Below are positions 1 to 64,000 of a stretch of 64,000 bases of DNA, in pieces. This DNA comes from Rhizobium etli CFN 42 (GTDB lineage: Bacteria > Pseudomonadota > Alphaproteobacteria > Rhizobiales > Rhizobiaceae). The notes under the pieces were generated by a model that was given only the letters and a program-made list of their open reading frames with translations, had not been told where the DNA came from and made no database searches. The translations under genes and the position numbers were made by a program. Within the stretch, counting starts at the first letter, position 1; every line of letters begins with the position of its first letter. The stretch is taken from positions 2,421,001 to 2,485,000 of the forward strand of contig NC_007761.1 of the NCBI RefSeq assembly GCF_000092045.1, read 5' to 3'.

Positions 1-1518
<1,518 letters not shown>

Positions 1519-1600
1519 TCTATGCCCTTCAATGCTGCCGGAGGCAGATAAATTCAAATCCATCGGCTTTTAACGTTCGCCTCCGCCACTGTCCAGCCGA

Positions 1601-1641
1601 CAAACAAAACCGGCCGCATTCTGATGAGGGAAGGCGGCCGG
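1601..1641 (-). terminator. rho-independent terminator of recA
   Basis: Inverted repeat CCGGCCGC (1610-1617) and GCGGCCGG (1634-1641). Read leftwards it is followed by TTTTGTTTG. It sits between the recA stop and the alaS start, so it probably separates the two transcripts. Confidence 0.75.
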
Positions 1642-1673
1642 CTGACATATCAGATCAAGTTCAAGCGCGAAAA

Positions 1674-2762
1674 TTACATTTCCGCGGCAGCATCGCCGTC
1701 ATCGGCATCCGGACCGCCATTCTGCAGGAACCGGTCGGCGATCAGGCCGGCATTCTGGCGCAGCGCCAGCTCGATCTCGCGAGCGAGATCCGGATTGTCG
1801 CGCAGGAAGGTTTTGGCGTTTTCGCGGCCCTGACCAAGACGCTGGCTGTTATAGGAGAACCAGGCGCCCGACTTCTCGACGATACCGGCCTTGACGCCGA
1901 GATCGACGAGTTCGCCCGTCTTCGACACGCCTTCGCCATACATGATGTCGAACTCGACCTGCTTAAAGGGAGGCGCCATCTTGTTCTTGACGACCTTGAC
2001 GCGCGTCTGGTTGCCGACCACTTCTTCGCGCTCCTTGACCGAGCCGATGCGGCGAATATCGAGGCGCACGGAGGCATAGAATTTCAGCGCATTGCCGCCG
2101 GTCGTCGTTTCCGGCGAACCGAACATGACGCCGATCTTCATGCGGATCTGGTTGATGAAGATCACCATGCAGTTCGACTTGGAGATCGAAGCGGTCAGCT
2201 TGCGCAGCGCCTGGCTCATCAGGCGGGCCTGCATACCCGGCAGGCTGTCGCCCATCTCGCCTTCGATTTCGGCGCGCGGCGTCAGCGCGGCGACCGAGTC
2301 GACGACGAGAACGTCGACGGCGCCGGAGCGCACCAGCGTGTCGGTGATTTCGAGCGCCTGCTCGCCGGTGTCTGGCTGCGAGATCAGGAGGTTCTGCAGA
2401 TCGACGCCAAGCTTACGGGCATAGACAGGATCGAGCGCGTGTTCGGCATCGACGAAGGCGCAGATACCCCCCTTCTTCTGCGATTCCGCAATGGTCTGCA
2501 GCGCAAGCGTTGTTTTGCCCGAGCTTTCCGGCCCATAGATTTCAATGATACGGCCCTTCGGCAGGCCGCCAATGCCGAGCGCGATATCGAGACCAAGCGA
2601 GCCCGTCGAAACCGTCTCGATCTCGACAACGTTCTCGTTGGAACCGAGTTTCATGATCGAGCCCTTGCCGAACGACCGCTCTATCTGTGAGAGTGCCGCT
2701 TCGAGCGCCTTGCTTTTGTCCACCGATTTGTCCTCTACCAGCCGCAATGAATTCTGAGACAT
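1674..2762 (-). CDS. recA: recombinase RecA
   Basis: DNA strand-exchange protein and LexA co-protease, central to recombination and the SOS response. 362 residues, the normal length. The Walker A motif GPESSGKT is at residues 77-84. The start chosen is the ATG at 2760-2762 ([12 protein letters not shown]), which has an AAAGGTGG ribosome site just upstream; the frame stays open 28 codons further, but that stretch covers the promoter and LexA box and does not look coding. Regulation by LexA is supported by the operator about 50 bp upstream. The C-terminus is acidic ([11 protein letters not shown]), as usual for RecA. Confidence 0.98.
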
Positions 2763-2809
2763 CCGATCCACCTTTAGGTTATTGAAGCCGCTCAAGCAAT
2801 GTCGAGTTT

Positions 2810-2824
2810 GTACCCCATTTGTTC
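2810..2824 (-). promoter_or_regulatory. LexA (SOS) box of recA
   Basis: On the recA strand the site reads GAAC-N7-GTAC (plus strand GTAC 2810-2813, seven bases, GTTC 2821-2824). This fits the alphaproteobacterial LexA consensus GAAC-N7-GAAC / GTTC-N7-GTTC with one mismatch. Position and gene context make the assignment strong. Confidence 0.8.
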
Positions 2825-2994
2825 CATTCCCGCAATAGGCGTACAAACATTTGAAAGAAAAAGGTAAAACGGTCCGTGTTCTACATTTGTTTTATCGATG
2901 CAAAGCAACGGCTTAGGCACTACGCGCCAGCTTTGTCGCAGCAAGGCGGAATGCATCGATTCGCCTTTCGCGCGCTATGAGAGTGGATAAGTTA

Positions 2995-3936
2995 ATGAAA
3001 AAGATTCTTGTTCTCGGCGGTGCCCATATCGACCGGCGCGGCCGCATCTCCGGCGAAACGGCGCCAGGCGCCAGCAATCCCGGCACCTGGTTCGAGGAGC
3101 CGGGCGGCGGCGGTTTCAACGCGGCGCGCAACCTTGCAAGACTGGGTTTTCACGTGACGATGATCTCGCCGCGCGGCGGCGACGCCACTGGCAAAATGGT
3201 CGGCGACGCTGCCGATTTCGCCGGCATCGACGACCGCCCCTTCGTCTTCCTCGATCGCAAGACGCCGAGCTATACGGCGATCATCGAAAAGAACGGCGAC
3301 CTCGTGATCGCCCTTGCCGACATGGATCTCTACCGTTTCTTCGTGCCGCGGCGCCTATCCATCCGCTGGGTGCGCGAGGCCTTCGCCGCGCATGATTTCA
3401 TTCTCGTCGACGCCAATCTGCCGGAAGAGACGATCGCGGCGATCGTCGCCAAGGCGAACTTCCTGGCCAAACCCGTCGCGGCCATCGCTATCTCGCCGGC
3501 CAAGGTGGTCCGGCTGAGACCCTGCATTGGGGATATCGACTATCTGTTCCTTAACGAGGCCGAAGCCGCTGCCGTTACCGGCGTGCAGCCGGAGGATTCG
3601 GGCGGTTGGCCGCCGCTCCTGAACGAGATCGGCATCAGAAACGCCGTCGTCACGCGCGGCCGGCGCGAACTCGTTGCGATTTGCAAAGACCGCGCCGTGG
3701 CGCTGCAGCCGCCAATCGCCGATACCGTCGCCGATGTTACGGGCGCCGGCGACTCCCTTGCCGCCGGCACGCTTGCCGCCTTGATATCGGGTCTGCCGCT
3801 GGAGGAGGCCGTTCGCCACGGCGCGGCGGCGGCAGCGCTCACGGTGCAGTCACCGCACGCCGTCAACGAAAATCTAACGCCGGCTCTCTTGAATGAGGCA
3901 CTTGCCCTTGTTCCCGAGGTCAGAATTCTACATTGA
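2995..3936 (+). CDS. psuK: pseudouridine kinase (PfkB family)
   Basis: Predicted to phosphorylate pseudouridine to pseudouridine 5'-phosphate, feeding the glycosidase encoded next. 313 residues from the ATG at 2995, about the length of the known enzyme; an ATG six codons upstream (2977) is an alternative without a better ribosome site. PfkB signatures are visible: the N-terminal GG-rich substrate region (EEPGGGGFNAARNLARLG) and the C-terminal DVTGAGDSLAAGTLAAL anion-hole/catalytic-Asp motif. Substrate specificity is inferred from the psuG neighbour 89 bp downstream; the protein alone would support only 'PfkB sugar/nucleoside kinase'. I see no dedicated nucleoside transporter beside the pair. 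Confidence 0.85.
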   Translation: MKKILVLGGAHIDRRGRISGETAPGASNPGTWFEEPGGGGFNAARNLARLGFHVTMISPRGGDATGKMVGDAADFAGIDDRPFVFLDRKTPSYTAIIEKNGDLVIALADMDLYRFFVPRRLSIRWVREAFAAHDFILVDANLPEETIAAIVAKANFLAKPVAAIAISPAKVVRLRPCIGDIDYLFLNEAEAAAVTGVQPEDSGGWPPLLNEIGIRNAVVTRGRRELVAICKDRAVALQPPIADTVADVTGAGDSLAAGTLAALISGLPLEEAVRHGAAAAALTVQSPHAVNENLTPALLNEALALVPEVRILH

Positions 3937-4025
3937 AGCGACTGAATTATAGAGTTGAGCATGAAGCTATTCGAAAACCGCCCACGCTTTTCGGTATCAT
4001 GCTCCGCCGATCACAGGACAAGATC

Positions 4026-4952
4026 ATGACCAAGCCCATCTCCCCTCTTCTGCCGATCGCCTATTCGAAGGAGGTCGCCAGCGCCAAGCAGCGCGGCGCG
4101 CCGCTGGTGGCGCTGGAATCGACCATCATCACTCATGGCATGCCCTATCCCGGCAACATCGAAATGGCGCGCAGCGTTGAAACGATCATTCGCGAACAGG
4201 GCGCGGTGCCGGCGACGATCGCAGTCATCCACGGCACGCTGCATATCGGCCTTGAAGCCGCGCAACTGGAGCAGCTTGCCAAGGCAACCGAGGTGATGAA
4301 GGTGTCGCGGGCCGATCTCGCCTTCGCGATCGCCGAACGGCGCACCGGCGCCACCACGGTCGCGGCGACGATGATCGCGGCGGCCCGCGCCGGCATTCGT
4401 GTCTTTGCCACAGGCGGCATCGGCGGCGTGCATCGCGGTGCCGAGGAAAGCTTCGATATATCAGCCGATCTCGAGGAACTGGCCCGCACCGGCGTTATCG
4501 TCGTCTGCGCCGGCGCCAAGGCGATCCTCGACATTCCGAAAACTCTCGAAGTGCTGGAGACCCGCGGCGTGCCTGTGGTCACCTATGAGAGCGAAGAATT
4601 CCCCGCCTTCTGGTCGCGCTCCTCAGGCATCCGCAGTCCGCTGTCGCTGAACAGCCCAGCGGCCATCGCCAATTTCCAGACGGTGCGCGAACAGCTCGGT
4701 ATCGACGGCGGCATGCTCGTCGCCAATCCGGTGCCGGAAGCCGATGAAATCGCCCGTGAGGAGATGGAGATCTATATCGAGCGGGCGCTTGATAGCGCCG
4801 AACGCGACGAAATCACCGGCAAGGCGGTGACCCCCTATCTGCTGTCGACCATCTTCGACCTGACGGATGGCCAGAGCCTGAAGACGAATATCGCGCTGGT
4901 GGAGAACAATGCGCGGCTTGCGGCGGAGATTGCCGTGGCGCTTGGTGAGTAA
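4026..4952 (+). CDS. psuG: pseudouridine-5'-phosphate glycosidase
   Basis: Cleaves pseudouridine 5'-phosphate into uracil and ribose 5-phosphate, a C-C glycosidic bond cleavage. 308 residues, close to E. coli PsuG. Family motifs visible: VALESTIITHGMPYPGN near the N-terminus, the ATGGIGGVHRGAE loop, and GAKAILDIPKTLE, which carries the Schiff-base lysine region of the family. The start is the ATG at 4026, preceded by AGGA at 4014; the frame is open further upstream but overlaps the psuK stop and has no ribosome site. It probably forms an operon with psuK for recycling modified RNA bases. Confidence 0.93.
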   Translation: MTKPISPLLPIAYSKEVASAKQRGAPLVALESTIITHGMPYPGNIEMARSVETIIREQGAVPATIAVIHGTLHIGLEAAQLEQLAKATEVMKVSRADLAFAIAERRTGATTVAATMIAAARAGIRVFATGGIGGVHRGAEESFDISADLEELARTGVIVVCAGAKAILDIPKTLEVLETRGVPVVTYESEEFPAFWSRSSGIRSPLSLNSPAAIANFQTVREQLGIDGGMLVANPVPEADEIAREEMEIYIERALDSAERDEITGKAVTPYLLSTIFDLTDGQSLKTNIALVENNARLAAEIAVALGE

Positions 4953-4984
4953 TTTTTGACGGGCGGGCTGGTCCCGCCATGCAG

Positions 4985-5052
4985 ATAGATAGTGCCGTGG
5001 GGCACCCCCTCTGCCCTTCCGGACATCTCCCCCACAGGTGGGGAGATTGGCT
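4985..5052. repeat. rhizobial-type intergenic palindrome
   Basis: GC-rich element with a perfect stem ATCTCCCC (5025-5032) / GGGGAGAT (5040-5047), preceded by a pyrimidine-rich run. Similar CTCCCCC-loop-GGGG elements recur between genes in Rhizobiaceae genomes (a related one is at 38545-38566). It lies between the convergent psuG and cckA ends and may act as a terminator. Confidence 0.5.
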
Positions 5053-5090
5053 GGACAGCGTGCCCTCTCCGGAAACTATCAAAGCCGTAA

Positions 5091-7694
5091 TTAGCTATCC
5101 AAGGTTTCCTTCACCACCACAGCAAGCTGCTTCAGCGAGAACGGTTTCGGCAAAAATCCGAATTTTGCATCCGGCGGCAGATTGCGGGCGAAGGCGTCCT
5201 CGGCATAGCCGGAGACGAAGATGAATTTCAGGTCGGGATAGTTCTTTCGCAGTTCGCGCAGCAGCGTCGGGCCATCCATTTCAGGCATCACCACGTCGGA
5301 AACGACGATGTCGACCTTGCCCTCAAGCTCCTCCATGATGCTCAGCGCCTCGACACCCGAGCCCGCCTCATGCACGGTGTAGCCCCGCGTTTCCAGCATG
5401 CGCTTGCCGCCGCGGCGCACCGCCTCCTCGTCTTCGACGAGAAGGACGACGGCCGAGCCGGTCAGATCCTCCGGCTGCTGAGCCGCCAGCGCCTCGGGCG
5501 CAGCTGGGACTTCATTGATGGCACTATCGATCGAACCCGCCTCCGCGGCAATCGCCGGCTCTGGGACATAGCGCGGCAGGAAGACCCGGAAGGTCGTGCC
5601 TTTGCCGACTTCGGATTCCGGCTGGATGTAGCCGCCCGACTGCTTGACGATGCCGTAGACCATGGCGAGGCCAAGCCCGGTGCCCTTGCCGACATCCTTG
5701 GTGGTGAAGAAGGGCTCGAAAATCTTGTCCATGATCTCGGGCGCGATGCCTGTACCGGTATCGGCGACTTCGACCAGCACCATGTCCTCGGCCGGCATGT
5801 ATGAATAGTTGAACGTCGCGACATCGGCTGCGGTCAGATTGCGGGTGCGCAGCGTCAGCGTGCCGCCGTCGGGCATGGCGTCGCGCGCATTGACGCAGAG
5901 ATTGATCAGCACCTGTTCGAACTGCGAAAGGTCCGTTTTGACGGGCCAGAGATCGCGGCCATATTGCACATCGAGCTTGACATTGGTGCCCGAGAGCAGC
6001 CGGTCGACCAGCATGCGCAGGTCGCCGACGACGTCGGTGAGGTTCAGCACCGAGGGCCGCATCGTCTGCTTGCGCGAGAAGGCGAGCAGCTGGCGCACCA
6101 GCACCGCGGCACGGTTGGCGTTGCGTTTGATCTCCATCAGATCGGCGAAGCTTGCATCGGAAGGACGCGCCTGCAGCAGCAGATGATCGGAAGAAAGCAG
6201 GATCGCCGTCAGGACGTTGTTGAAGTCATGGGCAATACCGCCGGCGAGCGTTCCGACAGCGTTCATCTTCTGCGTCTGCGCCATCTGCGCTTCCAGCGCC
6301 TTCTGCTCGGTCACCTCGACGGCATAGACGATCGCCGCTTCTTCCGGCGCCTCGTCGCTCTGATCGATGACGGCGTTGACATAGAAACGGAAATAGCGCG
6401 CCTCGTCGGTCGGCGTGCGGGTGTCGAGTGGCGGGATGTCACCCTGCCGGTCCTTGGCGGCCGTCAGCGCCGCGGCCAGTTGCGGCCGGTCGCTCTCCTG
6501 CACGATGGTTTCGAGATACGGCGCCTTTTCCAGGTCGTCGCGCGAGACGATGCCGGAGAACAGCTTCAGGAACGGAGCGTTGGTGCGCAGGATGCGTCCG
6601 TCGCCGTCGACCGAGGCGATCGCCATCGGGGTATTGTTGAAAAAGCGGGTGAAGCGCATGGCGGCAGCCGAAGCGGACTGGCCGCTCTCGCTGCTCTTTT
6701 CGCGCGCCAGCACGATCGTTCGGCTTTCGCCTGGGGCGCCGTCGCGCATCGAGGTAACGCTGTGGATGATCTGCACCGGCAGGCTCTGGCCGTTGGCCTT
6801 GCGCAGATCGAGATCCAGCGTCACTGTTTTTTTCAGGCCGGGCTCGGCCTGCACCGATTGGATCAGCGCCAGCCCCTCGCCCGCCACCAGGTCGCGGATC
6901 GACATCGAGCCCGGCAGGAACTTGGTCAGGTCCAGGCCCAGCCACTCGGCAAGCGTCGCGTTCAGATAGAAGATCTCGCCCTTCCTGCCGGCGGAGAAGA
7001 AGCCGGCCGGCGCGTGGTCGAGATAGTCGATCGCATTCTGCAGCTCCTTGAAGAAGCGCTCCTGATCGTCGCGTTCGGCGGTGATGTCGGTGATCTGCCA
7101 GATCTGCAGCGGCTTGCCGCCATCATCCTCCGGCTGCAGCAGCCGCACCTTCAGCCGGTACCAATGCGCACCCGAGCTGTTGCTGCCGGGCCCGACGGCG
7201 CGCAGCAGGCGGAATTCCTCCCGGCCCTCCTTGCCCTCGCGCAGACCATTGACCAGCCGGTAGAGCGCCTCGTTGGATTCACGGTGCCGCGACAGCAGCG
7301 TTTCCAGCGTCTGCACTTCGGTCGCCTTGCGCGCGCCGGTGAGCGCGCCATAGGCGACGTTGGCATAGATGATCCGGCCCTTTTCGTCGGTGATCAGCGT
7401 GCCGTCGGGGTGGCTGTTGAGGAAGGCGCGCGCCAGGCTGTCAGACTGGCGCTGCGGCATCACTTCAATGAAGCCGATGACCGAGGATACCAGGAAGAAG
7501 ATGCCGACCATGGCGAGAACGCCGAGACCGCCGAGCACCATCTCGTTGTCGAGCGATCGCTTGAAGACGACAAAAGCCCCGGCGGCCGCGATCAACACGA
7601 GCGCCAGGAGAAGAATGCGCAAAACCGTGCCAGAACGCCCCCCACGATCCACAAGCGGTGCGTTATAGTCGTCGACCTGACGCGGTTTCGTCAT
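5091..7694 (-). CDS. cckA: cell-cycle hybrid histidine kinase CckA
   Basis: Membrane hybrid kinase that sends phosphate through ChpT to the master regulator CtrA. 867 residues from the ATG at 7692-7694, which has a GAGGA ribosome site; the upstream extension of the frame is not protein-like. Visible in order: two hydrophobic segments in the first ~110 residues ([21 protein letters not shown] and [23 protein letters not shown]), PAS-type sensor regions, the HisKA phosphoacceptor helix ([14 protein letters not shown], about residue 490), the HATPase N and G boxes ([22 protein letters not shown]) and a C-terminal receiver ([12 protein letters not shown]). It is longer than Caulobacter CckA because of a larger sensor part. 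The CtrA site upstream of the giant gene at 18999 is a plausible downstream target. Confidence 0.95.
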
Positions 7695-8000
7695 ATATTC
7701 CTCGCATAAGCCCCTCCCACCTCGTAGCACGAACAAGAAGCGGGAATCAGGCGCTCTTTCCTTCTTAGCAATTTGCCACGCCGGCAAAAACACCGGTCGC
7801 CGGCAAGACCGCTTGAATTCACAGGCAAGAGCGCCATCTGCGGCTGATGCCTGCGGCAGCTGCCTGCGCGCGAAGCCCGCAGCTGCAATTCGGCATAACA
7901 CGAAATCGCCTTCGTGCTTGGCTGGACAGGACCGGTTGCCCTTGCCTAAGGAACGGAAAAGTCGTCAATATGTGCCGAAAGTGAAATGGAGTGAGTGACT
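7695..8000. other. divergent promoter region cckA / FliO-like gene
   Basis: 306 bp with no gene I can support. It must contain both promoters. I found no CtrA full site, hairpin terminator or long repeat in it. The cckA frame stays open through most of it, but codon use and the lack of a ribosome site argue against translation. Confidence 0.6.
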
Positions 8001-9026
8001 ATGTTCGATGATCTTGTCGCAGCCTATGGCAGCCGTTTCCTGCTTGCGGCCGGTGGCGTCGGCCTGGCGCTCCTCCTGCTCATTCTAGCACTCTGGCTGA
8101 TGCGAGGCCGCGCCCCGTCGCCCTTCGTACGCGGCGGCCGCAACCGTCAGCCCCGCCTGCAGGTGCTGGATGCGGCAGCCGTCGATGCCCGCCGCCGGCT
8201 GGTGCTCGTGCGCCGAGATGATGTCGAGCATCTTATCATGATCGGCGGGCCGACCGATATCGTCATCGAAAGCCGCATCCTGCCGGAGACGGCTGAACAG
8301 CGGGAAAGCCTCTATCGCCCGGAGCCGGCCGCCGAGCGGCCGATAGCAGTCCCGCGGCCGGAAACACCGCCTGTTTCCACCGCCCGTGCGCCGGTCATCC
8401 CCCGCGCCGAGCCGGCCGCCGAGCCCTCCTTCGCTGAGGCCGCGTCGGAGCCGCGCCCGCGCCCCGAACCATCGGCCCCGCCCACCGTGCCGCCGCCGGT
8501 GGCCACCAGCCCTCTTCCGCCAGAACCGGCGGCGGCGCCTCCAACGCCGGAACGCGACCAACCCCTACGCGCTGTCCCGCCCCAGCCGCGCGCCTCGGAG
8601 CGTCCCTCTGCTCTCGCCGGCGCGCAACCGGCATCGTTCCGCGATACCGCGAGCGCTGCCGAAATCCTGGATGCCGCCCGCCAGCGCGTGCTGCCGCAGC
8701 AGCGCATCGAGCCCGAGGTCTCCGCCCCGGACATGCCGGCGCCCCGCGCCGCAGCCGCTACCGCCGAGGACGATGCGGCTGCGCAATCGGCAGCAGCGAT
8801 CCGCCGTGATTTCCAACGGGTGCTGGAAGAGGAAATGTCGAACAATCTGACGGCCGAGCGCATCGCGCCGGCCCCGGCAAATCAGGCCCCTCGCCAGGCC
8901 GCACCGCAGCCGGCCAACCTGCCGCGCCGCGATCCCGAGCTTGCCCCCATCACCGGTGCCGACACCGACCTGCAGAAAGAAGTTGCCCGCATCTTCGGCG
9001 AAATGAGCGTCAATCGCGACAAGTAA
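8001..9026 (+). CDS. FliO-like membrane protein with Pro/Ala-rich tail
   Basis: 341 residues from the ATG at 8001 (GGAG at 7988-7991; a GTG at 7995 is too close to it). One membrane helix at about residues 14-34 (FLLAAGGVGLALLLLILALWLM) is followed by a short cytoplasmic module (RLQVLDAAAVDARRRLVLVRRDDVEHLIMIGGPTDIVIES) resembling the FliO domain of the flagellar export gate. The remaining ~230 residues are low-complexity Pro/Ala/Glu sequence ending in a short charged helix (LQKEVARIFGEMSVNRDK). The gene is not in a flagellar cluster but beside cckA, an arrangement I recall from other Rhizobiales, so a flagellar role is doubtful; function unknown. Confidence 0.75.
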   Translation: MFDDLVAAYGSRFLLAAGGVGLALLLLILALWLMRGRAPSPFVRGGRNRQPRLQVLDAAAVDARRRLVLVRRDDVEHLIMIGGPTDIVIESRILPETAEQRESLYRPEPAAERPIAVPRPETPPVSTARAPVIPRAEPAAEPSFAEAASEPRPRPEPSAPPTVPPPVATSPLPPEPAAAPPTPERDQPLRAVPPQPRASERPSALAGAQPASFRDTASAAEILDAARQRVLPQQRIEPEVSAPDMPAPRAAAATAEDDAAAQSAAAIRRDFQRVLEEEMSNNLTAERIAPAPANQAPRQAAPQPANLPRRDPELAPITGADTDLQKEVARIFGEMSVNRDK

Positions 9027-9080
9027 GACAAACGCTTACATCCGGTTGCTCTCGCTCAGCCTTCGTCATGAAGTTGCATA

Positions 9081-9102
9081 AAAGCCGCAATGCTGCGGCT
9101 TT
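9081..9102 (+). terminator. terminator hairpin after the FliO-like gene
   Basis: Perfect stem AAAGCCGCA (9081-9089) / TGCGGCTTT (9094-9102) with a 4-nt loop, 55 bp after the stop codon. Confidence 0.7.
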
Positions 9103-9431
9103 CACGTTTCCGATGCCTCGGGGGACTCCCTATCACCCTGATCATTTGCTATCGATCAGGCTGAAGAGCATTGGCGCATTCGAGGTAGACTTTGCCTAAG
9201 TAAATACCGGTCTCACCCCAGTTTCACCCGTATTGTCGCAAGCGACGCGCTGGCGGCATGCGAACATGTTCATCGGGTGGTGGCGAGAGACCGGTTTGGC
9301 ATTGTTACAATGTGCCATGTGCAGCTCCGCTGTCTCAGCTCTTCAGCCGCCCAAGACATCGCCACACCGCGCCCGCAAGGGTTTTCTCATGCACCATCTT
9401 GGTGGACTTCCGAACGGAAGGCCAACACGAT
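9103..9431. other. intergenic region with a small inverted repeat
   Basis: About 330 bp without a supportable gene. It holds an inverted repeat CCTGATC (9137-9143) / GATCAGG (9154-9160) and the presumed promoter of the following gene. The frame of the DUF1062 gene is open upstream to 9258, but that stretch has no ribosome site. Confidence 0.5.
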
Positions 9432-10067
9432 ATGTGCAAGACACTTCGGGTCCGATGGACCATCACTCCCAAGACGGCGCCCCAGCCATGGATTGCCTGC
9501 GGCGGATGCGGGGGCCTCAGAGCTTTCCGATCCAGCGGCAAGATCCGGCTCAATGCCAACGGTCGCAAGCTCGACGCCTGGCTGATCTACAAATGCCTGA
9601 TCTGCGAAAGGACGTGGAACCGGCCAATCTTCGAACGCCGGAATATCCGAGACGTCGATCCGATGATTCTCGACGCGCTGCAGTCCAACGACCCGGACTG
9701 GATTCGGGCAGAGACGTTCAATCTTGATGCCCTGCGGCGCAAGTCACAGCGCGTGGACGAGTTCGCCGAATTCGACTTCGCCAAGGAGATACGGCACGAG
9801 ACCGCAGGCTGGACGAGCCTGGAAATCGAACTGACGGCACCGTTTCCAACAAGCATACGCCTGGATCGGTTGCTGGCCGGCGAGTTGAAGATGTCACGCT
9901 CCCGTCTGCAGGTTCTTCACGATCGGGGCCCCTGTCGAACGAAGCCCGAGCGGGCCGACATCATGCGGCGGCGGATCATGAATGGCACCCTCGTGACGAT
10001 CGATCTCGCCACGGAGGCGGAACGGGAACCATTCTGGAAAGCTCTGGCGACCGACGCTTTCCCGTAA
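9432..10067 (+). CDS. DUF1062 family protein
   Basis: 211 residues from the ATG at 9432, with GGAAGG about ten bases upstream. Two cysteine pairs near the N-terminus (CGGCGG, then CLICERTW about 35 residues later) look like a zinc ribbon. The rest is mixed charged sequence and ends in a region resembling an RNA-binding S4-like fold (IRLDRLLAGELKMSRSRLQVLHDRG), which is an inference from the pattern. Function of DUF1062 is not established to my knowledge. It is transcribed alone, convergent with dksA. Confidence 0.75.
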   Translation: MCKTLRVRWTITPKTAPQPWIACGGCGGLRAFRSSGKIRLNANGRKLDAWLIYKCLICERTWNRPIFERRNIRDVDPMILDALQSNDPDWIRAETFNLDALRRKSQRVDEFAEFDFAKEIRHETAGWTSLEIELTAPFPTSIRLDRLLAGELKMSRSRLQVLHDRGPCRTKPERADIMRRRIMNGTLVTIDLATEAEREPFWKALATDAFP

Positions 10068-10100
10068 CCTCCTCTGCGACACGCTGGGAGATGGCTCAAC

Positions 10101-10129
10101 AAAAAGCGCCGCGATTAGATCGCGGCGCT
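10101..10129 (-). terminator. dksA terminator
   Basis: Perfect 11-bp stem AGCGCCGCGAT (10105-10115) / ATCGCGGCGCT (10119-10129), loop TAG. On the minus strand it runs into TTTTT (10105-10101), so it fits as the dksA terminator 30 bp past its stop; it may also stop the convergent DUF1062 transcript. Confidence 0.85.
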
Positions 10130-10158
10130 GACTGTGTCTCATCTCTGCATGGGAATGG

Positions 10159-10578
10159 TCATTCGTCGCGGTAGACCTTTTCGCGACGTTCGTGGCGCTC
10201 CTGCGCCTCGATCGACAGCGTCGCGATCGGACGGGCGTCGAGACGCTTGAGACCGATCGGTTCGCCGGTTTCCTCGCAATAGCCGTAGGTGCCATCTTCG
10301 ATGCGCTGCAGCGCCGCGTCGATCTTGGAGATCAATTTTCTTTGCCGGTCGCGGGCGCGAAGTTCGATCGCCCTGTCGGTCTCCGACGACGCCCTGTCGG
10401 CGAGATCGGGATGGTTTGCGCTTTCCTCGGCCAGATGGTCGAGTGTTTCGCGCGCTTCTCTAAGGATATCGTTTTTCCAGGCCACCAGCTTTGCCCGGAA
10501 GTAGGCACGCTGGTTTACGTTCATGAATTCTTCCTCTTCCGAGGGAACGTAATTGCTAAGATCGATCTTCTCACTCAA
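10159..10578 (-). CDS. dksA: DksA-type RNA polymerase-binding regulator, TTG start
   Basis: Binds the RNA polymerase secondary channel and works with ppGpp in stringent control. 139 residues from a TTG at 10576-10578; AGGAG lies seven bases before it, whereas the in-frame ATG at 10599 lies upstream of that ribosome site and is unlikely to be used. The coiled-coil tip signature D-x2-D-x-A is present (D58, D61, A63). The C-terminal zinc finger keeps only its first cysteine: C101-E-E-T104 and S122-I-E-A125 replace the two C-x2-C pairs, so it should not bind zinc in the classical way. Such cysteine-poor DksA forms are known in alphaproteobacteria. Confidence 0.93.
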   Translation of the reverse strand: MSEKIDLSNYVPSEEEEFMNVNQRAYFRAKLVAWKNDILREARETLDHLAEESANHPDLADRASSETDRAIELRARDRQRKLISKIDAALQRIEDGTYGYCEETGEPIGLKRLDARPIATLSIEAQERHERREKVYRDE

Positions 10579-10660
10579 CGCGATTCTCCTGAAGAACATC
10601 TCATCTGGCGGGGTGTATATCCCAAGCGCTAGCCGCGATTCAAGCCAAATACGACAGCCA

Positions 10661-10680
10661 AACAGATTTTTAAATCTGTT
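10661..10680. promoter_or_regulatory. palindrome upstream of dksA
   Basis: Perfect inverted repeat AACAGATTT-TT-AAATCTGTT, AT-rich in a GC-rich genome, about 85 bp upstream of the dksA start. It looks like an operator for a dimeric regulator, but no protein can be named from the sequence. Confidence 0.45.
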
Positions 10681-10853
10681 ACAATTTTAGGCTAACGGGC
10701 TATTTTCTCATGATTATTCGCGTTCGCAATTTTCGTTTCGTCTTCAAAACGCCGTGTTGTCGGCCACGTTTTGGGCCATTGCGGCATGGCTGGCGGTTGA
10801 CGGCGGATGATCGCTACCGCTACTGAAAAGACCCGCCGATCCTGGATTTGCCC

Positions 10854-11348
10854 ATGACCGTACCGCTGCCTCCGCCCAATCGCATCTATCTCCTGCGTCA
10901 TGCCGAGGCCGCCTGGGCCGAACCCGGCCAGCGCGATTTCGACCGGCCGCTCAACGAAAAAGGTTACGGCGATGCCGAGGTTATCGCCGACAAAGCCGCC
11001 GATAAGGGCTACCGTCCCGATCTCCTGATCAGTTCGACGGCGCTGCGCTGCCGCGACACCGCCGATGCCGTCCACCGGGCGATGGGTGTGGCATTGGACG
11101 TGAGTTACATCGACGCGCTCTACAACGCCACGGTCGATACCTATGTCGAAATCGTCGATGCGCAGGACAAGGCCGCCGTCATGCTGGTCGGCCACAACCC
11201 GACGATCGAGCAGGCGCTCGAGGCGCTGATCGGCCACGAGGCCATGGTGAACGCACTTCCCGCCGGCTTTCCGACGGCAGGCCTTGCCGTTGTCGATTTC
11301 GACGCTTCCGCCACCGGCTGGCGGCTTATCGATTTCCTCGTCGTCTGA
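10854..11348 (+). CDS. sixA: SixA-like phosphohistidine phosphatase
   Basis: Histidine phosphatase superfamily member of the SixA group, which removes phosphate from phosphohistidine on Hpt-type proteins. 164 residues from the ATG at 10854 (a TTG two codons upstream is possible). The catalytic RHG-type motif is LLRHAEA near the N-terminus, and the second conserved histidine is in MLVGHNPTIEQAL. Short length and lack of a cap domain agree with SixA. Its target is unknown; CckA or the Hpt protein encoded nearby would be candidates only by proximity. Confidence 0.8.
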   Translation: MTVPLPPPNRIYLLRHAEAAWAEPGQRDFDRPLNEKGYGDAEVIADKAADKGYRPDLLISSTALRCRDTADAVHRAMGVALDVSYIDALYNATVDTYVEIVDAQDKAAVMLVGHNPTIEQALEALIGHEAMVNALPAGFPTAGLAVVDFDASATGWRLIDFLVV

Positions 11349-11423
11349 AGTCTTTCGCTCCGCTTCTTTTGCGAGCAGCGCAGTCTTCCTATATTGCCGG
11401 CAGTCATCAACCGGAATTGCGCC

Positions 11424-12896
11424 TTGCCGCCACGCCTGACATCCCTCGCCGACGACGCCCGCATCGCGTTTGACAATCTCGCCGACAGGGCAAGCGGCCT
11501 CGTCAATCCGACCGTGCGGCTCGGCGTCACCGGCCTCTCCCGTTCCGGCAAGACGGTCTTCATCTCCTCGCTTGTCCACAATCTCCTGCATGGCGGCCGG
11601 CTGCCGCTGTTCGAGCCGGTGCAGTCGGGCCGCGTTTCAGCCGTGCGGCTGGAGCCTCAGCCGGATGATGCCGTGCCCCGTTTCCAATATGAGGATCATA
11701 TCCGGGCGCTGGTGAAGAACCGCGTCTGGCCGGATTCCACTCGCGCCATTTCCGAACTGCGTATCACGCTCGATTATCAGAGCGCCAGCGGCTGGAACCG
11801 CCTGTTCTCGCCCGGCCGGCTGTCAATCGATATCGTCGATTATCCAGGCGAATGGCTGCTCGACCTGCCGCTGCTCGGCAAGGATTACCGCACCTTCAGC
11901 GAGGAAACGATCGCGCTTGCGCAAATTGGGGTGCGCTCCGAGCTGTCGCAGGAATGGTTGGCGCTGACACGTGCCGCCGATATAAATGCCGGCGCCGACG
12001 AGATGGCAGCCCGCGAGCTTGCCACCGCCTTTGCGGGTTACCTCAAGGCCTGCAAGGCCGACGAACGCTCGCTCTCCACCTTGCCGCCCGGGCGCCTACT
12101 TCTGCCCGGCGATCTCGATGGCTCGCCGGCACTGACTTTCGCCCCGCTCGTCCTGTCGCCGGGCGCACGTCCCGATCGCGGCTCTCTCTGGGCGATGATG
12201 GAGCGGCGTTACGAGGCCTATAAATCCGTGGTCGTCAAACCGTTCTTCCGCGAGCATTTCGCCCGTCTCGACCGGCAGATCGTGCTGGTCGACGCGCTGC
12301 AGGCCATGAACCGCGGCCCCGAAGCCCTCCAGGATCTGGAGCGCGCGCTGACCGACGTACTCGCCTGCTTCCGCCCCGGCACCAACTCGCTGCTCTCGTC
12401 GCTGCTGGGGCGCCGCATCGACCGCGTGCTGGTCGCCGCAACCAAGGCCGACCATCTCCATCATGAGAGCCATGATCGGCTCGATGCGCTGACCCGCCGC
12501 CTCGTCGATCGCGCCATCGCCCGCATCGGCATGGCCGGAGCCGGCATAGACGTGATGGCGCTCGCTTCCGTGCGCGCCACGCGCGAGGCATCGGTCAAAC
12601 GCGACGGCCATGAACTGCCTGTCATCGTCGGCACGCCGATGGAGGGCGAAACCATTGCCGGCGAGCGATTCGATGGCCAGAGAAAGACCGCGATCTTCCC
12701 GGGAGACCTGCCGCTCGATCCGGGAAGCCTGTTCGACCGCATCGCCTCTGGCGAGACCGCCGATACCCTGTCCGACGTTAACGTCGTCAGATTCCGGCCG
12801 CCCCATCTCGAGGAGACCGGCGGCATCAAGCTGTCGGTGCCGCATATCCGCCTTGACCGCGCCATGCAGTTCCTGTTCGGAGACCGTCTCGCATGA
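11424..12896 (+). CDS. ycjX: YcjX family P-loop ATPase/GTPase (DUF463)
   Basis: 490 residues. The P-loop GLSRSGKT is at residues 37-44, followed by the family's conserved FISSLVHNLL helix. No ATG precedes the conserved start, so a TTG at 11424 (GGAA at 11412) is the best start; another TTG ten codons earlier lacks a ribosome site. In enterobacteria ycjX belongs to stress-induced operons and the protein is dynamin-like in fold; its role here is not known. The stop overlaps the start of the next gene by four bases, and that gene is the usual partner YcjF. Confidence 0.88.
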   Translation: MPPRLTSLADDARIAFDNLADRASGLVNPTVRLGVTGLSRSGKTVFISSLVHNLLHGGRLPLFEPVQSGRVSAVRLEPQPDDAVPRFQYEDHIRALVKNRVWPDSTRAISELRITLDYQSASGWNRLFSPGRLSIDIVDYPGEWLLDLPLLGKDYRTFSEETIALAQIGVRSELSQEWLALTRAADINAGADEMAARELATAFAGYLKACKADERSLSTLPPGRLLLPGDLDGSPALTFAPLVLSPGARPDRGSLWAMMERRYEAYKSVVVKPFFREHFARLDRQIVLVDALQAMNRGPEALQDLERALTDVLACFRPGTNSLLSSLLGRRIDRVLVAATKADHLHHESHDRLDALTRRLVDRAIARIGMAGAGIDVMALASVRATREASVKRDGHELPVIVGTPMEGETIAGERFDGQRKTAIFPGDLPLDPGSLFDRIASGETADTLSDVNVVRFRPPHLEETGGIKLSVPHIRLDRAMQFLFGDRLA

Positions 12897-13972
12897 GTAA
12901 GCCCCCGTCCGATTTACCGCGTCGCCCACCCGCCGCCTTCGCCTATGAGGATGAGGCTGCCGAGCCGGGCGACAATGGTCGGCAACAGCAAGGCCGACGC
13001 AGACCAGAAAGCTTCTCGGAAGACATCGTCCTGACGCCCGACGAGGAGGATCCCTTCATCAATCCCGACAGGGATCCGAGCGCAGTGGCGGTGGCAACGC
13101 CGCGCAAGCGGCGCACCTCCTTCGGCAAGATCGCACTAGCCGCGTTCGGGATCCTGCTGTCGCTCGGCATTGGTCTCTGGACCGACCGGCTGATCCGCGA
13201 TCTCTTCAGCCGCGCCGATTGGCTGGGCTATGCAGCTCTTGGCGTGCTGGCGATCGGCATCCTCGCCGTGCTCGCCCTCGTCATCCGCGAGGCCGCGGGC
13301 ATGATGCGCCTTGCCGCGGTTCAGACGATCAAGGCAGAAGCAGAGGCGGCGATCCTCGAAACACGGCCGGCGAAGGCTCGCGCCGTCGTTAGCCGCCTCA
13401 CTACGCTTCTTGCGGCCAATCCGGAAACATCGAAGGGCCGGGCAACGCTGAAGGCGACCGAGGGCGAGGTCATCGACCCCCCGCATCTGATCGCCTTGGC
13501 CGAACGAGAACTGCTCGCTCCGCTGGATCGCAAAGCGCGGGCCCTCATCGTCAACGCCTCCAAGCGCGTGTCGATCGTCACCGCCGTCAGCCCGCGCGCG
13601 ATCGTCGATCTGCTTTACGTGCTCTACGAGTCCGTGCGCCTGATCCGCGCCATGGCCGAGCTCTATGGCGGCCGCCCCGGCACGCTCGGCATGTTCCGCC
13701 TGCTGCGTGACGTGCTGGCCCATCTCGCCGTCACCGGCTCGATCGCTGTCGGCGACAGTCTCGTCCAGCAGGTGCTCGGCCATGGGCTGGCCTCGAAGCT
13801 ATCGGCCCGACTCGGCGAAGGCGTGATCAACGGCCTGATGACCGCTCGCATCGGAATCGCGGCGATGGATCTCTGTCGCCCGCTTGCCTTTCGTGCGGTG
13901 AAGCGACCGGGGATCGGCGATTTTATCGGCGATCTCACACCTTCAATGTCGCCGCGCGGCAACAATCCTTAA
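12893..13972 (+). CDS. ycjF: YcjF-like membrane protein (TIGR01620/DUF697)
   Basis: 359 residues, starting inside the ATGA overlap with the upstream gene, so the pair is translationally coupled. A polar N-terminal region (~75 residues) leads to two membrane helices (KIALAAFGILLSLGIGLWTD and LGYAALGVLAIGILAVLALVI), then a conserved soluble region and a C-terminal hydrophobic DUF697-type segment (VLAHLAVTGSIAVGDSLVQQVLG). Function unknown beyond the association with the YcjX ATPase. Confidence 0.87.
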   Translation: MSKPPSDLPRRPPAAFAYEDEAAEPGDNGRQQQGRRRPESFSEDIVLTPDEEDPFINPDRDPSAVAVATPRKRRTSFGKIALAAFGILLSLGIGLWTDRLIRDLFSRADWLGYAALGVLAIGILAVLALVIREAAGMMRLAAVQTIKAEAEAAILETRPAKARAVVSRLTTLLAANPETSKGRATLKATEGEVIDPPHLIALAERELLAPLDRKARALIVNASKRVSIVTAVSPRAIVDLLYVLYESVRLIRAMAELYGGRPGTLGMFRLLRDVLAHLAVTGSIAVGDSLVQQVLGHGLASKLSARLGEGVINGLMTARIGIAAMDLCRPLAFRAVKRPGIGDFIGDLTPSMSPRGNNP

Positions 13973-14181
13973 CCGACGAGGCGATTCCGTAGCTCTCACC
14001 TTCCCGTAGGTGAAGTTGGCGAAGTTAAGCAGATTCAACATCGTAGCCTACGGATCCTACGATCCGCGCGGCGCGACAGAAATCCAATCCTTCGCAATTC
14101 GGCACAATCGAAAGGAAGGATTAACCATTCTTCGGCAAAACTTGGCTCCAGTTCGTGAGTGGTGTTTGCCAAGGAAAATCC

Positions 14182-14733
14182 ATGTATTCGCGCCAGTTCC
14201 TCTTCTTATGCGGCCTCGCCGCCGCGGCATTGTCTCCTGTCGCAGACGTCGCTCCGGCAGCCACTGCCGCAACCCGCGACAAGGCCTTCTTCGAATCCGT
14301 CACCGGTTCCTGGAAAGGCCCCGGCGAGATCGTCGCCGGCAAGTACAAGGGCACCAAATTCACCTGCAACCTGACCGGTGAACCCACCGGCGACAGCACT
14401 GCCGGCATCAAGCTCGACGGCACTTGCCGCGTCGGTGTGTTCAAGCAGCCGATGAGCGCCGTCATCTCGCAGTCGGGCTCCACCTATAAGGGCAAGTTCC
14501 TCGACGGCGCCGCCGGCAAGGGTCTTGACGTCGTCTCCGGCGCCGTCACCGAGGACACCGTCGTGGTCGGCATCAACCGCGCCAAGCTGAATGGCGCCAT
14601 GATCGCCCGCGTGCGTGACGATAAGACGATGAACGTCACAGTGTCGGTCAAGGTCGAAAGCCAGATGATCCCGGTTATCGGCTTGACATTGACTCGTCAG
14701 GTCGACGAAATGGCCGTCGGCTCCATCCAATAG
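14182..14733 (+). CDS. small exported protein of unknown function
   Basis: 183 residues from the ATG at 14182, which has AAGGAAAA six bases upstream. A Sec-type signal peptide is clear (YSRQFLFLCGLAAAALSPVADVAPAATA), with cleavage likely near residue 25-30. The mature part is rich in Gly, Thr and Val with alternating beta-strand-like pattern (GSWKGPGEIVAGKYKGTKF, GSTYKGKFLDGA) and two cysteines (FTCNL, DGTCRV) that could form a periplasmic disulfide. No family recognised with certainty. It is a single gene, convergent with the folate operon. Confidence 0.75.
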   Translation: MYSRQFLFLCGLAAAALSPVADVAPAATAATRDKAFFESVTGSWKGPGEIVAGKYKGTKFTCNLTGEPTGDSTAGIKLDGTCRVGVFKQPMSAVISQSGSTYKGKFLDGAAGKGLDVVSGAVTEDTVVVGINRAKLNGAMIARVRDDKTMNVTVSVKVESQMIPVIGLTLTRQVDEMAVGSIQ

Positions 14734-14795
14734 ACGGACTGCATGACGGGTTTTTCCGAAGCGGCGGGTTTCCCGCCGTTTAGCGTTTTAGTGCC

Positions 14796-15326
14796 TCAGG
14801 CGCTCCGCCACCAGTCGCCGCTGTCATCGGCGACCTCGATGCCGGTCACGTCGGCGTCGAGCAGCCAGTCGCTGACCGGCCGGCCCCTGACGAGAAGGCC
14901 TGGGGCGATATCGGCAAGCGGCATCAGGACGAAACCGCGATCGGTCATACGGGGATGCGGCAACTCCAGCCGCGGCGCCTGCTGGACGACGTTGCCATAG
15001 GTCAGAACGTCGATATCGAGTGTGCGCGGTCCCCAGCGCTCGACACGCTCGCGTTTCATCTCACGCTCGATCGAAAGGCAGACATCGAGCAGCGCCTCTG
15101 GAGGGAGCCGGGTTGCGACCGCGGCGCAGGCATTGAAGAAGAACGATTGGTCCGTCTTGCCCCATGGCGGCGTGCGATAGAGCCGCGACACGGCGGTGAC
15201 ACGACAGTCGTCGCGCTCGTCCAGTCTCTGCAGCGCCGCGGCCATCGCCTTTACCGGATCGCCGATATTGCCGCCGAGGCCGAGTGTGGCTGATTGCGAT
15301 GTAGCCTCAGGCAAAATGCTCAACAC
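14796..15326 (-). CDS. folK: HPPK, folate biosynthesis
   Basis: 2-amino-4-hydroxy-6-hydroxymethyldihydropteridine pyrophosphokinase, transferring pyrophosphate from ATP to the pterin before condensation with pABA. 176 residues. Motifs: LGLGGNIGDP at the N-terminus and RWGPRTLDIDVLTYG, the catalytic Asp pair region. It starts with GTG at 15326 and overlaps the 3' end of folB by 20 bases, so translation is probably coupled. Last gene of folP-folB-folK. Confidence 0.95.
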   Translation of the reverse strand: MLSILPEATSQSATLGLGGNIGDPVKAMAAALQRLDERDDCRVTAVSRLYRTPPWGKTDQSFFFNACAAVATRLPPEALLDVCLSIEREMKRERVERWGPRTLDIDVLTYGNVVQQAPRLELPHPRMTDRGFVLMPLADIAPGLLVRGRPVSDWLLDADVTGIEVADDSGDWWRSA

Positions 15327-15672
15327 TCACCTGCACGAAATCGAGCACGCCGGGCACCGGCGCATTCGGCTTGCGCACCGTGATCTTCGCCCGGCGCACC
15401 TGCGGGAATGTCTGACAGAGGCCCTTGGCGATATCGAGCGCCAGGGCTTCGATGAGGTAGCGTCGCTTGCCGGTGACGATCTCCTCGATCACCGTGAAGG
15501 CAATGCCGTAATTGACGGTGTCGTTGATCGAATCGCTTTCCAGCGCCTCGCCGGCGACGACATCGAGCTCGGCGTCGACGAAGAAGCGCTGGCCGAGGAA
15601 TTCCTCCTCGTCATGCACGCCATGGCGCGCGAAGAAGGCGCAGTTCTGCAGCGTGATCGTGTAGGTAGTCAT
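15307..15672 (-). CDS. folB: dihydroneopterin aldolase
   Basis: Converts 7,8-dihydroneopterin to the hydroxymethylpterin used by FolK. 121 residues, standard length. Family features: FARHGVHDEEEFLGQRF near the N-terminus, the conserved tyrosine in NDTVNYG, and a C-terminal VTVRKPNAP-like strand (ITVRKPNAPVPG). The start overlaps the folP stop as ATGA (15669-15672). Confidence 0.95.
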   Translation of the reverse strand: MTTYTITLQNCAFFARHGVHDEEEFLGQRFFVDAELDVVAGEALESDSINDTVNYGIAFTVIEEIVTGKRRYLIEALALDIAKGLCQTFPQVRRAKITVRKPNAPVPGVLDFVQVSVEHFA

Positions 15673-16574
15673 GTCGGCCGCTTCCTCTCGAATTCCTGGC
15701 GCGCATTGAGCATAGCATCGGCGATAGCAAGCGCATCCCTGTTGATTGCGACATTGTGCACCCGGAAAACCGCAGCCCCTTGAAGCCTGAGCAGCGCGCT
15801 TGATGCGGCCGTCGCCGCATCCCTCTCCGGCGCCTCGCGCCCCGTCACAGCGCCGAGGAAGCGCTTGCGTGACGTGCCGGCAAGCAGCGGCAGGCCGAAG
15901 CGCGAAAGTTCGGAAAACCGCGCCATCAGCTCCAGGTTCTCCTCCGCCGTCTCCTTGGCGAAGCCGAAACCCGGATCGAGCACGATCCGGTCGCTGTTGA
16001 CTCCGGCCGCGGCGGCGATCGCCAGCGACCGTTCGAGGAAATGCGCCTGATCGGCGATCACATCGGCAAGTTTGACCCTGTCACGGCCGGTATGCATGAT
16101 GCAGAGCCCCGCCCCGGTGGCCGCGGCCAGATCCGCGATACCTGCATCTTTCTGCAGTCCGAAGACGTCGTTGACAATATGGGCGCCGGCGCCGACGGCA
16201 AGCCGGGCCGTCTCGGCGCGATAGGTGTCGATCGAGATCAGCGCCTCGGTGCGACCGCGCAGCGCCTCAATCACGGGCAACACACGCGCCTGCTCTTCCG
16301 AAGGGCTGACCGACGCCGCACCCGGCCGGGTCGATTCACCACCGATGTCGACGATCGCAGCACCGTCGCTGACCGCCTGCAATGCGTGTTCGACGGCGGC
16401 ATCGACGGTTTCAAAACGTCCGCCGTCGGAGAAGGAGTCCGGCGTCACATTTATGATCGCCATGATGAGAGAACGACGGCCGAGTTCGATTTCCCGGCCA
16501 TGGCCGACACGCCAGAAACTGCCTTCGAGCCCTGTCACCAGACTTGTCCTATTGATGACGAAAAAAGCCGCCAT
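15669..16574 (-). CDS. folP: dihydropteroate synthase
   Basis: Joins pABA to the pterin pyrophosphate; the sulfonamide target. 301 residues. Diagnostic motifs in order: IINVTPDSFSDGG, VDIGGESTRPGA, IVLDPGFGFAK, LLAGTSRKRF and VFRVHNV. First gene of the three-gene folate operon, with four-base and 20-base overlaps to folB and folK. Its promoter must lie in the short gap (66 bp) to the divergent DUF922 gene. Confidence 0.97.
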   Translation of the reverse strand: MAAFFVINRTSLVTGLEGSFWRVGHGREIELGRRSLIMAIINVTPDSFSDGGRFETVDAAVEHALQAVSDGAAIVDIGGESTRPGAASVSPSEEQARVLPVIEALRGRTEALISIDTYRAETARLAVGAGAHIVNDVFGLQKDAGIADLAAATGAGLCIMHTGRDRVKLADVIADQAHFLERSLAIAAAAGVNSDRIVLDPGFGFAKETAEENLELMARFSELSRFGLPLLAGTSRKRFLGAVTGREAPERDAATAASSALLRLQGAAVFRVHNVAINRDALAIADAMLNARQEFERKRPT

Positions 16575-16640
16575 CCGATATTGCGCTTACGGTGGCTATG
16601 CCCCAAGCTCCTGCCGATTTCAACATGGGTTGCGTTCAGA

Positions 16641-17267
16641 ATGCCGCTTGCAATGCGTTATATGTACCTTCCTGTCGCCTTTTCCATTGCTCTTTCCCTC
16701 AGCAGTCCAGCGGCAGCCGAAGTGATCGCATCGAAAAGTTATTCCTATTTCGACATCCGCGGCAAAACCGCCGATGAGCTCGACCGGGAACTCGGCCGGC
16801 GCGGCCCGACGGCGAGCGGTTCGTCGGCACGCCATCCCGGCGCCACCAAGATTCGCTTCGGCGGCGAGGCCACCTATATCCAGGATAATGGCCGATGCCG
16901 CGTTGGCAATGTCAAGGTCACGGTTCACACCCAGATCATCCTGCCGCGCTGGAACAGCCGCAGAGGCGCCAACAAGGAGCTGTCGATGATATGGGACGCA
17001 CTGTCGAGCGACATCAAGCGCCATGAGGAGCGCCATGCCGAGATCGCCAGAGATCAGGCGCGCGCCATGGAGCGCGCCATTCGCGCATTGCCGCAGCAGC
17101 GCAGCTGCGAGGCCATGCAGGAGCTCGTCTCCAATGAATCAGCTCGCGGTATAGAGGAGCACGATCGGCTGCAGGCGCGATTCGACCGGGTTGAGGCGGT
17201 CAACTTCCAGAAGCGCATGCTGAGATTGCTGAAAAATCGAATCAACGGTCGGGCCGGCGGAAAATAA
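16641..17267 (+). CDS. exported DUF922 protein with HEERH putative zinc motif
   Basis: 208 residues from the ATG at 16641; ATGs at 16653 and 16662 are alternatives and no strong ribosome site decides. A signal peptide (YLPVAFSIALSLSSPAAA) precedes the DUF922 domain, whose hallmark is a HExxH-like zinc-metalloprotease motif, here DIKRHEERHAEIA. Proteolytic activity is predicted for the family but I know of no proof. The C-terminal part is a charged helix. Divergent from the folate operon. Confidence 0.82.
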   Translation: MPLAMRYMYLPVAFSIALSLSSPAAAEVIASKSYSYFDIRGKTADELDRELGRRGPTASGSSARHPGATKIRFGGEATYIQDNGRCRVGNVKVTVHTQIILPRWNSRRGANKELSMIWDALSSDIKRHEERHAEIARDQARAMERAIRALPQQRSCEAMQELVSNESARGIEEHDRLQARFDRVEAVNFQKRMLRLLKNRINGRAGGK

Positions 17268-17429
17268 GGCTTTTCCAGGCTGGTTACGAGGGAAAAAACT
17301 TAGCTGCGCAACGAAACTTGTGGGAAACTTGCCCCTTCCCCAGCGTTTTAATGGTCATTTTTCATCCTGGCAGACTCAACCGGAACGCGTTAATATGAAC
17401 ACATTCGAAAGTTCAGCTACGGCATCTGG

Positions 17430-17543
17430 ACTTTCCTCGTTGGGTTCTCCTGGCGCGTTCCTAAGCCGCGGATGTTCCTCCCTCATCCGTTGGTAATGCG
17501 CCCGCCTCGCCTCGCTCGCACCAGCGCGCGAGGCGTCTTTTTT
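17430..17543 (+). ncRNA. mmgR: candidate trans-acting sRNA, alpha-r8/MmgR-like
   Basis: Start is approximate. A hairpin CGGATG (17469-17474) / CATCCG (17484-17489) displays the loop TTCCTCCCT, an anti-Shine-Dalgarno sequence like the UUUCCUCCCU core I recall for the alpha-r8 (MmgR) sRNAs of Rhizobiales. It is nested in an outer stem GGCGCGTT (17452-17459) / AATGCGCC (17495-17502). A classic terminator follows: CGCCTCGC (17508-17515) / GCGAGGCG (17528-17535), then six T's ending at 17543. No coding frame spans it. In Sinorhizobium MmgR limits polyhydroxybutyrate granules; the same role here is inference. Confidence 0.6.
17508..17543 (+). terminator. terminator of the candidate sRNA
   Basis: Stem CGCCTCGC / GCGAGGCG with an inner CGC/GCG pair, followed by TCTTTTTT (T tract ends at 17543). 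Confidence 0.8.
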
Positions 17544-17569
17544 GTGGTGATGATGTCGGATGTTCGCCT

Positions 17570-17593
17570 CCGAAAATCGATTCCGATTTTCGG
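17570..17593. repeat. palindrome CCGAAAATCG / CGATTTTCGG
   Basis: Perfect 10-bp inverted repeat (17570-17579 and 17584-17593) with loop ATTC. This palindrome type is familiar between genes in Rhizobium genomes. It lies 32 bp past the ferredoxin stop and may end that transcript. Confidence 0.55.
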
Positions 17594-17624
17594 GCCGATG
17601 CGCTGGCGCGAAACGCAGAGCGCC

Positions 17625-17945
17625 TCAGGCTTGGCGTTCGGGCACGTGCACGACGAGCCCGTCATAAGCGGCCTTCATCCGGATCTGACAGGAGAGCCGC
17701 GAGGTCGGGCGCACGTCGAAGGCGAAGTCGAGCATATCCTCTTCCATCGCTTCCGGCTGGCCGACCTTTTCCGTCCATTCCTCGTCGACATAGACGTGAC
17801 AGGTGGCGCAGGCGCAGGCGCCGCCGCATTCGGCCTCGATGCCGGGCACCGAATTGCGCACGGCATTCTCCATCACGGTGGAGCCTTGGTCGACGTCGAG
17901 GTCGAAGCGCGTGCCGTCGAAGGCGACGATGGTAAGTTTGGGCAT
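17625..17945 (-). CDS. adrenodoxin-type 2Fe-2S ferredoxin
   Basis: 106-residue soluble electron carrier. The cluster ligands are visible as C40-x5-C46-x2-C49 and C86, the vertebrate-type/adrenodoxin arrangement rather than the plant type. Similar to the FdxB-like ferredoxins of alphaproteobacteria, whose partners include cytochromes P450 and biosynthetic oxygenases; the partner here cannot be told from the neighbourhood. Starts with ATG at 17943-17945. Monocistronic by appearance. Confidence 0.93.
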
Positions 17946-18150
17946 CAGAACTATTTCCGGTCTTCAAATGGGTGGGCGGAGTTTCTTCCGACAATTCGAC
18001 GCGTCAGTCAACATTCGGAAATCCGCCCTAACCTCGCAGATCGGGCCTTCGACCGCCGTCTTCAAAGCGTCATCTGGGACGTCGCAAAAAGACCCGTGGT
18101 TCCGCAATGAAACAACGGCCTCGTTCGATCAAAGAAAGAAGATTTGGAGG

Positions 18151-18534
18151 TCAGCCGCGGCAAAGCTTGAGAATGAAATTCTCGGCGTCGAGGACGGCCG
18201 CGCCGAGCGCCGCCAACGCGCTGGCATCGCCGCCGGTCTCTTCGACGACCTCAGCCGTTTGCGACACGCGGAATGCGCCGACCGAACTCGCCGCACCTTT
18301 CAGCCGATGCGCGGCCGCGCCGACACGCACGGTCTCACCGCTCGCCATATCCTGGAGACACGCCCGCGCCTGACGCGCAAACATCTGAAGGACTTCGATT
18401 TCCAGGGACTTGTCGCCCATCGTCTGCTTTGCGAGATGGACGAGATCAATCGGCCGGACCTTAGAGGGGCACGCCCCCTTTGCATTATCAGGCGCTTCGA
18501 ATACGATCTTCAATGCTGCCAGCTGGGCCGCCAT
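18151..18534 (-). CDS. Hpt-domain phosphotransfer protein
   Basis: 127 residues. The Hpt phosphoacceptor motif is AAHRLKGAASSVGA with the histidine at residue 76, on a four-helix-bundle-like sequence. No catalytic or receiver domain is attached, so it is a free-standing relay protein. It is not ChpT, which is larger and histidine-kinase-like. It shares its upstream region, with CtrA-like sites, with the giant divergent gene. Its kinase partner is unknown. Confidence 0.85.
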   Translation of the reverse strand: MAAQLAALKIVFEAPDNAKGACPSKVRPIDLVHLAKQTMGDKSLEIEVLQMFARQARACLQDMASGETVRVGAAAHRLKGAASSVGAFRVSQTAEVVEETGGDASALAALGAAVLDAENFILKLCRG

Positions 18535-18643
18535 TTGCCATTTCTCCCGTCTCAGATCGTCCGCACTTGCTACAGTTCTGCGTCACGAGGGTGGCCATCG
18601 CGTTAAATTCCGGCACATCGGGCGCGGAAATCTCACGGTATGG

Positions 18644-18657
18644 TTAACATCCGTTAA
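18644..18657. promoter_or_regulatory. near-consensus CtrA half-site pair
   Basis: TTAA-N6-TTAA (18644-18647, 18654-18657); the spacer is one base shorter than the CtrA optimum. It lies 110 bp upstream of the Hpt gene start. Confidence 0.4.
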
Positions 18658-18705
18658 ATATCCCTAAATTATTGGTTTTTAAGCGGGGCATCGGATTTAA
18701 AGGTG

Positions 18706-18721
18706 TTAACAACGAGTTAAC
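18706..18721 (+). promoter_or_regulatory. perfect CtrA box
   Basis: TTAA-CAACGAG-TTAAC, an exact match to TTAA-N7-TTAAC, the CtrA consensus of alphaproteobacteria. It lies 278 bp upstream of the giant gene and 172 bp upstream of the Hpt gene. Cell-cycle control of either gene is inference. Confidence 0.65.
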
Positions 18722-18998
18722 GAGCCACAAATCTCAAGCCTTCATTAATTGTGTGCAGAGCCCAGATGTGTCACTACGATACTGGTGGAGCGGGTTTATG
18801 GTACGCGCCTTTGCCGAGTGAGTGGATAATGGTAGTGTTTTGATACCTTCCGTTTGAAAAAGCGGCTATCTACTCTGAAATGACATGCTTATCCGTCCGC
18901 GGTTGGGATGGATGGCCGTTACGGCAAAGTTGTTCCCGGACAAGGTGGAAGCCGGGGATGTGCTGCCGGGCCGGCCGACAGTAACGAGGCGTAACCGA

Positions 18999-21900
18999 AT
19001 GGCGAATAACAAATATAGCGAGTCGATCGAGGACAAAGCGTTCAAGGCGTTGGACGAGGCGCTCCAGATCGACTTCGGCAAGGATAACGTGCCGTCTCGC
19101 CGCGGCGACGCGCCGCAGGCGCCGGAGGGTAATGTGTCTGATCCATCGAATGCGCGCAATCAGCAGGGCCAGGAAGAAGCGCAGCGCCGCAGCCGCCGCG
19201 GCGCCGGGGCCGAGCAGGCTTCCAGGGCTTCGGCCTTCGCGCCCGCCAATGATGCCAGCCGCAACACGCCCGCGTCGATCCTGAAATCCTTCGACGGCGC
19301 TTCCAGCCGCTCGGCCATGCGCACCGCCACCCTGTTTTCCGTGCTTTGGGTCATGGCGGGCCTCGGCCTGATGTCGCTGCTTTATGCGCCGCAGATCTGG
19401 CAGATCCGCTCGATCGCCGATCTCGTCGCCCTGCCCGGCGTCATTGCCGGCCTGGTCGGCATCATCATTCCGGTGATGATGTTCTATGCTTTCGCCATCA
19501 TGATCTCCCGCGCTCAGGACATGCGCAACGCCGCCCGCTCCATGGCAGAGGTGGCATTGCGCCTGGCGGAGCCGGAAACCATCGCCTCCGAACGCATCAT
19601 GACCGTTGGCCAGGCGGTGCGCCGCGAGGTCTCGGCGATGAACGAAGGCATCGAGCGCACCATCGCGCGCGCTTCCGAGCTGGAAACGCTGGTTCATTCC
19701 GAAGTCAACGCTCTCGAACGCTCCTATGCCGACAACGAGTTGCGTGTGCGCGGTCTTGTCCATGAACTCGGTTCGGAGCGAGAGGCGATCGTCAATCATG
19801 CCGACCGCATCCGCACCTCGATCGGCAGCGTCCACGACCAGCTGAAGGAAGAACTGTCGCTGGCGACCGAAGAGATCGCCGTGCGACTCGCCACATCGGG
19901 CGAAGCCTTCGCCTCGTTGATCGACACGCGCGCGGCGACGATCCTGGAGAAATCGGACAGCGCCCTGCAGTCGATGGGCAGCCTGCTTGCCGCCAAGACC
20001 GACAGCCTGCTCCAGACGCTCAACGCCTCCGGCTTTGCGCTCGCCACCGAATTCGACAACCGCCTCGAAGCGCTTTCCGTCAACCTCAACGAACACGGCG
20101 AAAGACTTCTCAGCCAGTTCGAGACGCGCGCTTCGACCATGGACAGCAGCACCGAGAAGCTGAACGCGGCGCTGAACGAGCGTACGCATCAGCTGAACGA
20201 GATCCTGATCGCCCGCACCCGCGAGATCAACGAGAGCCTGACATCTGGCGAACGCACCATCAGCGGGACGCTCGACGATGTGCTCTCAAAGCTGAACAGC
20301 GCGCTCGATGAGAAGGGCGCAACCTTCCGCCAGAGCCTGCAGAACACTGCCGACGACGCCGTCATGGATCTTGATCTGCGCTCCGGCTTCTTCGAAGAGC
20401 GCCTGCAGACGACCGTTGCCCAGCTGTCGACCGCCTTCGACGAGCGTGTCGCCGAATTCACCAGCGCTTTCGACAAGCGCACCGGCTCGCTCGACACCAA
20501 GCTGATGGAGAGCCTTGCCCGCATCAACGAAACGCTGAGCGGCGGTTCGGATTCGATCGAGGGCATTTTGAGCTCCAGCATCGACCGGCTCGGCTCCTCG
20601 ATGACCGACCAGTCACTGGCGCTCGCGACAGCGCTCGCAACCGGTCATGAAGTGCTGGAGAGCACGCTAAATAGCCACACCGAAGAAATCACCACCGCAC
20701 TCACCAGCCGCACCGGCGAGCTGACCTCGGCTCTGCAGAGCGCCACGTCGGACATCGCGCTGGCGCTTGCATCAGGCACCTCCGACCTGCACAACAATCT
20801 TCAGGCCCGCTCGGCCGAATTCCGCGATACGCTGCGCACAACCACCACTGATTTGACCGCCGCCGTTGCCGCCGGCACCGAGCAGGTCACGACGGCCTTC
20901 GGCGGCCGCGCCGAGGAACTGACCAGCGTATTGACAGCGCGCGCCGCAGAAATCCGGGACGCGGTTGGCACAGCCCATGAGCGTATCGACAGCGTCATGG
21001 CGGAGCGCGGCGGAGCGCTGATCGATGCGCTGACCACCCATCACGGCCGCTTCGAGGAAGCGCTGACGACCCGCTCCGACGCCATCATCAACGCCGTTTC
21101 CGGCACTCATGACCGCCTCTCCGAAACGCTCGACGAAAAGGCAATGGCGCTCGCCATCTCGTTGAACGAAAGCCAGAGCCGCATCGAAGACACGCTGGAG
21201 ACCCGTTCCGCAGCCTTCCTCAACGCCGTCTCGGGCACGCATGAGCGGCTGTCGGAAACGCTGGATACCAAGGCAGCGGCCCTGACGACCTCGTTGGACG
21301 AGCGCCATGCCCGGATCGAGGACGCGCTCGGAACCCGCGCCGAAGCATTGTTGAACAGCGTGTCCGGCACGAGCGACCGGCTTGCCGAAACCCTTGATGA
21401 AAAGGTGATGGCGCTTGCCATTTCCTTGAACGAAAGCCAGGCCCGGATCGAGGAAACGCTGGAAAACGGTTCCGCAGGCCTGCTGAACGCCGTCTCCGGC
21501 ACCCATGACCGGTTTGCTGAGACGCTGCAAGATAAGGCGGCAGCTTTTGCCAACTCGCTGAACGAGACGCAGGCACGCATCGAAGATACGCTCGAAACCC
21601 GTTCCGCAGCCCTGCTGAATGCAGTATCCGGCACCCATGACCGTCTCTCCGAGACCCTGGATGAAAAGGCGATGGCGCTTGCCATCTCACTGACCGAAGG
21701 TCAGGCTCGCATCGAGGACACGCTGCAGACCCGGTCGGCGGCGCTGCTGAATGCCGTTTCCGGCACTCATGACCGGCTGTCGGAAACACTGGACGAGAAG
21801 GCGATGGCGCTCGCAATCTCTCTCAACGAGAACCAGACGCGGATCGAAGACACGCTGGAAGCTCGCTCCGAAGCTTTCCTCAAGGCGGTCTCCGGTGCGC

Positions 21901-24900
21901 ATGAGCGTATCGCCGAAACCCTTGACGAGAAGGCATCGGCACTTACCGCCTCCTTGAACGAAGGCCAGAGCCGCCTGCAGGACACGCTGGAGAGCCGCTC
22001 GGAATCCTTCCTGAATGCGGTTTCGGCCACCCATGACCGCCTGTCCGAGACGCTCGACGATCGAGCGATGGCCCTTGCCATTTCGCTGAACGAGAGCCAG
22101 AGCCGCCTCGAGGAGACGCTGACATCAGGTGCCGACGCGATCACCAATGCGGTCTCCGGCACACATGAACGTCTGAACGGCGTGCTCGACCAGAAGGCCA
22201 GCGCCCTGGCCGCCTCGCTGAACGAAGGGCAGGTCCGCCTCGAGGAAGCCCTGGGACACCGCGCCGCCGCGCTCGTCGGTGCCGTAACGGCAAGCCATGA
22301 CCGGCTCACCGATACGCTCGATGAAAAGACCATGGCGCTCGCCATTTCGCTCGATGACAACCAGAGCCGCTTCGACAGCGCCCTCGAAGCCCGCAGCAAT
22401 GCAATCATGGAGGCCGTCACCAGTGCAGAGGCCCGCGTCGCCGGCGCCTTTGCCGACAAGACAGACGCCATCCACAACGCCTATGCCGACAATCAGCGGC
22501 GGCTTGAATCCGCCCTCTCCGAGCACAGCGCGGCGCTTTCGGGCGTTCTCGATGCGGGCGGTGCCCGCTTCGAGGATCTCGTCGGCGGCTTGACCGGGCG
22601 CATCGAAGGCCGCCTCAGCGATGCCCATGCGCGGCTCGGGAGCATGGCCGAGGAGGCCGCGGCGCGCATTGAAGGCGGGCTCGCTTCTGCCCATGAGCGC
22701 ATCCGCACGACGCTTGAGGATCGCGGCAATGCCATCGAGCTGTCGCTGAGCCAGGCGCATGCGCAGATCAGCGATACGCTGACCGAACAGGCGACCAGCA
22801 TCGGCACTTCGGTGGCGACAAGCGTCAGCATGCTTGAAATGTCGCTGGAAGACCGTGAAGCCTCAATTCGCCAGGCGATCGATGCCGGTGCCCAGACACT
22901 GGAAGATCGTATGCGTGCCGGCGCTGGTCAGATTGCCGGCCGCTTCCAGGAGGCGGCGAACACGATTTCGAGCTCCGCCCAGAACCTATCCGCCCATCTC
23001 GACCAGTCAGTCGAGAACCTTGCGGGACGTCTTGAAGAAACCGGTTCTCGCATGGAGGCCGGTCTTACGGCGATCGAGACCCGCATCCGTGACGGCGTCG
23101 GCGGCGTTGCCGAAAAGGTCGAAGCCGCCACCAGTCAACTCTCCGGCGTGCTTACCGACGGCATTTCCCGGCTCGGCGCGCTCGGTGACGAGGCCACCCA
23201 ACGCATCTCGACGACGCTCGAAGGCAGCGCCGCCAATCTTACGCAGGCAATCGACAGCCGCACCGCCAATCTGGCCGAGACGCTGGACAGCCGCACGACC
23301 ACGCTCGCAGGCGCCATCGAAGGCCGTACGGCAAGTCTCGGCGAAACCCTTGACCGCGGCAACGAACGCATCGAGGAACGCCTCTCCACCATGGATCGCG
23401 CGTTGACCGTCGGCCTCGACGCTGTCAACCGGACCATCGAGGGCAAGGCCGCCGGCCTCGCCTCGACGCTGCGTAGCGCGGTGGCCGAAGCAGCCCAGGG
23501 AATGGAAGGCGAAGCGACGAGAACGACTGAACTGCTCGGCAAGACCGGCCAACAGTTCGCCCAGGATCTCAATGCGAAAAGCGACGAATTCACCCGCACC
23601 ATGGATGAGCGCTCGTCGCAGATCGTCACGCGGGTTGCCGAAGCTCAGAACCGCCTGGCAACCCAGGCCGCTGCTGTCGCCCAGACCTTCTCGGAAGCCG
23701 GCAATGCCATCGTCAACAAGGTCGCCGAGGCCGAGACGGTTGTCGGCACGCAGGTCAATGCCATTTCCAGGGCGTTGTCGGAGGCCGGCCAGTCTCTCGA
23801 GGCGCGCGGCAATGCCATCCGCACGACGCTGTCGGGGGCCGGCAGCGAGATCTCCGCCACCATGGCGGATGTCGAGCGGGCGCTCGAGGCCCGCAGCAGC
23901 GCCATCCGCTCCAATCTCGAAGAACGTGCCCGCGAGATCGATACCTCCCTCTCCGACGTCGACCGGGCGCTCGAAGCGCGTGGCAACTCGATCCGCTCGA
24001 CGCTTGAGGAACGCACCCGCGACCTCAACTCGATGCTATCAGGCCGCTCTGTCGAATTGACCCGTATCCTCGACGAAACGGCCCGCCCGATCATCGATCG
24101 CTACACCGATGCCGGCGAACAGGCCGCTGCCCGCATCACCGCGGCAGCCAACCTCAGCGCCGATCGCCTGCGCGCCGAGAATGAAGCGCTCGCCAGCGCC
24201 GTCGCCGCCCGCACCGAGAATGTCGCTAACGCCGTCAGCGCCATCGAGAACAGCCTGGTCGGCAACGTCAACGGTCTGGTTCAGCGCATGTCGGAAAGCA
24301 GCGCGGCGATGGCGATGATGATGAACCGCGCCGCCGAGCAGCTGACGAGCGTCGACGAGCGTCTCGGCGAAACCACGACCCGCTTTGCCGACTCCGCCAC
24401 CAAGGCTGCCGAAATGGTCAACGCCTCGACCAGACTTCTCGAAGGCAAGGTCGACCGCCTCTCCGACATCTCCGGCCAGACGCTGGCCCAGGTCGGCAGC
24501 ATCATCGGCCGCTTCGACGAACACTCCAAGGTTCTGACCCAGGCCTCGCAGCTTCTGGGTGCCGCCCAGTCCAACCTCGCCTCGACGCTCGAGGAGCGTG
24601 AAGGCGCGCTGCAGGCCCTCTCCGTCAGCCTGGTCCAACGCTCCGACGAGATCGAAAAGACCATGCGCGGGCTCGGCGGCATGATCGAGACCGTGTTCGA
24701 GCGGGCCGAGCAGCGCTCCAACCAGGTCACCGGCAACCTGCGCCAAGGTGTACAGTCCTCCTTTGCCGATATCGGCCGCATTCTGACGGAAACCGAGAAG
24801 CGCGCTCAGGAAGCGGCCGAAACGATGCGCGAGGCGATCACCCGCGCCGGCGACGAGGCCAATACGACGATCGACAGCACCTTCGCCAATGTCGAGCGCC

Positions 24901-25973
24901 GTTCCGGCGATCTCTCCAACCGTATTCGCGGCGGCCTCACCGCCTCGCTGTCGGAAGTCGAGCGCATGCTCGGCGAAGCCGGCCGCGCCTCCGACGGTGC
25001 CGCCCAGCACATGCGGGAATCGTTGCGTGAGGCGATCGAGGATGCCGTCGGTCGCTTCTCCGGCGCCACCGAGGACATCCGCCGCTCCGCTGCCGACATC
25101 CGCAACGAACTCGACGCCACCCGCGCCGAACTGAAGCGCGGCGCCTTCGACCTGCCCGAGGAAGCCAAGGAAAGCGCCTCGGCCATGCGCCGCGCCGTCG
25201 CCGAACAGATCAAGGCCCTGCAGGATATCTCGCAGCTTGTCGGCCGCTCCAGCCAGCAGCTCGAAATCTCCGAGCCCACCGCCCGCTCGCTTGCCCAGGC
25301 GCAGCCGACCCCGCGCCCGACCCCGCCAATCGCAGCCCAGCCGCCGCAGCCGGCAGCGCCTCCGCCGATCGAAGCGGCGGGTCTGCGCGGGACGATTGCG
25401 CCGTCCGCTCCGGCCGCCACTCCTCAGCGGGCCGTTCAGCAGCCAGTCCCCACTCGCCAGGAGTTGGGCCGGCAGGAACCGCCGCGGGAAAGCGGCGGCT
25501 GGATCAGCGATCTTCTGCGAGGAGCATCCCGCGAAGAGGCCGCGGACGCGGCGCCGGCCCGTGTTCCCGCCCGCTCGGCGGAAACCGCCGCACCGGCCGC
25601 ACGCAGCAACGACAGCCGCAATCCGCGCCATGTCGTGGAATCGCTGAATTCGCTCTCCGTCGATATCGCCCGCGCCATCGATCACGATGCGTCGGTCGAT
25701 CTCTGGCGCCGCTACCAGCGCGGCGAGCGCGACGTCTTCACCCGCCGCCTCTACACGCTGAAGGGCCAGCAGACCTTCGACGAGATCAAGCGCAAATACG
25801 ACCGCGAACCGGAATTCCGCACCGCCGTCGATCGCTACATCGGCGATTTCGAAAAGCTGCTCGCCGACGTCGCCCGCACCGACCCGAACCAGACTGTCAC
25901 CCAGTCATACCTCACCTCGGATACGGGCAAGGTCTACACCATGCTCGCCCATGCAGCGGGCAGGCTCCGCTAG
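18999..25973 (+). CDS. giant coiled-coil membrane protein, growth pole ring (GPR/RgsE) homologue
   Basis: 2,324 residues from the ATG at 18999. Layout: polar N-terminus with basic stretches (~100 residues); two membrane helices at about 109-130 and 142-169; ~1,900 residues of helical, Ala/Glu/Arg/Leu-rich sequence with apolipoprotein-like 11-residue periodicity; ten 44-residue tandem units at about 702-1141; a Pro-rich linker near 2098-2135; and a compact C-terminal domain (about 2215-2324, SVDLWRRYQRGERDVFTRRLY). Length, topology and helical repeats match Agrobacterium GPR, a ring at the growing pole needed for rod shape, and Sinorhizobium RgsE. The match is by architecture and recall, not by alignment. 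It carries a CtrA box upstream. Confidence 0.85.
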   Translation: MANNKYSESIEDKAFKALDEALQIDFGKDNVPSRRGDAPQAPEGNVSDPSNARNQQGQEEAQRRSRRGAGAEQASRASAFAPANDASRNTPASILKSFDGASSRSAMRTATLFSVLWVMAGLGLMSLLYAPQIWQIRSIADLVALPGVIAGLVGIIIPVMMFYAFAIMISRAQDMRNAARSMAEVALRLAEPETIASERIMTVGQAVRREVSAMNEGIERTIARASELETLVHSEVNALERSYADNELRVRGLVHELGSEREAIVNHADRIRTSIGSVHDQLKEELSLATEEIAVRLATSGEAFASLIDTRAATILEKSDSALQSMGSLLAAKTDSLLQTLNASGFALATEFDNRLEALSVNLNEHGERLLSQFETRASTMDSSTEKLNAALNERTHQLNEILIARTREINESLTSGERTISGTLDDVLSKLNSALDEKGATFRQSLQNTADDAVMDLDLRSGFFEERLQTTVAQLSTAFDERVAEFTSAFDKRTGSLDTKLMESLARINETLSGGSDSIEGILSSSIDRLGSSMTDQSLALATALATGHEVLESTLNSHTEEITTALTSRTGELTSALQSATSDIALALASGTSDLHNNLQARSAEFRDTLRTTTTDLTAAVAAGTEQVTTAFGGRAEELTSVLTARAAEIRDAVGTAHERIDSVMAERGGALIDALTTHHGRFEEALTTRSDAIINAVSGTHDRLSETLDEKAMALAISLNESQSRIEDTLETRSAAFLNAVSGTHERLSETLDTKAAALTTSLDERHARIEDALGTRAEALLNSVSGTSDRLAETLDEKVMALAISLNESQARIEETLENGSAGLLNAVSGTHDRFAETLQDKAAAFANSLNETQARIEDTLETRSAALLNAVSGTHDRLSETLDEKAMALAISLTEGQARIEDTLQTRSAALLNAVSGTHDRLSETLDEKAMALAISLNENQTRIEDTLEARSEAFLKAVSGAHERIAETLDEKASALTASLNEGQSRLQDTLESRSESFLNAVSATHDRLSETLDDRAMALAISLNESQSRLEETLTSGADAITNAVSGTHERLNGVLDQKASALAASLNEGQVRLEEALGHRAAALVGAVTASHDRLTDTLDEKTMALAISLDDNQSRFDSALEARSNAIMEAVTSAEARVAGAFADKTDAIHNAYADNQRRLESALSEHSAALSGVLDAGGARFEDLVGGLTGRIEGRLSDAHARLGSMAEEAAARIEGGLASAHERIRTTLEDRGNAIELSLSQAHAQISDTLTEQATSIGTSVATSVSMLEMSLEDREASIRQAIDAGAQTLEDRMRAGAGQIAGRFQEAANTISSSAQNLSAHLDQSVENLAGRLEETGSRMEAGLTAIETRIRDGVGGVAEKVEAATSQLSGVLTDGISRLGALGDEATQRISTTLEGSAANLTQAIDSRTANLAETLDSRTTTLAGAIEGRTASLGETLDRGNERIEERLSTMDRALTVGLDAVNRTIEGKAAGLASTLRSAVAEAAQGMEGEATRTTELLGKTGQQFAQDLNAKSDEFTRTMDERSSQIVTRVAEAQNRLATQAAAVAQTFSEAGNAIVNKVAEAETVVGTQVNAISRALSEAGQSLEARGNAIRTTLSGAGSEISATMADVERALEARSSAIRSNLEERAREIDTSLSDVDRALEARGNSIRSTLEERTRDLNSMLSGRSVELTRILDETARPIIDRYTDAGEQAAARITAAANLSADRLRAENEALASAVAARTENVANAVSAIENSLVGNVNGLVQRMSESSAAMAMMMNRAAEQLTSVDERLGETTTRFADSATKAAEMVNASTRLLEGKVDRLSDISGQTLAQVGSIIGRFDEHSKVLTQASQLLGAAQSNLASTLEEREGALQALSVSLVQRSDEIEKTMRGLGGMIETVFERAEQRSNQVTGNLRQGVQSSFADIGRILTETEKRAQEAAETMREAITRAGDEANTTIDSTFANVERRSGDLSNRIRGGLTASLSEVERMLGEAGRASDGAAQHMRESLREAIEDAVGRFSGATEDIRRSAADIRNELDATRAELKRGAFDLPEEAKESASAMRRAVAEQIKALQDISQLVGRSSQQLEISEPTARSLAQAQPTPRPTPPIAAQPPQPAAPPPIEAAGLRGTIAPSAPAATPQRAVQQPVPTRQELGRQEPPRESGGWISDLLRGASREEAADAAPARVPARSAETAAPAARSNDSRNPRHVVESLNSLSVDIARAIDHDASVDLWRRYQRGERDVFTRRLYTLKGQQTFDEIKRKYDREPEFRTAVDRYIGDFEKLLADVARTDPNQTVTQSYLTSDTGKVYTMLAHAAGRLR
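21102..22421 (+). repeat. ten tandem 132-bp repeats inside the giant gene
   Basis: Each unit encodes 44 residues (four 11-mers) beginning G-T-H-D-R-L and containing LDEKAMALAISLNE. Unit 1 starts at 21102 and unit 10 at 22290, exactly 9 x 132 bp apart, so there is no indel in the array. Units mostly alternate between an 'MALAISL' type and an 'A-L-T/A-x-SL' type (units 1, 3, 5, 6, 8, 10 versus 2, 4, 7, 9), suggesting a 264-bp higher-order repeat. Confidence 0.9.
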
Positions 25974-25996
25974 GCCTGGCCGATAACAGTGATCGG

Positions 25997-26030
25997 AAGC
26001 CGCTTGATCGTCTCAAGCGGCTTTCACTTT
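25997..26030 (+). terminator. terminator of the giant gene
   Basis: Perfect stem AAGCCGCTTGA (25997-26007) / TCAAGCGGCTT (26013-26023), loop TCGTC, followed by a T-rich stretch (TTCACTTT). It begins 24 bp after the stop codon. Confidence 0.75.
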
Positions 26031-26074
26031 TGAGGCGGGTTGATCTTCTTCTCCGCCATGGAACCGCGAACCAA

Positions 26075-26635
26075 ATGACCAAGGCCCTGCTGATCATCGA
26101 TGTGCAGAATGCAATTCTCTCCGGCAAGGCCAAGCCGGAGCGGCAGCCTCTCGTCGATGCCGCACTGGATCAAACAGTCGCTCGCCTCGCATCGCTGCAG
26201 GAGCAGGCGAGACAGGCAGGCGCGCCGGTCGTCCTAGTCCAACATGACGGAGACAGCGGCCATCGATTGGCGGTCGGCACGGTGGGATGGGCATTGCGCC
26301 GGGAGATTGCGCCGCGAGAAGGCGAGGTCGTCGTCCGCAAGCAAAGCGCCGACTCCTTCTTCGAGACCGATCTCGCCGAACGCCTGGATGAACGGGCGGT
26401 CACCCATCTCGTCGTCGGCGGCTGCATGTCGCAATTCTGCGTCGACACGACCGTCAGGCGTGCCATTTCGCTCGGCTATGATGTGACGCTGGTGGCGGAT
26501 GGCCATACCACAGGCGATACGGCGACCCTCACCTTCTCCGAAATTATCGCCCACCACAACGAAACGCTCGAGGGGTTCGACGCTGGCAAGGCGGCGGTGG
26601 AAATCCGCCCCGCGGCCGATATCGCCTTTTCATGA
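26075..26635 (+). CDS. isochorismatase-family cysteine hydrolase
   Basis: 186 residues from the ATG at 26075. The Asp-Lys-Cys catalytic layout of the family is visible: LLIIDVQNAIL (Asp), a lysine in VVRKQSADSFFETDL, and the nucleophile in VVGGCMSQFCVDTTVRRA (first Cys). Families with this fold include nicotinamidases, ureidoacrylate and other amidohydrolases; the substrate cannot be deduced here. Monocistronic, convergent with the pseudogene that follows. Confidence 0.88.
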   Translation: MTKALLIIDVQNAILSGKAKPERQPLVDAALDQTVARLASLQEQARQAGAPVVLVQHDGDSGHRLAVGTVGWALRREIAPREGEVVVRKQSADSFFETDLAERLDERAVTHLVVGGCMSQFCVDTTVRRAISLGYDVTLVADGHTTGDTATLTFSEIIAHHNETLEGFDAGKAAVEIRPAADIAFS

Positions 26636-26655
26636 ATTCGGCAGGAGCAACGATA

Positions 26656-27172
26656 TCAAATCGGGAGCAGGCGCTCGGTCCTCAGCCTGACGATCAGCGC
26701 CTCGACGATCTCTGGCACATCCCTCCCAGCCGTATCGACAGTGATCGGCCTCTGCCCCAGTCGTCGTATATTCGCTCGACGACTTCCTGCCACGTCGGTT
26801 TGACCAGACCTTCCACATCCGTTTCCCGCGTCTCGACCCGGCGGCGATGTTCGGTCTCGTCGGAACAGATCACCTCGACCTCGGCCGCCATCACACCGGA
26901 GTGCGCGGCGACCGCCAGCCATGCCTCGCGGGTTGTCATCAGGGGGTTGACGGAACCTGCGATCACGACCCTGCCTAGCGTCAGATTATCCTCTGCAATG
27001 CCATAGGCCACAACATAACCTGCCGGGCTGATGTCATTCGAAGGGTCAACCGACGTTCTGATTGCCTGTTCGATCCTATCGACCCTCACGTGCACGGCTC
27101 CGAGGCGTCTCGCGAGGGCGAGCGAAATAGTCGCTTTCCACTACCCGGCAAGCCGCCGAAGATCACCAGCAT
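26656..27172 (-). pseudogene. P-loop kinase-like gene broken by two frameshifts
   Basis: The conceptual protein (about 172 residues) starts at an ATG at 27170-27172 with LVIFGGLPGSGK. One base is missing near 27133, inside the Walker A motif: one frame ends in GSGK and the next frame resumes with TISLALARRLGAVHVRVDRIEQ. The second frame runs through a normal-looking middle (DETEHRRRVETRETDVEGL) to ERIYDDWG, where another single base is missing near 26755; the third frame continues PITVDTAGRDVPEIVEALIVRL to a stop at 26656. It resembles small AAA/gluconate-kinase-like ATP-binding proteins. Either a genuine pseudogene or two base-call errors. Confidence 0.75.
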
Positions 27173-27308
27173 GGCCTCTCACCATATGCGGCAGCGAAGC
27201 CGGATCGACTTGTCCGGCCTCGTCCATCACGTCTTTGTAGAGGAGATGCATCGCAAGGCAAGCAGAAGTAGTCTTCCACAGCCTACTGTCGCCTTTGCGG
27301 CCCCGCCC

Positions 27309-27764
27309 CTATCCTATCGATCGGCTCCCATGCCCCAATTGTAAACGCACCGGTCGAGACCGATGGCGAATTTCCAGCACGAGGACATCGTGGTCGACGG
27401 CCGCTCCCTTCTTCGGCTGTGTCCGGTAGCGCTGCGGAAAGTCCGTGCGACGTGAGACCGAGCAGACCTCCATCCAGTTGTCACCATTGTCGACTTCGAT
27501 ATCCATCGTCACCTCGGAATAAGCCGGCAGCCGGTCGGAGGGCACGACCCGCGTCGGCAGATGGATCAGCGAGGCGACCATACGGCGCACCGGTTCGAGG
27601 CAGGCGGCGTGATAATCATTGCCGCTGGCGGCGGTTAAGGCAACGCGCCGGACGCCCGTAGCTGCCCCGACGTCACAGCAGGACGCGAAGACCTCGTCCG
27701 CCACCATCGCAACCTGCAGGCAGGTACTGATGTCGTGGAAAAAAGGCGCGCGTTTCATGCTCAT
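27309..27764 (-). CDS. hypothetical protein
   Basis: 151 residues from an ATG at 27762-27764. Coding character is good (balanced composition, TMDIEVDNGDNWMEVCSVSRRTDF) but I recognise no family. Two adjacent cysteines (ASCCDVG) and others (STCLQ, AACLEP, EVCSV) stand out. The C-terminal end (HRSRPVRLQLGHGSRSIG) is basic and may be altered, as the neighbouring gene is frameshifted. Divergent from the carboxypeptidase gene. No membrane segment or signal peptide. Confidence 0.6.
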   Translation of the reverse strand: MSMKRAPFFHDISTCLQVAMVADEVFASCCDVGAATGVRRVALTAASGNDYHAACLEPVRRMVASLIHLPTRVVPSDRLPAYSEVTMDIEVDNGDNWMEVCSVSRRTDFPQRYRTQPKKGAAVDHDVLVLEIRHRSRPVRLQLGHGSRSIG

Positions 27765-27948
27765 GACGAATTTTCTATGTGCCCTTGCGCGCCCTTGTCA
27801 AAACCGAAGACCGCGGGGCGAAAGCAGCCAGCTGTGGATAGAGGGCTTTTGTTGCCGCCTGTCCTTCATTTCGTCACAAACTTTCTCGATCGGCTTGCGT
27901 TTAGCCAAAGGCTCACCCAGCCGTTTAGAGACAGAGACAATAACACCG

Positions 27949-28821
27949 ATGACCAAGACGTCCCGCCTCCGCGCCACCGCGCTCTCGTCCGCCTTGCTGA
28001 TGTGCGCGTTCGCTCAGGCTGAAGCTGGCCAGGCAAGCTTCGTCGTCGATGCGCAGTCCGGGCAAGTTCTTGAAGCTTCCAATCAGGACGACCTGAACTA
28101 TCCGGCTTCGCTGACCAAGATGATGACGCTCTATCTCGCTTTCGAGGCTCTGCACGAGGGACGCCTTACCTGGGACCAGAAGCTCACCATGTCTGAAAAT
28201 GCCGAGAGCAAGGAGCCCTTCAAGCTCGCCATCGGCGCCGGCCGCCAGGTGACGCTGCGCGAAGCTGTAGAAAGCATCATTGTCCTGTCGGCCAACGACT
28301 CTGCCGTGGCGATCGCCGAACAGCTCGGCGGCTCCGAACAGACTTTCGCCAGAACGATGACGGACAAGGCGCACCAGCTTGGCATGAAGGATACAGTCTT
28401 CAAAAATCCTTCGGGCCTCCCCGATCCGGAGCAGGTCACCACGGCGCGTGATATGGCGACCCTCGGCGTCTCGCTGATGCGCGACTTCCCCGAGGAGTTC
28501 AAGCTTTTCTCGATGCGCGGCTTTAAGTTCCGCGGCATGAAGTTTCGCGGCCACAACAACCTGATGTATCGGTATGACGGCGTCGACGGCATCAAGACCG
28601 GCTATACCGATGCATCCGGCTATAACGTCGTGACGTCGGCGCTGAAGGATGGCCGCCGCCTCGTCGGCGTCGTCATGGGCGAAAAGACAGCAAGCCTGCG
28701 CGACGACAGGATGGCGAGCCTGCTGGACGGCGCGCTGCCGTCGCCATCGACCGCCACAGCCTCAACAACGCCAGGCAAACAGCCAGGCGCGACAATGACG
28801 GATGCGCAGCCGACGAAATAA
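27949..28821 (+). CDS. D-alanyl-D-alanine carboxypeptidase (S11, DacA/DacF type)
   Basis: Periplasmic penicillin-binding protein that trims the terminal D-Ala of peptidoglycan stems. 290 residues from the ATG at 27949. A signal peptide covers about residues 1-26 (ATALSSALLMCAFAQAEAG). All three active-site motifs are present: S54-L-T-K57, S114-A-N116 and K216-T-G218. It is shorter than DacA: after the catalytic domain there is only a Thr/Pro/Ala-rich tail, with no PBP5 C-terminal domain or amphipathic anchor. The open frame extends far upstream, but signal peptide and context fix this start. Confidence 0.93.
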   Translation: MTKTSRLRATALSSALLMCAFAQAEAGQASFVVDAQSGQVLEASNQDDLNYPASLTKMMTLYLAFEALHEGRLTWDQKLTMSENAESKEPFKLAIGAGRQVTLREAVESIIVLSANDSAVAIAEQLGGSEQTFARTMTDKAHQLGMKDTVFKNPSGLPDPEQVTTARDMATLGVSLMRDFPEEFKLFSMRGFKFRGMKFRGHNNLMYRYDGVDGIKTGYTDASGYNVVTSALKDGRRLVGVVMGEKTASLRDDRMASLLDGALPSPSTATASTTPGKQPGATMTDAQPTK

Positions 28822-28830
28822 GCCGCCATT

Positions 28831-30084
28831 CTATCTGAAAGCCACTTCCAGGTGCTGCCGGTCTTGCGCAATCACTCGGCAATTGGTTTCGAAGCCTTCT
28901 CCCTTGATGGCAAGAATGAATTCCGGAGGAATGCCTCTCGTATTGGAGACCGAAATGCCCGCACTCTCCGCGCCGAGAGATTTAACGGTGCAGTCGATCG
29001 TCGAACGCCGCTCGTTGAACAGGATCGAACCTGCTTTCAGTACCCGCCGGCGAGCGCTGATCGCGTGATCGGCGTGAATGGAGCTCCATGAGACGCAGCG
29101 GTTGCGGCCGCCGTTTTTGGCCTGGTACATTGCGGCATCCGCCTGCGCCAGCAGGGTCTCGATCTCCTTGCTGACGATAGAGAGTGCCGAGCTGCCCAAA
29201 CTCGCGGTGACATGCAGGACACCATGATCGCTGCGGACGGGCTGCGAGGCGATGGCGGCTCTGATCTTTTCGGCGACCGCGACTGCCCCATCCCGGTCAA
29301 CATGCGGCAGGACAACCGCGAACTCCTCGCCGCCGATCCGTCCGAACAAATCACCGGCGCGAAGGGTCGCCTTGCAGGCGGACGCCACCGCCTTGAGGAC
29401 AGCGTCTCCGGCGGCATGTCCATGCCTGTCGTTCACCTGTTTGAAATGGTCGATATCGAATACAATGCACGACAGGTCGTGCTGGTGCCGCAAAGCGAGC
29501 GCAATCAGCTGCTCGGCCTCCTGCTTGAAAGCGCGTCGCGTCATCGCCTCGGTCAGGCTGTCGGTGGCTGCCGACTGCATGAGCTCGAGGCGGTCCATCG
29601 CCGCCCCCGCCAGTTCCTCGAGAATGACAAGGTCTCTGCTGCTGAATGATCTTGGCCGGCGATCGATCGCGCACACCGTCCCGATCATATGCCCGAGTTT
29701 CGTTCTCAACGGCACACCGGCATAGAAGCGGATATGATCCTCGCCTGTCACCGCGGGGTGCTTCAGGAAGCGTGCATCCGTCGTGGCATCCTGCACGATG
29801 ACCGGCTCGTCGCAATCGACCACGCAGCGGCAGAACGTGTCGTCCAGCGGCACCTCATCGGCCGACAAGCCGGAACAGGCCTTGTACCACTGCCGATGGC
29901 CATCAATCAGGGATATGATGCCGATGTCGATGGAGAAGATCTGCTTTATCAGGCGGACAATCCGCTCGAAGCCTTCGTCTCTCGGCGTATCGAGCAGATC
30001 AAGCTGCTGCAGCGCAGCCAAACGGTCGTTTTCGCGCTGGCTCGCCTCGGGCGACGACTTTCCGAACACTCGTGCGACCACCAT
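28831..30084 (-). CDS. GAF-GGDEF-PilZ diguanylate cyclase
   Basis: 417 residues. An N-terminal GAF sensor domain (~25-165) is followed by a GGDEF cyclase domain with the active motif G251-G-E-E-F255 and a product-inhibition I-site R242-A-G-D245 five residues before it. The last ~90 residues look like a PilZ c-di-GMP receptor domain, beginning with a variant RxxxR-like stretch (RRRVLKAG) and containing the NTRGIPPEF turn. The protein could therefore make and sense c-di-GMP. No membrane segment: cytoplasmic. Convergent with the carboxypeptidase, 9 bp between stops. Confidence 0.88.
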   Translation of the reverse strand: MVVARVFGKSSPEASQRENDRLAALQQLDLLDTPRDEGFERIVRLIKQIFSIDIGIISLIDGHRQWYKACSGLSADEVPLDDTFCRCVVDCDEPVIVQDATTDARFLKHPAVTGEDHIRFYAGVPLRTKLGHMIGTVCAIDRRPRSFSSRDLVILEELAGAAMDRLELMQSAATDSLTEAMTRRAFKQEAEQLIALALRHQHDLSCIVFDIDHFKQVNDRHGHAAGDAVLKAVASACKATLRAGDLFGRIGGEEFAVVLPHVDRDGAVAVAEKIRAAIASQPVRSDHGVLHVTASLGSSALSIVSKEIETLLAQADAAMYQAKNGGRNRCVSWSSIHADHAISARRRVLKAGSILFNERRSTIDCTVKSLGAESAGISVSNTRGIPPEFILAIKGEGFETNCRVIAQDRQHLEVAFR

Positions 30085-30232
30085 GCAGCGTGCCTCCTGA
30101 TAGCGTTAACATGATGGGTTCCACAAATTCGTGAAAAATTTGAGTACGATCGCGGCCCTAAGCCCCGAGGGGGCCAGATTTTTTCAGAATCAGCAACTCT
30201 TGATATCGCGGCAGCGATCGCCAAACGCCGTC

Positions 30233-30844
30233 TCAGATTGAGCGCAGCGTCCAGCTGACGATCTCGGATACAACCGCGGCGAAAGCGCGATCGAGACCCT
30301 TGACGAAACCGACATTGTCGCCGCCAGCCGGTGCCATGGCGCGGAACACCTTCTGAGCGCGCACCGAGCCGTTGCGGTCGTTGAGAATCTTGGCGGAGAT
30401 TTCGACCACCGCTTGATTGCCGTTCGAAGCATCAATCTCGAACGAGCGGATGTCGGTGACGATCTGGTAGTCGATCGCCAGCCCCTGCCCCGGCATGCCG
30501 ACGCCGCCGAGCTTGCCGGAATTCTCGAAGGCTTCGACCAGTTTCGATTGCACGATGCGCGGCAGCTTGTCGCCCCACTGCGCCCGCGAAAGATATTGGA
30601 TTTCCGAAGGCGAAACGCGGATGACGATCTGCTCGCTGTCGAGCGCCCGCAACGCCGTCGGGCCGGCAATCAGGATCTGGCGGGATTTGGCCGCGGGTCC
30701 GTCGCCGTCGACGGCGCCCGACAAGTCATAGGTGTCGTTCTTGGCCGCGGTTCCGCATCCCGAAAGAATCAACGCCGTCAGCGGCAGCGCGATCACCGTT
30801 CCCCTGATCCACGAACGGCGCGACAACAGATGCGATGCGACCAT
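30233..30844 (-). CDS. ABC-type transport auxiliary lipoprotein (Mla/Pqi-linked)
   Basis: 203 residues with an N-terminal lipoprotein signal: basic start, hydrophobic core and lipobox LILSGCG, so it is anchored in a periplasm-facing membrane. The mature part matches the ABC auxiliary/PqiC-like fold (IVIRVSPSEIQYLSRAQWGDKLPRIVQSKLVEAFE). It is the last gene of the mlaE-F-D operon, 25 bp after the MCE gene. Expected to work with the MCE protein in moving phospholipids between the membranes. Confidence 0.88.
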   Translation of the reverse strand: MVASHLLSRRSWIRGTVIALPLTALILSGCGTAAKNDTYDLSGAVDGDGPAAKSRQILIAGPTALRALDSEQIVIRVSPSEIQYLSRAQWGDKLPRIVQSKLVEAFENSGKLGGVGMPGQGLAIDYQIVTDIRSFEIDASNGNQAVVEISAKILNDRNGSVRAQKVFRAMAPAGGDNVGFVKGLDRAFAAVVSEIVSWTLRSI

Positions 30845-30869
30845 ATTAGGCTACCCCTGACTTCCCCTG

Positions 30870-32240
30870 TTAACGCCGCGTCCGGCCGTCGTACTGCTTG
30901 ACCGTGTCTCCGCCGAAGATCAGGCGTTGCGGATTGCGGTCGAAGTTGCTGATCGTATCGTTGAGATTGCTCACGGTCCCGCGCATGTCATTGATGAGAG
31001 TCTGCACGTCGCGCAAGCCGGCGCTCGAGAATTTCTGCAGGTTATCCGCGATCGGACCGATTCGCGAATTCAGATTGTCGGCAACCTTCTTGAAGGATTC
31101 CAGCGTTTCGCGCGCCTCAGCGAACAGCGATTGCGTGTTGTCGGTTCCAAGCAGCGCATCGACCTTGATGAGAATGCCGTCGACGCGTGTCGAGGCCGAA
31201 TTCAGCTTGTTGGCAAGCTGCGACACGTCCTGGATCGTCTGGTCGATATCTTTCTGGCGCAACGAAACCGTGTTGGCGACGTCGCGAATCGAGGCGACTG
31301 CCACACGCGCATCCTTTGTGGCCTGCGAGATATCGTCGACCGACCCCTTGATTTTCGCCGGGTCGATCTGGGCGACGAGCGTATCGACGCGGTCGAGCGT
31401 TGCCTGCGCCTGCTTGCCGAAATCGTTGAAGGTGGTGGCCGTCTCGTCGAACTTCTGGATCGCGCCCTTCAGATCGCCCGAGGCGTCGGCGACATTGGCA
31501 GTGATCTTCTCGGCATTGGAGACGATATTGTCGATCTTCTGAGCGTCGACGGCCCTGACCAGCGATTCCACGGCCTGAAGCGTCGAATCCACACGCCCGG
31601 AAACCGCCTTCACCGTGTTGGAGAGCTCGCCGACGCTCTGCAGGAAGGCGTCGATATTGTCGGAATTCTTGGCCAGCGCATCCGAGAAGGTTTCGGCATT
31701 CTTGAACGTCTGGGTCAGCGGAGCACGCGAATCTTCGATGAAACCCTGAAGTTCGCCGACCGCGTCATTGGCGCGATCAAGGATCTTGTCGGCGGTCGCC
31801 AGAAGATTGGTGACGCTCGACTGGTCGGCAACGATGACGGCGCGTTTGCCGTTTTCGATCGCATGTTTAAGGATACTCTCCTCACCCTTGCGGCCGCCCG
31901 ATAGTTCGATATAGGCGGCCCCCGTCAGGCCCTGAATTTCAAGGGCGGCTTTGGTGGAGGGGTAGATCGGTGCGTCCGTGCGCACCTGGGTGAAGGCCAA
32001 CGAATATTGCGGATCGTCGGCATCGATCGACAGCGTCTGCACCGAGCCCACCTGGATACCGTTGAAGCGCACCGGCGAGCCGACGCTGAGCCCGTTCGCC
32101 GAGCCGGGAATACGTACGATCAACTCCGTCATCGGGCCGCCACGGCCATATTCGGCCATCCAGTAGACGAAGCCGAAGGCGGCCGCGATCACCAGCACCG
32201 TGAAAAAACCGACAATCGTATAATTGGCTTTGGTTTCCAT
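30870..32240 (-). CDS. mlaD: MCE-domain lipid transport protein (MlaD family)
   Basis: 456 residues. One N-terminal membrane helix (YTIVGFFTVLVIAAAFGFVYWM, ~7-28) is followed by a single MCE domain (~38-115; NGLSVGSPVRFNGIQVGSV) and a long helical region of ~300 residues built of VxxLSNTVKAVSGRVDSTLQ-like heptads, expected to extend across the periplasm. Much longer than E. coli MlaD, similar to other rhizobial MCE proteins. Substrate-binding ring component of the ABC transporter encoded by the flanking genes. Confidence 0.92.
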   Translation of the reverse strand: METKANYTIVGFFTVLVIAAAFGFVYWMAEYGRGGPMTELIVRIPGSANGLSVGSPVRFNGIQVGSVQTLSIDADDPQYSLAFTQVRTDAPIYPSTKAALEIQGLTGAAYIELSGGRKGEESILKHAIENGKRAVIVADQSSVTNLLATADKILDRANDAVGELQGFIEDSRAPLTQTFKNAETFSDALAKNSDNIDAFLQSVGELSNTVKAVSGRVDSTLQAVESLVRAVDAQKIDNIVSNAEKITANVADASGDLKGAIQKFDETATTFNDFGKQAQATLDRVDTLVAQIDPAKIKGSVDDISQATKDARVAVASIRDVANTVSLRQKDIDQTIQDVSQLANKLNSASTRVDGILIKVDALLGTDNTQSLFAEARETLESFKKVADNLNSRIGPIADNLQKFSSAGLRDVQTLINDMRGTVSNLNDTISNFDRNPQRLIFGGDTVKQYDGRTRR

Positions 32241-32248
32241 CTATCCGG

Positions 32249-33094
32249 TCACTTCCCGCCGCTGCCGTTGCCGGGCCGCGCGCCATTGTCCTGCGGCACG
32301 ATCGACCGTGCTCGCTTACCTTTGAAATAGGCCCGCACCCACGGATCGTCATAGGCCAGCATGTCGTCGATCGTGCCTTCCACCATTACCCGCTTCTTTC
32401 CGAGCACGGCAATACGGTCACAAACCGAAAACAGGCTGTCGAGGTCGTGCGTCACCATATAGACGGTCAGTCCGAGACTATCGCGCAGATTGGCGATGAG
32501 TTCGTCGAACTCGGCCGCTCCGATCGGATCGAGACCTGAAGTCGGTTCGTCCAGAAAGACGAGCTCGGGATCGAGCGCCAAGGCGCGGGCAAGCGCGGCG
32601 CGCTTGATCATGCCGCCCGAAAGCTCGGACGGATATTTGTCGGCGGCGTCGGCCGCAAGCCCCACCATGCGGATCTTCAGATGCGCCAGCTCATCCATCA
32701 GCGAGCGCGGCAGATCGAGATATTCGCGCATCGGCACCTGGATGTTTTCCTTGACGGTCAGCGACGAAAACAATGCGCCCTGCTGGAACAGCACGCCGAG
32801 GCGCATGTCGAGCGCGTTGCGCTGCGGCTCATTGAGCTCGTCGAAGTCCTGGCCGAGGATCTTGATCGTGCCTGAGCGGCGCGGCAGCAGCCGCAGCACC
32901 GTGCGCATCAGCACCGATTTGCCGGTGCCCGACGCACCGACGAAGCCGAGGATCTCGCCGCGATAGATATCGAGGTTCAGATTGTCGAGCACCACCTTGG
33001 AGCCAAAGGCGACAGTGACGTCGCGCGCCGAAAGCACGACATCCCTGCCTTGTCCTTCGCTTTCGATCGGTTGCTCGTCCACGCTTCCCGCCAT
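32249..33094 (-). CDS. mlaF: ABC transporter ATPase (MlaF family)
   Basis: 281 residues from the ATG at 33092-33094, one base after the mlaE stop. Walker A GASGTGKS, signature LSGGMIKRAALARAL, Walker B LVFLDEPTSGLDP and the switch histidine in VTHDLDS are all present. The GMIKR form of the signature is characteristic of MlaF ATPases. Powers lipid movement by the MlaE permease; the C-terminal tail (RARSIVPQDNG) is typical of the rhizobial branch. Confidence 0.94.
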   Translation of the reverse strand: MAGSVDEQPIESEGQGRDVVLSARDVTVAFGSKVVLDNLNLDIYRGEILGFVGASGTGKSVLMRTVLRLLPRRSGTIKILGQDFDELNEPQRNALDMRLGVLFQQGALFSSLTVKENIQVPMREYLDLPRSLMDELAHLKIRMVGLAADAADKYPSELSGGMIKRAALARALALDPELVFLDEPTSGLDPIGAAEFDELIANLRDSLGLTVYMVTHDLDSLFSVCDRIAVLGKKRVMVEGTIDDMLAYDDPWVRAYFKGKRARSIVPQDNGARPGNGSGGK

Positions 33095-33095
33095 G

Positions 33096-34265
33096 CTAGA
33101 AATCGATCGCTGCATAGAACATCGCAAAAAGCCCGTCCATCAGGATGACGACGAAAATCGCCTTCACCACCGAGGCCGTCACGTGCTGACCGAGCGACTC
33201 CGCACTGCCGCCGACCTTCAAGCCTTCGACTGCAGCGACGATACCGATGACGAGCGCCATGAACGGCGCCTTGATCATGCCCGACAGCACGGTCGACAGC
33301 GTAATCGCCTCGTGCAGCCGCGCCAGGAAATTGGCGAAGGTGATGCCGGAATAGCCCCAGGCGACGACCGCAGCCCCCGCCAGCGAGGCAAAGTTCGCCA
33401 ACACCGTCAGAAGCGGCAACGCAATGGTCAGCGCCACCAGCCGCGGGAAAATCAGTACGCCGATCGGGTTCAGCCCCATTACTTTCAGCGCGTCGATCTC
33501 CTCGCGCATCTTCATCGAGCCGATTTCAGCAGTGATCGCGCTGCCGGAGCGGCCGGCGATCATGATCGAGGTCAGCAGCACGCCGATTTCGCGCAGCTGC
33601 AGAATGCCGACGAGATCGACGACGAACACCTCTGCCCCGAAATAACGCAGCTGGAAGGCGCCCTGCTGGGCGATGATCGCTCCGATCAGAAACGACATCA
33701 GCAGGATAATCGGAACGGCGCGCACACCCATGTGATCGATCTGGTTGACGATCGAGGCCGGCGAAACGCCACTGCCGCGGCCGAGCTTCATCTGTGCCCC
33801 GCGGACCGCCGAGCCAAGGATATACATCGAGGCGGCCAGATTGTCCCAGATGTCGTAGGTCATCTTGCCCAGCGGCGCCAAGATACGCGCGGCAAGCGAG
33901 ACCTTTTCCTTCTGTTCCGGCTCCGGTTTGGCCGGTTCCTCGGAAAACATCTCCAGCATCTCGTCGATATGAGGATTGGTACCGACGAAGCGCACCGTGC
34001 GGCCGGCCGCTTCCTCCTGCTTCTTCAACCGGCACAGAAGCCAGATACCGGCGGTATCGATGTCCGATACATCGGAGAGATCGAGCGTCAGATTGCCGGT
34101 CTTCTCTCGCTGAAGCTTTTCGAACTCGTGCAGCACAAGATGCACATAGGCGCTGCGCCAGTTGCCGCTGAGACGAACATGCTGCCCCGAACCATCTGAC
34201 CGGTCGTCCACTTGCAGTGAGGCGGCGTTGCGATTCTCGGCGTTCAAGATACTTGTGTCTTTCAA
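33096..34265 (-). CDS. mlaE: STAS-MlaE fusion permease
   Basis: 389 residues. The first ~115 residues form a STAS domain (VRLSGNWRSAYVHLVLHEF, LDLSDVSDIDTAGIWLLCRL), the part supplied by separate MlaB in E. coli; the rest is the MlaE permease with about five membrane helices and the conserved LREIGVLLTSIMIAGRSGSAITAEIGSM stretch, written here only as the family landmark. First gene of the operon mlaE-mlaF-mlaD-lipoprotein. The promoter must be in the ~100 bp shared with the divergent epimerase gene. Confidence 0.94.
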   Translation of the reverse strand: MKDTSILNAENRNAASLQVDDRSDGSGQHVRLSGNWRSAYVHLVLHEFEKLQREKTGNLTLDLSDVSDIDTAGIWLLCRLKKQEEAAGRTVRFVGTNPHIDEMLEMFSEEPAKPEPEQKEKVSLAARILAPLGKMTYDIWDNLAASMYILGSAVRGAQMKLGRGSGVSPASIVNQIDHMGVRAVPIILLMSFLIGAIIAQQGAFQLRYFGAEVFVVDLVGILQLREIGVLLTSIMIAGRSGSAITAEIGSMKMREEIDALKVMGLNPIGVLIFPRLVALTIALPLLTVLANFASLAGAAVVAWGYSGITFANFLARLHEAITLSTVLSGMIKAPFMALVIGIVAAVEGLKVGGSAESLGQHVTASVVKAIFVVILMDGLFAMFYAAIDF

Positions 34266-34365
34266 GGCTTACGGCGACATTGCCGACTCGCGAAGCGGAT
34301 CATCGCCGCCGGCGCGTCAATATACAGAAGCAACGTCCAATTTCCATGCTCGCAGGATAGCAATA

Positions 34366-35349
34366 ATGCCGCGCACCCTGGATATCCAGATGAATTCCTT
34401 TCCGATTGCCGGGACCTTCACCATCTCGCGCGGCGCAAAGACAAAGGCCGAGGTCATTACCTGCACAGTCACGGAAGAAGGCGTGCAAGGGCACGGCGAA
34501 TGCGTGCCCTACCGCCGCTACGGCGAGACCATGGAGAGCGTCTTCGCCCAGATCGATGCAGCGCGCCCGCTGGTCGAATCCGGCATTGCGAGCGACGATC
34601 TCTTGTCGGCGATGCCGCCGGGTGCGGCACGCAACGCCGTTGATTGCGCGCTCTGGGATCTCGAAGCAAAACGGACGGGCCAAACGGTCGCCACCCGCCT
34701 CGGCCTTGCGGCGCTCAAACCGCTCACGACAGCCTACACCATCTCGCTCGGTGAGCCTGAAGTGATGGCCGCGCAGGCGCGCGAACATGCCGGTCGCGCT
34801 CTGCTCAAGGTCAAGGTCGGCACTGGCGACGACGAAAGCCGCATCCGCGCCGTCCGCGTAGCCGCACCCAATGCTGCAATCATTCTCGATGCCAACGAGG
34901 GCTGGCCTGAGGCCGATCTTGAACGGCATCTCCATGTTGCCGCCGAGGCCGGTGTCGCCCTCGTAGAGCAACCGCTGCCGGCGGGCCACGATGCGCTGCT
35001 TGCCGAAATCCGCCGCCCGCTGCTGGTCTGCGCCGACGAGAGTGTGCATCACACCGGAGACCTCGCAAGCCTTGCCGACCGTTACGATGCGATCAACATC
35101 AAGCTCGACAAAACAGGCGGCCTTACGGAGGCCTTGGCGATGAAGGCCGAAGCCGAGAGACTCGGCTTTTCGATCATGATCGGCTGCATGGTCGGCACCT
35201 CGCTCGCCATGGCACCGGCCGTGCTGCTCGCGCAGAATGCCGATTTCGTCGATCTCGACGGACCGCTGCTGCTTGCACGCGACCGCGAACACGGCCTGCG
35301 CTACGCCGCTTCTCTGGTCTTTCCACCGGAAAGCGCCCTCTGGGGCTGA
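34366..35349 (+). CDS. dipeptide epimerase, enolase superfamily
   Basis: 327 residues from the ATG at 34366 with AGGA nine bases upstream. Muconate-lactonizing/L-Ala-D/L-Glu epimerase branch: the KxK motif (LLKVKVG) with the catalytic lysine, metal ligands in ILDANEGW, VEQPLP and VCADESV, and the second lysine in NIKLDKTGG. Predicted to recycle murein peptides by epimerising L-Ala-D-Glu; N-acetyl-D-Glu racemase (DgcA) is an alternative. Its last 49 bases overlap the convergent MFS gene. Confidence 0.9.
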   Translation: MPRTLDIQMNSFPIAGTFTISRGAKTKAEVITCTVTEEGVQGHGECVPYRRYGETMESVFAQIDAARPLVESGIASDDLLSAMPPGAARNAVDCALWDLEAKRTGQTVATRLGLAALKPLTTAYTISLGEPEVMAAQAREHAGRALLKVKVGTGDDESRIRAVRVAAPNAAIILDANEGWPEADLERHLHVAAEAGVALVEQPLPAGHDALLAEIRRPLLVCADESVHHTGDLASLADRYDAINIKLDKTGGLTEALAMKAEAERLGFSIMIGCMVGTSLAMAPAVLLAQNADFVDLDGPLLLARDREHGLRYAASLVFPPESALWG

Positions 35350-36518
35350 AGATAATAGGCTGAGATGACGAGCCCGAGGCCGGAAAGCGCGACGAGCGCC
35401 ATGACGTAATAGCTGACGAGGCCGAGCCAGGCGTAGAGATAGCCCGAAGCGACGGTCATCAAGCCCATCGCCATGCCGACATAAAAGAAATAGGCGCCCT
35501 GCGCCGAGGCCTCCTGCGTTTCCTGCACCGTCGCCACGATCCGCCGCTGCACGCCAGTATGCACGAAGGCATAGGTGAAGCCGTGGAAGCATTGCAGCAG
35601 GAAGAAGCCGGCAAAGCCGGCATTCATGGGAAATAGGATCCAGCGGCAGACGCTGACAGCGCAGCCGAAGCGGATCAGCGTCCAGGCGTTGAAGCGTCGA
35701 TTGAGACGCTTCGACAGGAAGAACACCATCACCTCGGAGGCAACGCCGGCGCTCCAGAGCAAACCGACCTGCGCGCCGGAAAAGCCGAGCTGATGCCAAT
35801 AGATCGAGGAAAAGGCATTGAGCACCGCATGGCTCGACTGCTGGATGGCGACCCCGATCAGAAGCAGCAGCAAATGCGGTTCGCGCAGGCCGCGACCTGT
35901 GGCCGCCGGAAGGTCGATCGGCTGGCCGCGCCGCCGCGTCGGCCCGATCCGCGGACAGAAGATCGCCATCACCACCGTCATCGTGAAGCCGAACACCATG
36001 ACGATGAGCACCATGCTGCCGCCCCACCGACTTATCAGCTGACCGCCGAGGAGCGTCGAGATGATGAAGGCGATCGACCCCCACACCCGCATTGCCCCAT
36101 AGTCGAGTCCCCAGCGGCGCACGCCCGAAATCACGATCGATTCGACGACCGGCAGATAAGGCGCAAAGGTAGCGCCCTGCAGGGCGAAGACGATCGTCAC
36201 CGGCCAGAAGCTCGTTGTCCAATAAAGCGCGATTGCCGTCAGCAGCGACAGGGCGCTCGACCAGAGCAACACGTCGGCGCGCTCCTTCATGCGGTCGGCG
36301 ATCATGGCGACGACAGGCGCCACCAGGACGCGAACGACCATGGGTATGGCAAGGATGATGCCGATTTCATGGTCGCTGAAACTGTGGGTTTCCAGCCATA
36401 CCGGGAAGAATGGCAGCACAACGCCATTGACGAGAAGCGGCGCGCAATAGGATAGCGCGCTGAGCAGCCGGAAGCGCGGCGGCGCTCCCTCACCCGGGAA
36501 ATGTTGAGCGGGAATCAT
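35301..36518 (-). CDS. MFS transporter, phenylpropionate permease-like
   Basis: 405 residues with twelve predicted membrane segments. The N-terminal LSYCAPLLVNGVVLPFFPVWLETHSFSDHEIG pattern, quoted in part, is that of the PPP/HcaT (MFS_1-like nucleoside/phenylpropionate) family. The substrate cannot be assigned. Start at the ATG 36516-36518. The 3' end runs 49 bp into the opposite epimerase gene, so the two messages overlap tail to tail. Confidence 0.83.
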   Translation of the reverse strand: MIPAQHFPGEGAPPRFRLLSALSYCAPLLVNGVVLPFFPVWLETHSFSDHEIGIILAIPMVVRVLVAPVVAMIADRMKERADVLLWSSALSLLTAIALYWTTSFWPVTIVFALQGATFAPYLPVVESIVISGVRRWGLDYGAMRVWGSIAFIISTLLGGQLISRWGGSMVLIVMVFGFTMTVVMAIFCPRIGPTRRRGQPIDLPAATGRGLREPHLLLLLIGVAIQQSSHAVLNAFSSIYWHQLGFSGAQVGLLWSAGVASEVMVFFLSKRLNRRFNAWTLIRFGCAVSVCRWILFPMNAGFAGFFLLQCFHGFTYAFVHTGVQRRIVATVQETQEASAQGAYFFYVGMAMGLMTVASGYLYAWLGLVSYYVMALVALSGLGLVISAYYLQPQRALSGGKTREAA

Positions 36519-36681
36519 GGGTGGACCTGAAGGAAACTGGACGTTGTCCTAACACACCACCCGGGAGGCGACTATTGCGAGAAATAGCCGTCCGGAAACG
36601 TTTTAAGAAATAAATTGGCCTGTCACCTCGCAGTAACGGCTAAATTGCTGGAGAGCCGTCACGATTGCGGCGGCGCTAAAA

Positions 36682-37524
36682 TCACGCCGCCTGCGGGGCG
36701 AGTTCCGCCTCTTCGGGACGCTCAACGGCGGTAAGCGCCGGTACGGCGATGGCAAGCGCCCGCCAGGTGATCAGTTCGAAGGTGCCGTCGGCATGTTCGG
36801 CAACCGCCGTGCAGCTTTCCACCCAGTCACCCGTGTTGATGTAGCGAATGCCGTCCATGTCCTGGATGATGGCGTGGTGGATGTGACCGCAGATCACGCC
36901 GTCGGCGCCGCTCTTGCGGGCCTCTTCGGCCACGACGCGCTCGAACTCGCCGATGAAATTGACCGCATGCTTGACCTGCAGCTTCGCCCAGGCGGAGAAC
37001 GACCAATAGGGCATGCCGAGGCGGCGGCGTACGGCCGCGAGCAGAATGTTGATCCGGATCGCCGTATCATAGGCCCAGTCGCCGAGATAGGCGAGCAGGC
37101 GGGCGTTACGGACGACGACGTCGAACTCGTCGCCGTGCAGGATCAGGTATTTCTTGCCGTCCGCGCCGACATGCATCATACGCTCGACGACCTCGATGCC
37201 GCCGAAATGCATGCCCGGGAAGTCGCGTAGAAATTCGTCATGATTGCCTGGGATATAAACGACGCGGGTCCCCTTGCGCGCCTTGCGCAACAGCTTCTGG
37301 ACGACGTCGTTGCAGACCTGCGGCCAATACCAGTTGCGCTTCAGGCGCCAGCCGTCGACGATGTCGCCGACGAGCACGATCGTGTCCGCCTCGTGGTAGC
37401 GCAGGAAATCCAGCAGGAAATCAGCCTTCGCGGCCTTCGAGCCGAGATGGACATCGGAAATGAAGAGCGTGCGGAAATGTCTGGGTTCCATCATGTCTAT
37501 CACGAGCTGCCGCTCATGCCCCAT
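36682..37524 (-). CDS. LpxH-like metallophosphatase (UDP-2,3-diacylglucosamine hydrolase type)
   Basis: 280 residues. Calcineurin-type metal motifs are complete: ISDVHLGS, VLVGDIVDGW, PGNHDE, HGDEFD and GHIHH. It resembles the LpxH-like hydrolases widespread in Rhizobiales, which may act on UDP-2,3-diacylglucosamine in lipid A synthesis; many alphaproteobacteria use LpxI for this step, so the role is not certain. Start taken at 37524; an internal Met pair at 37494 (MMEPRHFRT) is also possible. No neighbours in the pathway. Confidence 0.82.
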   Translation of the reverse strand: MGHERQLVIDMMEPRHFRTLFISDVHLGSKAAKADFLLDFLRYHEADTIVLVGDIVDGWRLKRNWYWPQVCNDVVQKLLRKARKGTRVVYIPGNHDEFLRDFPGMHFGGIEVVERMMHVGADGKKYLILHGDEFDVVVRNARLLAYLGDWAYDTAIRINILLAAVRRRLGMPYWSFSAWAKLQVKHAVNFIGEFERVVAEEARKSGADGVICGHIHHAIIQDMDGIRYINTGDWVESCTAVAEHADGTFELITWRALAIAVPALTAVERPEEAELAPQAA

Positions 37525-37716
37525 CTTTCATCTAGCCTTCCAAAACCAGACTCGTGTTTCAGGAAGATGACAAGCTGGGGAAAAGCCCTGCGAAGCTGGT
37601 TATCCCAAGTGGAATAAGCTTATCGTCGCGGCGCAAATTGCCTTCCCGCAATGTTGCCCTGCGCATCGCTCGCGTTCATGATGCGGCGATTCCACGTCCG
37701 CAATGCGGGGAGGCTG

Positions 37717-38466
37717 ATGCGCCTTTTTCTCGTTCGCCACGGCGAATCCCTCGGCAACATCGACGAACGGGCCTATCGCCAGTTCGGCGATCACAGCGTG
37801 CCCCTGACGCAATGGGGCTATCGGCAGGCTTTGGAGGCCGGCTGCGTGATCACATCCTATCTGCGGGGATTGCCGGATGACGGATTTCAGAAGCTGCGCA
37901 TCTGGTACTCCCCGTTTCTGAGAACACGACAGAGCAAGGATGCGTTGCTCGAAGCCCTTCCGGAAGATTTCGTCAGCGATGTCAGGGAAGATTATCTGCT
38001 GCGCGAACAGGATTTCGGCCTCTTCACCGAAATCTATGACCAGGCCGAAAGAAAACAGAAGTTCCCGGAAGAATTCGAAAAATGGGCGCGGCTACGCAGC
38101 AATAGCGGCAAGTTTTATGCGCGTCCACCCGATGGCGAAAGCCGGGCGGATGTTGCCCAACGGGTTCGCCTCTTCCTCCAGACGGTCATGCGCGACGGCG
38201 AGAACGACGACCAGAACATCGCCATTGTCGGCCACGGCGTTACCAATCGGGCGGTCGAAATGAACTTTCTGCACCGCCCTGTCGAATGGTTCGAGCGCTC
38301 CGACAATCCCGGAAATGCCGACGTTACGCTGATCGAGGGCACGCGCTCGCAAGGCTATGCGTCAATCCTGCTGCACCGTGCGGCCGACCGGCTGCCTGGA
38401 GAGGAAGGCGAGCTGCGCGATGCCCATGGTGCCGACGTGACGATCACCCCGAGACTTGGTGGCTGA
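37717..38466 (+). CDS. histidine phosphatase (phosphoglycerate mutase-like)
   Basis: 249 residues from the ATG at 37717; GGGGAGG lies immediately upstream. The RHG motif is LFLVRHGESLGN and the second catalytic histidine is in IAIVGHGVTNRAVEM. The middle region is longer than in SixA and includes YSPFLRTRQSKDALLEAL. True cofactor-dependent phosphoglycerate mutases differ in the insert, so a broad-specificity phosphatase is more likely. Divergent from the metallophosphatase gene. Substrate unknown. Confidence 0.85.
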   Translation: MRLFLVRHGESLGNIDERAYRQFGDHSVPLTQWGYRQALEAGCVITSYLRGLPDDGFQKLRIWYSPFLRTRQSKDALLEALPEDFVSDVREDYLLREQDFGLFTEIYDQAERKQKFPEEFEKWARLRSNSGKFYARPPDGESRADVAQRVRLFLQTVMRDGENDDQNIAIVGHGVTNRAVEMNFLHRPVEWFERSDNPGNADVTLIEGTRSQGYASILLHRAADRLPGEEGELRDAHGADVTITPRLGG

Positions 38467-38540
38467 TCCTGCACAGCAAAGATGAGGCTCGGATCCATTT
38501 CATCGTTTCGGTGTCTGCTCCAGTTGGCGCACCACGACTT

Positions 38541-38573
38541 GCTCCCTCCCCCTTAGTGGGGGAAGGATTTTTG
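38541..38573 (+). terminator. CCCCC/GGGGG hairpin with T tract
   Basis: Stem CCCCC (38548-38552) / GGGGG (38558-38562), loop TTAGT, flanked by CCT/AAGG and followed by ATTTTTG. It lies 80 bp after the histidine phosphatase stop and looks related to the palindrome at 5025-5047. Confidence 0.5.
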
Positions 38574-38593
38574 CAGTCGCCGAGCCTTATCGA

Positions 38594-40033
38594 TCAGGCG
38601 GCCCGCACAGCCGCCATCGGCTTCACATTCTGGTTCATGCGGAACAGATTGTTCGGATCGTAGCGCAGCTTGATTTCAGCGAGACGCGCATAATTGGCGC
38701 CGTAAGCCATCTCAACCCGATCCGTCTCGTCCTCCGGCATGAAATTGATATAGGCAGTACCGACCGCATGCGGTTTGGTCGCGTCGAACAGCTCGCGCGC
38801 CCAGCCGATGCAACTTCCGTCCATCGAGCCTTCCCGCCAGCGTGCATGAACATTCATGACGAAATGCGAGCTGCGCTGCGGAAACGCCGTGGCTTCAGTC
38901 GGAACACGGCCAGCCGCGCCGCCGACATGGCCGATGAATATTTCGCATTCCGGTCCCGGTAACTTACGCACGGCGCTGAGGAGAACATCGATCGCCGCAT
39001 CCGAAAGTGCGGCGAAATCCTGGCTCTTCCAGTAATTGCGCGCCCCCGGTGTCAGAAGCGGATCGAAGGCCTGCTGCCAGCCGGTAAATGGCACGGGACC
39101 CACGACGTCGGCGATCGGCTTCCCGATCGCCCGCAATCGCGCCGTTGCGGGTTCACCGGCTGCAATGTCGCCGCAATAGCACATGGCGAGCACTACGATC
39201 TCCTTGCCATGCCATTCCGCTGGAAGGAACGGCAGCGGCGGAGCCTGGCGCATCACCACCCAACAGGTCAGTTCATCGGGGGCCGCATCCAGGGCCTCAC
39301 GATATTCCCGCAGAACGTTCTCCGCATCGTCGAAGGGATGCACCACCAGCCCCGCGAGCACTTCGGAATGCAGCGGGTTGAGCTGGAATTCGAAGGAGGT
39401 GACGACGCCGAAATTACCACCGCCGCCACGTAGTGCCCAGAAGAGATCCGGTCTTTCCGTCTCGCTCGCCTTGACCAGTTCGCCAGCGGCCGTCACCACA
39501 TCGACCGAAACCAGATTATCGAGGGTCAGCCCGAACTTACGGGTGAGCCAGCCGAAACCACCGCCGAGCGTCAACCCGGCGATGCCGGTCGTCGAATTGA
39601 TGCCAGTCGGCAGTACCAGCCCAAAGGCCAGCGTTTCCTTGTCGATGTCGCCAAGTGTGGCACCCGGCTCGATCCTGGCGCGTCGTATCTCGGGATCGAC
39701 CCGGACCGATTTCATCGCCGACAGGTCGATGACGACACCACCCTCGCAGACGGCGTTGCCGGCAATGCCATGGCCACCGCCGCGCACCGAGACGAGCAGA
39801 TTATTGTCGCGTGCAAACCGCACCGCACGCACCACATCGGCAGCACCCGCGCAACGCGCGATAAGGCCCGGCCGGCGGTCGATCATCGCATTCCAGATCG
39901 CCCGCGCCTCATTGTAGTTCGTATCGCCGCTGGTCAGGAGATTGCCGCGAAATCCACTGGCAAAAGCATCCATGGCCACGTCATCGACCATTGTCTGCCC
40001 CTTTTGCAGGGTCGTCAGGTTCAAATTGTCCAT
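38594..40033 (-). CDS. FAD-linked oxidase (berberine-bridge type)
   Basis: 479 residues from the ATG at 40031-40033, preceded by an excellent AGGGAGGAAATC ribosome site; the open frame upstream (45 codons) lacks one. FAD_binding_4 signatures: RCAGAADVVRAVRFAR, SVRGGGHGIAGNAV (His in the flavin-attachment position) and TTGIAGLTLGGGFGWLTRKFG. The C-terminal berberine-bridge motif is present as YDPNNLFRMNQNVKP. The second, cysteinyl flavin link of bicovalent members sits where this protein has IAGLTLGGG, so a single link is likely. Substrate unknown, perhaps a sugar or alkaloid-like compound. Confidence 0.87.
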   Translation of the reverse strand: MDNLNLTTLQKGQTMVDDVAMDAFASGFRGNLLTSGDTNYNEARAIWNAMIDRRPGLIARCAGAADVVRAVRFARDNNLLVSVRGGGHGIAGNAVCEGGVVIDLSAMKSVRVDPEIRRARIEPGATLGDIDKETLAFGLVLPTGINSTTGIAGLTLGGGFGWLTRKFGLTLDNLVSVDVVTAAGELVKASETERPDLFWALRGGGGNFGVVTSFEFQLNPLHSEVLAGLVVHPFDDAENVLREYREALDAAPDELTCWVVMRQAPPLPFLPAEWHGKEIVVLAMCYCGDIAAGEPATARLRAIGKPIADVVGPVPFTGWQQAFDPLLTPGARNYWKSQDFAALSDAAIDVLLSAVRKLPGPECEIFIGHVGGAAGRVPTEATAFPQRSSHFVMNVHARWREGSMDGSCIGWARELFDATKPHAVGTAYINFMPEDETDRVEMAYGANYARLAEIKLRYDPNNLFRMNQNVKPMAAVRAA

Positions 40034-40472
40034 GATTTCCTCCCTGCGACCGGCGCCCCGCACCGTCGCGGCAGGCATTTTGCGCTTGCCAACAGCCGCA
40101 AACAAGTTTCGAAAAGGATTAGCTCCGGCGCGGCTGAAGAAACCTGTGGTTTGATGTTGAATTGACATTCGAATTTGATCCGAACTCCGCCATGCAGCAA
40201 TCCCCGTGAATTAGCCCATAAGTTGTAGGCGGCGGCGCTCGTTGCGCTGTGCGAAAGAACTTTCTGAGGAAGAAGCGTCGCGGAGTCTCTGCGCCTCCTT
40301 CAGGTCAGGCATCATTCCCGCAGGATGAAGACGTGGACGGTCCAGCCTGCAATCACGCCTCATACCGCCCCTCCAACGCGAAAACTTTCCTCATTCCCCA
40401 TTTCCATACTGTCGCCCGTATCCGATTGATGTATGGAGGGAACTCCAGAAAAAGACGTGCACGGAGGCGGCA
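40034..40472. other. divergent intergenic region, FAD oxidase / malic enzyme
   Basis: 439 bp. I see no gene, tRNA or strong hairpin. It must hold both promoters and any ribosome sites; an AT-rich patch (TTCGAATTTGATCC, near 40169-40182) is the only notable feature. Confidence 0.5.
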
Positions 40473-42785
40473 ATGGATCATCAGGATAAATCCAAGGCGG
40501 ACAAGAACCTGCCGGGCGGCGATCTCGACGAGCAGGCGCTCTTCTTCCATCGCTATCCCCGTCCCGGCAAGCTGGAGATTCAGGCGACCAAGCCGCTCGG
40601 CAACCAGCGCGATCTGGCGCTTGCCTATTCACCCGGCGTTGCCGCCCCCTGCCTTGCCATCCGTGACAATCCGGAGACAGCGGCCGATTATACCTCGCGC
40701 GCCAATCTTGTCGCTGTGATTTCCAACGGCACTGCCGTGCTCGGACTTGGCAATATCGGCCCGCTGGCTTCGAAGCCGGTCATGGAGGGCAAGGCCGTTC
40801 TCTTCAAGAAATTCGCCGGCATTGATGTCTTCGACATCGAGATCGACGCGGCAAGCGTCGAGCAGATGGTCTCGACCGTTTCATCGCTGGAACCGACCTT
40901 CGGCGGCATCAACCTCGAAGACATCAAGGCGCCGGAATGTTTCGAGGTCGAGCGGCGCCTACGCGAGAAGATGAAAATTCCGGTCTTCCACGACGACCAG
41001 CACGGCACCGCGATCATCGTCGCCGCCGCAATCCTGAACGGGCTGGAACTTGCCGGTAAAGCGATCGAGAACGTCAAGATCGTCGCCTCGGGCGCAGGAG
41101 CGGCCGCCCTTGCCTGCCTCAATCTGCTGGTGACGCTCGGCGCTAAACGCGAAAACATCTGGGTCCACGATATTGAAGGCCTCGTCTACGAGGGCCGCAC
41201 CGAACTGATGGACGAATGGAAGTCCGTCTATGCGCAGAAGAGCGACACGCGCACTCTCGCCGAAAATATCGGTGGCGCCGATGTCTTCCTCGGTCTCTCG
41301 GCCGCCGGCGTCCTGAAACCGGAGCTGCTGGCGCAGATGGCGGACAAGCCGCTGATCATGGCCCTTGCTAATCCGACGCCGGAGATCATGCCGGATCTCG
41401 CGCGCGCCGCCCGCCCCGACGCAATGATCTGCACCGGCCGCTCGGACTTCGCCAACCAGGTCAACAACGTTCTCTGCTTCCCCTACATTTTCCGCGGCGC
41501 GCTCGATTGCGGCGCCGAGACGATCGATGAGGAAATGAAGATGGCTGCCGTGCGCGCCATCGCAGCACTTGCTCGCGAAGAACCCTCCGATGTAGCCGCC
41601 CGCGCCTATTCCGGCGAGACCCCGGTCTTCGGCCCCGACTATCTGATCCCTTCCCCCTTCGATCCGCGTCTCATCCTGCGCATCGCCCCTGCAGTCGCCA
41701 AAGCCGCCGAACAGAGCGGCGTGGCGCGCCGCCCGATCCAGGATTTCGACGCCTATCTCGATCAGCTGAATCGTTTCGTCTTCCGCTCCGGCTTCGTCAT
41801 GAAGCCGATCTTCACTGCGGCAAAGACCGCCGAGCGCAAGCGCGTCATCTTCTCCGAAGGCGAGGATGAGCGCGTGCTGCGCGCCGCCCAGGTGCTGCTG
41901 GAGGAAGGCTTGGCCAAACCGATCTTGATCGGCCGCCCGCAGGTCATCGAGACGCGCCTCAAGCGTTACGGCCTGCGCATTCGCCCGCTGCAGGATTTCG
42001 AGGTCATCAATCCGGAAGACGATCCGCGCTTCCGCGAATATGTCGATCTCTATTTCTCCCTCGTCGGCCGCCGCGGCGTCATCCCGGAAGCTGCCCGCAC
42101 CATCGTGCGCACAAATACGACCGTCATTGGCGCGCTGGCGCTGAGGCGCGGTGAGGCCGATGCGCTGATCTGCGGCCTGGAAGGCCGCTACGAAAAGCAC
42201 TTGCGCGACGTCCGCCAGATCATCGGCAAGCGCAAGGATGTCCGCGATTTCTCCGCCCTCAGCCTGATGATCTCGCAGCGCGGCGCCACCTTCTTCACCG
42301 ACACTTACGTGACCTTCAACCCGAGCGCAGAGGAAGTTGCCGAGGCAACCGTGCTCGCGGCGGAGGAAATTCGCCGCTTCGGCATCACTCCGCGCGCCGC
42401 CCTCGTCTCGCACTCCAACTTCGGCTCACGCGAATCCGAAAGTGCGACCAAGATGCGCAACGCGCTGCATCTCGTTCGCGAAACCGCGCCCGATCTCGAA
42501 GTCGACGGCGAAATGCACGGCGAAAGCGCCATCACCGAAGCGCTGCGCAAGCGGGTCATGCCGGATACCACGCTGCATGACGAGGCGAACTTGCTCGTCT
42601 TCCCGAACCTTGACGCCGCCAACATCACCTTCGGCGTAGTGAAGTCGATGACCGATGGACTGCATGTCGGCCCGATCCTGCTCGGCGCCGCCCTGCCCGC
42701 TCACATTCTCGCTCCCTCGGTCACCTCGCGCGGCGTCGTCAACATGGCCGCACTCGCTGTCGTCGAGGCATCGCAGCCGGCATAA
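40473..42785 (+). CDS. maeB: malic enzyme with C-terminal phosphotransacetylase-like domain
   Basis: 770 residues. Oxidative decarboxylation of malate to pyruvate, needed in bacteroids growing on dicarboxylates. The N-terminal half holds the malic enzyme core ([45 protein letters not shown], and the nucleotide loop [11 protein letters not shown]); residues ~440-770 are a phosphotransacetylase-like domain ([33 protein letters not shown]) that regulates rather than catalyses in rhizobial enzymes. Length equals the NAD-dependent Dme of Sinorhizobium (770), but the NADP enzyme Tme is nearly as long, so cofactor preference is left open. Confidence 0.95.
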
Positions 42786-42795
42786 GCCGGCTTTG
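42775..42795 (+). terminator. terminator overlapping the malic enzyme stop codon
   Basis: Perfect stem AGCCGGC (42775-42781) / GCCGGCT (42786-42792), with the loop ATAA containing the TAA stop, followed by TTG. Weak T tract, so efficiency is uncertain. Confidence 0.5.
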
Positions 42796-42808
42796 CGACC
42801 AAGAGGAA

Positions 42809-43102
42809 TCACGGATAACCAGCACTCGCGGAGATGTTTCGCAAGTGCTGGCGGAAGCACGCCTTGAACTCCTTGAAGCTGTCGAAGCCGAGGGAGGTGG
42901 CGACACGCGCAACCGTCGAGGGAGAAACGTGACACTCGATGGCGACGGAGCTTATGGTTCCGAAGGCGATCATTTCAGGTCGGACGAGAGCGATCCGTGC
43001 GACCCGCTCCTGCTGCTCCGGAAGCCGCAGACCGGCGGCGACGATCATGCTCTTCAGTTCACCGATGTCGCTTGGCCTCTTCACCGTGCTGTTCAGATCC
43101 AT
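42809..43102 (-). CDS. RpiR-type helix-turn-helix protein without the SIS domain
   Basis: 97 residues from an ATG at 43100-43102 with GGAGC seven bases before it. It covers the N-terminal HTH_6 domain of MurR/RpiR regulators (LPEQQERVARIALVRPEMIAFGT, VSPSTVARVATSLGFDSFKEFK), but stops there; full members continue with a ~150-residue sugar-phosphate-binding SIS domain. The stop lies 23 bp from the malic enzyme stop, so the rest may have been lost at this junction. It is last in the sugar operon and might still bind DNA. Confidence 0.75.
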   Translation of the reverse strand: MDLNSTVKRPSDIGELKSMIVAAGLRLPEQQERVARIALVRPEMIAFGTISSVAIECHVSPSTVARVATSLGFDSFKEFKACFRQHLRNISASAGYP

Positions 43103-43156
43103 TGACGTGCTCCGCTTTGGAATGAGATGCGCCGCAAAAGCGGCGCATCCACGTGC

Positions 43157-44176
43157 TCAGGCGATGATCACAGGTTGTTTCCGGGAGACCGACTCTATAC
43201 TGGCGATCGCAATCGCCAGCGCATTGCGCGCATCGCTTCCGGTCGGTCCTTGGGTCAGTTTGCCCTTGCGAACGGATTGTACGAACGAGGCGAGCTGCGC
43301 CGTATAGCCATGGATGAAATGGTCGGTATCGCGCCGCCAGGTATCGCTGAATACACCGCTTTGATCGAACAGGGTCATGCTGGAACGCCTGACGTCGCCC
43401 ATCGTCACCATGCCGGCGGAGCCAAACACCTCACCGCGGATATCGTAGCCATAAAGCGCCGAGAAGTTGGCTTCGGCAACCGCGATGGAGCCGTTGTCGA
43501 AACGAATGGTCACGACGGCCGTATCGAGGAAGCCTTTCTCCTTGGCGTCCGGGCGAATGAGCGCATCCGCGACGGCAAAAACCTCGACTGGTTTTGCCCC
43601 CGCATTGAGCCAGAGCAAGGTGTCGAAGTCGTGGATGAGCGTTTCATAGAAGATGGTCCATGGCGGGATGCGGTCGGGATCGGCCCCGAAGGGACCGGGA
43701 TCGCGCGTGAGGGAGCGGACAAGCTGCGGCGCGCCCACCTTGCCGGCATCAATGGCGGCGCGTCCCTCCGCGAAGGACTGATCCCAGCGTCGGTTGAAGC
43801 CTACCTGAAGCGGAACCTCAGCCGCGCGTGCCGCAGCGATTGCCCGATCAGCATCCTCGAGCGTCAATGCCATTGGTTTTTCGCAGAAGATAGCCTTGCC
43901 TGCTTCCGCAGCCTGCACGACAACATTCGTGTGGAACCGTGCCGGTGTCGCGATGATCACCGCGTCGAGGCCGGGATGCGACAGAAACTCGGCGACACCG
44001 CTGTAGGCTGCGTCGACGTCGAGCGTCTCGGCCAGCCTGCCGGCGGCACCCGGTGCCGGATCTGAAATGGCAACGAGCTCGGCATCGACGAGGCGGCGGG
44101 CAATGGTTTCGCCATGAAAGGAGCCTATGCGGCCGGCACCGATGAGGCCGATATTGATGGATTTGGTCTTGGGCAT
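43157..44176 (-). CDS. Gfo/Idh/MocA oxidoreductase, inositol dehydrogenase-like
   Basis: 339 residues from the ATG at 44174-44176. NAD(P)-binding GLIGAGRIGSFHG at the N-terminus, the EKP motif (FCEKPMALT) and the downstream catalytic Asp/His region (YETLIHDFDTLLWLN) are all present. It resembles myo-inositol 2-dehydrogenases (IolG/IdhA), but this superfamily has many substrates. It is the fifth gene of a LacI-controlled ABC operon together with a TIM-barrel isomerase, so it probably oxidises the imported sugar or polyol. Confidence 0.85.
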   Translation of the reverse strand: MPKTKSINIGLIGAGRIGSFHGETIARRLVDAELVAISDPAPGAAGRLAETLDVDAAYSGVAEFLSHPGLDAVIIATPARFHTNVVVQAAEAGKAIFCEKPMALTLEDADRAIAAARAAEVPLQVGFNRRWDQSFAEGRAAIDAGKVGAPQLVRSLTRDPGPFGADPDRIPPWTIFYETLIHDFDTLLWLNAGAKPVEVFAVADALIRPDAKEKGFLDTAVVTIRFDNGSIAVAEANFSALYGYDIRGEVFGSAGMVTMGDVRRSSMTLFDQSGVFSDTWRRDTDHFIHGYTAQLASFVQSVRKGKLTQGPTGSDARNALAIAIASIESVSRKQPVIIA

Positions 44177-44204
44177 CTGATGGGTCCAGTGTGATTGTGA
44201 TTGA

Positions 44205-44999
44205 TCAGAGGGTGAATACAGCGCGGAAGGCTTCGAGCGCGGAGTCCGCATCGCCGGCGGCCCAGGCCTCCATGCCCACCGGGCCGGAATAACCCATGGC
44301 ACTCAGTGCCTTGGCGATGCCGTTCCAGTTCACCTCGCCCGTTCCCGGTTCGCATCGGCCTGGTACGTCGGCGACCTGAATCTCGCCGATCCAGGGCAGG
44401 CATTTCCGGCAAAGCTCGATCAAATTCCCCTCGCCGATCTGAGCATGATAGAGGTCGAGGTTAAGCCGGAGCCGCGGATGATCGACGCTCGAGACCAGCG
44501 CCAGCGTGTCCTCGGCGCGGCCGAACGGCACGCCAGGATGGTCCACCGGCAGATTGAGGTTTTCGAGCGTAAACGTGACGCGCTCTTCTTCGGCCATGTC
44601 GACGATGCGGCAGAGCGTGTCGCGTGCCTTCAGCCACATTGCCCCCGTAACGACTTCGACCGGCTGAAGCGGCAGTCCTCGATTTCCGAGCCCCGTGCCA
44701 TGCAGATTGAGCCGTTGAACGCCGAGCCGCTTTCCGACCTGCGCCGTTTCTCGCGCCGTCCTGAGAAGTTCGTCGGCGCCTTCATCGTCTGTCAACCGGC
44801 CGGTCAGATAACCATTCATGATCGTGAAGGTCGCACCGGTCGCCTCGAGCTTGTTCAGGTCGTGCTCCGGCCAGTTCCAGAGACCGACACCGAAGCCCAT
44901 TTCCTTGAGGCGAGACGCGCGCCACTCGATCGGTTTGTCGCGCCACAGCATTTCAGCGCAGGCTGCTAGCGGGAAGGAAGAGTTCCTGGCAGTCGTCAT
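44205..44999 (-). CDS. TIM-barrel sugar isomerase/epimerase (hydroxypyruvate isomerase-like)
   Basis: 264 residues from the ATG at 44997-44999 (AGGGAAAC upstream). Xylose-isomerase-like TIM barrel: metal-binding residues appear in FTLENLN (Glu), LNLDLYHAQIGEG (Asp and His), IQVADVPGRCEPGTGEVNW and VGMEAW (Glu). The DVPGRxEPGTGEI-type motif is typical of hydroxypyruvate isomerase (Hyi) and IolE/IolI relatives. It lies 28 bp upstream of the dehydrogenase gene. It likely acts on the product of that dehydrogenase. Confidence 0.83.
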   Translation of the reverse strand: MTTARNSSFPLAACAEMLWRDKPIEWRASRLKEMGFGVGLWNWPEHDLNKLEATGATFTIMNGYLTGRLTDDEGADELLRTARETAQVGKRLGVQRLNLHGTGLGNRGLPLQPVEVVTGAMWLKARDTLCRIVDMAEEERVTFTLENLNLPVDHPGVPFGRAEDTLALVSSVDHPRLRLNLDLYHAQIGEGNLIELCRKCLPWIGEIQVADVPGRCEPGTGEVNWNGIAKALSAMGYSGPVGMEAWAAGDADSALEAFRAVFTL

Positions 45000-45086
45000 G
45001 CAGATGTTTCCCTGTGTTTCGGGTATGAGTTTTGGTGGCGCGGCACCGGGGCGCCGCACCGAATGAAGTGCGTCCGGAGGGGGCGC

Positions 45087-45875
45087 TCAGATGGTTCCGC
45101 CGAGTTCCTCCGACAGCGACTGCAGTTCTTTGCCGCCGGCCATCAGATTCTGCAGCGCTTCGATGCCGATCTCGCTTTTCGCATAGGTGCCGAGCGTCTT
45201 GCCCCGATTGAGCACGGTGAAGCGATCACCGACCGCATATGCATGGCGGACGTTATGGGTGATCAAGATCACGCCGAGCCCCCTGCTGCGTACCTGGCTG
45301 ACATATTTGAGAACCATCGATGTCTGTGCGACGCCGAGTGCGGAAGTTGGCTCGTCGAGGATCAGAACCTTGGCGCCGAAATAGACCGCACGTGCGATTG
45401 CCACACATTGGCGTTCGCCGCCGGAGAGCGTGCCGACCGCCTGCTGGGGGTCACGCACGTCGATACCGATCCGATGCATCTCGTCGCGCGTTACGTTGTC
45501 GGCCAGCTCCATATCCATTCTCTTGAAAGGGCCAAATCCCTTCAGCGGCTCCCGTCCCATGAAGAAATTTCGCGTCACCGACATTAAGGGGATCATCGCA
45601 AGGTCCTGATAGACGGTCGCAATTCCGGCATCGAGAGCTTCTCGCGGACCGGAAAACAGCCGGGGCTGGCCTTCAACCAGAAAATCACCGGAGGTTGGCT
45701 TATGCACGCCGGCCAGCGTATTGATGAGGGTGGACTTGCCGGCGCCATTATCGCCGAGCAGACAAAGCACTTCGTTTGCGTTCACGCTCATGGAGACGCC
45801 GTTGAGGGCGATGACCGATCCGAAATGTTTGACGAGGTTTCTGACCTCGACGAGTGGCGTCTGAAACATGCTCAT
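45087..45875 (-). CDS. sugar ABC transporter ATPase (single domain, FrcA-like)
   Basis: 262 residues with one nucleotide-binding domain: Walker [10 protein letters not shown], signature [15 protein letters not shown], Walker [14 protein letters not shown] and switch histidine ITHNVRH. Carbohydrate (CUT2) importers usually have a double ATPase; single-domain forms such as FrcA of the rhizobial fructose system are known. Its start shares a base with the permease stop at 45875. It energises uptake by the permease and binding protein encoded upstream. Confidence 0.9.
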
Positions 45876-46996
45876 CAGCGTTCTCCCGTGACGCGTTTAC
45901 GAATGACGTTGTTGAAGATGACCGCAATCAGCAGCATTCCGCCGAGGAACACGAGATACCAATCCTGGTCGATCGACGTGTAAGTCAGCCCGATCAGAAC
46001 CATGCCGAAAACGATGGAACCGAAGAAGGCGCCGATCGCCGAGCCGTAACCGCCGGTCAGCAGGCATCCGCCGATGACCGCGGCGATGATCGCCTCGAAT
46101 TCCTTCTGAAAGCCGCGGCGAGCATCGGTGGAACCGGCATCCAGCACGGTGAGGATGGCAACCAGCGTCGCGCAGAGCGCTGTTATGATAAAAAGGGTGG
46201 TTTTCACGCGGGCCACCGGAACGCCCGACTTCCGGGCTGCCCGCGGATCGCCGCCGGCGGCGAAGATCCAGTTGCCGAAACGTGTCCTCAGCAGCACCCA
46301 GGTCGCAACGAAGGCGATTGCGATAAACCACAGGATCTCGACCGGTATGCCCGCCACCTTCGGAAGCCCGTTCGGGAAGGTCTCTATGATGCCGCGGCTG
46401 CCGAGCCAGGTGAAAAAGCCGGTGAAGGCATCGCCCGAGAAGATCGGCGCGAGAGGACTACCGACCGCGGCCTCCTTCATCCCGCGCAGCTGCGTGGCGC
46501 CGCCGCTCGCCCACTTGAGGCCAACAAGGGTCAGGCCGCGAAGAATGAAGAGAAAGGCAAGCGTGACGATGAACGACGGAAGCCCGGTACGCATCGTGAT
46601 CTGGGCGTTGCTTACGCCGATCACCGCGGCAAAACCCATCGCGATAAGGATTGCGACGCTCAAAGGAAGGTGCAGCACGACAAGCGCGGTGCCGAAGACG
46701 AGGCCGGCAAAAGCCACCATCGATCCGATCGAAAGGTCGAATTCCCCTCCGATCATCAGCAAAGCCGCTCCGATGGCAAGGATTCCAAGCTGGGCGGCCG
46801 GAGCCATAAAATTGATCACCCCCGCCAGCGTGAACATCGCCGGATTGGCGGTGAAAAAGAAGAAGATGGTTACAAGCACCAGACCGGCGACCGCGCCAAG
46901 TTCGGGCCGCCGCAGCAGCGCGGTCACCGCCGAAACCTTTTTCAGGCGCTCATCGGATCGGGTCGCAGCCCCGTTCTGCTCGTTCGCCAGCGTCAT
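45875..46996 (-). CDS. sugar ABC transporter permease (CUT2)
   Basis: 373 residues, eight to ten hydrophobic segments, with the family's [17 protein letters not shown] motif in the first third and [18 protein letters not shown] near the end, both typical of ribose/fructose-type permeases. The N-terminal ~30 residues are polar. Second gene of the operon; a 125-bp gap separates it from the binding-protein gene, as often seen where the first gene is expressed more strongly. Confidence 0.92.
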
Positions 46997-47121
46997 GGTT
47001 GTTTCCTCTGAATTATTTGTTGTCCATACGAACCGGTCATCAGGCGGACAGTGTCGTCACGCGTGTGCCGGCCTGCAGTGATGGTGGCAGCCCCCAGGTC
47101 AGGGGCTGCCGTGGGCTCTGC

Positions 47122-48075
47122 TTATCGGATACCCTGGGAGGATTTTTCGATGACCTGCGCGGCCGTGTCCTTCTCGACGAAGCTCGGGCCGGAGGCGACG
47201 TTTCCTGCCGGGATCGTGCCATAGCGGGCGCTGAGCGCGAGGAATGTCACGGGCAGGTAACCCTGCAGGTAGGGCTGCTGATCAACCGCGAACAAGGCCT
47301 TGCCGTCGGCGACCGCCTTGAGGAAGCCCGCCGAGAGGTCGTAGGAAGCAACTTTCACCTTGTCGGCAGCGCCCATTCTGTCGACGACCGCGACGGCACG
47401 CTCCCCGACGAGCGGAGCGGAAAGGCCGAGCACAACATCGACCGAGGGATCGGAGGTGAGTGCCGCCTGAATCTTGGATTCGATCTCGGCGGGATCGGCG
47501 GTGGTCGGCAGAACGGTTACCTTACCGCCTTCGAATCCCTTCTCCGTGCCGGCGCAACGCTGGTCGAGCGCCGCATTGCCGACCTCCTGGTTGACGCAGA
47601 GGACATGCTTGAGCCCGAGCGATTTCAGCTTTGCTCCGACTTTGATGCCCGCTGGCAGCTCGTCCTGGCCAACATGCAGCTTGATGCCGAGTTTTTCGGC
47701 AGCGGAGATGCCGGAGTTCATCGAGATGACAGGAATGCCGGCTGCGACTGCCTTCTCGATTGCCGGGCCAAGAGCATCCGGATCAGGATTGGAGACAATG
47801 ATGCCGGCCGGGCTCTGGTTCACCGCAGCCTCGATGAGCTGCGCCATCGCCACCATGTCAAAGGTCTCCGGCGCGCGGTAGTCCACCTTCACATTGCTGT
47901 CCTTGCCCGCCTGCATCATGCCATTCTTGACGATCGACCAGAACGGATCGGAAGCCTGGCCGTGCGTAACGGCGATAATGCTCGGCTGTTCCTGTGCGTT
48001 CGCGCCGACGGACCACGAGGCCGCGATTCCGACCACAACCATGCTATAGGCAAGCTTCTTCAAAATAGACTTCAT
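47122..48075 (-). CDS. periplasmic sugar-binding protein of the ABC operon
   Basis: 317 residues from the ATG at 48073-48075 behind GGAGGAGGACAAC. Signal peptide at about residues 1-28 (LAYSMVVVGIAASWSVGANA). The mature protein has the periplasmic-binding-protein type 1 pattern: SDPFWSIVKNGMMQAGKD, IIVSNPDPDALGPAIEKAVAAGIPVI, and VDVVLGLSAPLVGERAVAV. First gene downstream of the double operator. The ligand is a sugar or polyol; the downstream dehydrogenase hints at inositol-like compounds, but this is only inference. Confidence 0.9.
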   Translation of the reverse strand: MKSILKKLAYSMVVVGIAASWSVGANAQEQPSIIAVTHGQASDPFWSIVKNGMMQAGKDSNVKVDYRAPETFDMVAMAQLIEAAVNQSPAGIIVSNPDPDALGPAIEKAVAAGIPVISMNSGISAAEKLGIKLHVGQDELPAGIKVGAKLKSLGLKHVLCVNQEVGNAALDQRCAGTEKGFEGGKVTVLPTTADPAEIESKIQAALTSDPSVDVVLGLSAPLVGERAVAVVDRMGAADKVKVASYDLSAGFLKAVADGKALFAVDQQPYLQGYLPVTFLALSARYGTIPAGNVASGPSFVEKDTAAQVIEKSSQGIR

Positions 48076-48120
48076 GTTGTCCTCCTCCACATCGCCCACT
48101 CCAACGTGCGGCTAAAACGA

Positions 48121-48136
48121 TTGCTACCGGGTGCAA
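48121..48136. promoter_or_regulatory. LacI-family operator 1
   Basis: TTGCTACCGGGTGCAA, an imperfect palindrome with TTGC and GCAA arms centred on C-G, as in LacI/GalR operators. It lies between the divergent binding-protein and lacI-type genes. Confidence 0.7.
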
Positions 48137-48141
48137 AATGT

Positions 48142-48157
48142 TTGCTACCGGGTGCAA
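48142..48157. promoter_or_regulatory. LacI-family operator 2
   Basis: Identical 16-mer to the site 21 bp upstream, i.e. two helical turns away, so two repressor dimers would bind the same DNA face. Confidence 0.7.
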
Positions 48158-48253
48158 ACAGGTGCATGATATTCGCGAATGAATTAAAATCAAGCAATCA
48201 TTTCACTAGAATCCGCAAATGGAATTTTTGTTCCATTTGCTTCGGGAGGCGTA

Positions 48254-49249
48254 ATGCGCAAGCGGGCGACTGCAAAGCAGGTGGCGGAAGCGGCCGGCGT
48301 TTCGAAATGGACTGTTATCCGAGCCTTCACACCCGGCGCGTCGATAACTGAGGAAAGCAAACGTAAGGTCTTGGAAACAGCGGCGGCACTCAACTATACG
48401 CCGAACCTTCTTGCCCGCAGTCTTGCCACCAACGCAACGCACCAGGTTGCCGTCTTCGTCGACGATTTTGCCAACCCGCAAAAGCTACCATTTCTGGAGA
48501 CGCTCACCGAACGGCTGCAGGCGGCCGGATTGGTCGTCATGCTCATCAATATCAACAATCATTTCGACCATGTTCATGCCCTGCTCCATGCCGACCAACG
48601 ACAGGTGGATGCCATCATCCTGTTCGGTACGGCGTTTCGCAATGAAACGTTGACGGATCATCAGCTCGGACGCGGCATGCCGCCCATGTTCGTTTTGGCG
48701 CGCGACAGCCAGATCGATGGGGTCCCGGCAGTGGTCTGCGATGCCGAACGGGCGCTCAAGGACATCGTGGATCACCTGCATGAACGCGGCTATCGGCGGC
48801 CGGGCTTCATGACCGGGGCAACCGTGCTTTCGACCGCGCTCAGACGCCGGCAGCACTTCGCCGAGTTCTGGGAGGAAAAGGGCGTGCGCGACATCGCGGT
48901 TCTGTCAGCGGAAAGATACAGCGCGCAGGCGGGAGCAGAGGCGGTTCGCCAGTATCTGAACAGTACGAACGCGACCGACCGCGTCGATGTCCTGATGTGC
49001 GAGAACGACATTCTTGCGATCGGGGCAATGGATGAAATGCGAGGGAAGTACGGCCTGAGAGTGCCGGAAGACATGGCGATCGTCGGCTTCGACAACTACG
49101 AACTCGGCGGATCCTCCGCCTATAGCCTCACCACATACGAGCAGCCGCGACACCAGATGGTCGAACTGATCGTCGGGATGATAACGGGACGCGTCGATGC
49201 GGAGACCGTTTCCCTGCCCGGCAAGCTCGTCATCCGGGGCTCCACATGA
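48254..49249 (+). CDS. LacI-family transcriptional repressor of the ABC operon
   Basis: 331 residues. N-terminal LacI helix-turn-helix (TAKQVAEAAGVSKWTVIRAF) and hinge (LNYTPNLLARSLAT), followed by a periplasmic-binding-protein-like effector domain (VDVLMCENDILAIGAMDEMR, MAIVGFDNYELGG). Divergent from the sugar operon and next to two identical operators, so it almost certainly controls that operon and itself. The effector is probably the imported sugar or a derivative. Confidence 0.92.
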   Translation: MRKRATAKQVAEAAGVSKWTVIRAFTPGASITEESKRKVLETAAALNYTPNLLARSLATNATHQVAVFVDDFANPQKLPFLETLTERLQAAGLVVMLININNHFDHVHALLHADQRQVDAIILFGTAFRNETLTDHQLGRGMPPMFVLARDSQIDGVPAVVCDAERALKDIVDHLHERGYRRPGFMTGATVLSTALRRRQHFAEFWEEKGVRDIAVLSAERYSAQAGAEAVRQYLNSTNATDRVDVLMCENDILAIGAMDEMRGKYGLRVPEDMAIVGFDNYELGGSSAYSLTTYEQPRHQMVELIVGMITGRVDAETVSLPGKLVIRGST

Positions 49250-49714
49250 TCCCCGATCTCAACGCCGATTGGCCCTCGATCACTCGAAGTTTCCACGAGA
49301 TGCCGCATTCACGCCTTCCAAAGTAACGGTGCTGCATGCCTTCAATCATATCGGCGGGACCTTCGCCCAATGATCGCATCCGGGTATCCGAGCTTGCCAG
49401 GAGAAACACCTTGGCCAAGAAGAAGGATCAGTCGTCGCGCCCGCATGAACGAAGCTGACGCGCAGGCACATTTTCAAGCTTGATTGGCTCCAATGACGCC
49501 GTCAGCTGATGCTGGACCTAAACGGGCGAAGGAACCATGCCGAACCTCTCCGTTCCCAGCAGGGCACGTCCGTCGCCCCGTTTGCGGGGTCCGCAGGATG
49601 GGTCGAGACCAGTGGCTCGACCCCGGCAAGGATCAGGGTAAGGTGCAGCCGCTGGGCCCGAGCCAGACAGCCATAGGGATGTCCCAAGCATCAGCAGCCC
49701 GTTCAAATCCCGGA
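49250..49714. other. gene-free stretch with GC-rich hairpins
   Basis: 465 bp. No convincing gene: a short minus-strand frame (49230-49418, TTG start, no ribosome site) overlaps the repressor gene's end and could be a remnant. Two perfect hairpins occur: CCCCG (49576-49580) / CGGGG (49585-49589), and GGTCGAG (49601-49607) / CTCGACC (49616-49622). The GC-rich part directly abuts the RNase H stop and may be a dispersed intergenic repeat or mobile-element scar. Confidence 0.5.
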
Positions 49715-50248
49715 TCACGTGCCCCTTGCCGACAGCCGCCCTCCATCAGCAAGCTCATCCGCGCGTTCGTTGCCGGCTATGCCGGAATGGCCCTTGCACC
49801 AGGCAATGGTTACCAGGGCATTCTGTGATAGTTGAAGATCGACCGCTTTCCAGAGTTCCGTATTAGCGATGGTCCGGCTTCGGGCGTTCCCATTCCCACC
49901 GCTTTTCTTCCAGCCGTTATTCTTCCAAATGTGCCGCCTGTCGTTGCAGCCTTTGACGGCATAGATCGAATCCGACCAGATGGTCGCGGCTTCGCCCGTT
50001 GCTTCGCTATTGATCCACATGACTGCCTGCAAGACGGCGGTCAATTCCATCGAATTATTGGCGGAATCACGCACACCGCCGAAGCTGGACGCGATTTCCG
50101 CCGCCTCGCGATAGACGACAAAGGCCCAGCCTCCGTGCCCGGAACAGGGGTCATAACAACCGTCCACGAAGACGTGGAGCCCGTGTTGAGCTTCCGGCAC
50201 CCCGGCTGTCATTGCGGGGGAGCATAGCTCGTTGGAAATGACTGCCAT
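49715..50248 (-). CDS. ribonuclease H-family protein
   Basis: 177 residues from the ATG at 50246-50248 (AAGGCG upstream). RNase HI fold with the complete catalytic set: D29 (VFVDGCYDP), E68 (SMELTA), D93 (WSDSIYAV) and D164 (ERADELAD), plus the flexible-loop histidine H154 (CKGHSGIAGN). It carries the handle-like basic stretch WKNNGWKKSGG. It has ~20 extra N-terminal residues. A housekeeping rnhA probably exists elsewhere, so this could be a second copy; neighbours give no clue to its role. Confidence 0.85.
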   Translation of the reverse strand: MAVISNELCSPAMTAGVPEAQHGLHVFVDGCYDPCSGHGGWAFVVYREAAEIASSFGGVRDSANNSMELTAVLQAVMWINSEATGEAATIWSDSIYAVKGCNDRRHIWKNNGWKKSGGNGNARSRTIANTELWKAVDLQLSQNALVTIAWCKGHSGIAGNERADELADGGRLSARGT

Positions 50249-50414
50249 TTTCGCCTTCGCTAAGCCCGTTGCCCCAAGCGGACATTGGAATTGTACCTTC
50301 CGCTGTGTCAACTACTGATGTCAGCGGCGCCGATGGTCTGGCAGCCGCTTCTGGCCTTGGCCCAAAGCAGGCATTGCTCTGGGCCAAAGGCTGAACGGCC
50401 TGGAGACGGCGACG

Positions 50415-50786
50415 TCAGCTGTTCGCAGATCGTTTGGGAGGCTCGGCCAGGTTGATCCGGTTGCCCTCACAGTCGAATATCTGAGCCACGCGCCCAAAGT
50501 CGCCTTCGATTTTGTTGGCGAGTTGCAAGCCCTGACGCGAAAGCCTTTCGAGCTCAACCTCGAGCTCGGGGACGACGATCGTTATGATCCCGTTGCCGGC
50601 ACGTTCGTCATCCTTCCAGACCTGCAGGCCGGCTCCGCTCATATTACGCCACTGAGCCATGCCCGGTATCGGTTTGCTATCTGCGGGACGTCCCATGAGC
50701 TTCTCATACCAGATGAGCGCCTCGTCAAAGTTGGAAACGGCGGCGGAGGCGAAGATGCTCTGGACAGTTATTGAAGTGGTGGTCAT
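50415..50786 (-). CDS. VOC/glyoxalase-like protein
   Basis: 123 residues from the ATG at 50784-50786 with AAGGAG. Vicinal-oxygen-chelate pattern: N-terminal VSNFDEALIWYEKLMGR and C-terminal VAQIFDCEGNRINLAEPP. The typical first metal ligand (His) is absent from the N-terminal strand (SIFASAAVSN), so metal-dependent catalysis is doubtful; many such proteins bind antibiotics or small metabolites. It lies downstream of the sigma factor in the same orientation, 77 bp away, and probably belongs to the same unit. Confidence 0.78.
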   Translation of the reverse strand: MTTTSITVQSIFASAAVSNFDEALIWYEKLMGRPADSKPIPGMAQWRNMSGAGLQVWKDDERAGNGIITIVVPELEVELERLSRQGLQLANKIEGDFGRVAQIFDCEGNRINLAEPPKRSANS

Positions 50787-50863
50787 ATCGTACTCCTTGG
50801 TTGGACAAATGGATGTCGTGGAGGAGTTCTCGATTTCGACAGGCCGCGCAAAAAATGCTCGCA

Positions 50864-52102
50864 TCAACACAAAATTTTTGAGCGCTGTCCTTCGAGGTGG
50901 CGTCGTTCTGCCTCCGACCAACACAATCCGATAGCGATCGTGAAAGCTTCCGCCGCCTCGACATGCCTGCCTAGATCGGCGCAAATCTGCGCGCGGGCCG
51001 TCCAATACGGCAGGTAGTCGGCCATTCGCGGATCGCGGGCAAGCGCATGTATGTCATCAAGAGCCGCGTCCACCTGCCCTATCCGCATGAGGGCCACGCA
51101 CCGATTGAGTGTCACGACAGGCGACGGGGCAATCCTGCCCAGTACGTCGTAGAGAGAAACGACGGCCTGCCAGTTTGAGATACCGCTCAAACGGCGCGCG
51201 ACATGAGCAGATTGGATGGCCGCCTCGATCTGGTAGCGGCCGGTCGGACCGTTTGCATTTGCTTCTCTGAGGAGTCCTTCGGCGAGGCGCAATTGCCTGC
51301 GATCCCAAAGTCCGACATCCTGGCTATCCAGCGGTACGAATGCGCCGTCGGGGCCTCTGCGAGACGATCGCCGCGCCTCCGTATAAAGCATCAACGCGAG
51401 AAGACCTTTCGGTTCCGGCTCTTGCGGAAGCAGGGATACGACCACGCTTGCGAGCCAGATTGCCTCTTGTCCAAGCGCTTCCGCCCCGTCGAGGTCCATC
51501 CACCCGCTGGTATAGGCGGCATAGATAGAGGCGAGTACAGGTGGCAAGCGGTGCGACAGTTCCTCCTTCTCCGGCACAAGGAACGGAATTTTCTCATCTC
51601 TGATCCTCGCCTTGGCTCTTACAAGCCTCTGCCCCATGGCCCCAGGAGAGACGAGAAACCGTGCGCCGATATCTGCAGCGGTCAAGCCCAGCACGGTCTG
51701 GAGGATCAGCGGCGTTCGCGCCGAGACATCGATGCCGGGATGTGCGCAGGCAAACATGAGCGCCAGTCGCCTGTCCGCAATCTCTTCTTCCATTTCCGCC
51801 GCGGTCGAGAGTTCCTCAGCAATGAGGGCAAGATGATCGGCGCTCTTCGCCTTCACTTTGTCCCTGCGCCAGTCATCGAGCTTGCGCCTGCGGGCGATGG
51901 TCAACAGCCAGGCATCAGGGTTGTCGGGCACGCCATCGACAGGCCATTTTTCGAGAGCCGTGAGGAAAGCCGTCGCGAGCGCATCCTCGGCGGACGCGAT
52001 ATCACCCAAGCGCCCGCCAAGATAAGCGACGAGTCGGCCGTAGCTCTCGCGCGCCACCCGCTCTGCTACACCTCGGGCAACGCTGGAACCAGAAACCGTC
52101 AT
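50864..52102 (-). CDS. ECF sigma factor with long C-terminal domain (ECF42/SigJ-like)
   Basis: 412 residues. The first ~170 hold sigma region 2 (YGRLVAYLGGRLGDIASAEDALATAFLTAL, first part of it) and region 4 (LTAADIGARFLVSPGAMGQRLVRAK). The remaining ~230 residues are a helical, TPR-like extension (EPKGLLALMLYTEARRSSR, GRYQIEAAIQSAHV) found in the ECF42 group. That group is known to be encoded with DGPF/YCII proteins and no anti-sigma factor, exactly as here: the DGPF gene overlaps this start by four bases. Its trigger is unknown; the C-terminal extension is thought to control activity. Confidence 0.9.
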   Translation of the reverse strand: MTVSGSSVARGVAERVARESYGRLVAYLGGRLGDIASAEDALATAFLTALEKWPVDGVPDNPDAWLLTIARRRKLDDWRRDKVKAKSADHLALIAEELSTAAEMEEEIADRRLALMFACAHPGIDVSARTPLILQTVLGLTAADIGARFLVSPGAMGQRLVRAKARIRDEKIPFLVPEKEELSHRLPPVLASIYAAYTSGWMDLDGAEALGQEAIWLASVVVSLLPQEPEPKGLLALMLYTEARRSSRRGPDGAFVPLDSQDVGLWDRRQLRLAEGLLREANANGPTGRYQIEAAIQSAHVARRLSGISNWQAVVSLYDVLGRIAPSPVVTLNRCVALMRIGQVDAALDDIHALARDPRMADYLPYWTARAQICADLGRHVEAAEAFTIAIGLCWSEAERRHLEGQRSKILC

Positions 52103-52461
52103 CCCGCATATTCCGACGCGTCCCTGATGCGACGAACCTCAACGGTTCCCCAGGTCGCGGCAGGGCAGCGTGCCGCCCATTTGTTGGCCTCGTCCATATC
52201 GGCGACGTCGATGATAAAGTACCCACCGAACTGTTCGCGAACATCGGCATAAGGGCCGTCCAGAACGCTGACCTCGTTTCCTTGAACACGAACGAGACTG
52301 GCCTCAGAGGAGTTGACGAGCGCATTGCTCGAGACGAACGCAGCCGCCTTCTCCAGCGCTTGTTGATAGGCATACATCTGCCCGATGAAGCGCGCCATGT
52401 CCTCGGGCGCTATGGAGCTCCCGGCAGTTTCGTCCGCATGCAGCATCAGCATGTAGCGCAT
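52099..52461 (-). CDS. DGPF/YCII-domain protein
   Basis: 120 residues from the ATG at 52459-52461 (GAGGA upstream). YCII-related fold: MLMLHADE at the N-terminus and the family signature VLDGPYADVREQFGGYFIID. Stop overlaps the sigma-factor start (ATGA), so the two are translationally coupled. DGPF proteins are the usual partners and regulon members of ECF42 sigma factors; biochemical function unknown. Confidence 0.9.
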   Translation of the reverse strand: MRYMLMLHADETAGSSIAPEDMARFIGQMYAYQQALEKAAAFVSSNALVNSSEASLVRVQGNEVSVLDGPYADVREQFGGYFIIDVADMDEANKWAARCPAATWGTVEVRRIRDASEYAG

Positions 52462-52740
52462 TGCTTCATCCTCAGTGAAAGCCAATTCCCCACAGGAACG
52501 AGCGCCGAGAATAACAATTCGTATGAAGAAGGGAACTGCTGTTGACGGCTGCAGTGTCCGCCTCCGGGTGCAAGGCTGTGCCGACTTACCTGACGGATTT
52601 ACCTGCATCTTCTGGATAAAATCTCGAAAATGCGCTAGGAATTGATCCAAGCTTATTAAGAGAAACACGTTAAGAGACAAGGTACGGCGGATGGACGCCA
52701 CCTTTGACCGATCGACACTTTCTCATTCCCGGACAACGCC

Positions 52741-53838
52741 GTGAAACGCCGACACCTGTCTCTTGCTCTTGTGCTTGCGCTGGCATCGCCGGCCGCCGCA
52801 CAGAGTAGCGCTATTTGCAACGACTTGCGCGGTCGCCTTGCCGACCTACCACGATCGATCGGCAACAATAACGGTCCGGAAGCGCGCCAATATGCCAGCG
52901 CAATCGCCGAGCAAAACCTCGAATTGCGCAAAGTCCGCAACGATCTGCGCAGCTATGGCTGCACCTCAGGCAGCATGGTCGTGATCGGCGGTGAGAATGC
53001 CGATTTTTGCGCCGAGCTTTCTGACGCCGAAGCCCGGATGATCGACAATATCCGCTATCTCCAGGACCGCCGCAACGAGCTGCGCAGCCAGGCCGGCGAT
53101 GACGACGCGCGCCGAGAATTGACGGCGGCACTCGAACGCAATGGCTGCAACAGCGAAAATTTCTATGCCCCGACAGAGCGCAGCGCCAGCGAGCCCGCCC
53201 CAAGCGTCGAGGAACAGGCGATGCGCACCGACACTTTCATTCCGCTCGGCGGCGGTGAAGAGGCCGATCCGCGTTACGGCCTGCCGAGGGCCGAAATGCT
53301 TTCGCCGGTCAGCACCATCTGCGTTCGCAGCTGCGACGGCGGTTTCTTCCCGATCAGCTCGAACACCACCTCGGTCGATTTCGGCCGCGATGCCCAGACC
53401 TGTGCCAAGATGTGCCCCGGCATCGAGACGGAGCTCTTCTATCGCGACGTGACCAGCACCGACGCCTCGAACATGATCTCGGCCGCAACGGGCGCGCCCT
53501 ATAGCGCCATGAAGAACGCCTTTGCCTACAAGAACCGCGCGCCTGGTGAGAAAAATTCCTGCGCCTGCAATCTCACCGCCTATTACGAGGAGATGCGCGG
53601 CAAGCAGGCCCTGAGCGAACCGCCGCAGCAGGGCTCGATCACGACGGTCCGCACCAATCCGCCGGCGAGAGATACCGCGGCAGCATCAGTCCCGCCGCAG
53701 CCATCCGTTCCCGAACGTCCCTACGACCCCACGCAGAACAAGGTCCGTCAGGTCGGCCCGCAATTCCTTGCCGGCGACCAGGGCTCGATCGACCTTGCCA
53801 ATCCGGCAACGCCGGGCCCGCAACCACAACAGCAGTAA
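52741..53838 (+). CDS. exported DUF2865 protein, GTG start
   Basis: 365 residues from a GTG at 52741. A short signal peptide (LSLALVLALASPAAAQ) precedes a DUF2865 region. Cysteines are numerous and regularly placed (AICNDL, YGCTS, DFCAEL, NGCNS, TICVRSCDGGFFP, QTCAKMCPG, SCACNL), suggesting several disulfides in the periplasm. The C-terminal third is Pro/Gln-rich. The GGFFPIS and CPGIETELFY motifs are the family's best conserved parts. Function unknown. Divergent from the sigma-factor unit. Confidence 0.8.
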   Translation: MKRRHLSLALVLALASPAAAQSSAICNDLRGRLADLPRSIGNNNGPEARQYASAIAEQNLELRKVRNDLRSYGCTSGSMVVIGGENADFCAELSDAEARMIDNIRYLQDRRNELRSQAGDDDARRELTAALERNGCNSENFYAPTERSASEPAPSVEEQAMRTDTFIPLGGGEEADPRYGLPRAEMLSPVSTICVRSCDGGFFPISSNTTSVDFGRDAQTCAKMCPGIETELFYRDVTSTDASNMISAATGAPYSAMKNAFAYKNRAPGEKNSCACNLTAYYEEMRGKQALSEPPQQGSITTVRTNPPARDTAAASVPPQPSVPERPYDPTQNKVRQVGPQFLAGDQGSIDLANPATPGPQPQQQ

Positions 53839-53841
53839 TTG

Positions 53842-54579
<738 letters not shown>

Positions 54580-54589
54580 CTATCTTGCC

Positions 54590-54752
54590 AGGCCGGTCTT
54601 CTGACTTGGCGTCATCCGTCTGCCGCAGCCTTCCCGGCAAAACCCAGTGGCATGATGAAGCGGCGGGCGTCGGCCTTACAGCGTTGGGCACGTTCCGGTC
54701 TTGCACCGGATTCCCGATTCTCCCGCGTGAAAGCGGGCACCTGACGAGGTAT
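54590..54752 (-). promoter_or_regulatory. cobalamin (B12) riboswitch
   Basis: On the minus strand the element starts near 54750 with AGGTGCCCGC, runs through GGGAATCCGGTGCAAGACCGGAAC and reaches the B12-box region GCCACTGGG (complement of 54643-54651) and GGGAAGGC, ending near GTCAGAAGACCGGCC. These are the canonical conserved blocks of the AdoCbl riboswitch. Binding of adenosylcobalamin should repress bluB. Confidence 0.93.
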
Positions 54753-54929
54753 CTATTTCAGGAAAGCGCTTCGCGGGCAAGCGGAGGCAGCCGAGTCCGA
54801 TGAGGCCGTTAGGCAAACAGCGATTTTTCCGCCTGACGTGCCGGTAAACAGGCGGCCGCTGGTCACGACCACGCTCGATGCATTGGAGACTGCTGCACGC
54901 CCAAGCCCTCTTTCAGGCCGCAGATTCTG
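54752..54929. other. spacer between the bluB riboswitch and the aro leader
   Basis: About 180 bp. It must contain the bluB promoter (minus strand). A short plus-strand frame (54880-54936, MHWRLLHAQAL...) has one Trp and one Phe but no ribosome site and is not claimed. Confidence 0.4.
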
Positions 54930-54958
54930 CGTGACAACGGAAGGCCGCCACGCTAAAC
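54930..54958 (+). promoter_or_regulatory. predicted promoter of the aromatic leader, start at the AUG
   Basis: CGTGAC (54930-54935), 17-bp spacer, CTAAAC (54953-54958), close to the alphaproteobacterial CTTGAC-N17-CTATAT. Seven bases downstream is A54966, the first base of the leader ATG, implying a leaderless message, as is known for the trpL leader of Sinorhizobium. Confidence 0.5.
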
Positions 54959-54965
54959 ACGCCGC

Positions 54966-55040
54966 ATGTCGATCACTTCTGTCTACGCCTCGCGATTTTA
55001 TTGGTACCGCTGCTCCCAGCGGATGCGGGCCCGTGCGTAA
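54966..55040 (+). CDS. aromatic leader peptide (24 aa, contains FYWY)
   Basis: Frame ATG...TAA encoding MSITSVYASRFYWYRCSQRM plus RARA. Codons 11-14 are Phe-Tyr-Trp-Tyr (54996-55007), another Tyr is codon 7: four different-codon aromatic residues in a row, one or more of each aromatic amino acid made by the pathway of the following DAHP synthase. There is no Shine-Dalgarno sequence; the predicted promoter places the transcript start at the A of the ATG. The aromatic codons end exactly at the first arm of a hairpin (55007-55012 / 55017-55022). A classical role as ribosome-stalling sensor is inferred. Confidence 0.75.
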   Translation: MSITSVYASRFYWYRCSQRMRARA

Positions 55041-55096
55041 CTGAATTCGACGCGACGACCACCCGAACAGCCGCTAGTCTACCTGGCGGCTTTTTT
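55007..55096 (+). promoter_or_regulatory. attenuator of the class I DAHP synthase
   Basis: Segments: 1 = CCGCTG (55007-55012), 2 = CAGCGG (55017-55022), pairing perfectly; 3 = AGCCGCTAG (55069-55077), 4 = CTGGCGGCT (55083-55091), a 9-bp stem with one G-U pair followed by six T's (55091-55096). AGCGG of segment 2 can instead pair with CCGCT (55071-55075) of segment 3, breaking the terminator. Stalling on FYWY would cover segment 1 and favour read-through. Confidence 0.72.
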
Positions 55097-55130
55097 GTTC
55101 CGCACGGTATGACCAAACAGGAGCCATGCC

Positions 55131-56195
55131 GTGCCCGATACCATCGATGATCTGCGTATCCTCGAGATCACCCCGCTGACCAAACCCGCCGATATCATCG
55201 CGGAAATCCCCCGCACCGTTGCCGTCAGCGAGACGGTGACCAGCAACCGTCATGCGATCCATCAGATCCTTGAGGGAGAAGACGACCGCCTGATCGTCGT
55301 CATCGGCCCCTGCTCCATCCACGATCCTGCTGCAGCACGCGAATATGCCGAGCGCTTGGCGGAACAGCGGCAGCGCCTCTCCAGCGATCTGGAAATCGTC
55401 ATGCGCGTCTATTTCGAAAAGCCCCGCACCACGGTCGGCTGGAAGGGTCTGATGAACGACCCGCATCTCGACGGCAGCTACCGCATCGAGGAAGGGCTTC
55501 GCATTGCCAGGCGCCTGCTGCTCGACATCAACGCAATGGGCCTGCCCGCTGGCGTCGAATTCCTCGAGACGATCACGCCGCAATACATCGCCGACCTTGT
55601 TAGCTGGGGCGCGATCGGCGCGCGTACGACCGAAAGCCAGATCCATCGCCAGCTCGCCTCCGGCCTCTCCTGCCCGATCGGCTTCAAGAACGGCACCGAC
55701 GGCGGCGTCCGTGTGGCGCTCGACGCCATCCTGGCCGCCTCGCAGCCGCATCACTTCCCCGCCGTCACCAAGGACGGGCAGGCCGCCATTGCCTCGACGA
55801 AGGGCAACGAGGACTGCCACATCATCCTGCGCGGCGGCAAACAGCCGAACTATGAAGCGGACGATGTCGAAGCTGTGGTCGGCGAGGCCGTCAAGCTAGG
55901 CGTGACCCCGCGCATCCTGATCGATGCCAGCCATGCCAACAGCCGCAAGGATCCGATGAACCAGCCGCGCGTCGTCAAATCCGTGGCCTCGCAGATCGCC
56001 GCCGGCAACCGCCACATCAAGGGTATGATGATCGAGAGCAACCTCGTCGCCGGCCGCCAGGATCTCGTCCCCGGCAAACCGCTGGTCTACGGCCAGTCGA
56101 TCACCGATGGCTGCATCGACTGGGACATGTCGGTAGCAGTATTGGAAGACCTGGCGAAAGCCGCTGGCGCGCGGCGCAAAGCGGCGGCGGCTTAA
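55131..56195 (+). CDS. aroG: class I 3-deoxy-D-arabino-heptulosonate 7-phosphate synthase
   Basis: First step of the shikimate pathway: phosphoenolpyruvate plus erythrose 4-phosphate. 354 residues from a GTG at 55131 with GGAG (55120-55123) seven bases upstream; an ATG five bases earlier is out of frame. Class I signatures: VVIGPCSIHDP, MRVYFEKPRTTVGWKG, ARTTESQ, GFKNGTDG and ILIDASHANSRKDP. Usually feedback-inhibited by one aromatic amino acid; which one is not clear. Expression is probably controlled by the attenuator 35-165 bp upstream. The last four bases overlap the convergent propeller gene. Confidence 0.95.
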   Translation: MPDTIDDLRILEITPLTKPADIIAEIPRTVAVSETVTSNRHAIHQILEGEDDRLIVVIGPCSIHDPAAAREYAERLAEQRQRLSSDLEIVMRVYFEKPRTTVGWKGLMNDPHLDGSYRIEEGLRIARRLLLDINAMGLPAGVEFLETITPQYIADLVSWGAIGARTTESQIHRQLASGLSCPIGFKNGTDGGVRVALDAILAASQPHHFPAVTKDGQAAIASTKGNEDCHIILRGGKQPNYEADDVEAVVGEAVKLGVTPRILIDASHANSRKDPMNQPRVVKSVASQIAAGNRHIKGMMIESNLVAGRQDLVPGKPLVYGQSITDGCIDWDMSVAVLEDLAKAAGARRKAAAA

Positions 56196-57019
56196 CCAGC
56201 CGGGAAATAACGCACATAGGCGAATTCTTCGCCGTCAGGAGACCAGCAGGGCACATTGATCGTGCCCTGCCCGCCGAAAAGCTCGAACAGCGTTTTCAGG
56301 TTGCCGCCATCCATGTCCATCAGCCGCAGCCGCACATCGAGATCGCGCGGGTGATCGAAAACCGAGGGGTCATAGGACAGGATCAGCACCTTGTCATTTC
56401 TCGGCGACGGATGGGCGAACCAGTTGCCCTGATTGTCCGACGTTACCTGCTCGAGGCCCGTGCCGTCGGGGTGGATACGCCAAATCTGCATCAGCCCGGT
56501 GCGGCTGGAATTGAAATAGATCCATTGCCCGTCGGCGGAATAGTCCGGCCCGTCATTGCGGCCTTCGCCATGCGTCAGCCGCGTTTCGGCGCCGCCGTCG
56601 ACGGAGATCGTATAGATATCGAAGAGGTCGTCGCGGATGCCGCAATAGGCGAGCTGGCGGCCATCAGGCGACCAGCCATGCCAGTAGGAGGGCTGGTTCC
56701 GGGTGACGAGCCGCGGCGTTCCGCCTTCGATCGGCAGTATATAGATCGCCGACTTGCCGAACTCGCTCTTGTCCGAGATGACGATCTCGGTGCCGTCGGG
56801 CGAAATGCCGTGATCATTGTTGCAATTGACGGCAAAGCCGGTATCGACCCTGACCACCTCGCCGCCATCGAGCGGCAGCCGGAAGAGCAGCCCGTCGCCG
56901 TTCAGCAGGAGATAGGAGCCGTCGGGAGAAAAATTCGGCGCTTCCACCAGCCTGTCCGTTTGCCAGACCTCGCGAGCCCTGCCCGTCCCGACATTGTAGA
57001 TCTCGACCGAGCTGCGCAT
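56192..57019 (-). CDS. TolB-like beta-propeller protein, no signal peptide
   Basis: 275 residues made of about six PD40/WD40-like repeats, recognisable by recurrent FSPDGSYL, ISPDGTEI, WSPDGRQLAY, YSADGQWIYF and WSPDGEEFAY motifs. Unlike TolB it has no signal peptide and lacks the N-terminal TolB domain, so it should be cytoplasmic. Starts at ATG 57017-57019. It is 27 bp downstream of nadE in the same direction, so co-transcription is likely. Function unknown. Confidence 0.85.
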   Translation of the reverse strand: MRSSVEIYNVGTGRAREVWQTDRLVEAPNFSPDGSYLLLNGDGLLFRLPLDGGEVVRVDTGFAVNCNNDHGISPDGTEIVISDKSEFGKSAIYILPIEGGTPRLVTRNQPSYWHGWSPDGRQLAYCGIRDDLFDIYTISVDGGAETRLTHGEGRNDGPDYSADGQWIYFNSSRTGLMQIWRIHPDGTGLEQVTSDNQGNWFAHPSPRNDKVLILSYDPSVFDHPRDLDVRLRLMDMDGGNLKTLFELFGGQGTINVPCWSPDGEEFAYVRYFPAG

Positions 57020-57045
57020 GTTGCCTCACTGATATGTCGATTGCG

Positions 57046-58725
57046 TCAGCGATCGCGGAATCGATTGGTGATCGGATAGCGCCGGTCGCGGCCGAAGTTC
57101 TTCTTGGTGATCTTCACGCCCGGCGCCGATTGCCGGCGCTTATATTCGGCGAGATAGAGCAGATGCTCGACCCGGTGAACGGTCGCTACGTCATGGCCGC
57201 GCGCGACGATCTCCTCGACAGCCATTTCCTTCTCGACCAAGCACTCGAGAATATCGTCGAGAACGGGATAAGGCGGCAGCGAATCCTGATCCTTTTGATC
57301 GGGACGCAGCTCGGCCGATGGTGCCTTGTCGATGATATTTTGCGGAATCACTTCACCCGACGGGCCTAGCGCGCCCGGCGGCACATTCTCGTTGCGCCAG
57401 CGGGCCAGCGCATAGACCTGCATCTTGTAGAGGTCTTTGATCGGATTGAAGCCGCCGTTCATGTCGCCATACAGCGTGGCGTAGCCGACCGACATTTCCG
57501 ACTTGTTGCCCGTCGTCACCACCATCGCGCCGAATTTGTTGGAGATCGCCATCAGGATGACGCCGCGCGCGCGGCTCTGCAAGTTCTCCTCGGTGATTCC
57601 GCTCTCCGTACCCTCGAAGAGGTTGGACAGCGCGCTGCTGAAGCCGGTTACCGGCTGTTCGATCGGCACGATGTCATAGCGGCAGCCGAGCGCCTTGGCG
57701 CAGTCGGCTGCATCCTTCAGTGAATCTTCCGAGGTGTAACGATAGGGCAGCATGACCGTTCGCACCCGCTCCTCTCCGAGAGCGTCGACCGCGATCGCTG
57801 TGCAGATCGCCGAGTCGATGCCGCCGGAAAGGCCGAGAACGACGGTCTTGAAACCATTTTTGTTGACGTAGTCGCGGAAGCCGAGCAGGCAGGCGCGATA
57901 ATCGGCCTCCTCGTCCTCGGGGATACGCGCCATCGGTCCTTCGGCGCAGTGCCAGCCCGCTTCCCCACGTTTCCATGTCGTCACCGCAAGCGCTGTCTCG
58001 AACTGGCTCATCTGAAAGGCGAGCGATTTGTCGGCGTTGAAGGCGAAGCTCGCCCCATCGAACACGAGCTCGTCCTGCCCCCCGAGCTGGGCGGCATAAA
58101 TCAGCGGCAGGCCGGTCTCGATCACCTGCTTCAGTACCACCTGGTGACGGATATCGACCTTGCCGCGATAATAGGGGGACCCGTTCGGCGACAGCAGGAT
58201 CTCCGCCCCGCTTTCGGCCAGCGTCTCGCAAACGCCGAGATCACCCCAGATATCTTCGCAGATTGGAATGCCGAGCCGCACGCCGCGGAAATTCACCGGC
58301 CCCGGCATGGCCCCCTGCACGAAAACCCGCTTCTCGTCGAACTCGCCGTAATTCGGTAGATCGACCTTGTCGCGAACCGCGACGACCTTGCCGCCGTCAA
58401 GCACGGCGACAGAATTATAGCGTCCGGTCTGATCCTGCCGCGGGAAACCTATGACGACGCCCGGCCCGCCATCGGCGGTATCGGCCGCAAGGCTTTCCAC
58501 CGCCTTCCAGCAGGCACGGATGAAGGCCGGCTTCAGCACCAGGTCTTCCGGCGGATAGCCGGAGATGAAAAGCTCGGTCAACACGAGCAGATGCGCGCCC
58601 TCTCGGCCTGCATCAGCGCGTGCTTCACGTGCCTTGGCAAGATTGCCGGCGACATCACCGACCGTGGGATTGAGCTGGCCGATAGCGATGCGGAAGATAT
58701 CGGAGAGAGCGTTTTCCTGTGTCAT
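57046..58725 (-). CDS. nadE: glutamine-dependent NAD+ synthetase
   Basis: Last step of NAD synthesis, with ammonia from glutamine. 559 residues. The N-terminal nitrilase-type glutaminase carries the Glu-Lys-Cys triad E51, K120 and C156 (GIPICEDIWGD). The C-terminal synthetase domain has the ATP pyrophosphatase loop SGGIDS at residues 300-305 and the TGNKSEMSVGYATLYGD motif. Complete and normal in length. Confidence 0.96.
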   Translation of the reverse strand: MTQENALSDIFRIAIGQLNPTVGDVAGNLAKAREARADAGREGAHLLVLTELFISGYPPEDLVLKPAFIRACWKAVESLAADTADGGPGVVIGFPRQDQTGRYNSVAVLDGGKVVAVRDKVDLPNYGEFDEKRVFVQGAMPGPVNFRGVRLGIPICEDIWGDLGVCETLAESGAEILLSPNGSPYYRGKVDIRHQVVLKQVIETGLPLIYAAQLGGQDELVFDGASFAFNADKSLAFQMSQFETALAVTTWKRGEAGWHCAEGPMARIPEDEEADYRACLLGFRDYVNKNGFKTVVLGLSGGIDSAICTAIAVDALGEERVRTVMLPYRYTSEDSLKDAADCAKALGCRYDIVPIEQPVTGFSSALSNLFEGTESGITEENLQSRARGVILMAISNKFGAMVVTTGNKSEMSVGYATLYGDMNGGFNPIKDLYKMQVYALARWRNENVPPGALGPSGEVIPQNIIDKAPSAELRPDQKDQDSLPPYPVLDDILECLVEKEMAVEEIVARGHDVATVHRVEHLLYLAEYKRRQSAPGVKITKKNFGRDRRYPITNRFRDR

Positions 58726-58914
58726 GTCATTTATTTAGCCTGCGGCTCCCGTTACCGCAACACGTTCGCGACCAAAGCGTTGCATCGAGCTCACGAATTT
58801 TTCGTGAACAGGCGCGCTGGAGGCTTACGGCACCGATGGATTGCAATTTACCGGCGGAGCGGAATACTGACGCATGAAAGCGGCAGCATCGATAACGGTC
58901 ATCGGAAACAGGCC

Positions 58915-59445
58915 ATGAATAACTTTTCGAACTTCGTGCACCATCATTTCGACAAACCGGCCGACGAACTCGGCGACACGGAAAAGCGCGTGCTGGCGAA
59001 AGCGCACGAGCGCAAGATCATCTCGACCGATGTCAACGCCGCCTTTTCTGCCGAGGCCTCTTTTGGAGAACGTATCGCCGACAGCATCGCTCGTGTCGGC
59101 GGCTCATGGTCCTTCATCCTCGGCTTCCTGGCCTTCCTCGTCGTCTGGACGATAATCAACACCATCGTTTTGGCGAGTGGCGCCTTCGATCCCTATCCCT
59201 TCGTCTTCCTGAACCTGATCTTGTCGATGCTCGCCGCCATCCAGGCGCCGATCATCATGATGTCGCAGAATCGTCAGGCTGAGCGCGACCGCTTCGCGGC
59301 GGCCAAGGATTACGAAGTCAATCTCAAAGCCGAACTCGAAGTGCTCTCCTTGCACCAGAAGATCGATATGCGCGTCCTGACCGAGCTGACGGCGCTGCGC
59401 GAAGACGTCGCTCGTCTCAGCGCGGCGCTCGCAGCCAAGACCTGA
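58915..59445 (+). CDS. DUF1003 membrane protein
   Basis: 176 residues from the ATG at 58915. Two membrane helices (WSFILGFLAFLVVWTIINTIVLA and FVFLNLILSMLAAIQAPIIMM) with the DUF1003 hallmark FDPYPFVFLNLILS between them, followed by a cytoplasmic helical tail (AAKDYEVNLKAELEVLSLHQKID). Function of this family is not established. The frame stays open upstream across the nadE start, but this ATG is the first that gives the family N-terminus. Divergent from nadE. Confidence 0.87.
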   Translation: MNNFSNFVHHHFDKPADELGDTEKRVLAKAHERKIISTDVNAAFSAEASFGERIADSIARVGGSWSFILGFLAFLVVWTIINTIVLASGAFDPYPFVFLNLILSMLAAIQAPIIMMSQNRQAERDRFAAAKDYEVNLKAELEVLSLHQKIDMRVLTELTALREDVARLSAALAAKT

Positions 59446-59462
59446 CGCGGGGCATCCTCAAA

Positions 59463-59864
59463 TCAACGGGGCGGATACCTGTCATATTGCGGCAGACCAT
59501 CTGTTATGTCGTAGAAGTCCCCCTTGTCGATGCAATAGATGTGATGGCTGAAGGCAAGGCCGCTCGGTTCGTCGAAAGCTCCGGCCAGGACCGAAACCTC
59601 CGGCGAGTCATCCCCCTGCCAAAACAGCGCGGAGCCGCAATTGGCGCAGAAGCCGCGTTTCGCCTCGCCGCTCGACCGATACCAACGGACTGCGCCGGGA
59701 TCCTCCACCGAAAGCGCCGCGCGGGGCACGTTGACCGCAGCATAATAGAGTCCTGTCTGCCGGCGGCATTGGGAACAGTGGCAACCGACGACAGGCCCGG
59801 GCTTTGCCCGAATTGAAAATCGCACGGCGCCGCAAAGACAGCCGCCTGTATGTTGTTCGCTCAT
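59463..59864 (-). CDS. GFA/CENP-V family zinc protein
   Basis: 133 residues from the ATG at 59862-59864. Zinc ligands of the glutathione-dependent formaldehyde-activating enzyme family: GGCLCGAVRF, CHCSQCRRQTG and RGFCANCGSALFW. True formaldehyde activation is proved for few members, so only the family is claimed. Convergent with the DUF1003 gene, 17 bp between stops. Confidence 0.9.
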   Translation of the reverse strand: MSEQHTGGCLCGAVRFSIRAKPGPVVGCHCSQCRRQTGLYYAAVNVPRAALSVEDPGAVRWYRSSGEAKRGFCANCGSALFWQGDDSPEVSVLAGAFDEPSGLAFSHHIYCIDKGDFYDITDGLPQYDRYPPR

Positions 59865-60140
59865 GATCGCTCTCCCCTCGCTCCTGGAGAAACTTGCGGC
59901 CACGAGACCTCGTCGTCAAATCCATTCCCCTGAACGAATGATCAGAAATCTTGAAGCGTTCACGGGCCGCCGGTTGTTGCCCGTTGACAACACCCGCCGA
60001 TCTCCTCTCGTCACTGCGTTGAACCGGACACTGTTATCGGTGATACTATAGGCTCAATTTATGCAACCGCCGGGAGGCTGACATGAGAGCGACCCTGTCC
60101 AGACAGAAAGGAAACATCGCCCACAAGGACATTCTGCTTC

Positions 60141-61979
<1,839 letters not shown>

Positions 61980-61988
61980 AAAGCAATA

Positions 61989-62015
61989 AAAAACCCGGCG
62001 TCACTCCGGGTTTTT
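61989..62015. terminator. bidirectional terminator
   Basis: Stem AAAAACCCGG (61989-61998) / CCGGGTTTTT (62006-62015), T-tract on both strands, between two convergent genes. Confidence 0.88.
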
Positions 62016-62036
62016 GTCACCCGTTTCGGCCTGTCC

Positions 62037-63410
62037 TCAGCCGTTGGCGACCATGCGCTTCTCGTCGCGGCCGCCCTTCATGCGCTCGGCAAGCAGGAAG
62101 GCGAGCTCGAGCGCCTGGTCGGAGTTGAGGCGCGGATCGCAGTGCGTGTGGTAGCGGTCCTGCAGGTCGTCGGCGGTGACGGCGCGGGCGCCGCCGGTAC
62201 ATTCCGTCACGTCCTTGCCGGTCATTTCGACATGGATGCCGCCGGGATGCGTGCCTTCCGCGCGGTGGATCTGGAAGAAGCTTTCGACTTCCGACAGAAT
62301 CCGTTCGAAGGGACGGGTCTTGTAGTTGTTGAGCGTGATCGTGTTGCCGTGCATGGGATCGCAGGACCAGACGACCTTGCGGCCTTCACGCTCGACAGCG
62401 CGAATGAGACGCGGCAGATTTTCGGCGACTTTTTCGTGGCCGAAGCGGCAGATCAGAGTCAGGCGCCCGGCTTCATTCCCCGGATTCAGAATGTCGATCA
62501 GCTGCAGCAAATCGTCGGCCTGCAGCGATGGGCCGCATTTCAGGCCGATCGGGTTCTTGATGCCGCGGCAATATTCGACATGCGCATGGTCGGCCTGGCG
62601 CGTGCGGTCGCCGATCCAGATCATGTGGCCTGACGTGGCATACCAGTCGCCGGAGGTGGAATCGATGCGTGTCAGTGCCTCCTCGTAGCCGAGCAGCAGC
62701 GCTTCATGGCTGGTGAAGAAATCGGTCTCGCGCAGGCTCGGATGGTTTTCCGAGGTGATGCCGATCGCCTTCATGAAATCCATGGTTTCGCTGATGCGGT
62801 CGGCAAGCTTGCGGTAACGCTCGCCTTGAGGGCTGTCCTTGACGAAACCGAGCATCCACTGATGCACGTTTTCGAGATTAGCGTAGCCGCCCATCGCAAA
62901 GGCGCGCAGAAGGTTCAGCGTCGCGGCCGACTGGCGATAGGCCATGGCTTGGCGTTCCGGGTTCGGAATGCGCGACTCCTCAGTGAATTCGATGCCGTTG
63001 ATGATGTCACCGCGATAGGCGGGCAGCGTCACGTCGCCCTGCTTCTCGACGTTGGATGAGCGCGGCTTGGCGAACTGGCCGGCGATGCGGCCGACCTTGA
63101 CGACCGGAAGCTGCGCGCCGAAGGTCAGCACCACAGCCATCTGCAGGAAGGCGCGGAAGAAATCGCGAATATTGTCGGCGCCGTGTTCGGCAAAGCTCTC
63201 GGCGCAGTCGCCGCCCTGCAGTAGGAAGCCGTTACCCTCGGCGACATTGGCGAGATGCTTCTTCAGGCGGCGCGCCTCGCCTGCGAAGACGAGCGGCGGA
63301 TAGCTGGCGAGCGTGGCCTCCGTTGCCGCCAAAGCAGCTGCATCGGGATATTCGGGAACCTGCAGGATCGGTTTCTGCCGCCAGCTGCTCGGGGTCCAGT
63401 TCTCTGCCAT
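62037..63410 (-). CDS. class II 3-deoxy-D-arabino-heptulosonate 7-phosphate synthase
   Basis: Catalyses the same step as the class I enzyme encoded at 55131 but belongs to the unrelated plant-like class II family. 457 residues from the ATG at 63408-63410, with GAGG nine bases before it; an in-frame ATG at 63434 touches its own GAGGA and is less likely. Motifs: [15 protein letters not shown] (the metal-site Cys), [36 protein letters not shown] and CDPMHGNT. A promoter-like TTTGCA-N16-CTATAA lies on the minus strand near 63465-63492. No leader peptide or attenuator was found before it. Confidence 0.95.
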
Positions 63411-63598
63411 TTCACTAACCTCACTCACATCCATTCCTCGGATGCCCTGTCTTAATATCCGGCGGCTTATAGACCTTTAGATCAAGCTTGCAAAGGCCAA
63501 TCACCGGAAGCTTTAAACCAGCATATACCATGTCGATTTCCCCATATTTCAGACTTTGCATGTAGAAACTGACGGAGTTTCAACATCGGGGACATGTC
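63411..63598. other. divergent promoter region, class II DAHP synthase / TadG-like gene
   Basis: 188 bp with the predicted minus-strand promoter and a GGGGA ribosome site (63588-63592) before the plus-strand gene. No structure comparable to the class I attenuator. Confidence 0.45.
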
Positions 63599-64000
63599 AT
63601 GGCGATCCTTCCGCCCGGCTTCATATCGAACCGATCGGGCAATTTCGGCATCATGACGGCATTGCTGATGGTGCCGCTCATGGGTGCGGCCGGCATGGCG
63701 GTGGATGTGGCCCACGCACTGAGCCTGAGAACCCAGCTCTACGCCGCCGCCGATGCTGCGGCCGTCGGTTCGATCGCCGAAAAATCGGGCGCGGTCGCCG
63801 CCGCAATGACAATGAACGGCAACGGCACGGTCTCGCTTGGCAAGACCGACGCCCGCAACATCTTCATGTCTCAGACGTCGGGTGAGCTGACCGACATTCA
63901 TATCGATCTCGGCATCGACGTCACCAAGACCGCCAATAAGCTGAACTCGCAGGTTTCCTTCACCGCGACCGTGCCGACGACCTTCATGCGCATTTTTGGC
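63599..64000 (+). CDS. TadG-like Flp pilus assembly protein (5' part)
   Basis: 134 codons visible; the gene runs off the window. Start at the ATG 63599, GGGGA upstream. The N-terminus (FISNRSGNFGIMTALLMVPLMGAAGMAVDVAHAL) carries the single membrane helix of TadE/TadG_N proteins with the LRTQLYAAADAAAVG stretch that follows it in TadG-type proteins. Such proteins belong to Tad/Flp pilus systems or are free-standing; the rest of the locus is not visible. Confidence 0.85.
   Translation, partial: MAILPPGFISNRSGNFGIMTALLMVPLMGAAGMAVDVAHALSLRTQLYAAADAAAVGSIAEKSGAVAAAMTMNGNGTVSLGKTDARNIFMSQTSGELTDIHIDLGIDVTKTANKLNSQVSFTATVPTTFMRIFG

Follow-up and report, generated by a model that had tools for sequence, protein, structure and literature searches.

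A predicted ribosome-mediated transcription attenuator upstream of the class I DAHP synthase gene aroG of Rhizobium etli and its proteobacterial relatives

How is aroG, the gene of a class I DAHP synthase, controlled in Rhizobium etli CFN 42? The question was raised by an original prediction made from the letters of a 64,000-nt stretch of this genome (contig NC_007761.1, positions 2,421,001 to 2,485,000; here called the window), according to which a leader-peptide attenuator with a run of aromatic codons precedes the gene. A scan of related loci, covariation and the spacing of the elements strongly support this reading, and aroG is very probably controlled by a ribosome-mediated transcription attenuator. 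The region contains clustered codons for the end products, an intrinsic terminator between leader and gene, an antiterminator that shares a strand with the terminator, a hairpin between strands 1 and 2 (1:2), and candidate stall codons at an appropriate place (Table 1).

The aroG product scores 526 bits against TIGR00034, for which the cut-off is 173.2. Its closest relatives of solved structure are those of the Phe-sensitive E. coli enzyme, and the nearest named homologues, all from Rhizobium, are 91–96% identical. The gene has a Shine-Dalgarno sequence of its own, which the original prediction had overlooked. At a distance of about 6 kb from aroG lies a class II DAHP synthase gene (TIGR01358; 62088–63398, minus strand), and the same stretch therefore encodes two unrelated enzymes for one step. 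The covariance models of Rfam 15, used at the gathering score, found nothing at the leader; their only matches in the window were the small RNA Atu_C7 (17400–17539, plus strand, 54.7 bits) and a cobalamin riboswitch (54574–54759, minus strand, 114.4 bits) upstream of bluB (TIGR02476; 53842–54537, minus strand). The riboswitch is divergent from the aroG leader, so that two RNA switches would stand back to back.

Table 1. Elements of the aroG leader region, in window coordinates
Feature	Position	Strand	Remarks
-35-like box GTGACA	54931–54936	+	GACA invariant in 55/55 close homologues; preceding G and T in 54/55 each
-10-like box TAAACA	54954–54959	+	first two bases TA in 55/55 close homologues
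Leader peptide frame	54966–55040	+	24 codons plus stop, MSITSVYASRFYWYRCSQRMRARA*; ATG 54966, TAA 55038–55040
Candidate stall codons Phe-Tyr-Trp-Tyr (TTT TAT TGG TAC)	54996–55007	+	sequence and homologue comparison
Strand 1, CCGCUG	55007–55012	+	pairs with 55017–55022
Strand 2, CAGCGG	55017–55022	+	pairs with either strand 1 or strand 3; its GCG core does not vary among the 60 representatives
Middle antiterminator helix, 5′ arm	55024–55029	+	pairs with 55062–55065 and 55068–55069; folding
Inner hairpin between both antiterminator sides	55032–55057	+	folding
Middle antiterminator helix, 3′ arm (CCCG, CA)	55062–55069	+	folding
Strand 3, terminator 5′ arm	55069–55077	+	in the antiterminator, 55071–55075 is the partner of strand 2
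Strand 4 (CUGGCGGCU) and T-run of the terminator	55083–55096	+	sequence, folding, covariation
Shine-Dalgarno AGGAG of aroG	55119–55123	+	read from the sequence
aroG, class I DAHP synthase (AroG type)	55131–56195	+	354 aa, start GTG 55131; NCBIfam TIGR00034

The 24-codon frame with four consecutive aromatic codons was present as described originally. Its length, start and stop position are identical in 55/55 close homologues (window included). The first stall codon specifies Phe in all 55, and the two Tyr codons are kept in 54 each, with a single His in place of the first and a single Phe in place of the last; the third codon is Ser in 27, Trp in 25, Ala in 2 and Tyr in 1. Across the family the aromatic codons vary synonymously (TTT 137, TTC 62, TAT 84, TAC 59), so that it is the amino acid that is conserved.

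Three RNA pairings had been proposed, and each was recovered at its place: hairpin 1:2 directly behind the aromatic codons, a terminator (3:4) with six T's, and the alternative 2:3 pairing of AGCGG (55018–55022) with CCGCU. The terminator consists of 9 bp including one G-U pair (55069–55077/55083–55091), a loop at 55078–55082 and T's at 55091–55096. Pairings 2:3 and 3:4 are mutually exclusive. In addition, the 2:3 pairing extends inward beyond what had been noticed before, since U55024-G55025 pair with C55068-A55069 and CGGG (55026–55029) with CCCG, around the inner hairpin. In a fold that begins at the border of a ribosome stalled at the last aromatic codon and includes strand 3 up to its end, i.e. 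in the state before strand 4 exists, this composite antiterminator reaches −20.1 kcal/mol.

The short 2:3 pairing had been named as a weak point of the attenuator. The composite antiterminator eases this concern, but the simple duplex in the Rhizobium group was no better than dinucleotide shuffles (window p 0.58); in the family p was ≤ 0.05 in 50/149 and ≤ 0.01 in 31/149 cases, with a median z of −0.66. For the interior of the antiterminator, z was −0.7 in the window, the family median was −1.32 and 37/60 representatives were below −1. Once strand 4 has been made, the terminator (−27.1 kcal/mol) is more stable than the antiterminator (−22.1 kcal/mol) and hence the switch would have to be kinetic. 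The folding energy of the entire leader was discarded as evidence because it is too weak (z −1.43 for 54966–55131, z −1.91 for 55008–55100).

To look beyond close homologues, a rule fixed beforehand was applied to the 360 nt upstream of each relative, demanding a start codon, 8–50 codons, at least three F/Y/W within six residues and a terminator 30–130 nt past this cluster. It matched 149/181 upstream regions and 0/905 mononucleotide shuffles. The loci are not independent, since they had been selected for similarity of the enzyme and in some cases represent one sequence fetched twice; locus L052 (too short) and four further loci (duplicates or other genes) were left out. Elsewhere in the fetched loci 20/6750 tiles matched, and among 1062 overlapping tiles covering both strands of the window the aroG leader was the sole match. 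By this rule 32/181 loci had no such leader. Most of these were below 63% identity (Psychromonas, Nitrosomonas and other Gammaproteobacteria), while L051, L142 and L173 had none despite 65–68% identity.

A covariance model built from the family gave 12 matches in 12 genomes when 120 genomes were searched at E ≤ 0.001, several of the matched sequences or their close kin having been in the model. According to their coordinates, 12/12 are located immediately upstream of a DAHP synthase gene. A second match in the R. etli genome (E 0.287), a terminator region elsewhere, was taken as chance. One genome carries two DAHP synthase genes (L176 and L198); the model matched before one of them, and by the scan the other had no leader.

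Structural conservation was evaluated on 124 distinct regions and on 60 representatives that are less than 88% identical. In the terminator, 95.1% of 535 cells were paired and 39 had changed on both sides, and 0/500 shuffles were as high on either measure. For the outer antiterminator 80.2% of 474 cells were paired, with 19 changed on both sides, and its covariation score was reached by 0/500 shuffles; two of five measures were within the shuffles (pairs changed on both sides 167/500, pair types 330/500). The core pairs of the antiterminator never vary and are therefore uninformative on covariation. Pair 36-112 is G-C in 50/60 and A-U in 6/60 representatives; the A-U cases belong to the Rhizobium lineage, in which strand 3 holds its terminator partner via a G-U wobble. 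When the stretch between strands 2 and 3 is folded together with both strands, the best structure contains at least 4 of the 2:3 pairs in 60/60 representatives, a 1:2-like fold was found in 49/60, and folds resembling the middle antiterminator helix occur in many of the 124 regions.

The spacing is conserved as well. The edge of a ribosome lies at about 12–13 nt, and the nearest aromatic codon starts 12–15 nt upstream of the GCG core in 50/60 representatives; it is farther in 7 and nearer in 3, and all three of the latter also carry an aromatic codon at 14 nt. In the window, as in Rhizobium, the codons start 14, 17, 20 and 23 nt from the core, compared to 15, 18, 21 and 24 nt in most of the family. 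The reading phase of the core in the Rhizobium lineage differs from that in most of the family, but the distances hold, which argues that conservation acts on the core at the level of RNA and on the codons at the level of spacing. The stop codon is located 24 nt past the core in 40/60 representatives. The alignment that had been suggested as a check of the prediction turned out in its favor, with codon cluster and spacing largely conserved, the Trp codon excepted, and with compensatory changes in the terminator. It confirms, on comparative grounds, the aroG leader as one copy of a predicted attenuator family in front of AroG-type DAHP synthase genes that is wider than had been assumed.

Upstream of the frame, the two promoter-like boxes keep their positions at −35 to −30 and −12 to −7 relative to the leader ATG in the 55 close homologues, the invariant bases being GACA at −33 to −30 and TA at −12 and −11. 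The original prediction had set +1 at the leader ATG. The boxes are kept, and the spacing of the −10-like box would place the start site at about that position. Hence, the leader message is probably leaderless, comparable to trpL of Sinorhizobium meliloti. The lack of a Shine-Dalgarno sequence before the leader, previously counted as a weakness, is what is expected of a leaderless message. Among 62 further representatives, hand-picked from the scan matches, Shine-Dalgarno-like bases precede the nearest ATG in 5, and a −35-like box according to our own pattern is present in 26, nearly all of them Alphaproteobacteria. The leaderless reading appears best founded for Alphaproteobacteria, and the Burkholderiales copies fall outside that support.

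We propose that RNA polymerase initiates at about the leader ATG, and that a ribosome binds the leaderless message and translates the frame while following the polymerase. With charged tRNAs for Phe, Tyr and here also Trp, the ribosome would reach the stop codon and obstruct strand 2 as well as the middle helix; 3:4 would then form and transcription would terminate near 55096, yielding an RNA of about 131 nt. If charged aromatic tRNA is scarce, the ribosome would stall at the aromatic codons, covering strand 1 but not strand 2. The exposed strand 2, together with the bases that follow it, could then pair with strand 3 to give the composite antiterminator ahead of the synthesis of strand 4, and the polymerase would enter aroG. 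In the case of no translation, 1:2 would form and termination would be the default.

Other explanations of the same elements were weighed. The leader might mainly be the source of a small RNA or peptide acting in trans, with control in cis secondary, as precedents from S. meliloti suggest in the available parts of the reports on rnTrpL and peTrpL (PMC10117765, PMC7298713). Termination would indeed yield a short leaderless RNA along with a peptide, but what is conserved is what control in cis requires, i.e. codon spacing, strand sharing and the position before the gene, and the covariance model matched only before DAHP synthase genes; we consider this quite improbable. It is hardly credible that the region is a plain partial terminator next to a chance frame, unregulated and with an untranslated leader. 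The terminator is the most stable end state, as that explanation would have it, but the conserved frame, the synonymous changes in its aromatic codons and the fixed spacing speak against it. A riboswitch alone, a chance frame and transcription from the divergent bluB side were rejected as readings of the locus.

Which amino acids would the ribosome-mediated attenuator respond to? All 60 representatives have Phe in their codon cluster, 59 have Tyr and 39 have Trp. The original suggestion of one sensor for shortage of any aromatic amino acid agrees with these numbers for Phe and Tyr, but less so for Trp, which is missing in 30/55 close homologues. A tree built from 35 rows of the close group implies at least 6 switches of the Trp codon, and the Burkholderiales rows checked have none. 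Phe and Tyr are likely inputs of the aroG attenuator, and the Trp input seems to be optional. A Trp leader of its own, MIKSLNIAVWWWAR*, precedes trpE in the R. etli genome (L199, C2:3215238-3217388). A pattern of Trp runs modeled on S. meliloti trpL had no match in the genome, and this leader was located via the trpE family; its GCCGCC/GGCGGC terminator much resembles that of aroG.

A narrower input has, in our judgement, almost an even chance: the attenuator may sense mainly Phe (or Phe and Tyr), with the Trp codon neutral and the Tyr codons of little weight. The frequent absence and repeated switching of the Trp codon and the separate leader before trpE point in this direction. So does the Phe-Tyr-Phe leader aroR of Corynebacterium, which according to the accessible part of the report answers Phe and not Tyr (PMC11802643) so that codon content is no proof of each single input. 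Against it stand the Tyr codons kept in nearly all representatives and the recurrence of Trp in many lineages.

An aroG-type gene was present in 10/199 sampled genomes of the family Rhizobiaceae, in 59/397 of the order and in 225/398 of the phylum sample. A quick tree of 107 of the 141 full-length proteins requires at least 4 changes of the leader state. The members from Rhizobiaceae sit in two places; in a test on hand-picked rows, 19 as one clade versus 19 others was rejected (p 0.0019). Probably, the family acquired gene and leader on more than one occasion, or there was widespread loss of both. According to a more far-reaching picture, which we regard as rather unlikely, leaderless pan-aromatic attenuators form an old family in Proteobacteria that travels with aroG between lineages, has its input re-tuned by single codon changes (Trp repeatedly gained and lost in Rhizobium) and produces a terminated RNA of about 131 nt or a 24-residue peptide that also acts in trans like rnTrpL or peTrpL.

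The textbook proteobacterial case of control at this level is that of the repressor proteins TyrR and TrpR in E. coli. If our reading is right, many Alpha-, Beta- and Gammaproteobacteria would set the entry step of aromatic amino acid synthesis by tRNA charging, using a single leader that in most cases reads Phe together with Tyr, and frequently Trp as well. With its naturally occurring variants FYWY, FYSY and FYAY, Rhizobium would provide a ready series to learn how one codon sets the input of an attenuator, and the same series bears on the question whether a switch of this kind can work by leaderless translation.

Among known systems, the pheL-pheA and ilv/leu attenuators of enterobacteria are the classic stalled-ribosome switches; they work as proposed here and in some cases sense several amino acids by mixed codons, but they belong to other genes and use ordinary ribosome binding. 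The original prediction named no earlier description of such an aroG attenuator. Outside Proteobacteria, however, leader-peptide attenuators that precede DAHP synthase genes are on record, as far as the accessible parts of these reports tell. In Corynebacterium glutamicum, aroR before aroF mediates ribosome-dependent attenuation with clustered Phe/Tyr codons as in the aroG leader (PMC4046766, PMC11802643); it belongs to another phylum, no Trp codon is reported in those parts, and the two are alike by description. The uORFC-13-1 motif before aroF of Acholeplasma likewise combines a candidate leader frame, having a Phe codon, with a terminator (PMC8632094), but its structure differs and it is listed there only for Acholeplasma and environmental sequences. 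A Shewanella attenuator prediction includes aroF and aroH in its available part. The main text of a survey of premature terminators, as far as accessible, does not name the aroG leader family (PMC2965389), and the open-licence literature yielded no DAHP synthase leader for Rhizobium, Bradyrhizobium, Burkholderiales or Xanthomonads, a prior report in subscription literature or supplements being possible. The leaderless trpL of S. meliloti, the frame of which starts at the AUG according to the part available (PMC10117765), resembles the aroG leader in its presumed leaderless frame and, through the leader before trpE of R. etli, in a similar terminator. It carries Trp codons only and precedes trpE, whereas the aroG leader carries Phe and Tyr (plus Trp) codons and precedes aroG; the run of Trp codons before trpE typical of the trpL family is absent from the aroG leader, which has one Trp codon, and the trpL of this genome is located elsewhere. 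Within the open-licence literature, the predicted aroG leaders are a new family of an already known kind, represented by aroR-aroF and by the leaderless trpL.
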